The notes under the pieces are model-generated. The model worked only from the letters and a program-made list of their open reading frames with translations, did no database searches and was not told the origin of the DNA. The translations under genes were made by a program, and so were the position numbers. A DNA stretch of 48,044 nt from Caedimonas sp. (GTDB lineage Bacteria; Pseudomonadota; Alphaproteobacteria; Caedimonadales; Caedimonadaceae). This document shows, in pieces, positions 1 to 48,044 of the stretch (the first letter of the stretch is position 1; each line of letters starts with the position of its first letter). The stretch is taken from the NCBI GenBank assembly GCA_016794245.1, contig JAEUKR010000043.1, positions 1 to 48,044 of the forward strand, read 5' to 3'.

Positions 1-1
1 T

Positions 2-121
2 ATTGAATGTTTCTTTGGTAAAATGAAACATTTCAGGAGAATCTTTTCAAGATTCGATAAAACGGCACAGTCCTTTATGGCTTTCCTTAATTTTGTAGCA
101 ACCCTTATATGGCTTAGGTAG
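2..121 (+). CDS. IS5-family transposase, C-terminal end (partial at window edge)
   Basis: The reading frame is open from base 2 and ends at TAG 119-121. It gives the typical C-terminus of an IS5/IS4-superfamily DDE transposase: IECFFGKMKHFRRI, then SRFDKTAQSF, then a hydrophobic tail NFVATLIWLR. In the family this block carries the catalytic Glu (the E of IECFFGKMK) and the end of the protein. The rest lies left of the window, so I cannot say whether the element is intact. The terminal inverted repeat should lie between 122 and 167 but I could not identify it. The waaA gene ends only 46 bases downstream. Confidence 0.75.
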   Translation: MECFFGKMKHFRRIFSRFDKTAQSFMAFLNFVATLIWLR

Positions 122-167
122 AAATCTTCACAGAACCTAGACACTTGGTAGAATATAAGAAAGAATT

Positions 168-1448
168 CTAATCAAGGTCTTTTGAAAACTTTTCCAATCC
201 TGCCATCACTTTTTCAATGACCTGGCTTTGAGCTTGGGCTATGTTTCGTGCCGCTTGACCCATTTGTTCGCATTGGGCTGGAGAAAGCAGCAGCTTTTCA
301 ACTTGAGCAGCTATACTTTCCTCTGTATTCGTCTGAATGGCTGCACCTGCTTTATGGAAGAGAGCGGTCACTTCTTTAGAGTTTGTCATAAAAGGGCCAT
401 GTAAAATCGCAGCGCCAAAATGAGCAGGCTCGATCATATTATGGCCTCCGATCGGCGTTAGAGATCCTCCTATAAATACAATCCGAGCCAACCGGTAAAA
501 CAGTCCCAACTCTCCTAATGTATCCGCTATGTACAACTCCGTCTTGCTTGAGAGAGGCTCATGCAAAGACCGTTGAGAGAGGCAAAAGTCCTTTTCAAAT
601 TTTGCTCTGATCTCTTTTCCGCGATGGGGATGGCGTGGAATCAGAATGGTTAAAAGATCAGGGAATTTTGGTTTAAGCAAAGTGTGGGCGGCGACAATGC
701 TTTCTTCCTCTGGGTCATGGGTGCTGGCGGCTATCCACACGGGACGATCTTCGATGGCTTGCGTCAGGTTTTTGAGTTCACGCGCGTCATAGGACAAAGG
801 ATTGGCCGCGAACTTCAGATTTCCCACCTCCATAACCTTTTCGGCTCCCAAAAGACGCAAGCGCCGGGCATCTTCCGACGATTGGGCATAACATGCGTCG
901 AAGCGTCGCATAAGCGGTTGAATCAGGCTTTTCGCCCACCGCCACTTTTGAAAAGATTTCTCTGATATCCGTCCATTGATCATCACCAGGGGTATTTTCC
1001 GTTCGGTTGTCTCCCAAATTAAATTGGGCCAGATTTCAGATTCAATCCAAAGAGCCAAAGAGGGACGCCAAACATCCAGAAACGCCCGTACCCAGGGCTG
1101 AATATCCAGAGGAATAAATTGGTGAAACGCGCGTAAAGGCAGTTTTTTCTCCAGCAGAGAAGCAGACGTCACGGTTCCGGTTGTGACCAGAACAAAGCAG
1201 GAAGGATAACGTTTTAAAAGGCGGTCAATCAGGGCAAGGACAGATAAGGACTCTCCGACACTGGCGGCATGGATCCAGATCAGGCGAGCGTTTTTGGGAA
1301 TTGCTTGGGAAGTCCATCCCGCTTTTCCACGACGCTCTTCAAGCCGCTCGGCCACTTCTTTGCCTGCAAGAACGCGGCAAGAAAGATGATATTCGACAAA
1401 AGGAATCGCGATGGTGCGGGTCATCGCTCGATAAAGACGCAGCAACAC
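168..1448 (-). CDS. waaA: 3-deoxy-D-manno-octulosonic acid (Kdo) transferase WaaA
   Basis: Glycosyltransferase that adds Kdo from CMP-Kdo to the lipid A precursor at the inner membrane. The 426-residue length is normal for the family. The N-terminus MLLRLYRAMT is a short membrane anchor, followed by the GKEVAERLEERRG segment that holds the catalytic glutamate region. WIHAASVGES, the ESEIWPN block and the C-terminal GGHNMIEPAHFG motif are all family hallmarks. The chosen start is GTG at 1446-1448, preceded by a strong AGGAAGGA ribosome site nine bases upstream; an in-frame ATG eight codons later would remove part of the anchor. It is the last gene of a reverse-strand lipid A operon, 37 bases after the acyltransferase gene. 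Confidence 0.93.
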   Translation of the reverse strand: MLLRLYRAMTRTIAIPFVEYHLSCRVLAGKEVAERLEERRGKAGWTSQAIPKNARLIWIHAASVGESLSVLALIDRLLKRYPSCFVLVTTGTVTSASLLEKKLPLRAFHQFIPLDIQPWVRAFLDVWRPSLALWIESEIWPNLIWETTERKIPLVMINGRISEKSFQKWRWAKSLIQPLMRRFDACYAQSSEDARRLRLLGAEKVMEVGNLKFAANPLSYDARELKNLTQAIEDRPVWIAASTHDPEEESIVAAHTLLKPKFPDLLTILIPRHPHRGKEIRAKFEKDFCLSQRSLHEPLSSKTELYIADTLGELGLFYRLARIVFIGGSLTPIGGHNMIEPAHFGAAILHGPFMTNSKEVTALFHKAGAAIQTNTEESIAAQVEKLLLSPAQCEQMGQAARNIAQAQSQVIEKVMAGLEKFSKDLD

Positions 1449-1485
1449 TCTTTGTAGTCCTTCCTCTTCTTGTCTTGCTATTCGA

Positions 1486-2166
1486 TTATCTCAGCGGCAC
1501 ATGTCCGCATAGGGCGTCCGCCCGGTCAGACACGTCTTGAAGACCTTTTTCCACCAATTGACGAACTTTTTCAAACTCTTCTTTTGATCGAGGCGGTTTG
1601 ATGGGTTCTCCCACCACCATAGCGCCGCGGCCAAAGGGAAGGGCAAATACAAACCGATCCCAACTTTTCCATACTTTACGGCGGGAAGTGGAATAGGCGC
1701 AAGGAATGATATCCAGATTGGCAAGCCTCGCGATCTGTACGATTCCCTCACGGGCGATAAAGCGTGGTCCGCGCGGGCCATCGGGCGTGATGCCGACGCA
1801 TTCTCCTTGTTTGAGGGCGGCGAGGATTTCTCGCAAAGCTTGTGTTCCTCCCCTGGAAGACGATCCGACAATCGTTTTAATCCCGAAATGGCTGATGGTT
1901 TTGGCGATCAATCGTCCGTCCCGATGAGCCGAAATTACCATGTGAAAAGGGGTCGAACTCTCCCAGAAATATGTTTGCATCAAGAGGCGATTATGCCAGA
2001 AACAGGCAATAAAGGGCTTTTGGTTCTTCCAATACCTTTCTAAAATTTCCCAATCATCCCTGGTCCAGAGATTTGTCTTGAACACCAGCCGCATATAATG
2101 CGCGATGCACCATGAGCCAAGGCTGATGATCCACGGTTGCTTGAGTAAATTCTTTAACCAGCGCAT
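1486..2166 (-). CDS. DUF374 lysophospholipid acyltransferase-family protein
   Basis: A 226-residue protein of the DUF374 branch of the LPLAT/AGPAT superfamily, inner-membrane-associated acyltransferases that often sit beside waaA and msbA. It shows SAHRDG (residues about 79-84, the branch's variant of the HxxxxD catalytic motif), GSSSRGG (101-107) and TPDGPRGPR (127-135, substrate phosphate binding). I chose the ATG at 2164-2166, which follows the msbA stop by five bases. A longer TTG start at 2214 would overlap msbA by about 40 bases and adds a sequence unlike the family. The exact acyl acceptor (lipid A or a phospholipid) cannot be told from sequence. Confidence 0.85.
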   Translation of the reverse strand: MRWLKNLLKQPWIISLGSWCIAHYMRLVFKTNLWTRDDWEILERYWKNQKPFIACFWHNRLLMQTYFWESSTPFHMVISAHRDGRLIAKTISHFGIKTIVGSSSRGGTQALREILAALKQGECVGITPDGPRGPRFIAREGIVQIARLANLDIIPCAYSTSRRKVWKSWDRFVFALPFGRGAMVVGEPIKPPRSKEEFEKVRQLVEKGLQDVSDRADALCGHVPLR

Positions 2167-2171
2167 CAGTA

Positions 2172-3956
2172 TCAATGTGCTTTTGAAGGGGAGGGGCTGA
2201 GCTGTGCCCGACAAAGTTGGGCATAGCGGGAATGGGTTTGGATCAACTCGACGTGTCGGCCTGAAGCGACGACCTGTCCTCGGTCAATCACAAAGATGAT
2301 ATCGGCATCCATGACGGTTGCCAGCCGATGGGCAATAATAACGGTTGTACGATTGTTCATCAGTGTCTTTAACGCGAGCTGCACTTTTTGTTCCGAGGCG
2401 CTGTCCAACGCTGACGTTGGCTCGTCCAGCAAGATAATCGGGGCGTTCTTTAAGAGGGCGCGGGCAATCGCGATCCGCTGCCGTTGTCCTCCTGACAGGC
2501 GCACTCCCTGTTCACCCACCAGCGTATCATAGCTTTGCGGCAAATCGACGATGAATTCGTGGGCTGCCGCTGATTGGGCTGCCTTCAAAATATCCTCCTC
2601 AAGCGCTTGAGGATTGCCGAAAGCGATATTCGTCCGAACGGATTCATTAAAAAGGATGACGTCCTGACTGACGAGCGCAATATTATCTCGCAATGAATGA
2701 AGGGTGACTTGGCGAATATCTGTTCCGTCAATGGTGATGGATCCTTGACACACATCGTAAAAGCGTGGAATCAGATTAAGAATGGTCGATTTTCCAGATC
2801 CGCTCGCCCCTACCAGGGCAATGGTTTTGCCAGCGGGAATGTGCAGGTTGATGCGCGTCAGCACTTCTTCGTGACCATACGAAAAGCTGATATTTTCAAA
2901 AGAAATCGTTCCTTTTTGAACCTTCAACGTTTTTGCGTGAGGAACGTCTTCAATCTCTGGCTTGAGGTCCAGAAATCGAAAGACCCGCATAACCGCGGCA
3001 AGCTGATCCTGAAGATTGGCATTCAGATTGGCAAGCCTTTTAAGAGGCTCATATGTCATGAGAAGAGCCGTGATGAAAGAAAAGAAGGCGCCGGGATTCT
3101 GTTTTCCCGCGATGACCTGGGATCCTCCATAAACGACGACAACGGCGATAGCGACGCCACCCAAAAACTCCATTACGGGATGAGAAGCTGAACGCACGCG
3201 GGATGCCTTGAGAGAGCGCTTGAAAATGTCTTCAATCGTCTTGTTTGCTTCCTGTATCTGATAGCCTTCCATACAGTAGGATTTGATCAGGCGAATTCCC
3301 TGAAAAGCCTGAGTCAAAAGAGAAGTGAATATGGCGGTTCGTTCCTGGATGTGGGTTGAAACCTTGCGCATCCGCTTTCCGATCCGTACCACGGGAAGAA
3401 TAGCCACCGGCAGCACAAAAAACGAGATCGAAGCCAGAAACCAGTCTTGATAAAACATAAAAACCACAAAGGCTGACAACATAAAACCATCTTTGCCGAT
3501 GTTGATTAACGTTCCGGTCACGGCACTGTTTAATTTGTTGATATCGTTCGTAAAACGTGAGACCAATTCTCCGGTCGAGGTGTGATGAAAAAAAGCCAGA
3601 TCACAGGTAATCACATGGGCGAACATCTTCTTTTGAATGTCCGCGATGATACGCTGACCGACATAGGCAAGGGAAACGGACTCGCCATAGGTCGCCAGTC
3701 CCTTGATAAAGAAGACCAGAAAAATGGCAGCGGTTATCGGCATGAGCATGTCGGAACGTCGTGCCACAAAGATGTCATTGATGATAGGTTCAATCAGCTT
3801 GGCGGAAGCTACTGACATCAAGGCCACCAGACCCATGCAGATAAAGCCCCCGATCATGATACGGACATAAGGGCGTGCGAATTCGTCGACCAAACGCTTT
3901 ACAAGTTTGTGCGTGTTTTGATCCTGAAAAAGTTTCAGCGCTGATTTGCGTGTCAT
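2172..3956 (-). CDS. msbA: MsbA-like lipid A/phospholipid flippase, ABC exporter
   Basis: A 594-residue half-transporter: six predicted membrane helices in the first 320 residues, then an ABC ATPase. Walker A GASGSGKST lies near residue 381, the signature LSGGQRQR near 487 and Walker B ILLDEPTSALD near 507, followed by the switch His in IIAHRLAT. Placement directly before an LPLAT gene and waaA supports flipping of the lipid A-core across the inner membrane rather than drug export. The start is ATG 3954-3956; upstream is a 270-base divergent gap with the metallo-hydrolase gene that contains a family A repeat. First gene of the operon. Confidence 0.9.
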   Translation of the reverse strand: MTRKSALKLFQDQNTHKLVKRLVDEFARPYVRIMIGGFICMGLVALMSVASAKLIEPIINDIFVARRSDMLMPITAAIFLVFFIKGLATYGESVSLAYVGQRIIADIQKKMFAHVITCDLAFFHHTSTGELVSRFTNDINKLNSAVTGTLINIGKDGFMLSAFVVFMFYQDWFLASISFFVLPVAILPVVRIGKRMRKVSTHIQERTAIFTSLLTQAFQGIRLIKSYCMEGYQIQEANKTIEDIFKRSLKASRVRSASHPVMEFLGGVAIAVVVVYGGSQVIAGKQNPGAFFSFITALLMTYEPLKRLANLNANLQDQLAAVMRVFRFLDLKPEIEDVPHAKTLKVQKGTISFENISFSYGHEEVLTRINLHIPAGKTIALVGASGSGKSTILNLIPRFYDVCQGSITIDGTDIRQVTLHSLRDNIALVSQDVILFNESVRTNIAFGNPQALEEDILKAAQSAAAHEFIVDLPQSYDTLVGEQGVRLSGGQRQRIAIARALLKNAPIILLDEPTSALDSASEQKVQLALKTLMNNRTTVIIAHRLATVMDADIIFVIDRGQVVASGRHVELIQTHSRYAQLCRAQLSPSPSKAH

Positions 3957-4009
3957 CGTTTCATCATTTTTTTAGGTACTGAAATATATTACATAGATTG
4001 TCTTGGATA

Positions 4010-4136
4010 TCTACCCTTCGTCTTTCAAATTTTGAGAGTATTGAATGTCAGGATTCATTCTGCAAGAGGTCTAATGTTTACGCTGCTCAAGACTCACCAC
4101 GCGTTCGCCACCGCATATTTTGAAATCCTTTGGGGA
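4010..4136 (+). repeat. Family A palindromic repeat, near-full copy 1
   Basis: Begins ...CTACCCTTCGTCTTTCAAA and ends TTTTGAAATCCTTTGGGGAT, with the middle carrying ACGCTGCTCAAGACTCACC and CGCGTTCGCCACC, matching the other copies. It also carries TGCAAGAGGTCT (about 4061-4072), a word found again in the family B copy at about 35348. It sits between divergent msbA and the metallo-hydrolase gene. The remainder of this gap (3957-4009 and 4137-4227) shows nothing else I can name. Confidence 0.75.
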
Positions 4137-4227
4137 TCAATCACCGCTGGTATTGATTCGGTGACAGTTTAATTCTATTTTAACCATATAAGAAATAAGA
4201 ATCGCAACAGTTTATACAGGGTTTGGC

Positions 4228-5061
4228 ATGGCTATGGAAGTCGTCTTTTGGGGAGTGAGGGGCTCGATGGCCTGCTGTTCTTCTCAACACCGCAGATATG
4301 GCGGGCATACCAGTTGCATCAGCGTCAAGTGTGATGATCGCCTGATTATTCTTGACGCTGGAACGGGTTTGTATGATTTGGGCATCTGGATTCGAGAGGA
4401 AAAGATCAAACGGGCTGATCTGCTCTTGACGCACTTTCATTTTGATCACATCATCGGATTGCCGTTTTTCCCTTCCGTTTGGGATCCTGATTTCCATCTT
4501 ACGATTCACGCTGTTTATCAAGATGACACACCGGAGCGCTTGCGGCTGGAAAACTTTTTAAGACAGTACCTTTTTGCAGCGCCTTTCTTTCCGGTTTCAC
4601 TCGACATAACCCAGGCCCATATCAAATTGAAAGATCACGCGATGAGAGTGCCTTTTTCTCTATCGCCGGATATCCGTGTCAGATCACAAGCATTGAACCA
4701 TCCTGGCGGAGCAACGGGTTATCGTATTAACTATCAGGGAAAGAGCGTCAGCTATATCACGGATACGGAACATGTCGCTGACCTTACGGATCCTCATGTT
4801 CTGGAACTGATGCAGCAAGCCGATCTGGTTATTTACGATGCCACGTATACGGAAGCCGAGTTTCCTGACAAAATCGGATGGGGACATTCAACGTGGCAGG
4901 AAGGCGTCAGACTTGCGAAAATCGCCGATGTAAAGAAACTCGTCCTTTTTCATCATGATCCCGGCCATACGGATGCTGTTTTGGATGTCATCGAACAACA
5001 AGCCCAGGCGGTATGGCCACGATGCCTCATCGCCAGGCAAGGCATGAAGATGACGTTGTAA
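4228..5061 (+). CDS. MBL-fold metallo-hydrolase (phosphodiesterase/RNase Z-like)
   Basis: A 277-residue protein of the metallo-beta-lactamase superfamily. The metal motif THFHFDH is at residues 68-74 (H69, H71, D73, H74), the opening strand is VVFWGVRGSMA, and later ligands are likely in NHPGGATGYR, YDATYTEAEF and FHHDPGHTD. The GVRGS start and GGHTSC motif are typical of the cyclic-phosphodiesterase-like/coenzyme PQQ-B-like branch that acts on phosphodiester or small-molecule esters; the substrate is unknown. Start ATG 4228; no strong ribosome site is visible and a second ATG two codons later is an alternative. Monocistronic, with a possible weak hairpin at 5139-5166 downstream. Confidence 0.85.
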   Translation: MAMEVVFWGVRGSMACCSSQHRRYGGHTSCISVKCDDRLIILDAGTGLYDLGIWIREEKIKRADLLLTHFHFDHIIGLPFFPSVWDPDFHLTIHAVYQDDTPERLRLENFLRQYLFAAPFFPVSLDITQAHIKLKDHAMRVPFSLSPDIRVRSQALNHPGGATGYRINYQGKSVSYITDTEHVADLTDPHVLELMQQADLVIYDATYTEAEFPDKIGWGHSTWQEGVRLAKIADVKKLVLFHHDPGHTDAVLDVIEQQAQAVWPRCLIARQGMKMTL

Positions 5062-5069
5062 GCTGTTGA

Positions 5070-5096
5070 CCTTTTCGTCTTTCAGGCTGTGGAGGT
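5070..5096 (+). repeat. Family A repeat, left-end remnant
   Basis: CTTTTCGTCTTTCAGGCTGT followed by GGAGG resembles the left end of family A (CCCTTCGTCTTTCAAGCTG...), but no right half follows. It lies just behind the metallo-hydrolase stop codon. Weak call based on one end only. Confidence 0.35.
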
Positions 5097-5138
5097 ATAT
5101 TTCTTTTCCTTGCGTCATATCTGGGGATGCTGGAGATA

Positions 5139-5166
5139 AAGGAAGTCTATTTATAAAATCTTCCTT
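5139..5166 (+). terminator. Possible weak terminator hairpin after the metallo-hydrolase gene
   Basis: AAGGAAG pairs with CTTCCTT (7 bp, 14-base loop), followed by a T-rich stretch GCTTTATTT. The stem is AT-rich and short, so this could equally be incidental. The remaining gap to ffh (5167-5275) holds a near-direct repeat of TATTTATAAAA and no gene. Confidence 0.3.
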
Positions 5167-5275
5167 GCTTTATTTATAAAAATAGGTTACCAAGACCTAA
5201 AATTATTACGTCAGTCAGCGAGTTTCGCCCACTGGCGTTTTTGGCGTTGTAAAAAGGTGTAAAAGGCACAACCTT

Positions 5276-6628
5276 ATGTTTTCAAATTTAGGCAATCGGC
5301 TGGGCGATATTTTTGATCGTTTGCGTAAGCGGGGCGCCCTTAATGAAGCGGATGTCGAGGCGGCGCTTCGCGAGGTGCGTGTGGCCTTGCTCGAGGCCGA
5401 TGTGGCATTACCCGTGGTGCGGGACTTCATTGCTCAGGTCAAGGAAAACGCCGTTGGTCAAGAGGTTCTGAAAAGCATTACGCCTGGCCAGATGGTCGTC
5501 AAGATTGTTTACGATCAACTGGTCGCGACTTTGGGAGCGCAAGGGGTCGACCTTAATCTTTCCGCGACGCCTCCTGTGGCGATGATGATCGTGGGTCTTC
5601 AAGGTTCGGGAAAAACCACCTCAGCCGCCAAGATCGCCCGCCTTCTTTCAATAAAAAAACGTAAAAAAGTGCTGATGGCCTCTGTGGACGTTTACCGTCC
5701 TGCTGCACGCGAGCAATTGAGAATCTTGGGGCGCCAAGCCGGCGTGGAGACGCTCGCGATCGTTGAAAATGAAAAGCCGCTGGATATCGCCAGACGGGCT
5801 TCCGAGAAAGCCCGTCTGGAAGGGTATGATGTGTTGTTGATCGATACGGCGGGGCGTCTTCATGTCGATGATGACCTGATGAAGGAGCTGGTGGAATTAC
5901 GCACCGTCCTGAACCCTGTTGAGACTCTTCTTGTTGCGGATGCCATGACGGGGCAGGATGCCGTGAACATTGCCAAAACCTTTCATGAGCGCGTTGCTTT
6001 GACAGGAATCGTGTTGACGCGCATTGATGGCGATGCGCGGGGCGGCGCTGCCTTATCGGTTCGTCATATTACTGGTTGTCCTATCAAATTTGTGGGCGTG
6101 GGCGAGCGGATCGAGCAAATAGAGGAATTCCATCCTGATCGCATCGCAAGCCGTATTCTTGACATGGGAGACGTGCTTAGCCTTGTTGAAAAAGCGGCTG
6201 AAACGATCAATCAGGAAGAAGCTGAAAAACTGGCCAAAAAGATGAGCAAAGGCCAATTCGATATGAATGATTTGGCCGATCAACTTCGTCAGATCTCCAG
6301 AATGGGAGGACTGGGGGGGTTGATGAGTATGCTGCCTGGCATTAACAAATTCAAAAATCAGATTCAACAAGCGGGGATTGATGAAAAAATGATCGCTCGT
6401 CAACTGGCGATGATTCATTCCATGACGCAGGTTGAACGCCGGAATCCCAGGATTTTGAATGGGTCACGGCGTAAAAGAATTGCAAAGGGATCAGGAACGA
6501 CTGTGACCGATGTGAATCGTCTCCTTCATCAGTTTCAGGGTATGCAGGATATGATGAAACGCATGAATAAATTGGGGGAGAAAGGGTTAAAGCGCCAAGG
6601 ACTGCGAGGTCTTTTGGGCAGGGGATGA
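5276..6628 (+). CDS. ffh: Signal recognition particle protein Ffh (SRP54)
   Basis: SRP GTPase that binds 4.5S RNA and signal sequences and delivers ribosomes to FtsY. Of its 450 residues, the N domain occupies the first 90, G1 GLQGSGKTT is at 107-114, DTAGR is near 190, and TRIDGDARGG (the G4 region) follows. The methionine-rich M domain has the RNA-binding block ERRNP...GSRRKRIAKGSG, then FQGMQDMMKRMNK. Start ATG 5276, with AAAAGG about ten bases upstream. The stop codon lies at the very edge of a truncated family A repeat. Upstream of rpsP as in many bacteria; the two are probably cotranscribed. Confidence 0.97.
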   Translation: MFSNLGNRLGDIFDRLRKRGALNEADVEAALREVRVALLEADVALPVVRDFIAQVKENAVGQEVLKSITPGQMVVKIVYDQLVATLGAQGVDLNLSATPPVAMMIVGLQGSGKTTSAAKIARLLSIKKRKKVLMASVDVYRPAAREQLRILGRQAGVETLAIVENEKPLDIARRASEKARLEGYDVLLIDTAGRLHVDDDLMKELVELRTVLNPVETLLVADAMTGQDAVNIAKTFHERVALTGIVLTRIDGDARGGAALSVRHITGCPIKFVGVGERIEQIEEFHPDRIASRILDMGDVLSLVEKAAETINQEEAEKLAKKMSKGQFDMNDLADQLRQISRMGGLGGLMSMLPGINKFKNQIQQAGIDEKMIARQLAMIHSMTQVERRNPRILNGSRRKRIAKGSGTTVTDVNRLLHQFQGMQDMMKRMNKLGEKGLKRQGLRGLLGRG

Positions 6629-6671
6629 ATCCCGACGCCCGACGCCTCCAGATTTTGAAAGGCGAAAGGTA
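6625..6671 (-). repeat. Family A repeat, left half in reverse orientation
   Basis: GAATCCCGACGCCCGACGCC then TCCAGATTTTGAAAGGCGAA and AGGTA match the reverse complement of the family A left half, as seen at 42061-42109. It begins inside the ffh stop codon and occupies most of the ffh-rpsP spacer, so it is probably present in their shared transcript. Confidence 0.75.
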
Positions 6672-6700
6672 AAATTGTTTGAACAATCAGGAGTAAAAAT

Positions 6701-7105
6701 ATGTCTTTAAAAATTCGACTGGCACGACACGGAGCAAAAAAGCGCCCCTTCTATAGTATTGTCGTCGCGAATGTCCGAAGTCCGCGTGACGGGCGTTTTA
6801 TTGAAAAGGTGGGTACCTATAATCCCATGGTGGCGGACGATCACCCTCAGCGTCTGGTTTTAAAAGAGGAACGTATTCGTTACTGGCTCAGCACAGGGGC
6901 GGAACCTACAGATCGTCTGGCGCGTTTTTTTGGGCATCGCGGTCTGGCGCCTATGCCAGTCGCCGCAAATAACCCCAAGAAGGGGCAACCCAGGAAAAAA
7001 ACCCAAGAACGTTTGAAAGAACAGGCCGAGCGTGCCGCCGCCGAAGCAGCAGCAGCTGAAGCTGCGAAACAAGCTGCTGAAGAAACGGTACCTGCTGTGG
7101 AATAA
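6701..7105 (+). CDS. rpsP: 30S ribosomal protein S16
   Basis: Small-subunit protein needed for 30S assembly. The canonical start [19 protein letters not shown], the [15 protein letters not shown] block and the ...[14 protein letters not shown] segment identify it. At 134 residues it is longer than the usual 80-110 because of a charged, alanine-rich tail ([20 protein letters not shown]), common in alphaproteobacteria. Start ATG 6701 with a clear AGGAG at 6689-6693. Unusually, rimM, trmD and rplS do not follow; instead a family A-derived hairpin and convergent tpiA come next. Confidence 0.97.
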
Positions 7106-7183
7106 ATGGTGTGGTGTTTTCTCCCTTCCTTGTAGAGAGGAGGGGAAGTTTTTCTTTATTTTCTTTGAAAAGCTTTCAGAGAA

Positions 7184-7265
7184 TAGCTCCTTCGTCTTTC
7201 AAGCTGCTGGGGCGTGAGGCGGCGGATGAAGCCTGATACCCCGCAGCGTGAAATACTTTGGGTAT
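7184..7265 (+). repeat. Family A repeat, short form with GC-rich hairpin
   Basis: Left end CTCCTTCGTCTTTCAAGCTG and right end GTGAAATACTTTGGGTAT are retained, but the middle is reduced to a hairpin: GCTGCTGGGG (7203-7212) pairs with CCCCGCAGC (7239-7247) with one bulge. It lies between convergent rpsP and tpiA and may act as a bidirectional transcription stop, although no T run follows. Confidence 0.65.
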
Positions 7266-7267
7266 AG

Positions 7268-7975
7268 TTATGCGGCTTCAGCAATCGCCCAGAACTCGGC
7301 GGCATTAAGACTTGCACCGCCGACCAAAAGGCCATTCACGTGAGGAATTTTCAAAATTTCAGCGGCATTCCCGGCTTTCACCGATCCCCCGTACAACAGG
7401 GGCAGCACTGGTTTTTTCTTTGCCAACGCTTGATGAATTTCCTCAATTTGAGAGGCGGTGGGCACTTTTCCTGTCCCGATAGCCCAAACAGGTTCATAGG
7501 CGATGATGCATTTTCCTTCAGGGATCGCTTGTTGCGCTTGAGAGAGGACGACATCAACCGCTTTTCCCTGTTCTCTTTCTTGCAGGTTTTCACCTAGGCA
7601 AATGATGGGCGTAAGTCCCGCCGCAAGAGCTTTTTGCGCTTTTTGCAGGATGTGTTCGTCTGTTTCATTCCCTTGAGAGCGACGCTCAGAGTGTCCCACA
7701 ATCACATACTGGCAAGACATGTCTTTAAGCATCGCGGCGCTTACTTGTCCAGTAAAAGCGCCGTTCTCATGTGCCGCGCAATCCTGCGCTCCCCATCTGA
7801 GGGACGAGTCCATTAACCGCAAGGCAACAACGCCCAAATAGGGATAAGGAGGGCATACGACAACGGTGACTTGAACCGGTTTGTTTTTTTGGAATGTAAC
7901 AAGCTCAGCCGCCAGATTGCGCGCCGATGTCATTGTCCCGTTCATTTTCCAATTTCCAACGATCAGTTTATTCAT
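7268..7975 (-). CDS. tpiA: Triosephosphate isomerase
   Basis: Interconverts dihydroxyacetone phosphate and glyceraldehyde 3-phosphate in the cytoplasm. The catalytic residues are visible: K10 in NWKMNGT, H95 in VIVGHSERR and E159 in AYEPVWAIGTG. The phosphate-binding LYGGSVKAGNA and LVGGASL motifs are also present. 235 residues is slightly short of the usual 250. The start ATG overlaps the metG stop as ATGA, so translation is probably coupled. Together with a sugar-phosphate antiporter at 19472-20800, it suggests use of imported triose or glycerol phosphates. Confidence 0.96.
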   Translation of the reverse strand: MNKLIVGNWKMNGTMTSARNLAAELVTFQKNKPVQVTVVVCPPYPYLGVVALRLMDSSLRWGAQDCAAHENGAFTGQVSAAMLKDMSCQYVIVGHSERRSQGNETDEHILQKAQKALAAGLTPIICLGENLQEREQGKAVDVVLSQAQQAIPEGKCIIAYEPVWAIGTGKVPTASQIEEIHQALAKKKPVLPLLYGGSVKAGNAAEILKIPHVNGLLVGGASLNAAEFWAIAEAA

Positions 7976-9534
7976 GTTGTCGCCTCCGTTTGAATGCGTG
8001 GGAAAAGACCTTGAGGCGCAGGAAGCTTTGTCTCAGGCACAAGCTTGTGATGCGCCAAAGCGGCGATGGTTCGTTGATCTTGTGGTACGCTTAACTGGTC
8101 AAGAAGTTTTGCCGCTGCTTTTGGAATGATGGGACAAGAGAGAATCCCTAAATATCTTAACACTTCGGCCAAAACATACAGGACTGTATTCATCCGTCTT
8201 TGATCTGTTTTTTTTAACGTCCAAGGCTCCTGAGCATCAATATATCGATTGGCTTCTCCCACGACCGCCCATATCGTTTCGCACATTTTGGAAAGGGACT
8301 GTTCATCAGCACAGGTGCGAAGCTTGTCAATCATCTGATGCGCGACCTTGAAGAGCGCTTCGTCTTCCTCTGTGAAAGGATCGGGTTGCGGCACGGCAGC
8401 GCCGGCATTCTTTTGAATGAACGATAGAACGCGTTGCGCAAGATTGCCAAAATCGTTGGCTAAATCTGAATTAATGCGTCCGATCAAAGCGGCTTCCGAG
8501 AAGTCTCCGTCTTGACCGAAAGGAACTTCGCGCATCAGGAAATAGCGCACTTGATCTGATCCATACCGCGCTATAAGCTTGGCAGGGTCGATCGTATTCT
8601 TCAGAGATTTGGAGATTTTTTCTCCACAGTTCGTCCACCACCCATGGGCAAACACCCTTTTAGGAGGATTCAGACCCGCCGCCATTAAAAAGGCTGGCCA
8701 GTAGATGGCATGAAACCGAAGGATGTCCTTTCCCACCAGATGCAATGCATTTGCCCAAAACTGTTGAGACGGATGAGGTGATAGATGAGACGCGGCGGAA
8801 AAATCGTCAGGGTATCCAAGAGCGGTTATATAATTCGTCAGCGCGTCCAGCCAGACATACATAATATGGTTTTCAGCTCCTGGCACAGGAATGCCCCACG
8901 TGAAGGTCGAACGGGAAATGGAAAGGTCGTTCAATCCGCCTTCCACAAAGCGGATCACTTCATTACGGCGGGACGCCGGTCCGATAAAATCTGGATTATC
9001 CTTATAAAATTTTAATAAAGGCTCTTGCCAGGCTGAAAGTCGAAAGAAGTAGCTGGGTTCTTCAACCCATTCCACGCTTGCGCCTGAAGGCGCTTTGCCC
9101 TCGATCAATTCGTTTTCAGCGTAAAAGGCTTCATCCCGAACGGCATACCATCCCGCATAAACAGATTTGTAAATATATCCTCTCTCTTCAAGATGTCGCC
9201 ACAATGCCTGCGCGGCATGGATATGCCGGCTTTCCGTCGTGCGGATGAAGATATCGGGAGAGGCGTCGAGAATAGGGTAGAGGTTCCTGAAATCCTGCGA
9301 GACCTTATCCACAAAATCCTGGGGGGTTACTCCTGCTTCTCTGGCCGCTTTTTCGACTTTCTGGCCATGCTCATCTGTTCCCGTCAGAAAAAAAACGTCA
9401 TACCCGTCCAGACGTTTGAAACGGGCCAGCATATCGGCGGCAATCGTGGTATAGGCATGACCAATGTGAGGGATATCGTTCACATAATAAATAGGCGTCG
9501 TTATATAGTATTTTTGGTTGCTCACTTCACTCAT
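7972..9534 (-). CDS. metG: Methionyl-tRNA synthetase
   Basis: Charges tRNA-Met. From ATG 9532-9534 (MSEVSNQKYYITTPIYYVND) the protein has 520 residues; HIGH is at 23-26 and the KMSKS loop appears as KISKS near residue 306. The frame stays open 30 codons further upstream, but that extension does not resemble the family. The protein ends soon after the anticodon-binding helical domain and lacks the C-terminal EMAP-II-like tRNA-binding domain, as is usual in short alphaproteobacterial forms. It is followed by tpiA with a four-base overlap and is divergent from the terminase gene. Confidence 0.96.
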   Translation of the reverse strand: MSEVSNQKYYITTPIYYVNDIPHIGHAYTTIAADMLARFKRLDGYDVFFLTGTDEHGQKVEKAAREAGVTPQDFVDKVSQDFRNLYPILDASPDIFIRTTESRHIHAAQALWRHLEERGYIYKSVYAGWYAVRDEAFYAENELIEGKAPSGASVEWVEEPSYFFRLSAWQEPLLKFYKDNPDFIGPASRRNEVIRFVEGGLNDLSISRSTFTWGIPVPGAENHIMYVWLDALTNYITALGYPDDFSAASHLSPHPSQQFWANALHLVGKDILRFHAIYWPAFLMAAGLNPPKRVFAHGWWTNCGEKISKSLKNTIDPAKLIARYGSDQVRYFLMREVPFGQDGDFSEAALIGRINSDLANDFGNLAQRVLSFIQKNAGAAVPQPDPFTEEDEALFKVAHQMIDKLRTCADEQSLSKMCETIWAVVGEANRYIDAQEPWTLKKTDQRRMNTVLYVLAEVLRYLGILSCPIIPKAAAKLLDQLSVPQDQRTIAALAHHKLVPETKLPAPQGLFPRIQTEATT

Positions 9535-9642
9535 CCCATCAACCCTCGGGTTATACACAAAAATGACTCGCAAAAACAATTCTCTCCTCTTGGGCAAATA
9601 TTCATCATAGGTGCATAAGCACAAACAAGGGAGAAATTTGCC

Positions 9643-10941
9643 ATGAAAGAATCACGCAATTTGCTTATTAAAAAGATAAAAGAACGCATTAATCAAGAAT
9701 TAAATGATCGGGCAGGCCTGGAAAAAAAATATCGGTGGGAAATCAACGCTCGACCCAGTCAACGACTTCCCCAAGGAGAATGGCATACCTGGTTTGTTTT
9801 GGCAGGTCGAGGCTTTGGCAAAACCAGGACAGGAGCCGAGACCATTCGCCAGTGGGTTCATCAGGGACAGTATCGCCGCATCGCCCTTGTCGCCAATACG
9901 GAAAGCGATGCGCGAGACGTGATGGTTGAGGGAGAAAGCGGTTTGCTGGCCGTACACCCGGATCGCGAGCGTCCTCTCTTTGAGCCTTCCAAACGACAAC
10001 TCAGATGGAAGAATGGAGCCGTTGCAACCATTTATAGCGCTGAAAATCATGAGAAACTGCGCGGACCCCAGTTTGATTGCGCCTGGGTGGATGAGTTGGC
10101 AAAATTTCGCATGGCTGAAAAAATCTGGGAGCAGCTTCATTTTTCCTTAAGGCTTGGTGTTTATCCAAAGACAATCGTCACCACGACGCCGCGCCCCCTT
10201 CCTCTTTTACGAAAGCTTCTTGCCGAGGAACATCAGGGAGTCGTGGTGACGCGAGGAAATACCTTTGAGAATGTTAATAACCTTTCCCCCGCATTTATTG
10301 CCTCGGTTAAAGGAAAATACGAAGGAACGAGAGTGGGGCTGCAAGAACTGTACGGCGAGATCCTTGACGCCAGAGAGGGCGCGCTCTGGACTTACGAAAT
10401 CCTTGACCGTCAGCGCACTTCTGAAGTCCCAAGACTCGCGCGTATCATCGTTGCAATCGATCCCGCCGTTACGCATCATGAAAAAAGTGATGAAACGGGC
10501 ATTATCGTTGCCGGTCTTTCTGATAAAAGCATCGCTTACGTTCTGGAAGATCTGAGCGGCAAGTATTCTCCAGCGGCGTGGGCAAGGATCGCTGTTGAAG
10601 CGTACCATCGCTGGAAGGCTGATCGTTTGGTTGCCGAAGTCAACAAGGGAGGAGACCTGGTTGAAAAAGTCATCCGATCGGTCGACGCAAGCATCAGTTA
10701 TAAGGGCCTGCATGCAAGCCGAGGCAAGATGACGCGCGCTGAACCGGTTGCCGCGCTCTATGAGCAGGGAAAAGTATTTCATGTTCAGAAAGGACTTGAA
10801 ATTCTTGAGACCCAACTATGTTCCTATTCGGCCATGACGGGACAGAAATCGCCTGATCGTCTGGATGCTCTCGTTTGGGCTTTAACGGAACTTGTGTTCA
10901 ATCAGAAAACAATCCTTCAGCCCCGTATCTGGAAGATTTAA
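9643..10941 (+). CDS. Phage/GTA-type terminase large subunit (orphan)
   Basis: DNA-packaging motor ATPase plus nuclease. Walker A GRGFGKT is at residues 55-61, the Walker B/catalytic pair is in CAWVDELAKF near 150, and the coupling motif TTTPRP follows. The RNase H-like nuclease starts at IVAIDPAV near 270 and ends with DRLDALVWAL near 405. 432 residues is full length for the gp2-like terminases of Rhodobacter-type gene transfer agents. A strong AGGGAGAAA precedes the ATG. No portal, protease, capsid or small terminase gene is adjacent: neighbours are metG and rlmE. It appears intact in frame and motifs, hence possibly still useful. Confidence 0.88.
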   Translation: MKESRNLLIKKIKERINQELNDRAGLEKKYRWEINARPSQRLPQGEWHTWFVLAGRGFGKTRTGAETIRQWVHQGQYRRIALVANTESDARDVMVEGESGLLAVHPDRERPLFEPSKRQLRWKNGAVATIYSAENHEKLRGPQFDCAWVDELAKFRMAEKIWEQLHFSLRLGVYPKTIVTTTPRPLPLLRKLLAEEHQGVVVTRGNTFENVNNLSPAFIASVKGKYEGTRVGLQELYGEILDAREGALWTYEILDRQRTSEVPRLARIIVAIDPAVTHHEKSDETGIIVAGLSDKSIAYVLEDLSGKYSPAAWARIAVEAYHRWKADRLVAEVNKGGDLVEKVIRSVDASISYKGLHASRGKMTRAEPVAALYEQGKVFHVQKGLEILETQLCSYSAMTGQKSPDRLDALVWALTELVFNQKTILQPRIWKI

Positions 10942-11046
10942 AAAACGCCTTGGTCTTGATGTTGCTAGGTGTTTAGTCCCACTGTGTGATGGGCTAATAT
11001 ATAGCCAAATACCATCGCAGGAGGAATTATGGGACAAAGCTTTGTC
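10942..11046. other. Terminase-rlmE convergent spacer with an unexplained strong ribosome site
   Basis: Contains the small palindrome GGCTAATATATAGCC and AGGAGG at 11019-11024 followed five bases later by ATG 11029. That ATG opens a 42-codon frame (to TAA 11155-11157) that runs antisense into the rlmE 3' end. No similarity is recognised; it may be a remnant of the next phage gene's leader or chance. Confidence 0.25.
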
Positions 11047-11730
11047 TTATGGCTTGAAACCAAACGCAAGGACATACATTTCGGGAGATTCTTTACGGCT
11101 CGCAGCCGGTTTCACATGCTTGGTCTGAGCGAAACGCCGTTTGAGTTCTTCCAGTAAATCGCGATCCGTACCGCCTTGAAACACCTTGGTCACGAACGTG
11201 CCGCCGGGCGCAAGGACATCCTTCGCAAAGCCAAAAGCGGCTTCCGCCAGAGCGACTGTCCTGAGATGATCCGTTTGAGTATGCCCAGTCGTAGAAGCCG
11301 CCATGTCACTCAAGACCACTTCCACAGGGCCTTTCAGTACAGATTTGAGATAAGCTTGCATTCCTGTCTCTAAAAAATCTCCCTGAACAAATAAGGCGCC
11401 CTCAACAGGGGGTATCTCAAGTAAATCAATGCCGATGACATGCCCGCCTCTAGAGTGCGGATCAACCCGTCGTACGGCAACTTGAGTCCATCCGCCCGGC
11501 GCTGCGCCCAAATCAACGACGCGTTTTCCTTTTTTAAGAAAGCCAAACTTATCGTCAAGCTGGATGAGCTTAAACGCCGCGCGAGAGCGCAGACCCTGAG
11601 CTTGAGCCTGCTGAACATAAGGATCGTTCAATTGACGCATAAGCCATCGCTGTGATCCTGTGGAAAGGCTGCGGGCATTCTTCAGGCGAACCCTCGTCGT
11701 ACGCTGTCCCTTCAATACATCTTTTTTCAT
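11047..11730 (-). CDS. rlmE: 23S rRNA (uridine-2552-2'-O)-methyltransferase RlmE
   Basis: FtsJ/RrmJ-type SAM-dependent methyltransferase that modifies U2552 in the A-loop late in 50S maturation. The K-D-K-E tetrad is recognisable: K54 in AAFKL, D in VLSDMAAS, K in FVTKVFQGG and E in RKESPEMYVLA. The SAM loop is DLGAAPGGW at residues 73-81. 227 residues, ATG start. It lies 12 bases downstream of ppx on the same strand, the usual alphaproteobacterial pairing, so the two are likely one transcript. Confidence 0.95.
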   Translation of the reverse strand: MKKDVLKGQRTTRVRLKNARSLSTGSQRWLMRQLNDPYVQQAQAQGLRSRAAFKLIQLDDKFGFLKKGKRVVDLGAAPGGWTQVAVRRVDPHSRGGHVIGIDLLEIPPVEGALFVQGDFLETGMQAYLKSVLKGPVEVVLSDMAASTTGHTQTDHLRTVALAEAAFGFAKDVLAPGGTFVTKVFQGGTDRDLLEELKRRFAQTKHVKPAASRKESPEMYVLAFGFKP

Positions 11731-11742
11731 GGTTATATTCTG

Positions 11743-12930
11743 TTAAGCTGCGGCTTTCGGCGCTTCATAGGGTTCATAAACGAAGGAAGAGTTTTTGCCA
11801 AACGCGAGTTCTGCGATGATTCCTTCCCGGACACCACGATCTGCAACTTTCATCTCTCCAATCGGCCATATGTCACAAATGCCTTCGAGGATTGCAAGTC
11901 CGCCCAAAACCAGATCGCCACGCCCCACGCCTATGCAACGGTCAGAATTTCTCTCTTCTTCTGACATCATCTGAACAATTTTGATCACTTTGTGAATATC
12001 AGCATATTTCACTTTTTCTCCATCAATCCTTGAACGTTCATAACGTCTTAGTCCTTGGTGAAGAGCAACCACCGTTGTGGCTGTCCCCGAAGTTCCCAGG
12101 ATTTGAACCTGATTATTTAAAATCTGTTCAGAGATGTTATTGCGCATTGTAAAATCTTCCAAAAAATGCCGTGTTCGTTCACGGATCAACCGATAGTCAT
12201 GCGCTTGATGCGTATTATGATCTTCGGTCAGGGTAACCACGCCAAAAGGAAGCGAAACCCAATCTAATATATGGGGAGATTGACAGGGCGTCAGGCGTAC
12301 CCACATGATTTCTGTACTCCCTCCGCCAATATCAAAAACGAGCGAATAAGGATAAGAGGGATCAAGAAGGTTTGCGCATCCTCTCAGGGCTAATTCCGCC
12401 TCTTGATCCTGGGGAATGACCTCAAGAGAAATCCCGGTATTCTTCTCAACATAGGTTAAAAACTCTTCTTTGTTTAAGGCACGCCTCACAGCGTCGGTAG
12501 CCACGGCGCGCATGGCGATTGGCGCGTGATGCTGGATCCTGTCTGCGCATTGCGTCAGCGCTTGGAACGTTCGTTGTATCGCTTCTTTGGAAAGAACATT
12601 TGATTGGGAAACACCTTGCCCCAGACGCACGAAGCGAGAAAATGTTTCAATCGTTTCCAGGCGATGACCGAGCCTTCTCGCCACAAGAAGACGACATGTA
12701 TTGCTTCCTAAATCCACCGCGGCATAGGGACCATACTTCTTTACACTTGTATTGACTGTATCACGATCAGGAGAAGTCATATTTTTTCGTTGTTTATCAA
12801 GGTTGTTGCTTTCGTCCCTGGCGTTGCGGAATGGTTGAATGTCATAAGATGTCATATTCGTCGACCCTGTTATGAACGCTCCTTGTTCTCCCCTTGCTTG
12901 CTGGGACACATCTTGAAATCCGGAAATCAT
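11743..12930 (-). CDS. ppx: Ppx/GppA family exopolyphosphatase
   Basis: Actin-like-fold phosphatase acting on polyphosphate or pppGpp. Motifs: AVDLGSNTCRLLVA (phosphate loop 1), FDIGGGSTEIMWV (phosphate loop 2), LGTSGTATT (adenosine-motif equivalent) and LGGLAIL near the end. It is the single-domain short form without the HD domain. The start is uncertain: the frame opens at ATG 12930, but the first 60 residues before KKYGPYAAVDLG are not family-like, and ATGs at 12855 and 12780 are possible. The DNA of this leader resembles a degenerate family A repeat (see findings). First gene of the ppx-rlmE pair. Confidence 0.88.
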   Translation of the reverse strand: MISGFQDVSQQARGEQGAFITGSTNMTSYDIQPFRNARDESNNLDKQRKNMTSPDRDTVNTSVKKYGPYAAVDLGSNTCRLLVARRLGHRLETIETFSRFVRLGQGVSQSNVLSKEAIQRTFQALTQCADRIQHHAPIAMRAVATDAVRRALNKEEFLTYVEKNTGISLEVIPQDQEAELALRGCANLLDPSYPYSLVFDIGGGSTEIMWVRLTPCQSPHILDWVSLPFGVVTLTEDHNTHQAHDYRLIRERTRHFLEDFTMRNNISEQILNNQVQILGTSGTATTVVALHQGLRRYERSRIDGEKVKYADIHKVIKIVQMMSEEERNSDRCIGVGRGDLVLGGLAILEGICDIWPIGEMKVADRGVREGIIAELAFGKNSSFVYEPYEAPKAAA

Positions 12931-13180
12931 TTTTTAAACTAAAGCCTTTTTGACGCTGTTTATTGTTTACGCTTTTTTTCTTGAAATTTCAATTTAAAGT
13001 CCGTCAAGATCCAGGGGTGTCATTTAATCAATAATTTTAAAGCGATCCTGTTTAAGAATGACAAAAAATACTTAATGAATCCTGAAATAATGATAAAGAT
13101 CATAGCTCATAATATTTTTACTTTTTGTCTTTTAGAATGTAAGAGCATTGCGGATGACGAATTTGCCCCTTTCTCCTTCC
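12931..13180. other. AT-rich intergenic stretch, no gene seen
   Basis: Divergent region between ppx and the acetoacetyl-CoA synthetase gene. Both strands carry frequent stops, and I recognise no RNA gene or terminator. The promoters for both flanking genes presumably lie here or in the repeats to its right. Confidence 0.4.
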
Positions 13181-13244
13181 TTATGAACACCACGCGGGGG
13201 CTATGGCGCGTCTGCTGCTCTGGATCCTGAAATCCTTTGGGTAT
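13181..13244 (+). repeat. Family A repeat, right half
   Basis: CACGCGGGGGCTATGGCGCG, then CTGGATCCTGAAATCCTTTG and GGTAT match the family A right half. It is followed only three bases later by a complete copy, so the two form a direct tandem. Confidence 0.6.
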
Positions 13245-13247
13245 GAT

Positions 13248-13373
13248 ATACCCTTCGCCTTTCAAAATCTGGGAGTGTTGGACATCGGAATTCGTCCTGC
13301 TCACGTACTGATTGTACGCTCCGCGGGACTCACCGCTCGTCTGCCTACCCAGATTTCGAAATCCTTTGGGTAT
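13248..13373 (+). repeat. Family A palindromic repeat, full copy 2
   Basis: One of the best copies: ATACCCTTCGCCTTTCAAAA at the left, GGAATTCGTCCTGCTCACGT in the middle, CGCGGGACTCACCGCTCGTC, then ATTTCGAAATCCTTTGGGTA at the right. The arms CTTTCAAAATCTGGG and CCCAGATTTCGAAATCC are complementary, so the element can fold into a long hairpin. It ends 36 bases before the start codon of the acetoacetyl-CoA synthetase gene and therefore must carry or adjoin its promoter. Confidence 0.85.
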
Positions 13374-13408
13374 GACAGTAAAAAATATATAAAACAGGGA
13401 TAAAAATT

Positions 13409-15514
13409 ATGACACCGCTTTGGACACCCACTCTCCGTCAGATTGAATCCACAAATTTATGGCGTTTTTTAGAGACGGTAAACGCTCGATGTGGGACCCG
13501 TTTTACGTGTTATGACGAACTCTATGACTGGTCGATCCATAACATTCCCGACTTTTGGCGTACGTTTTGGGATTTTGCCGGTGTGATCTCTTCAAAACAG
13601 GGAGAAAGAGTTTTATCGGACACTCCTTTCATGGAAGGTAAGCATTTCTTTCCTGACGCGACGCTTAACTATGCGGAAAATCTTTTAAAAAACCGCCGGA
13701 GCATCGCCGCTCGCTCTCAGGACATCAGCCAACGAACAAGCCATGAATCCGAATCCCGCTCTCGCAAAGCGCCTGTGATGAACAGGGGCGAGGGGGAGAA
13801 TCATGAGAGCCAATCTTCTGACTTCCTGAAAAGCAAAGGCGAAGAGTATGAGTATGCTCAGGCGATTGTTTTTTGGGGAGAGGATCAGGTAAAGCGCCAT
13901 TTAGATTTTAACGAATTGACATCACAAGTTGCCGCTGTGCAATCCGCTTTAAAAGAATGGGGCGTGAGAAAAGGGGATTGTGTCGCGGGGTTCATGCCAA
14001 ATATGCCTGAAACGATCGTGGCAATGCTTGCGGCAGTCAGCCTTGGCGCTATTTGGACGTCCTGCTCTCCTGATTTTGGATTGCCGGGAATTCTGGATCG
14101 ATTCGGTCAAACCATGCCAAAAGTTTTATTTACTGCGGATGGTTATTATTATGCGGGGCGTTGGTATTCTTCTCTTGAGAAGAGTCGTGAGGCTAAAAAA
14201 CATCTTCCCTCTGTTTTAAAATTAATAGTTGTTCCTTATAAAGGTAAAGACGACTCTCAGCAGGATCTGGAGCCAGGAGAGATTTCTTACATGGACATGA
14301 TTCGCCAAAAGGATTTTGGCCGACCCGAATTCGTCCAGGTTCCTTTTAATCATCCTCTTTTTATCATGTATTCGTCAGGAACAACGGGCGTGCCCAAATG
14401 TATCGTTCATGGCCATGGAGGTACCCTCCTTCAGCATTTGAAAGAGCATCAGCTGCATTGCGACATTCATCCCGGTGATCGGGTCTTCTACTTCACAACC
14501 TGTGGCTGGATGATGTGGAATTGGCTTGCCTCGGCATTGGCATCGCAAGCAACCGTTATGTTATTTGATGGTTCTCCTTTTCATCCGCGGCCGGATTTCC
14601 TGTTTGAATACGCGCAGACAGAAAGGTTTACGCTCTTTGGAACCTCAGCCAGGTTTATTGAGAGCTTGCGCAAGCAAGAAATTGAACCAAAGAAAGTGTA
14701 TGATTTAACTTCCTTGCGTCTTATCACGTCTACGGGATCGCCTCTTTCGCCGGAAGGATTTGACTATATTTATCGCTCCGTCGCATCCCATGTTTGCTTG
14801 TCTTCGATTTCAGGAGGAACGGATATTATTTCCTGCTTCGCTCTTGGAAATCCGATAGGTTCTGTGTGGCGCGGCGAGCTTCAGGCGCGGGGACTTGGAC
14901 TCAAGGTCGAGGTTTTTAATGAAGAGGGTAGGTCCATCAAGGGGCAAAAGGGCGAGCTTGTGTGTACAGCGCCTTTTCCTTCGATGCCAATAGGATTCTG
15001 GAATGATCCCAAAGGTGAAAAATATCATGACGCTTATTTTTCACGTTTTCCCGATGTATGGTGCCACGGCGATTATGTGGAGTTAACGGAACATAATGGA
15101 CTTGTCATTTATGGCAGGTCCGACTCCACTTTAAATCCGAACGGTGTGCGTATTGGCACTGCGGAAATCTATCGTCAGGTGGAACATGTTGAGGAAGTTC
15201 TGGAATGCATCGCCATCGGTCAGGAGTTTCAGGGGGATAGCCGTATCATTCTCTTTGTTCATTTAAAGGAAGGGATAGAGCTTGAGCCTTGGCTGATCGA
15301 GAAAATCAAGCATCAGATACGCGAGAACACAACGCCGCGCCATGTGCCTGCGCTGATTTTGCAAGTCAGAGATATCCCCCGGACACTCAATGGCAAGCTT
15401 GTGGAACGGGCGGTGACGGAAGTTGTTCATGGAAGGCCAGTCAAAAATAAGGAAGCGATCGCCAATCCGGAAGCGTTGGAATTCTATAGAGATTTAAAAG
15501 AACTTAGGTATTAA
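13409..15514 (+). CDS. Acetoacetyl-CoA synthetase (acetoacetate-CoA ligase)
   Basis: ANL-superfamily acyl-CoA synthetase activating acetoacetate with ATP and CoA. The N-terminal block (MTPLWTP, FWDFAGVISS, FFPDATLNYAENLL) is specific to acetoacetyl-CoA synthetases. The AMP-binding loop YSSGTTGVPKCIVHG is at about 320-335, CGWMMWNW and STGSPLSPEGFDYIY follow, and the C-terminal GRSDSTLNPNGVRIG and PRTLNGKLVE motifs complete the enzyme. At 701 residues it is about 50 longer than usual. The excess is one low-complexity, Ser/Arg/Glu-rich insert at about residues 94-147, between NYAENLLK and AIVFWGED, which looks like an in-frame family A repeat. It may feed host ketone bodies or polyhydroxybutyrate breakdown products into acetyl-CoA. 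Confidence 0.93.
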   Translation: MTPLWTPTLRQIESTNLWRFLETVNARCGTRFTCYDELYDWSIHNIPDFWRTFWDFAGVISSKQGERVLSDTPFMEGKHFFPDATLNYAENLLKNRRSIAARSQDISQRTSHESESRSRKAPVMNRGEGENHESQSSDFLKSKGEEYEYAQAIVFWGEDQVKRHLDFNELTSQVAAVQSALKEWGVRKGDCVAGFMPNMPETIVAMLAAVSLGAIWTSCSPDFGLPGILDRFGQTMPKVLFTADGYYYAGRWYSSLEKSREAKKHLPSVLKLIVVPYKGKDDSQQDLEPGEISYMDMIRQKDFGRPEFVQVPFNHPLFIMYSSGTTGVPKCIVHGHGGTLLQHLKEHQLHCDIHPGDRVFYFTTCGWMMWNWLASALASQATVMLFDGSPFHPRPDFLFEYAQTERFTLFGTSARFIESLRKQEIEPKKVYDLTSLRLITSTGSPLSPEGFDYIYRSVASHVCLSSISGGTDIISCFALGNPIGSVWRGELQARGLGLKVEVFNEEGRSIKGQKGELVCTAPFPSMPIGFWNDPKGEKYHDAYFSRFPDVWCHGDYVELTEHNGLVIYGRSDSTLNPNGVRIGTAEIYRQVEHVEEVLECIAIGQEFQGDSRIILFVHLKEGIELEPWLIEKIKHQIRENTTPRHVPALILQVRDIPRTLNGKLVERAVTEVVHGRPVKNKEAIANPEALEFYRDLKELRY
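13690..13850 (-). repeat. Degenerate family A repeat inserted in frame in the acetoacetyl-CoA synthetase gene
   Basis: The extra segment ends CCTGAAAAGCAAAGGCGAAG then AGTAT, close to the reverse-orientation family A terminus TTTTGAAAGGCGAAGGGTAT. Upstream, AATCCCGCTCTCGCAAAGCG and GAGGGGGAGAATCATGAGAG align in order with CATCCCGCGCAGCG and GAGCAGGAGGAATCCCGA of the copy at 15713-15840. The translated end FLKSKGEEY parallels ILKGEGY read from the intergenic copies in the same frame. The left boundary is not clear. Confidence 0.5.
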
Positions 15515-15570
15515 CCAAGTCAGTTGTTTCGTCAGACCTGTTACCTGACCTGAATCTGGCGGGCGCTTTT

Positions 15571-15615
15571 ATACCCCTCTCCTCTCAAACTGTGGGGAGG
15601 TTGGGCTTTGGGTAT
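15571..15615 (+). repeat. Family A repeat, 45-bp mini form
   Basis: ATACCCCTCTCCTCTCAAAC at the left and GGCTTTGGGTAT at the right, with only TGTGGGGAGGTTG between. Both ends of the element are kept and the middle is lost. It lies immediately downstream (transcription sense) of tRNA-Gln. Confidence 0.65.
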
Positions 15616-15630
15616 GAATCACAGGGATTC

Positions 15631-15705
15631 TGGCTGGGGCGGAAGGATTCGAACCCTCGGATGTCGGTACCAAAAACCGATGCCTTACCACTTGGCGACG
15701 CCCCA
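15631..15705 (-). tRNA. tRNA-Gln (anticodon UUG)
   Basis: Reverse strand. The acceptor TGGGGCG pairs with CGCCCCA, the discriminator is G, and CCA is encoded. The D arm is GCCAAGTGGTAAGGC, the anticodon arm is TCGGT-TTTTGGT-ACCGA with TTG at positions 34-36, and the T arm is GAGGGTTCGAATCCTTC. 75 bases including CCA. It is closely bracketed by two family A repeats (15571-15615 and 15713-15840), so its promoter must lie in or beyond the latter. Confidence 0.95.
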
Positions 15706-15712
15706 ATAAGAT

Positions 15713-15840
15713 ATACCCTTCACCTTTCAAAATCCGGGGGCCGTTGGACAGTCGGGATTCCTCCTGCTCACGCATTTCACGTACGCTGCGCGGGATGCAC
15801 CGCTCGTCCGCCACCCTGGATTTCGAAATCCTTCGAGTAT
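15713..15840 (+). repeat. Family A palindromic repeat, full copy 3
   Basis: ATACCCTTCACCTTTCAAAA, TCGGGATTCCTCCTGCTCAC, TTCACGTACGCTGCGCGGGA, CACCGCTCGTCCGCCACCCT and GGATTTCGAAATCCTTCGAG plus TAT. 128 bp. It lies eight bases upstream of tRNA-Gln on the tRNA's strand. The nucleotide arms CAAAATCCGGGGG and CCACCCTGGATTTCG can pair. Confidence 0.85.
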
Positions 15841-16158
15841 AGAAATAATGGATCGTACCCTAGCAGAAAAAGCAGAAAATGCAACATGGTTTTAAGACTT
15901 GCGCCAAGGAATTTATAGGATTAGGGTGTTTTTGTATCGGATTTCTTTCTCAAGCTATATCTGATTATGGAAGATGTCCGCTCTCTCTTCAAAGTGGTCA
16001 GGGTATTTTTTTATTGACCAAACCGAGAAGATTTATAATATTCAGAACTTGAAAGTTTAGAAAAAGTGACAGACTGTCTTTGGGGGTGTTCTCTTCGGGA
16101 TGGCTTGTGTTTCGTCTTTGATATGACGAATCAATAAACGTTAAGAAAGGTAATCGCT
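15841..16158. other. Leader region of the ATP/ADP translocase gene, no gene seen
   Basis: About 320 bases without a recognisable gene. It contains the inverted pair TGGTCA...TGACCA around a T-rich centre (about 15998-16020) that could be an operator or weak hairpin, and the ribosome site AGAAAGG before ATG 16159. The tlc promoter should lie here. Confidence 0.35.
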
Positions 16159-17697
16159 ATGTCAAAAGCTCCAGATGTGCCAGCTGAACAAGAGTTTGCA
16201 AGTATTCGCGGAATTTTCTGGCCCATTCATAATTTTGAGCTTAAAAAGTTCCTTCCCATGGGATTGATGATGCTTTGCATCCTTTTCAACTATACGGTGC
16301 TGAGAGACACAAAAGATGCCCTGGTTGTTCTGGCCCCTGCGGGGGGAGCGGAAACAATCTCGTTTCTCAAGCTTTATGGCGTTACGCCTTCGGCTATTCT
16401 TTTCATGGTTATCTTTGTGAAATTGGCGAATGCTTTAAATCGAGAGAGTCTTTTTTACGCGATTGTTATTCCGTTTCTGGTATTTTTTGCTTGCTTTGCC
16501 TGGATTATTTATCCTAATCGTTATGCGCTGCATATTGGTCTTGAGACTATTCAGTCTTTGCAGGCCACTTATCCTAACTTCCATTATGTTTTCCCCGTTA
16601 TTGGAAACTGGAGCTTTAGCCTGTTTTATATTCTGTCTGAGCTTTGGGGCAGCGTGGTTCTTTCGATGCTTTTCTGGCAGTTCGCAAACCATATTACGCG
16701 CGTCGCGGAAGCGAAAAGATTTTATGGTCTGTTTGGCATGATTGGCAACTTTGGATTGGCTCTCTCTGGAAGCTTGATTTATGTTTGTTCAAATTACGCC
16801 AATTCACTGGATGAAAGTATTGATACATGGGGCATTAATCTAAAAATTCAAATGACTATGGTTGTCATTTCGGGGATTATTACCATGAGTCTTTATTATT
16901 GGATGCACCGAAGTGTGCTGACGGATCCTCATTTTTTTGTTGCAGAAGAAAGCGGCGCGAAATCCAAAAAAAACAAGCCAAAACTTTCTTTGTCGGAAAG
17001 TATGAAATATCTTCTTCAGTCAAAATATTTAGGGTTGATCGCGCTTATCGTGCTCGCTTATGGTATTACCATCAACCTGGTTGAAGGTGTCTGGAAAGGG
17101 CAAATCAAGATTCGTTTCCCAAAAGAGAACGATTACCTTGCTTTCATGGGGCAATTCTCGTTTATGACGGGATGTGTCACAATCGTGATGATGATTGTGG
17201 GCAATAACATTCTTCGTCGTCTGAGCTGGAAAACGGCCGCTTCAATTACGCCGGTCATGATTTTAGTGACCAGCTTGATCTTTTTTGGGTTCATTATGTA
17301 TTCGAACCAGATTGGCGATCCTTTTTCTCCATTCCTGGGGACAACGTTGGTGATGGGTGCCATCATGATTGGTCAGTCCCAGAATATTTTGTCAAAAATG
17401 ACAAAGTATACCTTCTTCGATCCTACCAAGCAAATGGCCTATATTCCCCTTGATCCTGAGTTAAAAGTCAAAGGTCAGGCAGCGGTAGAGGTTATTGGAG
17501 GACGGGCTGGAAAATCTGGAGGCGCTTTTGTTCAGTCGACTTTGCTTGCAGCAATTGGCGGCAGTGTGACCTTGGCAAGCCTCGTGCACATTCTGGGTCC
17601 GATCGTGATTGTGGTGACAATTGCTTGGTTGGTCAGTGTATCTCGGCTAAGCAAAAGATTTGAAGACCTGACAAAAGGCAAATCAGCAGGGGCGTAA
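16159..17697 (+). CDS. tlc: ATP/ADP translocase (NTT/Tlc nucleotide antiporter)
   Basis: A 512-residue, about 12-helix inner-membrane carrier of the NTT family (TC 2.A.12), which exchanges bacterial ADP for host ATP or imports other nucleotides. The conserved opening FWPIHNFELKKFLPMGLMM, NYTVLRDTKDALVV, ELWGSVVLSMLFWQFAN, EAKRFYGLFGMIGNFGL and TFFDPTKQMAYIPLD are family-defining. The family is restricted to obligate intracellular bacteria and plastids, so the gene is the strongest marker of an intracellular lifestyle here. Which nucleotide is carried cannot be told from sequence. It is monocistronic with a 3' family A repeat. Confidence 0.95.
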   Translation: MSKAPDVPAEQEFASIRGIFWPIHNFELKKFLPMGLMMLCILFNYTVLRDTKDALVVLAPAGGAETISFLKLYGVTPSAILFMVIFVKLANALNRESLFYAIVIPFLVFFACFAWIIYPNRYALHIGLETIQSLQATYPNFHYVFPVIGNWSFSLFYILSELWGSVVLSMLFWQFANHITRVAEAKRFYGLFGMIGNFGLALSGSLIYVCSNYANSLDESIDTWGINLKIQMTMVVISGIITMSLYYWMHRSVLTDPHFFVAEESGAKSKKNKPKLSLSESMKYLLQSKYLGLIALIVLAYGITINLVEGVWKGQIKIRFPKENDYLAFMGQFSFMTGCVTIVMMIVGNNILRRLSWKTAASITPVMILVTSLIFFGFIMYSNQIGDPFSPFLGTTLVMGAIMIGQSQNILSKMTKYTFFDPTKQMAYIPLDPELKVKGQAAVEVIGGRAGKSGGAFVQSTLLAAIGGSVTLASLVHILGPIVIVVTIAWLVSVSRLSKRFEDLTKGKSAGA

Positions 17698-17707
17698 GTA
17701 TGTGCAT

Positions 17708-17905
17708 ATATCCTTCGTCTTTCAAGTTATGGAGGACGTTGGATGGGTTGTGTTGTCGGGGGAAATTTTGCCCCCGATCACAGTCCTGCTTACGAAGCCT
17801 CTCACGGGTCCGGGTCCTTTGCGTCCCTGGTCACGTGTATGCTGCGTGAGAGGCTCTCACCGGTGTGACCTTCCTGTTCCTACCTCTCGAAATCTTTTCG
17901 GGATA
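17708..17905 (+). repeat. Family A repeat, copy 4, enlarged by about 70 bp
   Basis: The left end ATCCTTCGTCTTTCAAG, middle CAGTCCTGCTTACG and TGTATGCTGCGTGAGAGGCT, and right end TCTCGAAATCTTTTCGGGAT are recognisable. The element is 198 bp because extra sequence is present, including the hairpin TCGGGGG (17756-17762)/CCCCCGA (17771-17777) and a second GCCTCTCACG/CGTGAGAGGC pair. It lies between convergent tlc and coq9. The remaining 17906-18011 holds nothing recognised. Confidence 0.65.
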
Positions 17906-18011
17906 GAGACAAAAAATCCAGCCTGATATTTGTATGATTTCAAACTTTGTGGCGTCTCTCAAACAAGGGAGCGTCATTCTTCGTCACGTTCCACAGGATT
18001 TCACAAGAGGG

Positions 18012-18638
18012 CTATTTTGCAAAAATTTTTTTCAGCCCCTGAGCCGTTTCCTTTATCTTTTGGGTCCAAAAAGGAAGCTTCATCACATCATCAATACGAC
18101 GATTCAGAAAAGCGCGCGTTTCAGCAAAATCAGTAGAAGAATCTCTTAACCAGAAGAAGAATGTTGAGGTGTAAACGCCTGATAATAATAAGCGTTTTGA
18201 ATAATAATTAAAGTCAGTCGCCTGGTCGCCCGCAGCATACCATATTTCGCTGACAGCGCTAAAAAGACTTTGAAAAGTCTGGGATGTTCTCAAAGGATGC
18301 GCCCGATAAAGAAGAACTTTGGGTAAAGCGATGCGATAAGGTTCGAGTACGTCAAGTCTTATCATCAGAGCGGTGGCAATTCGTTCTCACACACGCATGG
18401 AAGCCAGGTCAATCAGTTGCAATTTTTCAAGCATTTGACGGTCGATCATATGGATAAAATGTTGAAGAACCTTGTCGAGATCACCTTCAAAAGCGCGCCA
18501 CGCATCTTGTTCCTGAAAGCCTGCCTGAACGACGGCGTGTTTAAGCGCGTCATGGGACCAACCGTAAGAGGAAACAAACCCCAACATGTGTTGAACAATA
18601 TCGTCCCGGATTTCCGGGCTGTGAATTGATAATGACAT
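18012..18638 (-). pseudogene. COQ9 family ubiquinone biosynthesis protein, interrupted by an in-frame TGA
   Basis: The two parts are in one frame, separated by one nonsense codon at 18387-18389. The N-terminal 83 residues (GFVSSYGWSHDALKHAVVQA, then LEKLQLIDLASMRV) are the TetR-like part of COQ9. After TGA the same frame continues as ERIATAL and MIRLDVLEPYRIALPK, AGDQATDFNYYSKR, LLLSGVYTSTFFFWL and LNRRIDDVMKL, the lipid-binding COQ9 domain. Family members usually read MRVRERI here, so TGA replaces a codon that is normally Arg, consistent with CGA to TGA. COQ9 presents ubiquinone precursors to COQ7. It may be a recent pseudogene, a readthrough case, two polypeptides, or a sequencing error. 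There are no other disruptions, so decay is young. Confidence 0.85.
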
Positions 18639-18740
18639 AAACTTTTTCCTTTCTTTTGGTAAAGCATTCCCCTATAGTTAGGGAAATTTCAATGCATTAT
18701 GTGCAGAATTTCTAAACTTTTGAAAGGAGAGTGAGGGAAA

Positions 18741-18944
18741 GTGCAAGTCTCGGTTCGCGAAAACAATATAGAGCAAGCTTTGCGGTCGTTAAAAAAGAAA
18801 TTACAACGCGAAGGCATCTTTCGTGAAATGAAGCTGCGTCGTCATTTTGAGAAACCGTCTGAACGCAGGAAGCGTGAAAAATCGGAAGCTATTCGACGCC
18901 TTCGCAAAGTTCAGCGTAAGCGCGTGGAACGCGAAGGATTCTAA
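18741..18944 (+). CDS. rpsU: 30S ribosomal protein S21
   Basis: A 67-residue basic protein with the family signature [40 protein letters not shown] and [10 protein letters not shown]. It takes part in translation initiation on the 30S platform. The start is GTG 18741 (MQVSV), preceded by AGGAGAGTGAGGGA. It is not linked to dnaG-rpoD as in gammaproteobacteria, and it has its own terminator at 18993-19040. Confidence 0.96.
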
Positions 18945-18992
18945 AGCATTTACTTTACAACTGATGAGTGAATAAAAAACAACGCTCTGATC

Positions 18993-19040
18993 GTATCCAT
19001 GATTACCGACTTTAGACAGTAATCATGGATACTGTTTTTT
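18993..19040 (+). terminator. Rho-independent terminator of rpsU
   Basis: A perfect 14-bp stem GTATCCATGATTAC (18993-19006) / GTAATCATGGATAC (19019-19032) with a 12-base loop, followed by TGTTTTTTC. It lies 48 bases after the rpsU stop codon. This is the clearest intrinsic terminator in the window. Confidence 0.85.
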
Positions 19041-19099
19041 CAGTAAAAATAGTGTATCCCTCTATAGCATTAAAGACGCCTTAACTTTTGACATTGTGC

Positions 19100-19260
19100 T
19101 CAAAGGTTAAGTTGAATTTTGGTGGCCGCAACAGGCAATGAAGGCAAGAAAGGTGACATCGAGCTTTTATAGCGGATGTCTAAATCTTTGAGTCTGCCAA
19201 AAAATATCTCAATTTTTCATTTAATTTCCCGTAAAAACTTCCATCCCTAAAAGACAGAGA
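19100..19260 (-). pseudogene. IS5-family transposase relic (C-terminal fragment)
   Basis: Reverse-strand translation gives REIK, a TGA stop, then KIEIFFGRLKDLDIRYKSSM and further PFLPSLPVAATKIQLNL ending at TGA 19100-19102. KIE.FFGRLKD followed by RY and a hydrophobic tail is the catalytic-Glu C-terminus of IS5-type transposases (compare KIERFFGRLKDWRRIATRYD in the family). The internal stop, missing residues and absent N-terminus show decay. It differs from the fragment at 2-121, so it derives from another element. It abuts the fliP relic. Confidence 0.6.
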
Positions 19261-19375
19261 GAAGGGAGACCGGGTTGGCGGCAACGTCGTCTTCTTCATG
19301 GACATTAATATCGAAGCCACAACAAGGTCAATAATCAAAAAGGGAATAAAAATTAGAAAGCCAGAATAGGACTCA
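19250..19375 (-). pseudogene. fliP relic (flagellar export apparatus), fragment
   Basis: Reverse-strand translation gives GFLIFIPFLIIDLVVASILM then SM, which is the near-invariant membrane segment of FliP. It continues KKTTLPPT where FliP has GMMMLPPT; after one frameshift the following codons read VSLL, as in PPxMVSLP. No start or rest of the gene is present. FliP is a core subunit of the flagellar type III export gate; the related SctR (injectisome) is less similar in this segment. It is probably a fossil of a lost flagellum, cut by the adjacent IS relic. Confidence 0.6.
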
Positions 19376-19420
19376 TGACAAAAGCTGTCGGAAAGGGGCT
19401 AAGGCTAATCAGTATCGTAT

Positions 19421-19454
19421 GGACGGCGATTGCTGAATCCCGCGATAGCCGTCC
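19421..19454 (-). terminator. GC-rich hairpin downstream of the sugar-phosphate antiporter gene
   Basis: GGACGGCGATTGC pairs with GCGATAGCCGTCC (seven outer GC-rich pairs plus inner pairs), starting 18 bases past the antiporter stop codon. No T run follows on the reverse strand; on the forward strand it is followed by TTAAAAAA. Probable 3'-end or mRNA-stabilising hairpin, not a classical intrinsic terminator. Confidence 0.45.
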
Positions 19455-19471
19455 TTAAAAAAGACATGAGT

Positions 19472-20800
19472 TTAGTTCTGCTCCAGGATGCGAGCGCGCT
19501 TGTTCCAGGTAAGAGCAAAGAAAAAAGCTCCAAAAATTGAGGCAATAATAAACGAATTGAAACCCCAGACCCATCCATAGAGATGGACAATTTTTCCAAC
19601 ACCAACCGCGGAAATGGCAGACCCCACATAGGCAAAGCTTCCTGTAAGTCCTGTCGCAACGCCTGCCGCGCGCTTTGAGGTCAGGTCAGCGCTTGCAATA
19701 CCTGCCATCACCTGTGGACCATAGACCAGAAAACCGGCCAGCATGAGAACGATGGTATCCAGAAATTCATATCCTGCGGGAATCATCCAGACGGCCCCAA
19801 TGGCCACTGCGCATCCCATCATGAACAAAGATCCGACAGGCCCGCGCCGTCCATCGAACATGTGGTCTGAAAGCCAGCCAGCCGTAATTCCTCCGACAAG
19901 CCCCGCGATTTCGAAAGCCGCAAGCTGTAATCCTGCAATCGCAAGACTGACCCCTTTAACTTCCTTGAGGAACATCGGCGCCCAGAAGAAGATCCCCATA
20001 CGGGGGATATAAAGGCACATTTGGGCAAAACCAACGAACCACACATATTTATTGGCAACAACCATCCTGAGAACTTCGCGCATCGTGATGCGCTCTTCCT
20101 CACGGGGATCAATTTTTACAACATCCCCTTTATATTCCTCTACGGGAGGAAGCCCCAATTCTCTGGGCGTGTCGCGCAGGCGATTAAAAATAAAAACGGC
20201 AAGGAGTGACGCGATAGCGCCTGGTATCCAAAATACGGCGCGCCAGCCATATTGATTGTTCAGCAGATATCCCGCAAGCAGGAAAATCGCGGCGGCGCCA
20301 ATCTGGTGGGAAGAGGCCCAGAAAGCCCATTTTGTGCCAAGCTCGCACGGTGAAAACCAGTGCGTAATCAAGCGTGCGCAGGGAGGCCACCCCATGGATT
20401 GAAACCACGCATTAATAATCCATAACCCTCCAAAAAACATCAGGCTTTCCCCATACGCCATGCCATAGCTGGTCAAAGCTGATCCTAAAAGTCCCAAAGC
20501 CATGAAATAGCGTGCGTCAGAACGATCGCTGACGTACCCGTTGATAAATTTGCCTACCCCGTAAGTGATTGACCACCAGGTACCAATCCACCCCAGGTCT
20601 ACTTTTGTAAAACCGAATTCTTCCGAGAGACCAGGCATCGCCATGGAAAAATTTTGTCTGACCAGATAAAAAGCCGCATAACCGATGATAGAGGCGTACA
20701 TGATTCGCAGACGCCAATAGCGAAAAGAATTTTTTTCAAGTGTTACAAGCTTTGTATATGTACTCAGCAGGTTTTCAGAGACTGTTCTTGCCACGGACAT
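19472..20800 (-). CDS. UhpC/GlpT-family organophosphate:phosphate antiporter (MFS)
   Basis: A 442-residue, 12-helix inner-membrane carrier. RYWRLRIMYASIIGYAAFYL and RQNFSMAMPGL are the organophosphate:Pi antiporter N-terminus (UhpT, UhpC, GlpT, PgtP). Also visible are GKFINGYVSDRSDARYFM, the family's GWPPCARLITHWFSPCELGT and the second-half GGITAGWLSDHMFDGRRGPV. The likely substrate is hexose 6-phosphate or glycerol 3-phosphate exchanged for phosphate; sequence alone does not separate transporter from UhpC-type sensor, and no uhpAB pair is adjacent. The start ATG has AAGGA ten bases upstream. It complements tlc as a host-metabolite importer. Confidence 0.85.
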   Translation of the reverse strand: MSVARTVSENLLSTYTKLVTLEKNSFRYWRLRIMYASIIGYAAFYLVRQNFSMAMPGLSEEFGFTKVDLGWIGTWWSITYGVGKFINGYVSDRSDARYFMALGLLGSALTSYGMAYGESLMFFGGLWIINAWFQSMGWPPCARLITHWFSPCELGTKWAFWASSHQIGAAAIFLLAGYLLNNQYGWRAVFWIPGAIASLLAVFIFNRLRDTPRELGLPPVEEYKGDVVKIDPREEERITMREVLRMVVANKYVWFVGFAQMCLYIPRMGIFFWAPMFLKEVKGVSLAIAGLQLAAFEIAGLVGGITAGWLSDHMFDGRRGPVGSLFMMGCAVAIGAVWMIPAGYEFLDTIVLMLAGFLVYGPQVMAGIASADLTSKRAAGVATGLTGSFAYVGSAISAVGVGKIVHLYGWVWGFNSFIIASIFGAFFFALTWNKRARILEQN

Positions 20801-20824
20801 TACAGTTTAATCCTTTATCCATAA

Positions 20825-20899
20825 GATACGATTTCCAGATCGTATCGAAAGAATTTTAAAAAGGGAATACCTTTTATGGGGTCGATTCATCATAATCGA
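20825..20899. promoter_or_regulatory. Two inverted repeats upstream of the antiporter gene (possible operators)
   Basis: GATACGAT-TTCCAG-ATCGTATC at 20825-20846 (perfect 8-bp arms) and TCGATT-CATCAT-AATCGA at 20882-20899 (perfect 6-bp arms, 6-base spacer). Both lie between the divergent antiporter gene and hemB. Symmetry and location suggest binding sites for a dimeric regulator; none is identified. Confidence 0.35.
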
Positions 20900-20981
20900 T
20901 TGAGCCTGATTATCAAAAATCTTTTTTGTGTTGTCAAACACGGCAATATAAGATAATAAAAACGAAAAAATAAATTTTCAT

Positions 20982-21013
20982 ATACCTAAAAGATTTTGAA
21001 ATCCTTTGGGTAT
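20982..21013 (+). repeat. Family A repeat, 32-bp end-only remnant
   Basis: ATACCTAAAAGATTTTGAAA followed by TCCTTTGGGTAT: an abbreviated left end directly joined to an intact right end. It ends 17 bases before the hemB start, so the hemB leader contains it. Confidence 0.65.
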
Positions 21014-21029
21014 AGCGCATGAGTCCTCA

Positions 21030-22037
21030 ATGAAACCTGTTCATAATGTTTATCCTTGCGTGCGGATGCGTCGTAACCGTCGTCATGACTGGATTCGCGA
21101 TCTGGTCGCCGAAACTTCTTTATCGGCAAAAGACTTTATTTGGTCCATTTTTGTTCGTGAAGATCCTGTTCCAGCAGAAATCAGGACTATGCCTGCGATT
21201 CGCCGGTATTCTGTTCATGAGTTGACTGAGGCGGTGGGGCAGGCGGTTGACCTGGGGCTGAGAGCGATTGCGCTTTTTCCTGTTATTGACAGCGAGAAAC
21301 GAACGGATGATGCGCGGGAAGCCCTCAATCAGGATAATGTTTTGTATCAGGCTGTTGGACTTTTAAAAAAGAATTTTCCTCATGTGGGAATTATCACCGA
21401 TCCGGCGTTAGATTCTTTTACAGATCATGGGCATGATGGCCTTTATATAAAAGATGACGTGGCGAATGATGAAAGCCTGGAAATTATTTGTCGGCACGCT
21501 CTTTTGCAAGCTCAGGCGGGCGCTGACATCGTCGCTCCCTCTGATATGATGGATGGTCGTGTGGGCGAGATCCGAAAACTTCTCGATCGACACGGATATC
21601 AGAATGTGGGGATTATGTCGTACGCCGCGAAATATGCCTCAAACTTTTATGGTCCTTTTCGTGAGGCGCTCGGCTCTGATCAATGTTTGGGCAAAGGTCA
21701 TAAACGCACCTACCAAATGGACCCTGCAAATGTTTGTGAGGCGTTAAGAGAGGTTGCTCTTGATATTTCAGAAGGAGCAGATTCCGTGATGATCAAGCCT
21801 GGTCTTCCTTATCTGGACGTCATCCGGCAAGTCAAAGACCGTTTTCTCGTTCCTACGTTTGCTTTCCATGTCAGCGGGGAATATGCTATGCTGAAAGCTG
21901 CTGCGGACGCCGGCATGTTATCCTATGAAAAGACTTTGATTGAGGTCATGACATGTTTTAAACGGGCAGGGGCAGATGGCGTCATCACCTATAGCGCTGT
22001 GGATATCTTAAAACTTTTAAGCCATGGAGGAAATTGA
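21030..22037 (+). CDS. hemB: Delta-aminolevulinic acid dehydratase (porphobilinogen synthase)
   Basis: Condenses two 5-aminolevulinate molecules to porphobilinogen in haem synthesis. From ATG 21030 (MKPVHNVYPCVRMRRNRRHD) the protein has 335 residues. The Schiff-base lysines are K201 (SYAAKYAS) and K256 (MIKPGLPYLD). The metal loop is Asp-rich, TDPALDSFTDHGHDG, rather than the Cys3 zinc site, so it is the Mg-type enzyme found in alphaproteobacteria. An upstream TTG at 21006 would start inside a family A remnant and is unlikely. The stop overlaps the following lipoprotein gene as TTGA. Confidence 0.95.
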   Translation: MKPVHNVYPCVRMRRNRRHDWIRDLVAETSLSAKDFIWSIFVREDPVPAEIRTMPAIRRYSVHELTEAVGQAVDLGLRAIALFPVIDSEKRTDDAREALNQDNVLYQAVGLLKKNFPHVGIITDPALDSFTDHGHDGLYIKDDVANDESLEIICRHALLQAQAGADIVAPSDMMDGRVGEIRKLLDRHGYQNVGIMSYAAKYASNFYGPFREALGSDQCLGKGHKRTYQMDPANVCEALREVALDISEGADSVMIKPGLPYLDVIRQVKDRFLVPTFAFHVSGEYAMLKAAADAGMLSYEKTLIEVMTCFKRAGADGVITYSAVDILKLLSHGGN

Positions 22038-22312
22038 GTCAGGTGTTGATTTTTTCTTCCCACGCAAAGTTTTTTTGGGTCGCTTCAATGTTGTTATTAC
22101 AGGGGTGTATAGGATCCGCGATTGTTTTTGGTGATGTGGAAGAAAATAATTACGGCAACCTCGGCAGCGTCCCTGATCGTCCGGCACGAAATAATTTAAA
22201 GTCTTACCAGAAAGAAAATAAACGCTTGCAGCATGATCATTCGTCGGCGGAATCTGTAAATAAAAAAATACGCGCCGCCTATATACCCAAAGATCGTCAA
22301 AAAGACCAATAA
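22034..22312 (+). CDS. Small putative outer-membrane lipoprotein
   Basis: 92 residues. A hydrophobic segment FFWVASMLLLQGCIGS carries a lipobox (LLQGC; Cys about residue 28). Position +2 after Cys is Ile, so outer-membrane sorting is likely. The mature part has YGNLGSVPDRP, which resembles the xxLxSVPxRP motif at the N-terminus of several alphaproteobacterial envelope proteins, then a Lys/Gln-rich hydrophilic tail. The proposed TTG start at 22034 overlaps the hemB stop, suggesting coupling. The function is not recognised. Confidence 0.6.
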   Translation: MSQVLIFSSHAKFFWVASMLLLQGCIGSAIVFGDVEENNYGNLGSVPDRPARNNLKSYQKENKRLQHDHSSAESVNKKIRAAYIPKDRQKDQ

Positions 22313-22336
22313 TCAGTTAGGTAAACTTTCCAGCTT

Positions 22337-23125
22337 TTATCCTTGCCGACCTATCATCTTTTGTTTTGTATCCGCAATCGCTTTGGCGGGGTTAAGACCT
22401 TTGGGGCAGGTTTTGGTACAGTTCATGATCGTATGGCATCGATAAAGACGATAGGGATCTTCCAGTTGATCAAGACGCTCGCCCGTGTATTCATCACGGC
22501 TGTCATTGATCCAGCGGGAAGCTTGCAAGAGAACGGCGGGGCCTGGATAACGATCTCCATTCCACCAATAGCTTGGACAGCTGGTCGAGCAACACATGCA
22601 TAAGATGCACTCCCATAATCCGTCCAGTTTTGCTCGGTCTTCAGGGCTTTGAAGTCGTTCTCGATCCGGATACTCAGGCGAGGCGGCCTGAAGCCACGGT
22701 TCAATGGAGGCGTATTGGGCATAAGCGACGCTCAAGTCTGGCACCAGATCTTTGATGACGGGCATATGAGGTAAAGGATAGATACGAACATCGCCCTTGA
22801 TCTCGTCAATGTGCTTCGTGCAGGCCAGCGTGTTGACCCCATCAATATTCATCGCGCAACTTCCGCAGACGCCTTCACGGCATGAGCGGCGAAAGGTGAG
22901 TGTCGTATCGATCTCGTTTTTAATTTTGATCAACCCGTCTAAGACCATAGGCCCACAAGCCATCAAATCAATTTCATAAATGTCCACCCGTGGGTTTTGA
23001 TCGGGATGATCGGGATCCCAGCGATAGATTTTAAAGAGTTTAATGTTGCGGCTTCCTTTTTGAGAAACAGGATATGTCTTCCCTTTTACGACTTTTGAAT
23101 TGTCAGGAAGTGTAAATTTAGCCAT
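22337..23125 (-). CDS. sdhB: Succinate dehydrogenase iron-sulfur subunit
   Basis: Electron-transfer subunit of complex II. Three clusters are visible: 2Fe-2S ([16 protein letters not shown]...LAC), 4Fe-4S ([16 protein letters not shown]) and 3Fe-4S ([17 protein letters not shown]). From ATG 23123-23125 (MAKFTLPDN) it has 262 residues, with CGGAG seven bases upstream. A longer frame to 23179 would need ATT and is rejected. Last gene of sdhCDAB on the reverse strand, 99 bases after sdhA. Confidence 0.96.
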
Positions 23126-23224
23126 TTTTTTCTCCGCTTGAGCTTCTGTTGATCTCCGCTTGGGTTCCTCTTGAATCAACCTTGTTCAGTTTCCCCAGAA
23201 TTTTATGGGCATGCTCTTAATTTA

Positions 23225-25021
23225 TTAATATACCCTTGCTTTTGGAGGGATAACCTCTACATCGTCTGTCAGCGTACGCATATGTACAGGTCGATAGCTG
23301 ATCCTTACTTTTCCGTCAGAGTCCAACCAAATTATTGTATGTTTAAGCCAATTCCTGTCATCTCGTTCTGGGTAATCCTCGCGTGCGTGTCCTCCTCGGC
23401 TTTCCTTGCGGTCGAGGGCGGAATGCAATGTTACGACCGATTGTTGCAGCAAATTTTCAAACTCCAGAGCTTCCATCAGATCTGAATTCCAGATCAGAGA
23501 GCGATCAGACAGGCCGATATCTTTTGAGGCTTCCACGATCTTGTTCATCTTTTCAATCCCTTGCGCCAGAATATCTTGACGGCGAAAAACCGAGCAATGA
23601 GCCTGCATGATTTTTTGCATGTGAATGCGAATTTCTCCTGTCTTCAGGCTGCCGCTTGAATGACGAAGGGCATCAAATCGATCAAGCGTTTTCTCTCCCG
23701 CACTTTGAGGGAGAGAGCGAGGAGGCGTATTGGGCTTGAGAGTTTCAGCCGCTCTCAAAGCAGCGGCACGACCAAAAACGACAAGATCCAGAAGCGAATT
23801 CGTCCCCAGACGATTGGCGCCGTGTACGGAAACGCAAGCGGCTTCGCCAATCGCCATGAGTCCTGGCGCCACGGCTTCAGCGTTTCCCTTCGTTGGATTT
23901 ATCACCTCCGCATGAATATTGGTGGGAATCCCGCCCATGTTGTAATGGACGGTCGGCGCTACAGGGATGGGCTGTTTTGTGACGTCAACGCCGGCAAATA
24001 TTTTTGCCGTTTCGGAAATACCGGGAAGGCGTTCGTGAAGAAGTTTGGGGGGTAAATGTTCAAGATGCAGATAAGCATGATCTTTTGCAGGGCCTGCGCC
24101 TCTGCCTTCATTGATTTCGATCTGAATCGCGCGCGAGACGACATCACGGGATGCCAGATCTTTGGCATGAGGGGCATAACGCTCCATAAAGCGTTCTCCT
24201 TCCCCGTTGGTGAGATATCCGCCCTCTCCGCGCGCGCCTTCGCTGATCAGACAGCCCGCTCCATAGATTCCGGTAGGATGAAATTGGATGAATTCCATGT
24301 CTTGCAAGGGAATCCCCGCACGAAGCGCCATGGCGTTTCCGTCTCCTGTCGATGTATGGGCGCCGGTACAGGTGAAGAATGTCCTTCCGTGGCCCCCTGT
24401 AGCCAACACCACAAGATGCGCGGAGAAACGGTGCAGCGTTCCATCTTCCAGGCTCCACGCGATGACGCCTCGGCATGTGCCTTCCTCATCCATGATCAGG
24501 TCGAGGGCAAAATACTCGATAAAAAAGCGCGTTTTATGTTTAAGGGATTGTTGATAAAGGGTGTGCAGAATGGCATGTCCTGTACGATCTGCGGCGGCGC
24601 AGGCGCGCTGAGCCATGCTTTTTCCCTGCGCAATCGTATGTCCGCCAAATTGACGTTGATAAATCTTTCCCTCCGGTGTCCGCGAAAACGGGACGCCAAA
24701 GTGTTCCAGTTCGATGACAGCCTGAATAGCGTTGCGGCACATATACTCGATGGCGTCCTGATCGCCTAGCCAGTCCGACCCTTTGACCGTATCATACATA
24801 TGATAACGCCAATCGTCTCCGTCGCTCATATTGTTCAGGGCGGCGCTGATGCCGCCTTGCGCGGATACCGTATGGCTGCGGGTTGGAAAGACTTTAGTGA
24901 GGCAGGCTGTGCTTAATCCTGTCGCGCTCATGCCCAGAGCGGCGCGAAGCCCCGCGCCGCCAGCGCCAACGATCACAACGTCATAGGCGTGATCGATAAT
25001 GTCATAGGCTTTTTTCATCAT
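23225..25021 (-). CDS. sdhA: Succinate dehydrogenase flavoprotein subunit
   Basis: The catalytic subunit oxidises succinate to fumarate. The FAD-binding [18 protein letters not shown] is near the N-terminus, and the covalent-FAD histidine lies in [11 protein letters not shown]. Active-site blocks [20 protein letters not shown] and [20 protein letters not shown] are intact. 598 residues ending in PPKARVY, as usual. Start ATG 25021 ([14 protein letters not shown]). Sits between sdhD and sdhB. Confidence 0.97.
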
Positions 25022-25090
25022 GATTTAAAATGAACTTCCCTTTCAAGTTGAAGCCTTTTCGAGATTTTCCTGAAACTTTTCCAAAATCTT

Positions 25091-25498
25091 TCAGACATGT
25101 TTAAATTGAATGATAAGCACTGACAAAACCCCCCAAACTCCTAAAACGAGAACGAGCGCTTTGACGCCCAGAATCAATATGATTTTGAGAGCATCACAGT
25201 GTACATAATCTTCAATCACGACCTGAAGACCCAATTGACCATGATACAGACTGGCGCCGATGAGCAGAATCATCAAAACGGTTTCACACGGGCATTGAAG
25301 ATAGGCGATAAAAGCGGCGTAGTCAGGGCCTGCATGGGGCAAGACACACCAGATAAACCACAATCCCAATGGGAAGAGGGCTATCGCTGTGGTGCGCTGT
25401 GCCCACCAGTGGGCTGTGCCGTTTTTAGCGCTTCCCAGGCCACGGACAATCCCAAGCGGCGTTTTCATCGACTTTGCGTGAGAATGTGAATATGACAT
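25091..25498 (-). CDS. sdhD: Succinate dehydrogenase membrane anchor subunit D
   Basis: A small three-helix anchor of complex II. KTPLGIVRGLGSAKNGTAHW is the typical start of alphaproteobacterial SdhD. The haem-ligand region ASLYHGQLGLQVVIEDYVH supplies His and the quinone-site Asp/Tyr. I chose ATG 25496-25498 (MSYSHSH), which has AAGAGG six bases upstream; ATG 25519 is an alternative whose ribosome site is too close. 135 residues. Lies between sdhC and sdhA. Confidence 0.9.
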   Translation of the reverse strand: MSYSHSHAKSMKTPLGIVRGLGSAKNGTAHWWAQRTTAIALFPLGLWFIWCVLPHAGPDYAAFIAYLQCPCETVLMILLIGASLYHGQLGLQVVIEDYVHCDALKIILILGVKALVLVLGVWGVLSVLIIQFKHV

Positions 25499-25543
25499 CT
25501 TAACCTCTTGTATCGCCATGACCTCTTTCTTATTTGATATTAT

Positions 25544-25918
25544 TTATACCATAAGCCAGGTCAATAAAGTAAGGATGGCTGAACTTCCGATGACCGCCCA
25601 CCCTGATTTGTAAACCGTTGCAAGGTCGAAGCCATACCCTGCGTCCCAGGCTAAATGCCGGATTCCGTTACAAAGGTGATAGAAAAAGCAATAACATAAG
25701 ACGAAAAGATAAAACTTGCCTAGCCAGTGCTGAGAAAGACTGTAGAAAATCTCGTATGCGTCTTTTCCTCCTGCAATAGTCGCCAGCCAAATGACCAGGA
25801 TAAAGGCGCCAGAGCACAAAACGATCCCCGTTATGCGATGGGAAATGGACAACACAGAAGTGATTTGGGGACGGTAAATTTGCAAATGAGGGGAAAGGGG
25901 ACGTTGTATTTTGTTCAT
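25544..25918 (-). CDS. sdhC: Succinate dehydrogenase cytochrome b556 subunit
   Basis: 124 residues with three predicted helices. RPLSPHLQIYRPQITSVLSI and SHRITGIVL match the SdhC opening (quinone-site Ser/Arg), and CFFYHLCNGIRHLAWDAG carries the haem-ligand His. First gene of the operon. A perfect 11-bp inverted repeat lies 32 bases upstream of its start (25950-25982). Confidence 0.95.
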   Translation of the reverse strand: MNKIQRPLSPHLQIYRPQITSVLSISHRITGIVLCSGAFILVIWLATIAGGKDAYEIFYSLSQHWLGKFYLFVLCYCFFYHLCNGIRHLAWDAGYGFDLATVYKSGWAVIGSSAILTLLTWLMV

Positions 25919-25949
25919 AAAAAACCTGTAAAAATTCCGTGTTTTTATT

Positions 25950-25982
25950 TTTTTAATCCTATAGTGGCGGAAGGATTAAAAA
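25950..25982. promoter_or_regulatory. Perfect 11-bp inverted repeat upstream of sdhC
   Basis: TTTTTAATCCT (25950-25960) and AGGATTAAAAA (25972-25982) separated by 11 bases. The position fits a regulatory site or 5'-leader hairpin of the sdhCDAB transcript; its T/A-rich ends could also serve as a terminator in either direction. The remaining gap to 26203 holds nothing else recognised. Confidence 0.4.
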
Positions 25983-26203
25983 GGCGCAAGAATTTTGTGA
26001 ACCTTCATAAGAAGGATGATCGAATACACTTCCATTTGTCATATTCTTCTAGATTTTATCTCATAGATATGTGGAAGTATATGCAGACTTGGAAAGGCAA
26101 GTGCTAAAAATTCTATCTTTCAAGCTTTCACTATAGTAAACTTCACCCATACTCTGAAGTGATGAAAAAAGTCCAACAAACAGTATCGAAAAGGAAAACA
26201 GGG

Positions 26204-26539
26204 ATGAAAAACACTCTCGTCGTAACAGCGCTTTTGATGACGTTTATGGTTTGGTCGCATTCGAGTCAAGCTGAGTCCAATTACAAGGGCAAGCTGAATT
26301 GCAAGAATGTGGAAACCCTCATCAACAGTATTCCAGATGGACGGGTGCGTGCGCTTTGTGATGAGTCCACGCGCCTCTGCATGGCTCAGGCTGCCTTGTC
26401 GGTGTTGCCTGTCGGGAATTCGCTGCGTGCTGAACTGGAAGCGAAATTGACGTCTTATCTTGATATGCAATTTGGCATCTGTGAATCAGGCTTCCTATCC
26501 TTTGTGCCGTCATTCTATCATGATAATCTAGCGCGCTAG
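26204..26539 (+). CDS. Small secreted cysteine-containing protein, unknown function
   Basis: 111 residues from ATG 26204 (MKNTLVVTALLMTFMVWSHS), a classical Sec signal peptide probably cut after SSQA. The mature part has four cysteines (LNCKN, LCDES, LCMAQ, GICES), enough for two disulfides, and an amphipathic alanine-rich middle. Upstream in-frame GTG 26159 and ATG 26162 would put charged residues before the signal and are less likely. I do not recognise a family. It stands alone before znuA. Confidence 0.6.
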   Translation: MKNTLVVTALLMTFMVWSHSSQAESNYKGKLNCKNVETLINSIPDGRVRALCDESTRLCMAQAALSVLPVGNSLRAELEAKLTSYLDMQFGICESGFLSFVPSFYHDNLAR

Positions 26540-26608
26540 ACTTGTTTTTCGACTTTGAAGTCAGGATAACATCGGGTACAGTAAGGAAAAAAATCAAGAA
26601 GGTTCTCG

Positions 26609-27553
26609 ATGTTATCTTTATTCATGCGATTCCTGCACTTATTTCTTTTCTCCGTTTCCTTTATATTCATATCGTTTGCCTCTCCTGTGTGGGCCTATAA
26701 AGTGGTTGCTTCGATTCCTCCCGTTGCGAGCCTCGTACGTGCGATTGCAGGAGAGTACGGCTCTGTTGACATCCTTGTTGATCATTCGACATCTCCTCAT
26801 ATGTATGCCTTGAAACCCAGTGATTTGCGCAAGATAGGTGCGGCTGATATTCTCTTCTGGATTGGCCCCGCCTATGAAGCTTTTCTTGTGAAAGCGCTGG
26901 AAAACCACGCCCAGAAAAGTGTGGCCCTTATGAAAGCGCCACACTTGCGGCTTTATCCCTTGCGTTTTTCGGATGAGCACGATCACGCGGGATGTCACGA
27001 TTGCGCGTCGATTTCTTCTTCGTTACCATCGCCTTCTTCTCTTTCGCTGGATGGTCATATATGGCTTGATCCTGACAATGGTATGCAAATGGCGCAAGAA
27101 ATTGCTGCCCGTTTAACGATCCTCGATCCTGACCATCGGCAAGACTATGAGCGTCGCTTGCAAAAGTTGAAAGAACGTTTGGAATACGTGAAGATGGAAA
27201 TTCAGGCCACCTTGCAGCCCTATGAAAATCAGGGTTTTCTGGTGTTCCATGACGGCTATCAGTATTTTGAAAAGGCCTTCCATCTGAAAGCAGGTCAGGC
27301 CATGACCCTGATTCCTGATGTCGCTCCCAGTGCAAAACGATTGTCTGCTCTTAAACGCCTTATTCAAAAGAGAAATGTTCAATGCCTTTTTGCCGAGTCG
27401 CAATTTCCGTCACGTCTGGTCAAAATGTTGTCTGAGGAGACCAAAATAAAAGTTGGTATGCTCGATCCTGTCGGAACCCCTGACCTTTCTTACGAAGATC
27501 TTTTGTTCTCGCTTATGAAGTCATTTTCAGCGTGCCTGAAAGAAAAATCATGA
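26609..27553 (+). CDS. znuA: Zinc ABC transporter substrate-binding protein (ZnuA-like)
   Basis: Periplasmic cluster-9 metal-binding protein that hands zinc to ZnuBC. The signal peptide runs to about residue 29 (SFASPVWA). [19 protein letters not shown], the ligand His in [36 protein letters not shown] and [12 protein letters not shown] follow the family. A short His/Cys loop ([11 protein letters not shown], about 122-132) is the metal-capturing loop and favours zinc over manganese. No znuB or znuC is adjacent. The stop overlaps the nadK start (ATGA). Confidence 0.9.
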
Positions 27554-28329
27554 TGCAGGCTTGGGATACCCCGCGTCTCGCCTTTGTCGCCGCTTCTTCC
27601 GAGCAGGCTCAGGAAGCGCGGCGTCTCATGGAACGTCTTTATCCTTGCGTGCCTTTGGAAGAGGCCGATGTGATCGTGGCGTTGGGAGGTGATGGTTTCT
27701 TGCTCCAGATACTGAAGTCAACAATGTCTCGACATATTCCCGTTTACGGTATGAATCTGGGCAGTGTTGGCTTTTTGATGAACCCATATCATACAAAAAA
27801 TCTTTATAAACGTCTTGAAAATGCTGTGAGCGTCAAACTTCATCCTCTCAGCATGTCCGCGCTTACCCAACAGGGCAAGCATGAGACAGTCCTTGCCTTA
27901 AATGAAGTCTCTTTGTTACGTGAAACCCATCAGGCGGCAAAAATTCAGGTGATGGTGGATCATATCATACGTTTGCCGGAATTGATATGCGATGGAATTC
28001 TCTTGTCTACCCCTGCCGGCAGTACCGCTTATAATCTTTCGGCACACGGTCCTATTATTCCTTTAAGTTCTGACTTGTTGGCGCTTACGCCGATTTCTCC
28101 TTTTCGTCCCCGGCGGTGGCGCGGCGCTTTGCTGCCCTTCACGTCACAGGTAAAATTTAAGGTGTTGGAAACGGAAAAGCGTCCCGTCAGCGCCGTTGCG
28201 GATTCTATGGAGGTGCGGGATGTTGCGGAAGTCGAGATTTATTTAGAAAAGTCTATCGAACTCACCCTTCTCTTCGATTCCGGTCACGCCCTTGAGGAGC
28301 GTATCTTGCGGGAGCAATTTTCTGTTTAG
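27550..28329 (+). CDS. nadK: NAD kinase
   Basis: Phosphorylates NAD to NADP. From ATG 27550 it has 259 residues; GGDGFLLQ is at 46-53 (catalytic Asp), the LNEVSLLRE block carries the NE motif, and [20 protein letters not shown] is the conserved substrate-binding stretch. The start overlaps the znuA stop by four bases, so the two are translationally coupled. An upstream GTG at 27532 is possible but less likely. Confidence 0.95.
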
Positions 28330-28339
28330 AAGTCAATAG

Positions 28340-28393
28340 ACTTCATTTCATCAGCAGATATGGCGCGTGGATTTTTAGGCAAAGGCACGCGCC
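28340..28393 (+). repeat. Family B repeat, copy 1 with strong hairpin
   Basis: ACTTCATTTCATCAGCAGAT, ATGGCGCGTGGATTTTTAGG, CAAAGGCACGCGCC. GGCGCGTG (28362-28369) pairs perfectly with CACGCGCC (28386-28393). It lies between convergent nadK and rpoD and may serve as a transcription stop or 3'-end hairpin for both. A second short hairpin GAAGTC-AATA-GACTTC overlaps its left edge. Confidence 0.65.
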
Positions 28394-28438
28394 CGATAGT
28401 AACCAGATCATTAAGAAATCAGGGAAAAACTTTCACGA

Positions 28439-30448
28439 TCATGAATCCAGAAAGCTCCTGAGTTTCCGCGAACGGCTGGGATGCTTGAGTTTGCGTAACG
28501 CTTTGGCTTCGATCTGGCGAATGCGTTCACGGGTGACCGAAAACTGTTGCCCCACTTCTTCAAGGGTATGATCTGTATTCATCCCAATGCCGAAGCGCAT
28601 TCGCAGAACCCTTTCTTCACGCGGCGTAAGACTTGCGAGAACTCGTGTCGTCGTCTCGCGCAAATTTGAATTCACCGCCGCATCCATAGGCAGGACAGCA
28701 TTCTTGTCCTCGATAAAATCACCCAACGATCCGTCTTCTTCATCCCCGATCGGTGTTTCGAGACTGATAGGCTCTTTCGCGATTTTCATGACCTTGCGAA
28801 CTTTATCCACGGGCATTGCCAGTTTTTCAGCCAGTTCCTCAGGCGTTGGCTCACGGCCAATTTCGTGCAGCATCTGGCGCGACGTTCGAATGAGTTTATT
28901 GATTGTCTCAATCATATGGACAGGAATACGAATAGTCCTTGCCTGATCCGCAATGGAACGGGTAATCGCCTGGCGAATCCACCATGTCGCATAGGTTGAA
29001 AACTTGTATCCCCGGCGATATTCAAATTTTTCTACCGCTTTCATAAGACCAATATTCCCTTCCTGAATCAAATCAAGAAATTGAAGTCCCCGGTTGGTGT
29101 ATTTTTTGGCGATCGAGATCACAAGCCGCAAGTTGGCTTCGATCATTTCTTTTTTTGCCTTACGGGTTTGACGATCGCCGCGTTGGACATCGGCAACAAT
29201 GCGGCGGAACTCGCTGATATTAAGTCCCGATTCAACTGAAATGTCAGCAATTTGAGCACGGATTTGTCGCACCTCGGCTTCATGGGAAGAAAGAAATTTT
29301 GCCCATCCTTTCTTGTCTAGTTTTGTAATTTGGGTAAACCAGTCAGGATCCAATTCATGTCCATAATATTGTTTAAGGAAGTCTTCACGTTTAATTCCAG
29401 CGTCCATCGCATGGCGCAGAACTTGTCCCTCAAGCGTTGTAAGCTTGCGGTTGAGGTGATAAAGATGTTCCACCAATTGATCAATACGTATGGAATTCAG
29501 GTGTATTTCACCCATGAGATCCACAAGCTGCATCTTTAGATCCCTATAGGTTTTATCGTCTTCTGCTGAAAGTTGCTTCCCTTCCTGGGCAAGCTCCAGA
29601 CGCTTGATTTGAAGCGCGTGGAATTCATCATAAGTCATTGCAATTTTGTCGAATATCTCAAGAACTTGATATTTCACGGACAGTTCAAGAGCCGAGGCTG
29701 CCTCTGTATCTTTATCTTCCATACTGGTGGCATCGGCAGGGACAGGCTGATTTGACGATCCTTCTTCCTTTTCGTCATAGTCATCTTCAGCCGTATCTTG
29801 TTCTTCCTTTTGTTGTTGTTCGGCTTCTTCTGTTTCTTCTTCCTCTTCTTCTTCGATCTCTGAAGATTCTTCACTTGTCGTGGGGTCATCGAAGTCAATG
29901 ATATCGCGTAACGTTAACTGGTTTTCACGTAAAGCATCGCGCCACGAGATAATCGCATGGATTGTCAGCGGACTTTCAAAGATGGCTTCGATCATTTTAA
30001 GCCGGCCTTCTTCAATGCGCTTGGCGATCGCAATTTCTCCTTCGCGAGAGAGAAGCTCTACACGTCCCATTTCGCGTAAGTACATACGTACCGGATCATC
30101 TGTGCGACCCGCATCAGCAGGAATTCCTTCATCAGTGTTTTCCGGATCTGGTTCCTTGATATCCGTGTTTTCTTCCGTCCCTGTAAGTTCCTGTGTTTCT
30201 TCTTCCATTTCATCGCTGTCGACGATCGTGATCCCCAGGTCCGATAAAGCGGCCATGGCATCTTCGATTTGTTCAGAGGATGTCTCTTCCTGGGGCAGAA
30301 GATCGTTTAACTGGTCATAGGTGACATACCCTTTATCTTTGCCGCGAGAAATCAGCTTTTTCATCGCGATTTTAAAATCTGCCTTGTAAGTTTCGGTTGT
30401 TTGTTCATCGTTTGTCATCTCAGGGGATTTTGCTGAATCTACGCTCAC
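28439..30448 (-). CDS. rpoD: RNA polymerase primary sigma factor (sigma-70)
   Basis: Housekeeping sigma factor, 669 residues. Region 1.1 is at the start ([20 protein letters not shown]), region 1.2 at [20 protein letters not shown], region 2 at [20 protein letters not shown] and [20 protein letters not shown], region 4.2 at [20 protein letters not shown]. The non-conserved region contains a very acidic run (about residues 190-235). The start is GTG 30446-30448 with AAAGGA seven bases upstream. It lies 16 bases after dnaG on the reverse strand, the widespread dnaG-rpoD operon. Confidence 0.98.
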
Positions 30449-30464
30449 AATCTTGTCCTTTCAA

Positions 30465-32231
30465 TCAGTTATGTATATCGCGCCTCATCATCGCTTGAAG
30501 AAGAGGGGAAAGAGAATGCTTAAACCGTTCATCTATATTTTTAGTGCGCTCGGTAATTTTTTTTAAATTTTGTAAATGGCTATAGACTTCAAGCCATCCT
30601 TGACGCACATATTCAATATCTGTTCCGGGACGTGCAAATGAAGCATGTCGATAAATGTCCTCACATAAAATATCATTTAATAATTCTGTAAAACCATCAC
30701 TATACAAATAGTGATACAAAAGGCTAGCATCAAGAGTTGAATTTTCATTTATTTTTAAAATTATGTCATCGCGCAGGTGTCGCAAGCTTTCAAGGTTTAT
30801 ATCCAGCTCCAGGAAGTATTCATAATATTCTTCAATAAGTTGAGGGTAATTTAAAAGTCCTGCGAACAGGATTTTTTGTTGAATATAGACAGGATCGAAA
30901 TTAGGCTTTACCTGGGCAGGAGAGATCATGTTGTTTTGAATCTTTTTCCCCGTTCCTCTTCGTTTGTGAGAATGAAAAAATTCAAACAGTCGATTTCTAA
31001 AAGTTTCTCGATAGGTATTGCGAAGTAGGGGATCCTTGATTTCCTGAACCAGGCTCATGAGTGTTTTCTCGAATTTGGCGCGATCTTCAGGGGTTTTTAA
31101 AGGGGTTGCCTTAAGTGTTTGATGCCATAAGAGATCTGCCAGGGGCGTTGGATTCTCAAAAATATCCTTCAGTCGGCTTAAAGAACCGCCTCGAATCAAA
31201 CTGTCCGGATCCTCTCCTTCAGGCAAATGGACATATTGTAAAGAGTACCCCGCTTTCAGGATGGGTAAAACGCGTTCGGCTGTTCGCAAGGCTGCCTTTT
31301 GCCCCGGCGCGTCGCCATCAAAGCACAGAACAGGGGTGGGGGTCAAATTCCACAGAAGCGTCATTTGGTTCTCTGTCAAGGCGGTTCCCAAAGGAGCCAC
31401 GGCGTATTCGATCCCTGCCTGATGAAGGGCGATGACATCCATGTATCCTTCGCACACGACAACGCGCTGGGCTTCTTGAGCAGGGCGGCGCGCCAGATGG
31501 TACCCATACAGAATGGATCCCTTGTGGAAAACATCCGTTTCGGGCGAATTAAGATACTTTGGGTCACCGCTCCCCAGAAGACGTCCTCCGAAGGCGATGA
31601 TACGCCCTTGACGATCCCAGACAGGAAACATCAGGCGATGGCGAAAACGGTCATAAGTGTATGATTCTTCCTGATTTTTAGATAAAAGACCTGCCTCCAG
31701 CAAGCGTTGTTCCGAATGTCCTCGCGCCAGGAGGTATGTTTTGAGCGCATTGTTGTCCGGTGCAAATCCGAGTCGAAACCTTTCGCGGGTTTCAGGTTGA
31801 ATGCAGCGCCGATCAAGATATTTCCGAGCCTCTTGTCCCTGGTTCGATCTCAGGACGGACTGAAAAAAACTTGCGGCTTCTTCAAGCGTATCATACACAT
31901 CTTTGATCTTTTGGACTGTTTCTTTTGAGGTAAAAGAAGAGGGCGGGGGCGACATCCCCGCGAGTGGCGCCAGTTTCTCGACAGCTTCTGTAAACGTCAT
32001 ATTTTCTGAAAGCTGGATGAAAGTGATGGCATCCCCATGGGCGCCGCATCCAAAACAGTGATAGTTTCCTTGCGCGTCATTGACGGTGAAGGAGGGTGTT
32101 TTTTCGCTGTGAAAAGGACAAAGACCGGACATATAGCGTCCCTTGCGTTTCAGTCTGACGCGCGTGCCGATGATCGAGCTAAGTTGTAAGCGAGATTTTA
32201 GTTGATCTAAAAACTCGGAGGAGATGGCCAT
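30465..32231 (-). CDS. dnaG: DNA primase
   Basis: Makes RNA primers at the replication fork. The zinc site is C38, H41, C59, C62 (LCPFHSEKTPSF...YHCFGCG). The RNA polymerase/TOPRIM domain includes EGYMDVIALHQAG and the FDGDAPGQKAALR metal motif. The C-terminal third, which binds DnaB, is divergent. 588 residues, ATG start. Second gene of a PCu(A)C-dnaG-rpoD reverse-strand run, 18 bases after the copper chaperone gene. Confidence 0.97.
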   Translation of the reverse strand: MAISSEFLDQLKSRLQLSSIIGTRVRLKRKGRYMSGLCPFHSEKTPSFTVNDAQGNYHCFGCGAHGDAITFIQLSENMTFTEAVEKLAPLAGMSPPPSSFTSKETVQKIKDVYDTLEEAASFFQSVLRSNQGQEARKYLDRRCIQPETRERFRLGFAPDNNALKTYLLARGHSEQRLLEAGLLSKNQEESYTYDRFRHRLMFPVWDRQGRIIAFGGRLLGSGDPKYLNSPETDVFHKGSILYGYHLARRPAQEAQRVVVCEGYMDVIALHQAGIEYAVAPLGTALTENQMTLLWNLTPTPVLCFDGDAPGQKAALRTAERVLPILKAGYSLQYVHLPEGEDPDSLIRGGSLSRLKDIFENPTPLADLLWHQTLKATPLKTPEDRAKFEKTLMSLVQEIKDPLLRNTYRETFRNRLFEFFHSHKRRGTGKKIQNNMISPAQVKPNFDPVYIQQKILFAGLLNYPQLIEEYYEYFLELDINLESLRHLRDDIILKINENSTLDASLLYHYLYSDGFTELLNDILCEDIYRHASFARPGTDIEYVRQGWLEVYSHLQNLKKITERTKNIDERFKHSLSPLLQAMMRRDIHN

Positions 32232-32249
32232 CCTGATATGTCTATCCTT

Positions 32250-32795
32250 TCAGCGGATTTCTTTCCTGCCTTGACGCTGATTTTGACTCTGGCGGACGAA
32301 AGAAGCGCTATCATCCTTTTTGGGGACGCTGGCTGAGCGCACCTGGGCTTGTATGGTCATGGGACCCGCTTTGTCGAACCTTAGTTCCAAAGTGACTTTA
32401 TCGCCATCCTTGAGAGGATGGTTTAATTTCATAAGCATCAAGTGCATTCCTCCTGGTTTTAAAACGGTCGAGGATTCCGCAGGGATATCGATCGCTTCGA
32501 CGTGGCTCATGCGGAAAAAGCCGCGAATTTTTTCGATTCGATGGAGTTCAACGCGTTCGCAAGCCGCTGTCTGGGCGCTCATCAATCTGTCAAGGGTGCT
32601 GCCTGTGTTGTCAATCACCATGTAAGCCGCGCTGTTCTCGACGCGGCTGGGTCGAACCCAAGCGTCTTTTATGGTGATCGTGTCATTTTTAGCGCTTGCG
32701 ATGCTTTCAGCGCCAGCCATGAAAGAGCAGGCAATGATGAAAGAGCAAGGAATCATAAGAAGATCGCTGAATTTCTTTAAAAATATAGCTGCCAT
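32250..32795 (-). CDS. PCu(A)C-type periplasmic copper chaperone
   Basis: Delivers Cu(I) to cytochrome oxidase. From ATG 32793-32795 it has 181 residues with a signal peptide ending around AESIASA. The beta-barrel domain shows IKDAWVRPS, AAYMVIDN and the ligand set ELHRI...FFRMSHV...GGMHLMLM. The usual upstream ligand His-Met pair is here H-R, so one methionine ligand may be missing. The C-terminus is a charged tail. The frame continues to 32843, but that part is a family A remnant with no ribosome site; the chosen ATG has AAAGGA. Confidence 0.82.
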   Translation of the reverse strand: MAAIFLKKFSDLLMIPCSFIIACSFMAGAESIASAKNDTITIKDAWVRPSRVENSAAYMVIDNTGSTLDRLMSAQTAACERVELHRIEKIRGFFRMSHVEAIDIPAESSTVLKPGGMHLMLMKLNHPLKDGDKVTLELRFDKAGPMTIQAQVRSASVPKKDDSASFVRQSQNQRQGRKEIR

Positions 32796-32810
32796 TATTT
32801 CGGTCCTTTT

Positions 32811-32835
32811 ATACCCTTTGTCTTTACGAATCTGT
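32811..32835 (+). repeat. Family A repeat, left-end remnant
   Basis: ATACCCTTTGTCTTTACGAA resembles the family A left end and lies just upstream of the copper chaperone start codon. Single-end match, so weak. Confidence 0.35.
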
Positions 32836-32892
32836 TTTTTCAAATCACCTTACCTTATACAGTACTTATATGTAAGAGAAAATCATTCTTGG

Positions 32893-32931
32893 GTATCCTT
32901 CGTCTTTCAAAATTTGAAATCATTTGAGTAG
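32893..32931 (+). repeat. Family A repeat, about 39-bp end-only remnant
   Basis: TATCCTTCGTCTTTCAAAAT joined to TTGAAATCATTTGAGTA: both ends with no middle, like the forms at 15571 and 20982. It lies between divergent PCu(A)C and hppA. The remaining leader of hppA (32932-33081) shows only its AGGGGG ribosome site. Confidence 0.6.
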
Positions 32932-33081
32932 ATAAAGATCTTGGGAAGATTAAATTTTATCGTGGATTGTTGCAACTCTTTCCTTCATCTGGCAGAGTAA
33001 GCCTGAAGGTTATTTCCTCGTTTCTTCGCCAGTAAGGGGATAGCCGCCAGAATAACGATAAATCTTTTTTAGGGGGAAAAC

Positions 33082-35172
33082 ATGCAACTTATGATCTTCG
33101 TATTGTTATGCGCTTCCTTGGCATTACTGTATGGTGGTTATGCCGGAAGGCAAGTTTTTGCTTCGTCGATGGGAAATGCTCGCATGATTGAAATTGCCGA
33201 AGCCATTCAGGCGGGCGCAAAAGCTTACCTTAATCGGCAGTATCGAACAATTGGGATGGTTGGCGTTCTGGTCGCCGCTTTTCTCACCTGGGTTCTGGGT
33301 CGGCATGTGGGGACAGGATTCGTTTTGGGCGCGATTCTCTCAGGTCTTGCTGGCTATATCGGGATGAATGTTTCCGTGAGAGCGAACGTAAGAACTGCCG
33401 AAGCGGCGCGTTCGGGCATTCATAAGGCTTTGGATATCGCTTTTAAGGGAGGGGCTATCACTGGTATGTTGGTGGTTGGTCTTGGGTTGATCGGTGTGAC
33501 CAGCTATTATATTTATCTTAGATATCTGGATGTTTCTCAAAGGTCTATGCTTGAAGGGCTGGTGGCCCTTGGCTTCGGCGCTTCTCTGATTTCTATTTTT
33601 GCGCGCCTGGGAGGAGGCATCTTCACCAAGGGCGCCGACGTGGGCGCGGATCTTGTCGGCAAGATCGAGGCGGGGATTCCTGAAGATGACCCTCGTAATC
33701 CTGCTGTCATTGCGGATAATGTGGGCGATAATGTCGGAGACTGTGCGGGAATGGCTGCGGATCTCTTTGAGACCTACGTCATCACGATCGTTGCGACGAT
33801 GGTTCTTGCGGCGATCTTTGGCCAGCCAGAGGTTGTGGATACTCTTGTGATGTATCCTCTTTTAATTGGGGGCGTCTGTATCATTGGTTCTATTACAGGA
33901 ACTTTTGCGGTCAAGCTCGGCAGTGATCAAAATATTATGAGAGCGCTCTACAAGGGGTTGGTGGTGTGCTCGATCATCTCAGCAGGATTGATCGTGGCCG
34001 CGACGTATCACCTTTTTGGTTTTCATCAGCCGATCGCGCTTGGTGGGCTTGGTGGAGCGACAGTCACTGGGTTAAAACTTCTTATATGCGCTCTGACAGG
34101 TTTGGCGGTGACGGGCCTGATTGTCTGGATCACCGAATATTATACATCTACCCGGTATCGTCCTGTCCAAAGTATCGCCTCAGCCTCTCAAACGGGACAT
34201 GCTACCAATATCATTCAAGGCTTGGCTATCTCTATGGAAGCCTGCGCCTTGCCGGTGTTGATTATTTGTGCCGGAATTCTTGTTGCCCACATGAACGCGG
34301 GGCTTTATGGAATTGCGATTGCGGCAACGTCTATGCTCGCTCTGGCGGGAATAATCGTGGCGCTGGATGCCTATGGTCCGATCACCGATAACGCAGGGGG
34401 AATTGCCGAGATGTCTGAACTTCCCTCTGATGTTCGGATCGTAACCGATGCTCTGGATGCTGTTGGAAATACAACGAAAGCCGTGACAAAAGGATATGCC
34501 ATTGGCTCGGCGGCGTTGGCGTCGCTTGTCTTGTTTGCCGCTTACACGGAAGATCTTCACTATTACTTTCCCGACCTTTCCATTCAATTCAGCCTGAGCG
34601 ATCCGTTTGTCGTCGTAGGATTGTTTGTCGGTGGGTTGCTGCCTTATCTTTTTGGCGCCATGGGAATGATGGCGGTGGGGCGCGCCGGTGGAGAAGTCGT
34701 TGTTGAAGTACGGCGACAATTTCGCGAAATTAAAGGAATTATGGAAGGAAAGGCAAAACCGGATTATAGCAAAGCCGTCGATCTTTTGACGAAAACGGCC
34801 ATTAAGGAAATGATTTTACCCTCTCTTTTGCCTGTCCTGGCGCCTGTGCTGTTGTGGTATTCGATTAAAGGGGTGGCTCATGAAGCGGCGGCTTTTACCG
34901 CTTTGGGTGCCATGTTGTTAGGAACCATCATCACCGGACTCTTTGTTGCAATTTCCATGACGTCAGGAGGAGGCGCATGGGATAATGCGAAAAAATATAT
35001 TGAAGATGGCCATTTTGGCGGAAAAGGGTCGGAAGCTCATAGAGCTGCTGTCACTGGAGATACGGTCGGGGACCCTTATAAAGATACGGCAGGCCCTGCT
35101 ATCAATCCAATGATTAAAATTATCAATATTGTTGCTTTGTTGTTATTGGCCATGTTAGCGCATGGCCATTAG
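33082..35172 (+). CDS. hppA: K+-independent membrane H+-translocating pyrophosphatase
   Basis: Couples PPi hydrolysis to proton pumping across the inner membrane. 696 residues and about 16 helices. The substrate-binding [20 protein letters not shown], then [20 protein letters not shown] and [14 protein letters not shown] are intact, as is the C-terminal [20 protein letters not shown]. The K+-dependence position reads GNTTK (K466), where K+-dependent enzymes have Ala, so this is the K+-independent H+ type. Ribosome site AGGGGG before ATG 33082. It salvages energy from PPi released in biosynthesis, fitting an ATP-importing cell. Confidence 0.97.
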
Positions 35173-35182
35173 GCTTTCTGTT

Positions 35183-35432
35183 ATACCCTTCGCCTCTCAA
35201 AATCCGGGGCGGGGGGCGTTGGCCTTCTGGATTCATCCTGCTCACATCCTTCATGTATAGATAAGATATTATCTAACTATGCCCTAATCAATTGCTGCGG
35301 TTTCTCGTTCGCTTTTGCCTCAAAATCCCCACGCCATTTTTAGTCCATGCAAGAGGTCTTCACGTACTTCACGTACGCTGCGCGGAACTCACCGCTCGTC
35401 CGCGCCCCTCTATCTTGAAATCTTTTGGGTAT
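35183..35432 (+). repeat. Family A repeat, copy 5, split by a 98-bp insertion containing family B
   Basis: Left half ATACCCTTCGCCTCTCAAAA...CTGCTCACATCCTTCATGTA (35183-35257), then foreign sequence 35258-35355, then right half TTCACGTACGCTGCGCGGAA...CTTGAAATCTTTTGGGTAT. Without the insert the copy is about 150 bp, with a short G-rich duplication on the left. It lies between convergent hppA and the MFS gene. Confidence 0.75.
35310..35362 (-). repeat. Family B repeat, copy 2 (nested in family A)
   Basis: The reverse complement reads GACCTCTTGCATGGACTAAA, AATGGCGTGGGGATTTTGAG, GCAAAAGCG, matching copies 1 and 4. A perfect 7-bp inverted repeat TAGATAA-GATA-TTATCTA lies at the other end of the same insertion (about 35258-35275). 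Confidence 0.6.
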
Positions 35433-35440
35433 ATTGAGAG

Positions 35441-36793
35441 TCAAGAGGATTTTTGCGGAAAGGTCTCTTTGACCAGAAATGTAACAAAAGCTGCCATGAC
35501 AAGAGCAATTGGAATGATTCCAAGGGCGAAGCGGAAGTCTTCGAGATTGTAGTCAGGGGCGCCCGCAAGAAAAGTTCCGCCGCGCTCGGACCAATTCATC
35601 TGTAATAATTTCCCCAGAAGAGGTTGCATCAGATTACCGCTAAACATGCAGATCATATTGTGCATCCCTGAAGCGGTTGCCGCGCGATCACGGGAATTAA
35701 TATTCGCTACACCGGAAAATGCGAGAAATTGCCCCCCTGAGCAAGCGCCAGTTATCCCTAAAAGGAGACAACTCTGGAAGAAAGTGAGATTATTTTGATA
35801 GAAGGCGATCGTGATAAAAAAGGCTGTCAGAAGCGCGCTGATGATCAGCGCTTTTTTATGACTTTGAATCCAGGTGGAAAAAAATGGCCACAGAGGCGCT
35901 CCGATGGACATTCCCACATAAAAGGAAAAAACGCCTCCTGATGCTGTTGTGTAATCGACCTTGAATTGTTGTTCCATAAAGGGGGTCGCCCATAAGTCGG
36001 CAAAGCCGGAGAGAGGAACGTACATCAAAAAGCCGTAAAGGGCATAAATCCATGTCTGGGGATTTTTTAAAATCTCGATCATCGATAAGAGAACGTATGT
36101 AAGAGAAAAATAGTTTTTTTTCGTTCGCTCACCATGAGGGTCGTCATCACGAATCACTTTCCATGCGGCAATGCTCAAAATCGCACTGAATGCTGCCAGA
36201 ATAAGCATACAGTTTCGCCACGAAGTCAGCGTAAGCAGCGCGCCTAAAGGACTGCTGCCGCTGATGGCGCCGAAAGTTCCTACCATGAGCGTAAGACCCA
36301 CGAAGAGTCCCAGCCTTTCCGTTCCGAACCATGTCGATACGATTCGAACGGTGGTCAGAAAGCCAAAGGCTGAGCCAATGCCCATCAGAATCCTTCCTGT
36401 GGCGAGTACATAAATGTTGCTCCCCATTCCAAAGATAACGCACCCAAAAAAGCAGAGAAGGCAAGCGGCGACAAGAGGACGGCGGGGGCCAATGTTATCC
36501 AGCAAAAGACCTGCGGGAATCTGCATCAATGAATATCCCCAGTAATAAAACGAAACCATGACGCCAAGAGCGCAGGCCTGAACATCAAAAGCTGCCATCA
36601 GTTGATGCGTCATCACGTTTGGAGAAACCCGGATAAGAAATTGAAATCCATAGAAGGTTGCGGCGCATAACCACATCAAAAATCCCTGATAGGGTCGATT
36701 GAGTGTATTCATTGTTCCCGTAAGTCCATCTGTTGTGTTGGTTTCGTTATCGCCAGTGCGCTTAAAAACTTTCATACCTTCTTCGTCTTTCAT
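35441..36793 (-). CDS. MFS transporter, substrate unknown
   Basis: A 12-helix major facilitator. The A-motif-like GLLLDNIGPRRPLVAAC lies between helices 2 and 3; GRILMGIGSAFGF and SGMHNMICMFSGNLMQPLLG are other conserved parts. It resembles the uncharacterised MFS group common in intracellular gammaproteobacteria and Holosporales. The start is uncertain: the frame begins at ATG 36793, but its first six codons (MKDEEG) are the left end of a family A repeat. ATG 36775 (MKVFKR) and ATG 36712 (MNTLNRPYQGF) are alternatives; all helices are retained in each case. Confidence 0.85.
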   Translation of the reverse strand: MKDEEGMKVFKRTGDNETNTTDGLTGTMNTLNRPYQGFLMWLCAATFYGFQFLIRVSPNVMTHQLMAAFDVQACALGVMVSFYYWGYSLMQIPAGLLLDNIGPRRPLVAACLLCFFGCVIFGMGSNIYVLATGRILMGIGSAFGFLTTVRIVSTWFGTERLGLFVGLTLMVGTFGAISGSSPLGALLTLTSWRNCMLILAAFSAILSIAAWKVIRDDDPHGERTKKNYFSLTYVLLSMIEILKNPQTWIYALYGFLMYVPLSGFADLWATPFMEQQFKVDYTTASGGVFSFYVGMSIGAPLWPFFSTWIQSHKKALIISALLTAFFITIAFYQNNLTFFQSCLLLGITGACSGGQFLAFSGVANINSRDRAATASGMHNMICMFSGNLMQPLLGKLLQMNWSERGGTFLAGAPDYNLEDFRFALGIIPIALVMAAFVTFLVKETFPQKSS

Positions 36794-36899
36794 CTGTGAG
36801 CGCCTTGAACATCCAGATTCATCTCGTTCATCTCATCCTTTTATGGACAACGCGCCACGTCGTCTGCCTCTCCCCGCATTCTGAAATTTTTTGGGGTAT
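36774..36899 (+). repeat. Family A palindromic repeat, near-full copy 6
   Basis: ATACCTTCTTCGTCTTTCAT at the left, CCAGATTCATCTCGTTCATC in the middle, GCGCCACGTCGTCTGCC, and TTCTGAAATTTTTTGGGGTA at the right. It overlaps the possible first codons of the MFS gene. Confidence 0.7.
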
Positions 36900-36912
36900 A
36901 CCTGAAAGGCTC

Positions 36913-36962
36913 AAGGTTGCTTCTGCCAGTTTCATAGAATAGATGATCTGGCAAGCAACCTT
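36913..36962. promoter_or_regulatory. Long hairpin between the MFS gene and topA
   Basis: AAGGTTGCTTCTGCCAG (36913-36929) and CTGGCAAGCAACCTT (36948-36962) pair over 15 bp with a two-base bulge and an 18-base loop. No T run follows on either strand. About 137 bases upstream of topA and outside family A. A smaller palindrome ATTTTTG...CAAAAAT lies at about 37010-37031. Function unknown: perhaps a topA regulatory structure. Confidence 0.4.
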
Positions 36963-37098
36963 AAAATAATCTTTTCGTTTAGAGCCTACTTTTTGCATTG
37001 ATGCAACCCATATTTTTGTGCGCATGCAAAAATACAGTTGCCAAGGCACCTGTTCTAAAATATGAATAATCTCGATTTATATTGATAGAATAGTGCGA

Positions 37099-39564
37099 AT
37101 GAAAGTTGTCCTTGTAGAATCGCCCTCGAAAGCGAAAACCATTAACAAATATTTAGGCTCTGACTATCGTGTCGTTGCCAGTTATGGTCATGTGCGCGAT
37201 CTTCCTTCCAAAAATGGGTCAGTGGATCCTGACCAGGGCTTCCAGATGATTTGGGAAAGTGATGCCAAGGCGCAAAAGCATATCAATGAAATTATTAAGG
37301 CGCTTAAAGGCGCGGACGAGCTGTTTCTCGCCACCGACCCTGACCGTGAGGGAGAAGCTATTTCCTGGCATGTGAAAGAAGTGCTGGATCAACGTCAGAC
37401 GCTCAACGCCGTTCATGTAAGGCGCGTGGTGTTCTATGAGGTAACCCGGCGTGCCGTCCTGGAGGCGATGGCTCATCCCCGCGACCTTAATCAGGAATTG
37501 ATAGAGGCTTATCTTGCGCGGCGTACCTTGGACTATCTGGTGGGATTCACGCTTTCTCCTCTTTTATGGCGCAAGCTTCCGGGAAGCAGATCCGCGGGGC
37601 GCGTTCAGTCTGTCGCTCTTCGCCTGATCGCGGAACGAGAATCGGAAATTGAAGTTTTCAGGTCGCAAGAATATTGGACATTGAGCGCTGAATTCCATGG
37701 TCAGCCTCAGAAAGTTGTTTTGGGCAAGCTGACTCATTTAAATGGAAAAAAACTTGAGAAGTTTGATATCGCAACCCAAGCGCAGGCGAAGGCATCAAAA
37801 GAAGAAATCGAGAAACATTCCTATGCCGTTTTGACTGTCGAGAAAAAACAAGTCAAACGACATCCTTCTCCTCCTTTCACGACGTCCACTTTACAGCAGG
37901 AAGCATCGCGCAAGTTAGGCTATGGCGCCCGCAAAACCATGCAAGTTGCCCAGGGACTTTATGAAGGCATCGATGTCGGCGGAGAAACGGTTGGTTTGAT
38001 TACTTACATGCGTACCGATAGCGTTAATATTTCGGCCGAAGCCCTTACGGCGACGCGCGAATGGATTGAGAAAAGTTTTGGAAATCCATATCTGCCCAAT
38101 GCGCCGCGCGTGTACAAAAGTAAGGCGAAAAATGCGCAAGAAGCTCATGAGGGAATTCGCCCGACAGAAATCAGCCGCAGTCCTGAAACCGTCAAAAAGT
38201 TTCTTCAGGACGATCAATTTAAGCTTTATGAGTTAATTTGGAAGCGTATGGTTGCTTCGCAAATGGAAAGCGCACTGATTGATCAGGTGGGTGTGGATAT
38301 TGCCAACCCTGCCCAAACTGTTATCTTGCGTGCGAATGGTTCAACCCTTGCCTTTGATGGGTTTTTAAAACTTTATGAGGAAGGACGTGATGACGAAACT
38401 TCTGAAGAGGATCGTCTGTTGCCTCCACTTGAGGCAGGGGAAGCCTTAAAGTTACATAACGTGATGCCGGATCAGCATTTTACGCAGCCGCCACCCCGCT
38501 ATTCGGAAGCCAGCCTTGTGAAAAAACTTGAGGAACTGGGGATTGGCAGACCTTCCACTTACGCTTCTATTGTTTCTACGCTGATTGAGCGCAAATATGT
38601 TGTTTCTGAAAAAAAGCGGTTGATCCCGGAAGCGCTTGGACGGCTGGTTACCACTTTTTTGACAAGTTTTTTCAAAAAATATGTCGAATATGATTTTACA
38701 GCTCATTTGGAAGAGCAACTAGATGATATTTCAGAAGGAAAGCGACACTGGATTAAAGTGATGGAGGATTTCTGGCAAGCCTTTAATCATGCCGTTGTGC
38801 AGGCTAAGGATTTGAAAATTTCAGATGTGATTGATCGTCTCGATCATGAATTAGAGCGCTTTATTTTCCCTGCCGCTAAAGAAGGAGAAGATGTGCGAAA
38901 ATGCACGCAATGCAAAGATGGCCACCTGGGCTTGAGGTTGGGAAAATGGGGAGCCTTTGTCGGATGCAGCCATTATCCCGACTGTACATATACGCGGCGT
39001 GTTCTTTCCCAGTCTTTCGGTGAAGAAGAAGCCGTTGAAACCAAAGAATTTTTTGAAGCAAAGACCTTGGGCATAGACCCTCAAACGAGAGCAACTGTTC
39101 TCTTGAAGAAGGGGCCGTATGGATTTTACCTTCAGTGGGATGGCGGCGACATATCTCGCACAGCTGATTCTTCTGATATGAATGATAAAGGTAAGGGTAA
39201 AACTAAAAACAAAACCGGGAAGAAAAAAGCTGTTCCTAAACCAAAGCGAATTTCTCTTCCTAGAGGGATTTCTGCGCAGGAGATCACCCTGGAGCAGGCA
39301 TTATCTTTTGGCGCTTTGCCTCGGCTGGTTGGTCAGCATCCAGAAACAGGGAAGCCAATTACAGCTGCGATTGGACGGTTTGGCCCTTACGTTAAACACG
39401 AGGAACTCTTTAAATCAATTGGTAAGAACGATAATATTTTAGATATTACCTTGGAACGATCCTTGGAACTTCTCGCGCAAACATCAGAGAAGCGGCCACG
39501 AAAAGTCCCTTCAAAGAAAAATTCACAGAAAAAGAAGACTAACAATATGTCTAGTGACATCTAG
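37099..39564 (+). CDS. topA: DNA topoisomerase I
   Basis: Type IA enzyme relaxing negative supercoils. The TOPRIM domain opens MKVVLVESPSKAKTINKYLG with ATDPDREGEAISWH. The active-site tyrosine is about Y303 in GLITYMRTDSVNIS. The C-terminal part has one clear Cys4 zinc ribbon (CTQCKDGHLGLRLGKWG..CSHYPDC) followed by alphaproteobacterial-type repeats and a Lys-rich tail. 821 residues from ATG 37099; a GTG two codons earlier is possible. In many alphaproteobacteria dprA directly precedes topA; here dprA is 5 kb away on the opposite strand, so the cluster has been rearranged. Confidence 0.96.
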   Translation: MKVVLVESPSKAKTINKYLGSDYRVVASYGHVRDLPSKNGSVDPDQGFQMIWESDAKAQKHINEIIKALKGADELFLATDPDREGEAISWHVKEVLDQRQTLNAVHVRRVVFYEVTRRAVLEAMAHPRDLNQELIEAYLARRTLDYLVGFTLSPLLWRKLPGSRSAGRVQSVALRLIAERESEIEVFRSQEYWTLSAEFHGQPQKVVLGKLTHLNGKKLEKFDIATQAQAKASKEEIEKHSYAVLTVEKKQVKRHPSPPFTTSTLQQEASRKLGYGARKTMQVAQGLYEGIDVGGETVGLITYMRTDSVNISAEALTATREWIEKSFGNPYLPNAPRVYKSKAKNAQEAHEGIRPTEISRSPETVKKFLQDDQFKLYELIWKRMVASQMESALIDQVGVDIANPAQTVILRANGSTLAFDGFLKLYEEGRDDETSEEDRLLPPLEAGEALKLHNVMPDQHFTQPPPRYSEASLVKKLEELGIGRPSTYASIVSTLIERKYVVSEKKRLIPEALGRLVTTFLTSFFKKYVEYDFTAHLEEQLDDISEGKRHWIKVMEDFWQAFNHAVVQAKDLKISDVIDRLDHELERFIFPAAKEGEDVRKCTQCKDGHLGLRLGKWGAFVGCSHYPDCTYTRRVLSQSFGEEEAVETKEFFEAKTLGIDPQTRATVLLKKGPYGFYLQWDGGDISRTADSSDMNDKGKGKTKNKTGKKKAVPKPKRISLPRGISAQEITLEQALSFGALPRLVGQHPETGKPITAAIGRFGPYVKHEELFKSIGKNDNILDITLERSLELLAQTSEKRPRKVPSKKNSQKKKTNNMSSDI

Positions 39565-39687
39565 TGCGGTTGAAAAGAACACTTGAAAAGTATATGACCC
39601 CAATTTTCAGATCAGAGGCGAAGTTCAGAAGTATCTTAGTTTAAAAACTAATTATGATGTCTGATTGATTCTTTGATAGCTCTTAAA

Positions 39688-39996
39688 TTACTTTTTTACA
39701 ACCTCTAAAACTTTATCAATAAAAACACTAATAAAATTAATATTTAGCCTTTGACCAAGGGTAATAATAAGAAATAGCTCCAGTATTCCAATTAAGATTG
39801 GCAAGCTCCAGTTCTGGCAATCCCTAAGAAACAAAATATTAAAAAGAATAATAAGGCATAAAGTCCATATTAAACGTTCTTCTCCCATTCTCTTTTTTAA
39901 GTCTTCTTCGTTCTCAGAAAGCTCTTGAATCTCTTTATCTTCTGAAGAACCAGTTTCCTTTAGAGATTTTTGGATAGGATTATCCATATTTTTCAT
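39688..39996 (-). CDS. Small two-helix membrane protein, putative toxin partner of the DUF4065 protein
   Basis: 102 residues: an acidic, Lys/Glu-rich N-terminus (EDKEIQELSENEEDLKKRMG), then two hydrophobic segments (LIWTLCLIILFNILFL and LPILIGILELFLIITLG). ATG 39996 has AGGAAA just upstream. It overlaps the preceding DUF4065 gene by 17 bases, so the two are coupled. Panacea-domain antitoxins are known to pair with diverse small toxins, including membrane proteins; assignment as toxin is inference from context. The region is distinctly AT-rich. Confidence 0.65.
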   Translation of the reverse strand: MKNMDNPIQKSLKETGSSEDKEIQELSENEEDLKKRMGEERLIWTLCLIILFNILFLRDCQNWSLPILIGILELFLIITLGQRLNINFISVFIDKVLEVVKK

Positions 39997-40423
39997 TAAA
40001 TTTCCTATACTCTTCTAAAATGTCTTTATTATGTATGATCTTACTAAACTTTGGAACATAATTCTTTGCCCATGCACCATCTTCATTGTGAGTTAAAGTA
40101 ACAAGTTTCCAAGGTTCAATATCTATAAAATTAGTTGCTACATCTTTTAGAAAATTATCAATTTCTTTATCAGAAATTTCTTCTGTATCATAAAATCTGT
40201 TTTGTACAGGATCAGCGCCAAATATTTTTAGGTGATTGTAAACAGAGGGTAAAACGGGACCATGTCTCCAAGCTTGAAAATGCTCTGTAATAAGAGGATT
40301 TCCTGTTTTACCCATATAAATCATATGAGAGAAATATAGAATCTTTTGCAAGCTTAAATTACTCAGTTTCCAATTACTGATTTCGCATATTTTTTTTGCA
40401 GCTTGGAAAGAAGTAACAGACAT
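39980..40423 (-). CDS. Panacea/DUF4065 (GepA, SocA-like) domain protein, putative antitoxin
   Basis: 147 residues. The Panacea-domain features are present: SNLSLQKILYFSHMIYMGKT near the N-terminus, FQAWRHGPVLPSVYNHLKIF in the middle and the LTHNEDGAWAKNY segment near the end. Members act as antitoxins (for example SocA in Caulobacter) or occur in prophages. Followed by and overlapping a small membrane-protein gene. AT-rich codon use and the isolated position behind topA suggest horizontal acquisition. The cellular target of any toxin is unknown. Confidence 0.85.
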   Translation of the reverse strand: MSVTSFQAAKKICEISNWKLSNLSLQKILYFSHMIYMGKTGNPLITEHFQAWRHGPVLPSVYNHLKIFGADPVQNRFYDTEEISDKEIDNFLKDVATNFIDIEPWKLVTLTHNEDGAWAKNYVPKFSKIIHNKDILEEYRKFNEKYG

Positions 40424-40640
40424 CTAATAACACCCATAGTTTCATATAAATATAATGTCATGTCTATCAGTCCATCGTAATAAGTATAAATTTATTAGCG
40501 ATATACCTAGCTTACATGAGCATAAAAAGAACTTTCAGGAGAATATTTGTTTTTCCTTCTGTTCAATTAAGTACCATAACCAGAGTCACAATTATAAACA
40601 ATGCCCTATAAAAATGCTATCTATTTTTCAAATTGGGACA
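40424..40640. other. AT-rich spacer, no gene seen
   Basis: Between the DUF4065 gene and the symporter gene. A 75-codon forward frame spans 40455-40682 but enters the symporter 3' end antisense, lacks a ribosome site and resembles nothing, so I treat it as chance. The promoter of the DUF4065 operon should lie near 40430-40500. Confidence 0.4.
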
Positions 40641-41900
40641 CTATCCAACCTCGGAACTATTCGTATTACTTTTAATGAGTAAAGCCCCGAAATGTCGATC
40701 GACAATTTTAGTGACGCAGGCGTCTGACCATACATTAAGAGAAGTTTCAATCATATCGATAATACTGTAAAAGGGTAATATTAATCCCAAAAGCGTGAGG
40801 GGAATTCCCATGCTTGACAACAGGCTCGCGCTTAGAAAAAAGCACCCCATGGGCACCCCTGCATTGCCTATCGCGGCGATCGTTGCAATAACAATCCAGC
40901 TGATCATCGTCATAAAAGTGATTTCAACTCCATGAGCTTGCGATAAATAAATCACCGTGGAAAAAATAAATGCGGCGCATCCATTCATATTGATCGTTGT
41001 GCACAAAGGTAAAACAAACCGAGCAATTCCAGGGTTGACCTTTAATCCTTTTTCCGCACAATCAATCGTAACAGGTAATGTCCCCGCGGAGGACTTGGAA
41101 AAAAAGGCCAAAGACAGGGCTGGCATCATCCCTTTCATCGTTTGAAAAGGAGAGATATTATGTGCCTTTAACCATAAGGGCAGGATGACAAGACCCTGAA
41201 CCAGGTTTGCGAGAATGATAATTCCTAAATATTCTCCGATGCCGCTTATATCCAATCCTTTACGCAATTGATTTACAGTCACAGCAATAAAGCTATATAA
41301 AGCGATGGGAATAAGAGTGATGACCCACCTTGTAAGCGTTATGAAGATGCTGTGTAATCCTTGAAAGAAACCGGAAACAATCTGTCGGTTTCGCTCATCA
41401 GGAATAAAACGTATGGCGGCGCCGATAATAAGGGCGACAATTAAAACGCTCATGACATTATGTTCGATAAAAGGTTCAAATATGTTTGAAGGAATCAATT
41501 GACTGATATGATGTAAATAACTTGTTTCCTTTATAGAGGGGATTGCCTCCGTGATATTTGTCATGTGAGGAACCGAGGGGTTGATCAATACATAGAGAAT
41601 ACAAGCAACGGTTGCCGCTATCACCGTTGTGCTCAGAGTATAGCATAATGTTTTTGCGCTCAGTTTTTTCATATTGCTGTTGATATGATAACTTGTGATT
41701 GTCACGATTATCGATAAACTAATCAATGGCAGACTCAGACATTTAAATATTTTAATGAAAGTATCGGAAATCCCTGAAGTCAAGTCGTTAAGCCACACAA
41801 TATTAACTGTGCCGCTAGCGACCCCGAACAGGATTACTGTAGCGTAAAGAATAAAGACTTTCCCGGATTTGAGTTTTTTTAAAGAATGATGAATGCACAT
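40641..41900 (-). CDS. Dicarboxylate/amino acid:cation symporter (DAACS/GltP-DctA family)
   Basis: Na+- or H+-coupled importer of glutamate, aspartate, serine or C4-dicarboxylates. From ATG 41898-41900, with GGAG eight bases upstream, it has 419 residues. It shows eight helices with the two hairpins: FFSKSSAGTLPVTIDCAEKG (the serine-rich HP1 tip), PLCTTINMNGCAAF (the TM7 NMDGT-like motif, here NMNGC) and GNAGVPMGCFFLSASLLSSM (HP2). The substitution of the usual Asp-Gly-Thr by Asn-Gly-Cys may alter ion or substrate coupling. Frame extends to 41936 without a ribosome site. Confidence 0.9.
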   Translation of the reverse strand: MCIHHSLKKLKSGKVFILYATVILFGVASGTVNIVWLNDLTSGISDTFIKIFKCLSLPLISLSIIVTITSYHINSNMKKLSAKTLCYTLSTTVIAATVACILYVLINPSVPHMTNITEAIPSIKETSYLHHISQLIPSNIFEPFIEHNVMSVLIVALIIGAAIRFIPDERNRQIVSGFFQGLHSIFITLTRWVITLIPIALYSFIAVTVNQLRKGLDISGIGEYLGIIILANLVQGLVILPLWLKAHNISPFQTMKGMMPALSLAFFSKSSAGTLPVTIDCAEKGLKVNPGIARFVLPLCTTINMNGCAAFIFSTVIYLSQAHGVEITFMTMISWIVIATIAAIGNAGVPMGCFFLSASLLSSMGIPLTLLGLILPFYSIIDMIETSLNVWSDACVTKIVDRHFGALLIKSNTNSSEVG

Positions 41901-41986
41901 AAAAAGCTCCAGCTTATATCCTGTATTGTTTGCCATTCAGGATATGGGGGGGGGTGAATACAAAGTTCTTTATAAATTAACTATAT

Positions 41987-42109
41987 ATACCCAAAGGATT
42001 TCGACGTCCAGAGTGACAGACGAGCGATGAGCCCTGCGCAGCGTATAAGTATGTAAGCAGGCTGAATCCCGATCTTCAACACCTCCAGATTTTGAAAGGC
42101 GAAAAGTAC
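41987..42109 (-). repeat. Family A palindromic repeat, full copy 7
   Basis: On the forward strand it starts ATACCCAAAGGATTTCGACG, continues GACGAGCGATGAGCCCTGCG and GTAAGCAGGCTGAATCCCGA, and ends CCAGATTTTGAAAGGCGAAA plus AGTACAT. It lies between two reverse-strand genes (M23 peptidase upstream, symporter downstream). The A/T-rich flank with a G10-like run at about 41946-41955 shows nothing else. Confidence 0.8.
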
Positions 42110-42160
42110 ATGAATGCGGCATCGGTCTCGCCAGCTCATCTACCATACCAATCAAATCCG

Positions 42161-43606
42161 TTATGCAGGTTTTTTAGCTCGACTCTCTTCTATAGGTTCG
42201 AGTGAAGTTTCAGGTGTCTCTTCATCTTGGTCAGTAGCCTCATTTTCAGCGTTCGTTTCATCTTGAGAGACTTTCGAAAGGTAAAGCTGACGATATTGTT
42301 TGTCAATCAAGTCTTTCGTGTTCTTAAATGCTTGCAGCTCTTTTCCTGTCAATTTGGCAGCGGGAAGCATTTTCACGCTGCCAGGATCAATCTGAACATT
42401 AAAGCGGATCAGTTCATAGTGAAGATGAGGGCCTGTAGAACTGCCCGTCGATCCCACATAGCCAATAATTTGTCCCTGTTTAACGGCTTTGCCTGCTCTC
42501 AAGCCTTTTGCAAAGCAGCTCAGGTGAGCATAAGCCGTCGAAAATTGATTATTATGTTTGATCCGAATGTAGTTTCCATAATTGGCATATGGACCTGCCT
42601 GCATCACCACGCCATCCCCGGAAGCCACAATGGGCGTCCCTGTTGGTGCGGCAAAGTCAATTCCTTTATGTGCTTTGGTGTAGCCCAAGATGGGGTGTCT
42701 GCGTTTGCCGAACCGTGAAGAAATGCGTGCTCCATCAATGGGTGTCCGCAAAAGGCCCTTTTTGACGCTTTCTCCCTGTTGATTATAAAAGCCACCGGTT
42801 CCATCTTTCAGCTTGAAGTGGTAAAGGTGCAGTTTTTTGCTTTTCAGGGTCAGCGTTGCGTAAAGAAGCTGTCGCGGTTCTTCCCTGATTCCATCTTCAT
42901 CCGCGTGCATCTCGTAGAGAAGTCCATATTCATCGCCTGGATGGAAACTGCGCTGAAAGTCAACATCATAACTGAAAGCTTGAATCATCTGGTGAAGAAT
43001 CTTGTTCGGCACACCGCCTTTACCAGCATCCACATAAAGACTATCGTTGATTTTACCCCGCGCTTCACGGGTTATTTTATTGAGTTTTATTTCATTCTTT
43101 TCTAAAGAAAATTTGCCTTTTTCATCCGATTTTATCCAGAATTCCTTATCAATGACAGGGCGAAAATAGAGAGATTCAATAAGCCGCTTGCTTGGATTTT
43201 TCTCATCTTTAACATAGGTGATGTATATTTTATGGTGAGGTTTAAGATCTTTGGGATTGAAATGCTTTTTTAAAAGGTCGACGATTTCAAAGGCTTCTTC
43301 TTTGCCAATCTGAGCATCAACCAGAATTGACATCAGTGTATCGCCTTTTTGAATTTCCAGCGTGATTTCATAAGGTCCTATGTCCTCATCCGCGATGACT
43401 TCGGATTCTGTTATTTCAGATTCTGAACTTAAAGAGTCTGATGCTGAACAGGATGCTTCGGGTGACGCAACCTCTGTTTCGGGAGAGGAAATGGGAATGT
43501 CAGCGTATGAGGGACGATGCTTGAGAAAATCGTAAACACTATAACCAAAAGCGATGAGTATGCAAAGAACTCCAACAATCAATCGAGCAACAGTGCGTTT
43601 CAACAT
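42161..43606 (-). CDS. M23-family murein peptidase with LysM-like domain
   Basis: Membrane-anchored peptidoglycan DD-endopeptidase. From ATG 43606 (MLKRTVARLIVGVLCILIAF) it has 481 residues: an N-terminal anchor, a Ser/Glu-rich linker, a LysM/OapA-like unit (EITLEIQKGDTLMSILVDAQ), a connecting domain, then the M23 domain. Zinc ligands: HKGIDFAAPTG near 311 and HLHYEL near 392. The frame continues 49 codons upstream, but that stretch coincides with repeat-derived DNA. The C-terminus is acidic. Acts in cell-wall remodelling at division or elongation. Confidence 0.92.
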   Translation of the reverse strand: MLKRTVARLIVGVLCILIAFGYSVYDFLKHRPSYADIPISSPETEVASPEASCSASDSLSSESEITESEVIADEDIGPYEITLEIQKGDTLMSILVDAQIGKEEAFEIVDLLKKHFNPKDLKPHHKIYITYVKDEKNPSKRLIESLYFRPVIDKEFWIKSDEKGKFSLEKNEIKLNKITREARGKINDSLYVDAGKGGVPNKILHQMIQAFSYDVDFQRSFHPGDEYGLLYEMHADEDGIREEPRQLLYATLTLKSKKLHLYHFKLKDGTGGFYNQQGESVKKGLLRTPIDGARISSRFGKRRHPILGYTKAHKGIDFAAPTGTPIVASGDGVVMQAGPYANYGNYIRIKHNNQFSTAYAHLSCFAKGLRAGKAVKQGQIIGYVGSTGSSTGPHLHYELIRFNVQIDPGSVKMLPAAKLTGKELQAFKNTKDLIDKQYRQLYLSKVSQDETNAENEATDQDEETPETSLEPIEESRAKKPA

Positions 43607-43704
43607 ACCTGGTTCAGCCAACTCTATTCCATTAGAGTGTATACATATACATATCCCGTCACACCGTCTATGATAAAATACGGATGCATGCCGTGGTGGG
43701 CTTT

Positions 43705-43745
43705 GTCGCTCTTTCACCATCTCATGCCTTGAAACCTTTTGCATA
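43705..43745 (+). repeat. Family A repeat, degenerate right end
   Basis: CGCTCTTTCACCATCTCATG, then CCTTGAAACCTTTTGCATA resembles CGCTCGTCCGCCACCC..GGATTTTGAAATCCTTTGGGTATA. It meets the following reverse copy tail to tail. Confidence 0.4.
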
Positions 43746-43810
43746 ATACTCAAAGGATTTCAAAATCCGGGGTGACGGACGCGCGGTGAGTCCTGCGCCG
43801 CGTACGTAAG
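43746..43810 (-). repeat. Family A repeat, right half in reverse orientation
   Basis: ATACTCAAAGGATTTCAAAA, TCCGGGGTGACGGACGCGCG, GTGAGTCCTGCGCCGCGTAC then GTAAG, after which family B starts. The left half is missing, replaced by the family B unit. It forms a tail-to-tail pair with the degenerate end at 43705-43745. Confidence 0.7.
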
Positions 43811-43859
43811 ACTTGTTTCATCACTAGATATCGCGCCTGAGTTTTTAGTTTACAGCGCA
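43809..43859 (+). repeat. Family B repeat, copy 3 (divergent)
   Basis: ACTTGTTTCATCACTAGATA, TCGCGCCTGAGTTTTTAGTT, TACAGCGC. It aligns with copy 1 over its whole length with about one difference in four. It directly abuts a truncated family A copy. The gap from here to chpT is AT-rich without other features. Confidence 0.5.
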
Positions 43860-43918
43860 TTAAAAATATATAACTATCCAATATGGCAGAATCATCATCC
43901 ATAATTAAAAAATAAAAA

Positions 43919-44575
43919 ATGGACGCTCTTACATTCTCTCAGATGCTCTGTTCCCGATTATGTCATGATCTTATAACACCTATCGGGGCTGTCAGCAGCG
44001 GTTTTGAAATTCTCGAAGCGTGTGATGATGCAGAACGCGAAAATCTTATTGATTTGACGCGTCGAAGTGCGGAGACGGCCTCGCGGCGGCTCACCTTTTA
44101 CCGCGCGGCTTTTGGGTATTCACTCGCTTCACAATATTCCAGTTTGACCTCAATCAAACAATTGATGGAAAGTTTTTTAAGGTCTGTCAAAATTCATTTT
44201 GAATGGCCTTCAGTTCATACAATGGATCAAAATAAGGAATTGGATAAAGATCTGGCATCCTGGGGTCGATTATTTATGAATATCGTCCTTTCGGGAGCAG
44301 AAGGAATGCCTTATGGCGGCGAAATCCAGATCATTGAAGATGATTCTGATTCTCAAAACCTTGATTTTAAAATCTGTTTTAAAGGTGATTTGGTGACGAT
44401 CCGACCTGATGTCATGATGGCTTTCAAAGGACAGCTTCAACCGCACGCTTATACGCCGTATACGATTCAAGCTGTTTTAGTGAGGATGCTGGCCGAGCAA
44501 TTGCGGGTCGATTTGCTTCCTGACCAAATCAGTAATCAGGAATTCCAGCTTCAGGCTATAGGATCTCTCTCATAA
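43919..44575 (+). CDS. chpT: ChpT-like histidine phosphotransferase (CtrA phosphorelay)
   Basis: 218 residues. The dimerisation-phosphotransfer helix LCSRLCHDLITPIGAVSSGF carries the phospho-accepting H16. The C-terminal half is a degenerate GHKL-like ATPase fold without nucleotide motifs, as in ChpT. In alphaproteobacteria ChpT passes phosphate from CckA to CtrA and CpdR, controlling the cell cycle. ATG 43919 has no obvious ribosome site; the next ATG is at residue 10. It stands alone, with family B repeats on both sides. Confidence 0.88.
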   Translation: MDALTFSQMLCSRLCHDLITPIGAVSSGFEILEACDDAERENLIDLTRRSAETASRRLTFYRAAFGYSLASQYSSLTSIKQLMESFLRSVKIHFEWPSVHTMDQNKELDKDLASWGRLFMNIVLSGAEGMPYGGEIQIIEDDSDSQNLDFKICFKGDLVTIRPDVMMAFKGQLQPHAYTPYTIQAVLVRMLAEQLRVDLLPDQISNQEFQLQAIGSLS

Positions 44576-44598
44576 CCCAATATGTATTCTTAATCCAT

Positions 44599-44650
44599 CC
44601 TTTTGCCTCAAAATCCTCACGCCATATCTGGTTAGGAAAGAAGTTTGATC
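44599..44650 (-). repeat. Family B repeat, copy 4
   Basis: The reverse complement reads AAACTTCTTTCCTAACCAGA, TATGGCGTGAGGATTTTGAG, GCAAAAGGATGG, closely matching copy 1. It lies between convergent chpT and dprA. Confidence 0.65.
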
Positions 44651-44672
44651 CATAGAGTTTCCGGGCGTTGGA

Positions 44673-45824
44673 TTAGATCTCTCCCCGTAAGGAAACCTGG
44701 TGACCTGAATGCCGAACCAGGCGGCCGGCAAGTTCAAGCTCCAGCAATACGGTCATGACGACGGCATGAGAGAAATCGCATTCTCTTATCAATTCATCGA
44801 CCTGAATCGGGGTGAAGCTTAAATTTTCCAGGATAACCTGCCGTGCGCGGTGGAGAGATCGATTAAATTCCTCTGGCGTAAGTTCGCTTAAAGAGTGGTC
44901 TTCTGTTTTTTGGGTTATATAGGATTGATTGAAAGGATTTTGAAGTCCTTGAACAATATCTTGTGCGGATTGAACCAGTGTTGCCCCTTGTCGAATCAGC
45001 TGATTAGTGCCATGACAGCGCGGATCAAGCGGAGATCCGGGAACGGCGAAAACGTCTCTTCCTTGCTCTAGTGCGAATCGCGCTGTAATCAGCGAGCCTG
45101 ATTTTATAGCGGCTTCAACAATCACAACACCCACGCCAAAACCTGAGATCAACCGATTGCGGCGAGGGAAATAAGAGGCTTGGGGAACTGTCCCGAAAGG
45201 GGCTTCGGCGATGACAAGGCCTTTTTCTGCAATTTCTTCATAAAGATTTTTGTTTTCAGGGGGATAGATGTGATTGATCCCTCCCGCCAGGACGGCGATT
45301 GTGCCTGATGACATGCTTCCTTCGTGAGCGGCTGTATCAATCCCGCGTGCCATTCCGGAAACAACCGCGTATCCATATTCTCCAAGCCCACGGGCATAAG
45401 ATTGGGCTAATTTTTTTCCGTTCAGGGATGCATTCCGCGCACCTACGATGCCCACCGCCTGCCTGGAAAAAAGATTGCTTTGGCCTTTGATGCTCAGAAG
45501 AGGGGGAGGATCATGAATGTTTTTAAGGATTTCAGGGTAGCGCGGGTCAATCAGGGAAATAAGTTCGGCCCCGAATTTGGTAAGCGCTTCCAATTCCTGC
45601 TCTGCTTCATGGACAGAACAGATGCGAAGAGCCTGGGAACGTCCCCCTCTGCGTGCCCATGTGGGCAAGGCGTCTAAAGCGGATTCAGCTGAGGAGTAGA
45701 GGGACATCAATTGCAAAAAACTGACAGGGCCTATATTTTCAGATCGGCTGAGACGAAGCCAGGAAATAAGAGTTTGATCAGATAGATCAGCAGAGGCAAG
45801 AGGCTTTTTAAGAAGAGAGATCAA
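44673..45824 (-). CDS. dprA: DNA processing protein DprA
   Basis: Loads RecA on incoming single-stranded DNA during transformation. 383 residues: a helical N-terminal part, then the Rossmann-like fold with GIVGARNASLNGKKLAQSYA and VVSGMARGIDTAAHEGS. The C-terminal winged helix (EELIRECDF-like segment) is present. Start TTG 45822-45824 with GGAG eight bases upstream, overlapping the plsY end by 17 bases. Its usual neighbour topA lies 5 kb away. Third gene of the rlmB-plsY-dprA run. Confidence 0.94.
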   Translation of the reverse strand: MISLLKKPLASADLSDQTLISWLRLSRSENIGPVSFLQLMSLYSSAESALDALPTWARRGGRSQALRICSVHEAEQELEALTKFGAELISLIDPRYPEILKNIHDPPPLLSIKGQSNLFSRQAVGIVGARNASLNGKKLAQSYARGLGEYGYAVVSGMARGIDTAAHEGSMSSGTIAVLAGGINHIYPPENKNLYEEIAEKGLVIAEAPFGTVPQASYFPRRNRLISGFGVGVVIVEAAIKSGSLITARFALEQGRDVFAVPGSPLDPRCHGTNQLIRQGATLVQSAQDIVQGLQNPFNQSYITQKTEDHSLSELTPEEFNRSLHRARQVILENLSFTPIQVDELIRECDFSHAVVMTVLLELELAGRLVRHSGHQVSLRGEI

Positions 45825-46410
45825 TATGGGACTCCGTACCTTGACAAAGGCGGCTAATGTTATCTTTGTGTTTGCAGATGATCAGACCACCAATAGCCAG
45901 AGACCAAATCATCAAGGGAAATCCTGAAAGAAGATAGGCATAAATCGGCAGTAAAAGGGTTGCGATCAAAGCGGCAAGGGCGGATTTTCGTGTCAACAAA
46001 ACGGTTGCGACCCACAGCGCGGCCGCTGTCAGACCCACTTTGGGCGAAAGCACAAGCAGGGCTCCCGCGGTCGTGGCGACACCTTTTCCACCTTTGAAAC
46101 GTAAAAAGACAGGATAAAGATGTCCCAGAATGGCGGCGGCGGCTATCATTAATTCATTTTCAAAATCAGGAACTTGAGGGGCCGAAGCGATCTCGCGATA
46201 GAGCAAGATGGCGCCTGATCCTTTGAGGGCGTCAAGCAGCAACGTTAACACGGCTAGGATTTTATGACCCGATCTCAGGACATTTGTAGCCCCTATGTTG
46301 CCTGAGCCAATTTTTCTAACGTCAATATCTGCTATGGTTCTTGTCAGAATCAAGCCAAAAGGAACGGATCCCAAAGCGTAAGAAAGCAAGATCATGAGAT
46401 AGAGAGTCAT
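45808..46410 (-). CDS. plsY: Acyl-phosphate:glycerol-3-phosphate acyltransferase PlsY
   Basis: A 200-residue multi-helix inner-membrane enzyme making lysophosphatidic acid from acyl-phosphate. The three motifs are visible: YALGSVPFGLILTR, KIGSGNIGATNVLRS and FLRFKGGKGVATTAGALLVL. It is coupled to rlmB upstream (ATGA overlap) and dprA downstream (17-base overlap). Confidence 0.96.
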   Translation of the reverse strand: MTLYLMILLSYALGSVPFGLILTRTIADIDVRKIGSGNIGATNVLRSGHKILAVLTLLLDALKGSGAILLYREIASAPQVPDFENELMIAAAAILGHLYPVFLRFKGGKGVATTAGALLVLSPKVGLTAAALWVATVLLTRKSALAALIATLLLPIYAYLLSGFPLMIWSLAIGGLIICKHKDNISRLCQGTESHIDLSS

Positions 46411-47180
46411 AAACCATGATCCTTTTGCTGGCGGTGGGCTTCGTAAAAAGCAATGGCAGCCGCGTTTGAGACATTGAGAGTGCCAAAATCTTTCATTGTT
46501 GGCAATCGAATGGAAAAGTCACAGAGTTCGCGTGTAAGGCGCCGAATTCCTTTGCCTTCGCCGCCGAACACCAGATTGATGCGCCCTGTCAGATCGCTCT
46601 TGTCCAAAGTTTTTTCTCCTGTCTCGTCAAATCCCAGATTCCAGAACCCGGCGCGACGCAGCTGCTCAAGCGTGCGCGCAAGATTTGTCACGCGAATCAG
46701 CGGAATATGTTCAAGGGCGCCGGAAGCCGATTTGTAAAGTACGGGACTGGTTTCGGGGGAAGTGTGGCGATCTGGTAAAATCAAGGCTTGAATCCCAAAT
46801 GCTGCGGCGGATCTCGCGATGGCTCCCAGATTGTGGGGATCGGTCACCTGATCCAGCGTGGCGATCGTGAGGGATGTGGCGTCATTTTGCACAATTTCTT
46901 CAAGAGACAGGGCGGCAAAGGGAGAAATTTGCATGGCGATGCCTTGATGGACAGCATTCCCGGGGAAAATTTTGTCAAAAGCGGCTTTGTCTGTTTTCCT
47001 TATGAGGAGCGAGCGTTTCTGTAAGCTTTGCCCAGCGGTTTGAAATGTCTCTTCGGAAAGATAGATCAGCTGATGGCAGGGGCGTTCGGGATTTTCAAGA
47101 GCGGCGCATACGGCGTGAAGGCCATAAATCCAGAAGGAGTCCGTTGAAGAAGGCAAAGATTTTTGTTTAAACTTTTTCAT
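46407..47180 (-). CDS. rlmB: TrmH/SpoU-family 23S rRNA methyltransferase (RlmB-like)
   Basis: SPOUT methyltransferase for 2'-O-methylation of 23S rRNA (G2251 in RlmB). From ATG 47178-47180 (MKKFKQKSLPSS) it has 257 residues. The substrate-binding N-domain begins WIYGLHAVCAALENPER. The three SpoU motifs are NLGAIARSAAAFG, LVFGGEGKGIRRLT and LNVSNAAAIAFYEA. The frame continues about 106 codons upstream, but that part is non-coding DNA and repeat. First gene of the run, divergent from tRNA-Tyr. Confidence 0.93.
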   Translation of the reverse strand: MKKFKQKSLPSSTDSFWIYGLHAVCAALENPERPCHQLIYLSEETFQTAGQSLQKRSLLIRKTDKAAFDKIFPGNAVHQGIAMQISPFAALSLEEIVQNDATSLTIATLDQVTDPHNLGAIARSAAAFGIQALILPDRHTSPETSPVLYKSASGALEHIPLIRVTNLARTLEQLRRAGFWNLGFDETGEKTLDKSDLTGRINLVFGGEGKGIRRLTRELCDFSIRLPTMKDFGTLNVSNAAAIAFYEAHRQQKDHGL

Positions 47181-47334
47181 GACTCCATTGGTTAAGCGGA
47201 ATGATGAGATTTTGCAAGTGCTGAATGATGCTTGGCAGTAAGACTTTAGTTTGTTTGAGCAAATCTTGAGCAAATATGGTTGACATTCACCCTGAAATAC
47301 TGATAGATCCCGATTAGTTGGACTATACCTTTCG

Positions 47335-47454
47335 CGTTTCAAGATATAAAGGCGTTGGCCTTCGGGTTTCCTGTCTGTTCGCGTGCTCGTTATGCAGGTG
47401 GCATGGGATGGCCGGTCGTTCGCCTCCCTGGTATTTTGAAATACTTTAAGGTAT
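47335..47454 (+). repeat. Family A palindromic repeat, divergent full copy 8
   Basis: Left end ATACCTTTCGCGTTTCAAGA, GGCGTTGGCCTTCGGGTTTC in the middle, GTCGTTCGCCTCCCTGGTAT and TTTGAAATACTTTAAGGTAT at the right. The ends are symmetrical (ATACCTT...AAGGTAT). It ends 22 bases before tRNA-Tyr. The remaining 47181-47334 contains a direct repeat TTGAGCAAAT x2 and TTGACATTCACCCTG, a possible -35 region. Confidence 0.65.
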
Positions 47455-47476
47455 ATAGCTGTGTTGTGGTTTCCGC

Positions 47477-47562
47477 GGAGGGATGGCCGAGCGGTCAAAG
47501 GCAGCAGACTGTAAATCTGCCGACGTATGTCTACGTAGGTTCAAATCCTACTCCCTCCACCA
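47477..47562 (+). tRNA. tRNA-Tyr (anticodon GUA)
   Basis: The acceptor GGAGGGA pairs with TCCCTCC, the discriminator is A, and CCA is encoded. The anticodon arm is GCAGA-CTGTAAA-TCTGC with GTA at 34-36. A long class II variable arm (CGACGTATGTCTACG) and T arm GTAGGTTCAAATCCTAC confirm it. 86 bases. Confidence 0.97.
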
Positions 47563-47614
47563 CTCTTTTTCGAGTAGAGTAAGCGGAACTTGATGAAAAG
47601 CATTTTTGGATTGG

Positions 47615-47688
47615 GCGGGTGTAGCTTAATGGTAAAGCCCCAGCCTTCCAAGCTGGCTACGAGGGTTCGATTCCCTTCACCCGCTCCA
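47615..47688 (+). tRNA. tRNA-Gly (anticodon UCC)
   Basis: The acceptor GCGGGTG pairs with CACCCGC, the discriminator is T, and CCA is encoded. The anticodon arm is CCAGC-CTTCCAA-GCTGG with TCC at 34-36; the T arm is GAGGGTTCGATTCCCTT. 74 bases. The tRNA-Tyr/tRNA-Gly/tuf order is the common bacterial one, but the tRNA-Thr usually found between is absent. Confidence 0.97.
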
Positions 47689-47744
47689 GAGATGGCTTTT
47701 GTCAGGTTAGAATGAAAGAAATTCTTGAGGGGAAATAAAAACGC

Positions 47745-48044
47745 ATGTCGAAGGTTAAGTATGAGCGGAAGAAGCCGCATGTAAATATAGGGACGATTGG
47801 TCACGTTGACCATGGTAAGACGACGTTGACGGCAGCGATTACGAAGGTATTGTCAGAGGTTGGAGGGGCGACATTTACGGCGTATGACCAGATTGACAAG
47901 GCGCCTGAGGAGAAGGCGCGTGGGATTACGATATCGACGGCACACGTTGAATATGAGACGGAGGGTCGTCATTATGCGCACGTTGACTGTCCTGGACATG
48001 CGGATTATGTGAAGAACATGATTACGGGCGCTGCGCAGATGGAC
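47745..48044 (+). CDS. tuf: Elongation factor Tu, N-terminal part (cut by window end)
   Basis: The first 100 codons of EF-Tu: [20 protein letters not shown], the P-loop [10 protein letters not shown], the switch I region [13 protein letters not shown] and the G3 motif [12 protein letters not shown]. It delivers aminoacyl-tRNA to the ribosome. ATG 47745 has GAGGGG about 12 bases upstream. Codon use is noticeably G-ending and repetitive compared with the neighbours, as expected for a highly expressed gene. It continues beyond 48044. Confidence 0.98.

Follow-up and report, generated by a model that had tools for sequence, protein, structure and literature searches.

A probable in-frame copy of a palindromic repeat in an acetoacetyl-CoA synthetase gene, and further copies in other genes of a reduced alphaproteobacterial genome

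The acetoacetyl-CoA synthetase (AACS) encoded in the window (by which we mean the whole stretch of DNA analysed, 48,044 nucleotides) contains a hydrophilic segment inserted between two conserved blocks. The question that this locus raises is whether the segment derives from family A, a palindromic repeat with several copies nearby, and whether such an element could have entered a conserved enzyme in frame, as palindromic elements are known to do in Rickettsia.

The acetoacetyl-CoA synthetase gene and its insert

The gene, its insert and the part of the insert that aligns with family A are located as follows:

13409..15514, + strand: AACS gene, 701 amino acid residues, host of the putative family A insertion, with Pfam and PDB matches
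13700..13852, + strand: putative family A insertion, in frame in AACS, residues 98-148, 51 residues, SIAARSQDISQRTSHESESRSRKAPVMNRGEGENHESQSSDFLKSKGEEYE
13760..13839, + strand: section of the insert aligned to positions 46-122 of the 128 of the family A profile, in the codon phase of all other in-gene copies

The protein is composed of the Pfam domains ACAS_N, AMP-binding and AMP-binding_C, its best PDB match is 4wd1 (E 2e-162), and its residues 151-699 are 64% identical to the nearest relative. The first-pass annotation had described about 50 extra hydrophilic residues between conserved blocks and had proposed an alignment with relatives as a check on their uniqueness; the alignment confirmed both points, since the insert amounts to 51 residues and residues ~98-148 are missing from the AACS of all 28 aligned relatives (28/28). 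In 4wd1, 11 residues are found where AACS has 59 between the aligned blocks. Mapping on a structural model, also proposed, agreed with this: in an AF2 model of AACS (48 sequences, mean pLDDT 84.9), residues 99-148 are the sole long stretch mostly below pLDDT 50, the flanks being above 90, and the modelled insert is placed between the N-terminal helix 88-92 and the first core strand 151-157.

The genome is a reduced one, of 1.33 Mb, available as a draft assembly (96% complete; the stretches scanned here amount to 1.09 Mb of the 1.33 Mb), and both its reduction and its draft state would fit a pseudogene or an assembly chimera, in which the insert is merely awaiting purge. We regard this as hardly credible, since the AACS open reading frame (ORF) is unbroken across its 701 residues, its product is about 60% identical to other AACS and retains the invariant columns, while MurG, FolC and UbiA, which likewise carry family A, are single and open, and family A itself is present on many contigs.

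Family A and the likeness of the insert to it

Family A is an imperfect palindrome of ~128 nt with terminal inverted repeats, which starts with TATACCC and ends with GGGTATA, a T preceding the modelled start in 43 of 53 copies; the hairpin of a young copy has a folding energy of -23.6 kcal/mol (z -4.2). A BLAST search of the genome with the copy at 13246-13373 gave 47 matches, the query among them, some at 98% identity. With a covariance model, at least 146 matches were obtained in this genome, spread over many contigs, and a sequence profile gave 178 pieces of at least 30 bits in the 1.09 Mb. No Rfam family matches family A, and no match to it was found among plasmid records. In the window, the following copies were identified in addition to the AACS insert:

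13246..13373, - strand: young copy of full length (128 nt) that lies upstream of AACS and shares up to 98% identity with copies at other places, imperfect hairpin (z -4.2)
13116..13244, - strand: older copy in tandem, directly adjoining the 13246..13373 copy (50.0 bits with the profile, 54.5 bits with the covariance model)
15711..15840, - strand: full-length intergenic copy (106.3 bits)
41987..42111, + strand: full-length intergenic copy (96.1 bits)
4009..4137, - strand: intergenic copy (85.8 bits)
43746..43818, + strand: partial copy, positions 1-66 (52.0 bits)
35352..35432, - strand: 5' half of a copy, parted from the other half by family B-like sequence at 35291-35345 (51.9 bits)
35181..35261, - strand: 3' portion of a copy (48.3 bits)
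47323..47454, - strand: copy upstream of an RlmB-like gene (48.4 bits), with the strand and codon phase (0) of the in-gene copies
36774..36899, - strand: degenerate copy (34.9 bits), its tail overlapping the ATG of ORF 35441-36793 (MKDEEGMK) of the ORF list
6596..6674, + strand: partial copy overlapping the 3' end of ORF 5276-6628 (37.5 bits)
17706..17904, - strand: degenerate intergenic copy (31.5 bits)
15569..15621, - strand: partial copy (17.0 bits)

The copy at 47323..47454 probably precedes the true start of the RlmB-like gene. As for ORF 35441-36793, its initiation codon may come from family A itself, given the overlap with the tail of the degenerate copy.

DNA profiles of family A were built from 28, 156 or 182 copies, the row of the AACS insert being left out. 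With the 28-copy profile the insert scored 8.4 bits, for an E of 0.06 over the 48 kb of the window (the reversed window gave at most 3.7), with the 156-copy profile 15.0 bits (best of 0.82 Mb of reversed sequence 6.6) and with the 182-copy profile 14.3 bits (best of 1.09 Mb of reversed sequence 5.9). None of 10,000 shuffles of the insert (5,000 dinucleotide and 5,000 codon shuffles) reached 14.3 bits, the best having 8.2, so that the score is far beyond the random range (14.3-15.0 against 5.9-6.6 bits for reversed sequence). The ordered match and the strand that had been described from the letters alone were recovered as a collinear alignment over model positions 46-122 of 128, and so was the reading frame, FLKSKGEEY resembling ILKGEGY/SLKDEGY; the insert peptides include FLKSKGEEYEYAQ in AACS and HSLKDEGYT in UbiA. 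A covariance model of 28 copies, tried in place of the sequence profile, scored only the terminal 23 nt of the insert, at 7.8 bits, the broader sequence profile being more sensitive. Because of the results with the DNA profiles, reversed sequence and shuffles, we consider that the AACS insert is, as judged from its sequence, a degenerate copy of family A, aligned over ~80 nt and 7 codons longer than the consensus.

A test at the peptide level discriminates less well: with a small peptide profile, 57 shuffles out of 10,000, all of the same composition, scored as high as the insert (p about 0.006). In the first third of the insert (13703-13760) the likeness to family A is seen by eye only, again in the peptide (I, QD, RTS, ES), and has no significance of its own. 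A hydrophilic loop specific to the lineage and unrelated to family A, resembling it by chance or by convergent low complexity, would account for the modest score, for this p value and for an alignment restricted to the last two thirds. We find it very unlikely, since the DNA score is more than twice the best of 1.09 Mb of reversed sequence and is reached by no shuffle, it climbed with the broader profile, and strand, order and codon phase match those of nine other in-gene copies. The reading that we prefer, with a probability of roughly 0.9, is that the insert would be an old family A copy, integrated in the strand and frame that read as a hydrophilic, disorder-prone peptide.

Family A has the core CTCACGTAC..GTACGCTGCG in common with another palindromic repeat, family B, which is ~146 nt long and has the ends TAGACCTCTTGCA...TGCAAGAGGTCTA. 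Family B matches many further loci besides three in the window:

35291-35345: family B match
44600-44632: family B match
28346-28383: family B match

Among 139 family B pieces of at least 15 bits, no convincing case inside a gene was found. Family B sequence was observed within the loop of family A copies at L168:2384-2654, L209 near 3691-3734 and 35181-35432 of the window, apparently by nested insertion, which points to mobility.

Beyond this genome, the exact tail pattern of family A occurs in only two of 385 genomes of the class, and family A was not found in the relatives and the class sample, barring a diverged relative in genome G007 and two short matches in genome G022. The relative in G007 (same order, other family) is a cleaner palindrome (L223, L225-L227, L277-L294); in the 18 regions examined its copies look intergenic and no convincing in-gene copy was found. 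The FolC of G007 (L258) has a reading frame with one TAA stop inside the match. In G022, of the same class, the two matches to the family A tail are exact, and a 65-nt element contains one of these; three viral contigs (L240-L242) also have an exact match to the tail pattern. REP/BIME repeats are usually tied to Y1 (RAYT) transposases. Candidate movers of family A were sought in its own genome, where no DDE_3 match (IS630-type transposase, the partner sought for an RUP-like MITE) and no Y1_Tnp match (RAYT) was obtained; an IS630 or RAYT mover is disfavoured by these missing matches, the absence being no proof in a genome that is 96% complete.

Family A inside other genes and the choice of one frame

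Including AACS, the unrelated genes that appear to contain family A in frame number at least six and probably ten, and the element adds ~20-53 residues to their products. A scan of long ORFs gave in-gene scores of 82 bits in YgfZ, 71 in UbiA, 38 in FolC, 37 in MurG and 12 in TilS, and further scores of 54 bits in an APC amino-acid permease, 34 in a DUF2155 protein and 20 in a UDG4-like glycosylase; in an Rsm22-like protein (named from its sequence) the copy is long and rearranged, with the in-gene phase in its second half only. The permease, UDG4-like, DUF2155 and Rsm22-like copies are probably in-gene insertions too, located at or past domain edges. When MurG, FolC, UbiA and YgfZ were aligned with their relatives, gaps were observed at the family A sites, and the gap in UbiA is of exactly 44 codons, the length of its copy. 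In a translated search with YgfZ, the insert peptide alone matched intergenic family A copies (65-66% identity) and the UbiA gene. Since MurG, FolC and UbiA have a single match each in their own genome, with open frames, normally important genes bear the insert in their sole copy, and from these intact, single-copy genes we infer that insert-bearing proteins would be translated and working. The Rickettsia-like insertion in frame that had been suggested from AACS is supported by nine other genes, far more strongly than by AACS alone.

Several other loci carry sequence of this kind. Another hydrophilic insert of ~48 residues, likewise unique, is present in YgfZ (L167:14695-14844, - strand); it is similar to family A, being equalled by 3 codon shuffles out of 5,000, and is probably a strongly decayed copy. 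In the TilS insert (L163:9601-9651, - strand) the middle of the copy was lost in frame (IPKGFQNVG-THNLKDEGK), and the C-terminus of a NuoL-like protein is made up of a copy whose end is in the in-gene frame (L171:8381-8562, + strand). Family A is also found at the N-termini of RlmB, RsmI and DnaE. An opposite-strand copy is located ahead of the lipobox of a TPR lipoprotein (L164:7558-7684, - strand), and may have contributed its hydrophobic reading to the signal peptide. The opposite-strand in-gene candidates (L164, L178, L179, L165, L208, L192 and L209) looked like N- or C-terminal extensions of ORFs, spurious ORFs or weak chance hits, none of them resembling an interior insertion, and LPKGFQTAE in an AccD-like ORF (3.6 bits), like other low-scoring in-gene hits, was judged to be ordinary protein sequence.

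All ten interior copies are on one strand and in one reading frame (IPKGFQ-V-RTSGES---SLKDEGY), for which the probability would be 1e-7 if the six frames were chosen uniformly. Random insertion followed by a filter of stop codons, with no further frame preference, might explain this, and the +1 frame is indeed open in the consensus of the older subfamily (IPKGFQDVGRRTSGESRAAYNQYVSRTNPEGQHPHSLKDEGY). Among 57 full copies, however, 15 have +1 open, as against 45 for -3 and 36 for -2, as counted on present-day copies, many of which are decayed, and no convincing interior copy uses -3 or -2. Open +1 readings are hydrophilic (mean GRAVY -1.23), open -3 readings are hydrophobic (+0.42), -3/-2 peptides as a whole being hydrophobic or near neutral, and values of -0.99 to -1.86 were obtained for the in-gene inserts. 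Stop codons alone are thus insufficient, because the opposite-strand frames are open more often yet encode hydrophobic peptides; we rejected them as the complete cause and consider their sole action, a rival to a hydropathy filter and not to insertion as such, unlikely. Survival of an insertion would rather depend on the added peptide being soluble and disorder-prone.

Under our preferred reading of the AACS insert as an old family A copy, a palindromic mobile element of ~128 nt would have integrated into AACS in the sole strand and frame with a hydrophilic reading. A trans-acting factor that targets TA-rich sites would have moved family A (ends TATACCC...GGGTATA), and insertions in other frames or orientations would have been lost, owing either to stop codons or to hydrophobic peptides that impair folding; these two steps are the weakest of the scheme. 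A consensus copy adds ~126 nt, that is 42 codons, and so would leave the frame unshifted. The insertion would have occurred in a surface loop, the enzyme keeping its function, the insert peptide would be produced and retained as a tolerated passenger, and the copy would then have drifted, selected only to stay open.

An inserted element could also be removed after transcription or translation, in the manner of an intron or an intein, leaving a protein without the insert; young copies do fold as hairpins, and some in-gene copies have a modest folding excess (z about -2). This alternative seems to us extremely unlikely. The in-gene copies all keep one open phase and are hydrophilic, neither of which removal needs, the folding excess is weak or nil (z -2.2 in AACS, -2.1 in YgfZ and +0.95 in UbiA), and a catalytic core cannot fit in ~126 nt. 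Moreover, a Rickettsia gmk bearing a palindromic element is translated and active (PMC2229807).

The older subfamily consensus contrasts with the youngest family A copies, most of which have a stop or a frameshift in +1, and the subfamily active at present may therefore no longer be able to insert in frame. A tentative and rather doubtful extension is that family A was once a selfish element adapted to protein interiors, its ancestral +1 frame being held stop-free, hydrophilic and disorder-prone over 42 codons by selection on the element itself, which would widen the usable sites, and that younger subfamilies lost +1 and are now intergenic only. If so, the related families (family B and the G007 version) would be natural non-coding controls for a coding family A.

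Comparison with known palindromic elements

In-frame palindromic elements were reviewed as frequent in conserved proteins of Rickettsia (and Wolbachia), and the same route of protein evolution was considered conceivable in other prokaryotes (PMC10969869). Family A is apparently an independent case, with ten host genes, probably in another order of reduced alphaproteobacteria, in which coding and non-coding subfamilies coexist and the frame preference goes beyond stop codons. The number of hosts, the subfamilies side by side and this preference make the survival of selfish DNA in essential proteins directly testable within one genome.

The closest known systems are the Rickettsia palindromic elements RPE-1, -2, -3 and others (Ogata et al., 2000, 2002). 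As far as the descriptions in PMC10969869, PMC2229807 and PMC3767692 go, these are likewise imperfect palindromes of 105-146 bp with terminal inverted repeats, in small alphaproteobacterial genomes and without an identified transposase, with intergenic copies as well as in-frame copies in conserved genes, where the insert is hydrophilic; the RPE inserts are also described as exposed, as that of AACS may be. By description, family A is set apart from them by its ends (TATACCC/GGGTATA) and its peptide (IPKGF...SLKDEGY). The host order counts 10 genomes in our collection, too few for the Rickettsiales, and we therefore infer an alphaproteobacterial order other than that of the RPE hosts, perhaps one of symbionts resembling Holosporales. 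Family A works like RPE and the Wolbachia palindromic elements (WPE; Ogata et al., 2005), but, by lineage, it is unlikely to belong to the RPE family proper; the different order and the lack of any shared family found, in a comparison by description, make it likely that it is independent of the Rickettsia families. WPE, as they are cited in PMC3767692 and PMC2229807, are likewise protein-coding palindromic repeats outside Rickettsia proper, to which family A is likened by description; unlike the presumed order of the family A host, theirs is Rickettsiales.

ERIC, NEMIS (Correia) and other bacterial MITEs with ORFs share with family A the small size, non-autonomy, TA ends and occasional in-frame fusions (PMC2229807), but they are mostly intergenic, whereas family A is found inside many conserved enzymes with a fixed strand and frame. 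REP/BIME are also multi-copy palindromic repeats and differ from family A in being 20-40 bp long and extragenic (PMC3733652). In the literature we found no prior report of in-frame palindromic elements in this lineage, and an open review of Holosporales does not mention palindromic repeats.

Follow-up and report, generated by a model that had tools for sequence, protein, structure and literature searches.

The window, as we call the whole 48,044-nt stretch that was analyzed, carries a coq9 gene with rpsU as its divergent neighbor, a gene for an ATP/ADP translocase, and a set of succinate dehydrogenase genes (Table 1). The COQ9 family (TIGR02396/PF08511) is an auxiliary lipid-binding partner of COQ7. 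The coq9 gene is a single frame read from 18638 to 18012 on the minus strand, and its translation consists of 83 residues, a TGA, 124 further residues, and the terminal stop. The first-pass annotation had described one in-frame TGA in an otherwise intact coq9, and this was confirmed: the TGA lies within the 18380-18395 interval to which it had been assigned, with Val and Glu on either side, and the ATG that had been pointed out as a possible site of reinitiation is present downstream of it. In a structure model of the product (mean pLDDT, 77.6; three sequences used), the stop sits between predicted helices 4 and 5, right at the start of the latter.

Table 1. Features of the window that bear on the interrupted coq9 gene, and the best copies of a dispersed repeat
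Feature	Position	Strand	Basis
Interrupted coq9 frame	18012..18638	-	Translation, TIGR02396, PF08511, human COQ9 structures
Premature TGA (codon 84), where predicted helix 5 (83-101) begins	18387..18389	-	Translation, model
Upstream part, 83 residues, predicted helices 1-4; COQ9_N match under cut-off	18390..18638	-	
Downstream part, 124 residues, COQ9 domain PF08511; 18/18 best-conserved columns retained	18012..18386	-	
ATG (codon 92) suggested as a reinitiation site; not preceded by a Shine-Dalgarno-like stretch	18363..18365	-	
rpsU (ribosomal protein S21), divergent neighbor of coq9	18741..18944	+	PF01165
ATP/ADP translocase gene (TLC family), sign of intracellular life	16159..17697	+	PF03219
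Succinate dehydrogenase genes (flavoprotein, iron-sulfur, and two membrane subunits), quinone users	22337..25918	-	
Best window copies of the 85-nt repeat	13247-13331, 15712-15795, 42029-42108, 4012-4095, 35182-35257		

Further analysis of the frame, with the stop read as X, showed that it matches the COQ9 family model TIGR02396 over residues 13 to 193 at 156.7 bits (cut-off, 74.55) and the COQ9 domain PF08511 at 99.8 to 102 bits (cut-off, 20.5). The human COQ9 chains 4rhp and 6awl match residues 10 to 202 with E values of 8.8e-25 and 2.2e-24, respectively. The match is beyond chance because one homologous family spans the stop. The window gene thus resembles other members of the family in its full-length match, its conserved motifs, and its divergent rpsU neighbor, and differs from them in that the frame is interrupted at codon 84. 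The TIGR02396 model is in fact named for the divergent arrangement with rpsU, and the same pair recurs in three other members of the order (G004, G007, and G008); therefore, the window copy looks like an ancestral, vertically inherited coq9. A literature search found no publication joining COQ9 with alphaproteobacteria or with rpsU. A consensus scan alone placed a promoter-like site at 18724-18696, upstream of coq9, in a region where six such sites were found compared to 2.9 expected. The GC3 of the downstream part, which has only 124 codons, is 0.37, compared to a mean of 0.47 (standard deviation, 0.046) for long frames, a difference that was not taken as a signal at this length.

The genome (1.33 Mb in 56 contigs, about 96% complete) contains a single COQ9 over the cut-off; a second true coq9 was rejected since no other match reached it, and the stop site had no second copy (0 matches) in viral contigs. 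An uninterrupted TetR/COQ9-like paralogue is encoded elsewhere (L059; C17:1819-2343), and similar proteins occur in three genomes of a sister genus (G001 to G003) that are without COQ9. It was rejected as a true COQ9, scoring 21.8 bits against the 74.55 cut-off of TIGR02396, with no PF08511 match and weak matches to TetR models, and it is not a demonstrated substitute for COQ9. The ATP/ADP translocase gene, the small genome, and a Holosporaceae match suggest that the organism is intracellular and lies near the Holosporales and Paracaedibacter-like groups.

Wider searches used a sample of 323,046 bases out of 1,333 kb, made up of the window and 15 other stretches, in which in-frame stops rather than frameshifts were scanned. 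Some features of this sample are recorded here in their own right. The Rfam scan of the window returned three tRNAs and the ffh RNA and nothing more. A protein of 432 residues at 9643-10941 resembles, by eye, a phage-type terminase large subunit, and it lies amid cellular genes. A search for a dispersed repeat, about 85 nt long, gave 78 matches at E values of 0.01 or lower in the 323-kb sample, whereas five relatives (280 kb) and a shuffled copy of the sample gave none; the repeat is lineage specific, and three loci holding copies showed no Rfam match. Nine of the 78 copies fall within long open frames, including ubiA (L076:6150-6232), and a further copy is found in a SpoU-like frame (47324-47393). 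Another frame, 13409-15514, named by eye as acetoacetyl-CoA-synthetase-like, contains an insert-like Ser/Glu-rich stretch of about 50 residues (13679-13864), inside which lies a weak copy of the repeat (13760-13839; E, 4.8e-5). In Rickettsia, palindromic elements insert in frame in genes, and the 85-nt repeat recalls these.

The residue expected at the stop was examined in an alignment of 24 COQ9 proteins, from which seven COQ9-like paralogues (L025 to L031) were left out. Arg occupies the column in 18 of them, Lys in two, and Phe, Asn, Thr, and His in one each. The claim that the family has Arg at this position therefore holds for most relatives but not for the two closest ones (L003 and L004, with 45 and 44% identity), which are the two with Lys. 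As for the proposed CGA-to-TGA change, a single substitution is the simplest origin because there is no length change in the frame at the stop; however, the ancestral codon cannot be fixed as CGA, since the nearest relatives have Lys or other, varying Arg codons and eight sense codons sit one substitution away from TGA.

Apart from the stop, the gene shows no sign of decay. Among columns that are at least 85% conserved in other COQ9 proteins, the window gene retains every one, both after the stop (18/18) and before it (5/5). At a 70% threshold, it retains 29 of 35 after the stop and all 10 before it, which is within the range of intact genes. Its PF08511 score is 102 bits, whereas the order's four remaining COQ9 genes score 85 to 99 bits. 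In the COQ9 tree, the intact genes of G004 and G008 have longer terminal branches (0.91 and 0.95) than the window gene (0.74), and the branches of G005 (0.44) and G007 (0.36), which lie near each other, are shorter. Only the COQ9 tree was drawn on for this comparison, because the COQ7 row of G014 was a misextraction of 16 residues and a stop had cut the UbiH row of G007. The sole copy thus carries a disabling change with no further decay, which means that the stop is very recent, or that the protein is still made, or that the base is wrong. If it is a pseudogene, it can be called young at most. Of the explanations listed in the first-pass annotation (a very young pseudogene, readthrough, reinitiation, or sequencing error), the first remains the best, given the single stop, the full family match, and the absence of other decay.

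Three other ubiquinone genes were looked for, along the lines advised in the first-pass annotation, and all were found uninterrupted: those for COQ7 (211 bits), for a hydroxylase of the UbiH type (412.9 bits), and for UbiA, whose single open frame matches in two pieces (320 bits). COQ9 was not found in the three sister-genus genomes, each about 99% complete; they retain COQ7, UbiA, and the UbiH-type hydroxylase, and the place beside rpsU is taken by other genes. In the order as a whole, this genome included, COQ7 is present in 9 of 10 genomes and COQ9 in 5 of 10. A survey of 385 genomes of the class, some of them incomplete, found 236 with both proteins over the cut-offs, 33 with COQ7 only, 33 with COQ9 only, and 83 with neither. 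Thus, the two co-occur with an odds ratio of 18, and COQ9 is nonetheless absent over the cut-off in 33 of the 269 COQ7-bearing genomes; COQ9 normally accompanies COQ7 yet is repeatedly dispensed with. Escherichia coli, one of 14 control genomes, has no COQ9 family match, and an E. coli ubiF deletion strain is reported to regain ubiquinone when given the Coq7 of Rhodospirillum rubrum (PMC5069965). For reconstructed animal proteins, the in vitro efficiency of COQ7 is reported to have risen 1.5-fold with COQ9 (PMC7615680). Incomplete ubiquinone pathways are described in 6 of 7 Holosporales species (PMC11707229), and five of nine pathway genes are described in a Paracaedibacter-like symbiont (PMC8163844). 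The UbiH-type match of G007, in the same order as the window genome, has one internal TAA (C51:10294-11451, L044). The expectation that a coq9 defect would affect ubiquinone synthesis is therefore weakened, though not excluded, by the sister genomes, by the 33 of 269 genomes, and by what is reported of R. rubrum Coq7. Given the sister genomes, the class survey, and the uninterrupted COQ7, UbiH-type, and UbiA genes, any ubiquinone defect is probably mild.

Whether the TGA is a stop at all, and whether it is really there, can be judged from the rest of the genome. An in-frame TGA would by itself be consistent with reassignment of the codon to an amino acid. However, the genome encodes release factor 2 (512 bits), TGA terminates 57 of the 165 long open frames that end inside the 323-kb sample as well as the COQ7 gene, and the COQ7, UbiH-type, UbiA, and release factor 2 matches are free of internal stops. 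None of the 35 tRNA genes found has a UGA-reading (TCA) anticodon; tRNA-Trp was itself not detected in this assembly of about 96% completeness. A recoded TGA was rejected on the release factor, the TGA-ended frames, and the tRNA set, and its probability is practically negligible. A wrong base, from an error in base calling or assembly or from an allele carried by a minority of the sequenced population, would leave the gene intact in the organism. The assembly is a draft in 56 contigs, an assumed error rate of 1e-5 would put about 0.5 stop-making errors in the coding DNA of the genome, and the gene is otherwise undamaged. Against this stands the codon usage scan of the 323-kb sample, which picked nine places where coding seems to continue past a stop. 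The other eight, with translations judged by eye, were gene ends closely preceding the next start or weak cases, leaving coq9 as the sole interrupted gene seen. A chance error would not favor a gene that the sister genus has lost, and we regard the wrong base as quite unlikely. That the only interrupted gene seen is the one lost in the sister genus is what favors a real loss.

The gene might also still work, through UGA readthrough, through reinitiation, or through two pieces acting together. The downstream part is undecayed and has the best PF08511 score of its order, the stop falls at the start of a helix, and an ATG follows eight codons later. However, the ATG lacks a Shine-Dalgarno-like stretch (0.1 kcal/mol, compared to -4.9 kcal/mol at the true start), and a product begun from it would lack half of helix 5 in the model. 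Readthrough has to contend with the lack of a UGA-reading tRNA among the 35 found, although the undetected tRNA-Trp tempers this point, and the sister genomes manage without COQ9. Taken together, a working gene is unlikely. A narrower form is a coq9 that functions in two parts or by readthrough. The stop would then divide the TetR-like N-terminal helices from the COQ9 domain, and both would have been retained either because the two act together or because low-level readthrough suffices for a helper of which little is required. We consider this very unlikely.

The reading that we prefer, with a probability of roughly two in three, is a real and recent nonsense mutation in a dispensable auxiliary gene of a genome-reduced, probably intracellular alphaproteobacterium that still makes ubiquinone. 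Translation would halt after 83 residues, just past predicted helix 4, so that the COQ9 domain would not be made and little or no COQ9 protein would be present. The intact COQ7 would hydroxylate demethoxyubiquinone without the help of COQ9 or less efficiently, and ubiquinone production would continue. Selection on the helper may have relaxed in the family, with the loss of coq9 beside rpsU completed in the sister genus and just begun here. What was observed is the stop, the single copy, the missing decay, the uninterrupted COQ7, UbiA, and UbiH-type genes, and the lack of COQ9 in the sister genomes; a real base, a lost protein, and continued ubiquinone synthesis are inferences. Two points speak against it. 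The missing decay fits a working gene or a wrong base equally well, and the dispensability of COQ9 is not universal, as the reported truncations in mouse and human indicate; COQ9 and COQ7 also go together in the class, as the odds ratio shows. With the mouse Coq9 R239X and human COQ9 R244X truncations, COQ7 and CoQ are reported to be strongly lowered, whereas with mouse Q95X they drop less than with R239X (PMC11495197).

The three mammalian alleles are like the window gene in having a premature stop in the same family, and, as reported, unlike it in the position of the stop and in belonging to a eukaryotic COQ complex (PMC11495197). If the stop is real, a COQ7 helper has been caught at the start of its loss, beside a sister genus that has completed it, and this group together with the COQ7-only lineages offers a natural setting in which to test the dependence of bacterial COQ7 on COQ9. 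Young pseudogenes are known, as a general class, from intracellular bacteria whose genomes are undergoing reduction. The window gene differs from them in that it is the one such gene seen in the 323-kb sample and in that the allele is known from one genome; it resembles them in its single disabling change, its otherwise conserved sequence, its small genome, and its relatives that have lost the gene. Shrinking genomes commonly acquire nonsense mutations in genes that they can do without.
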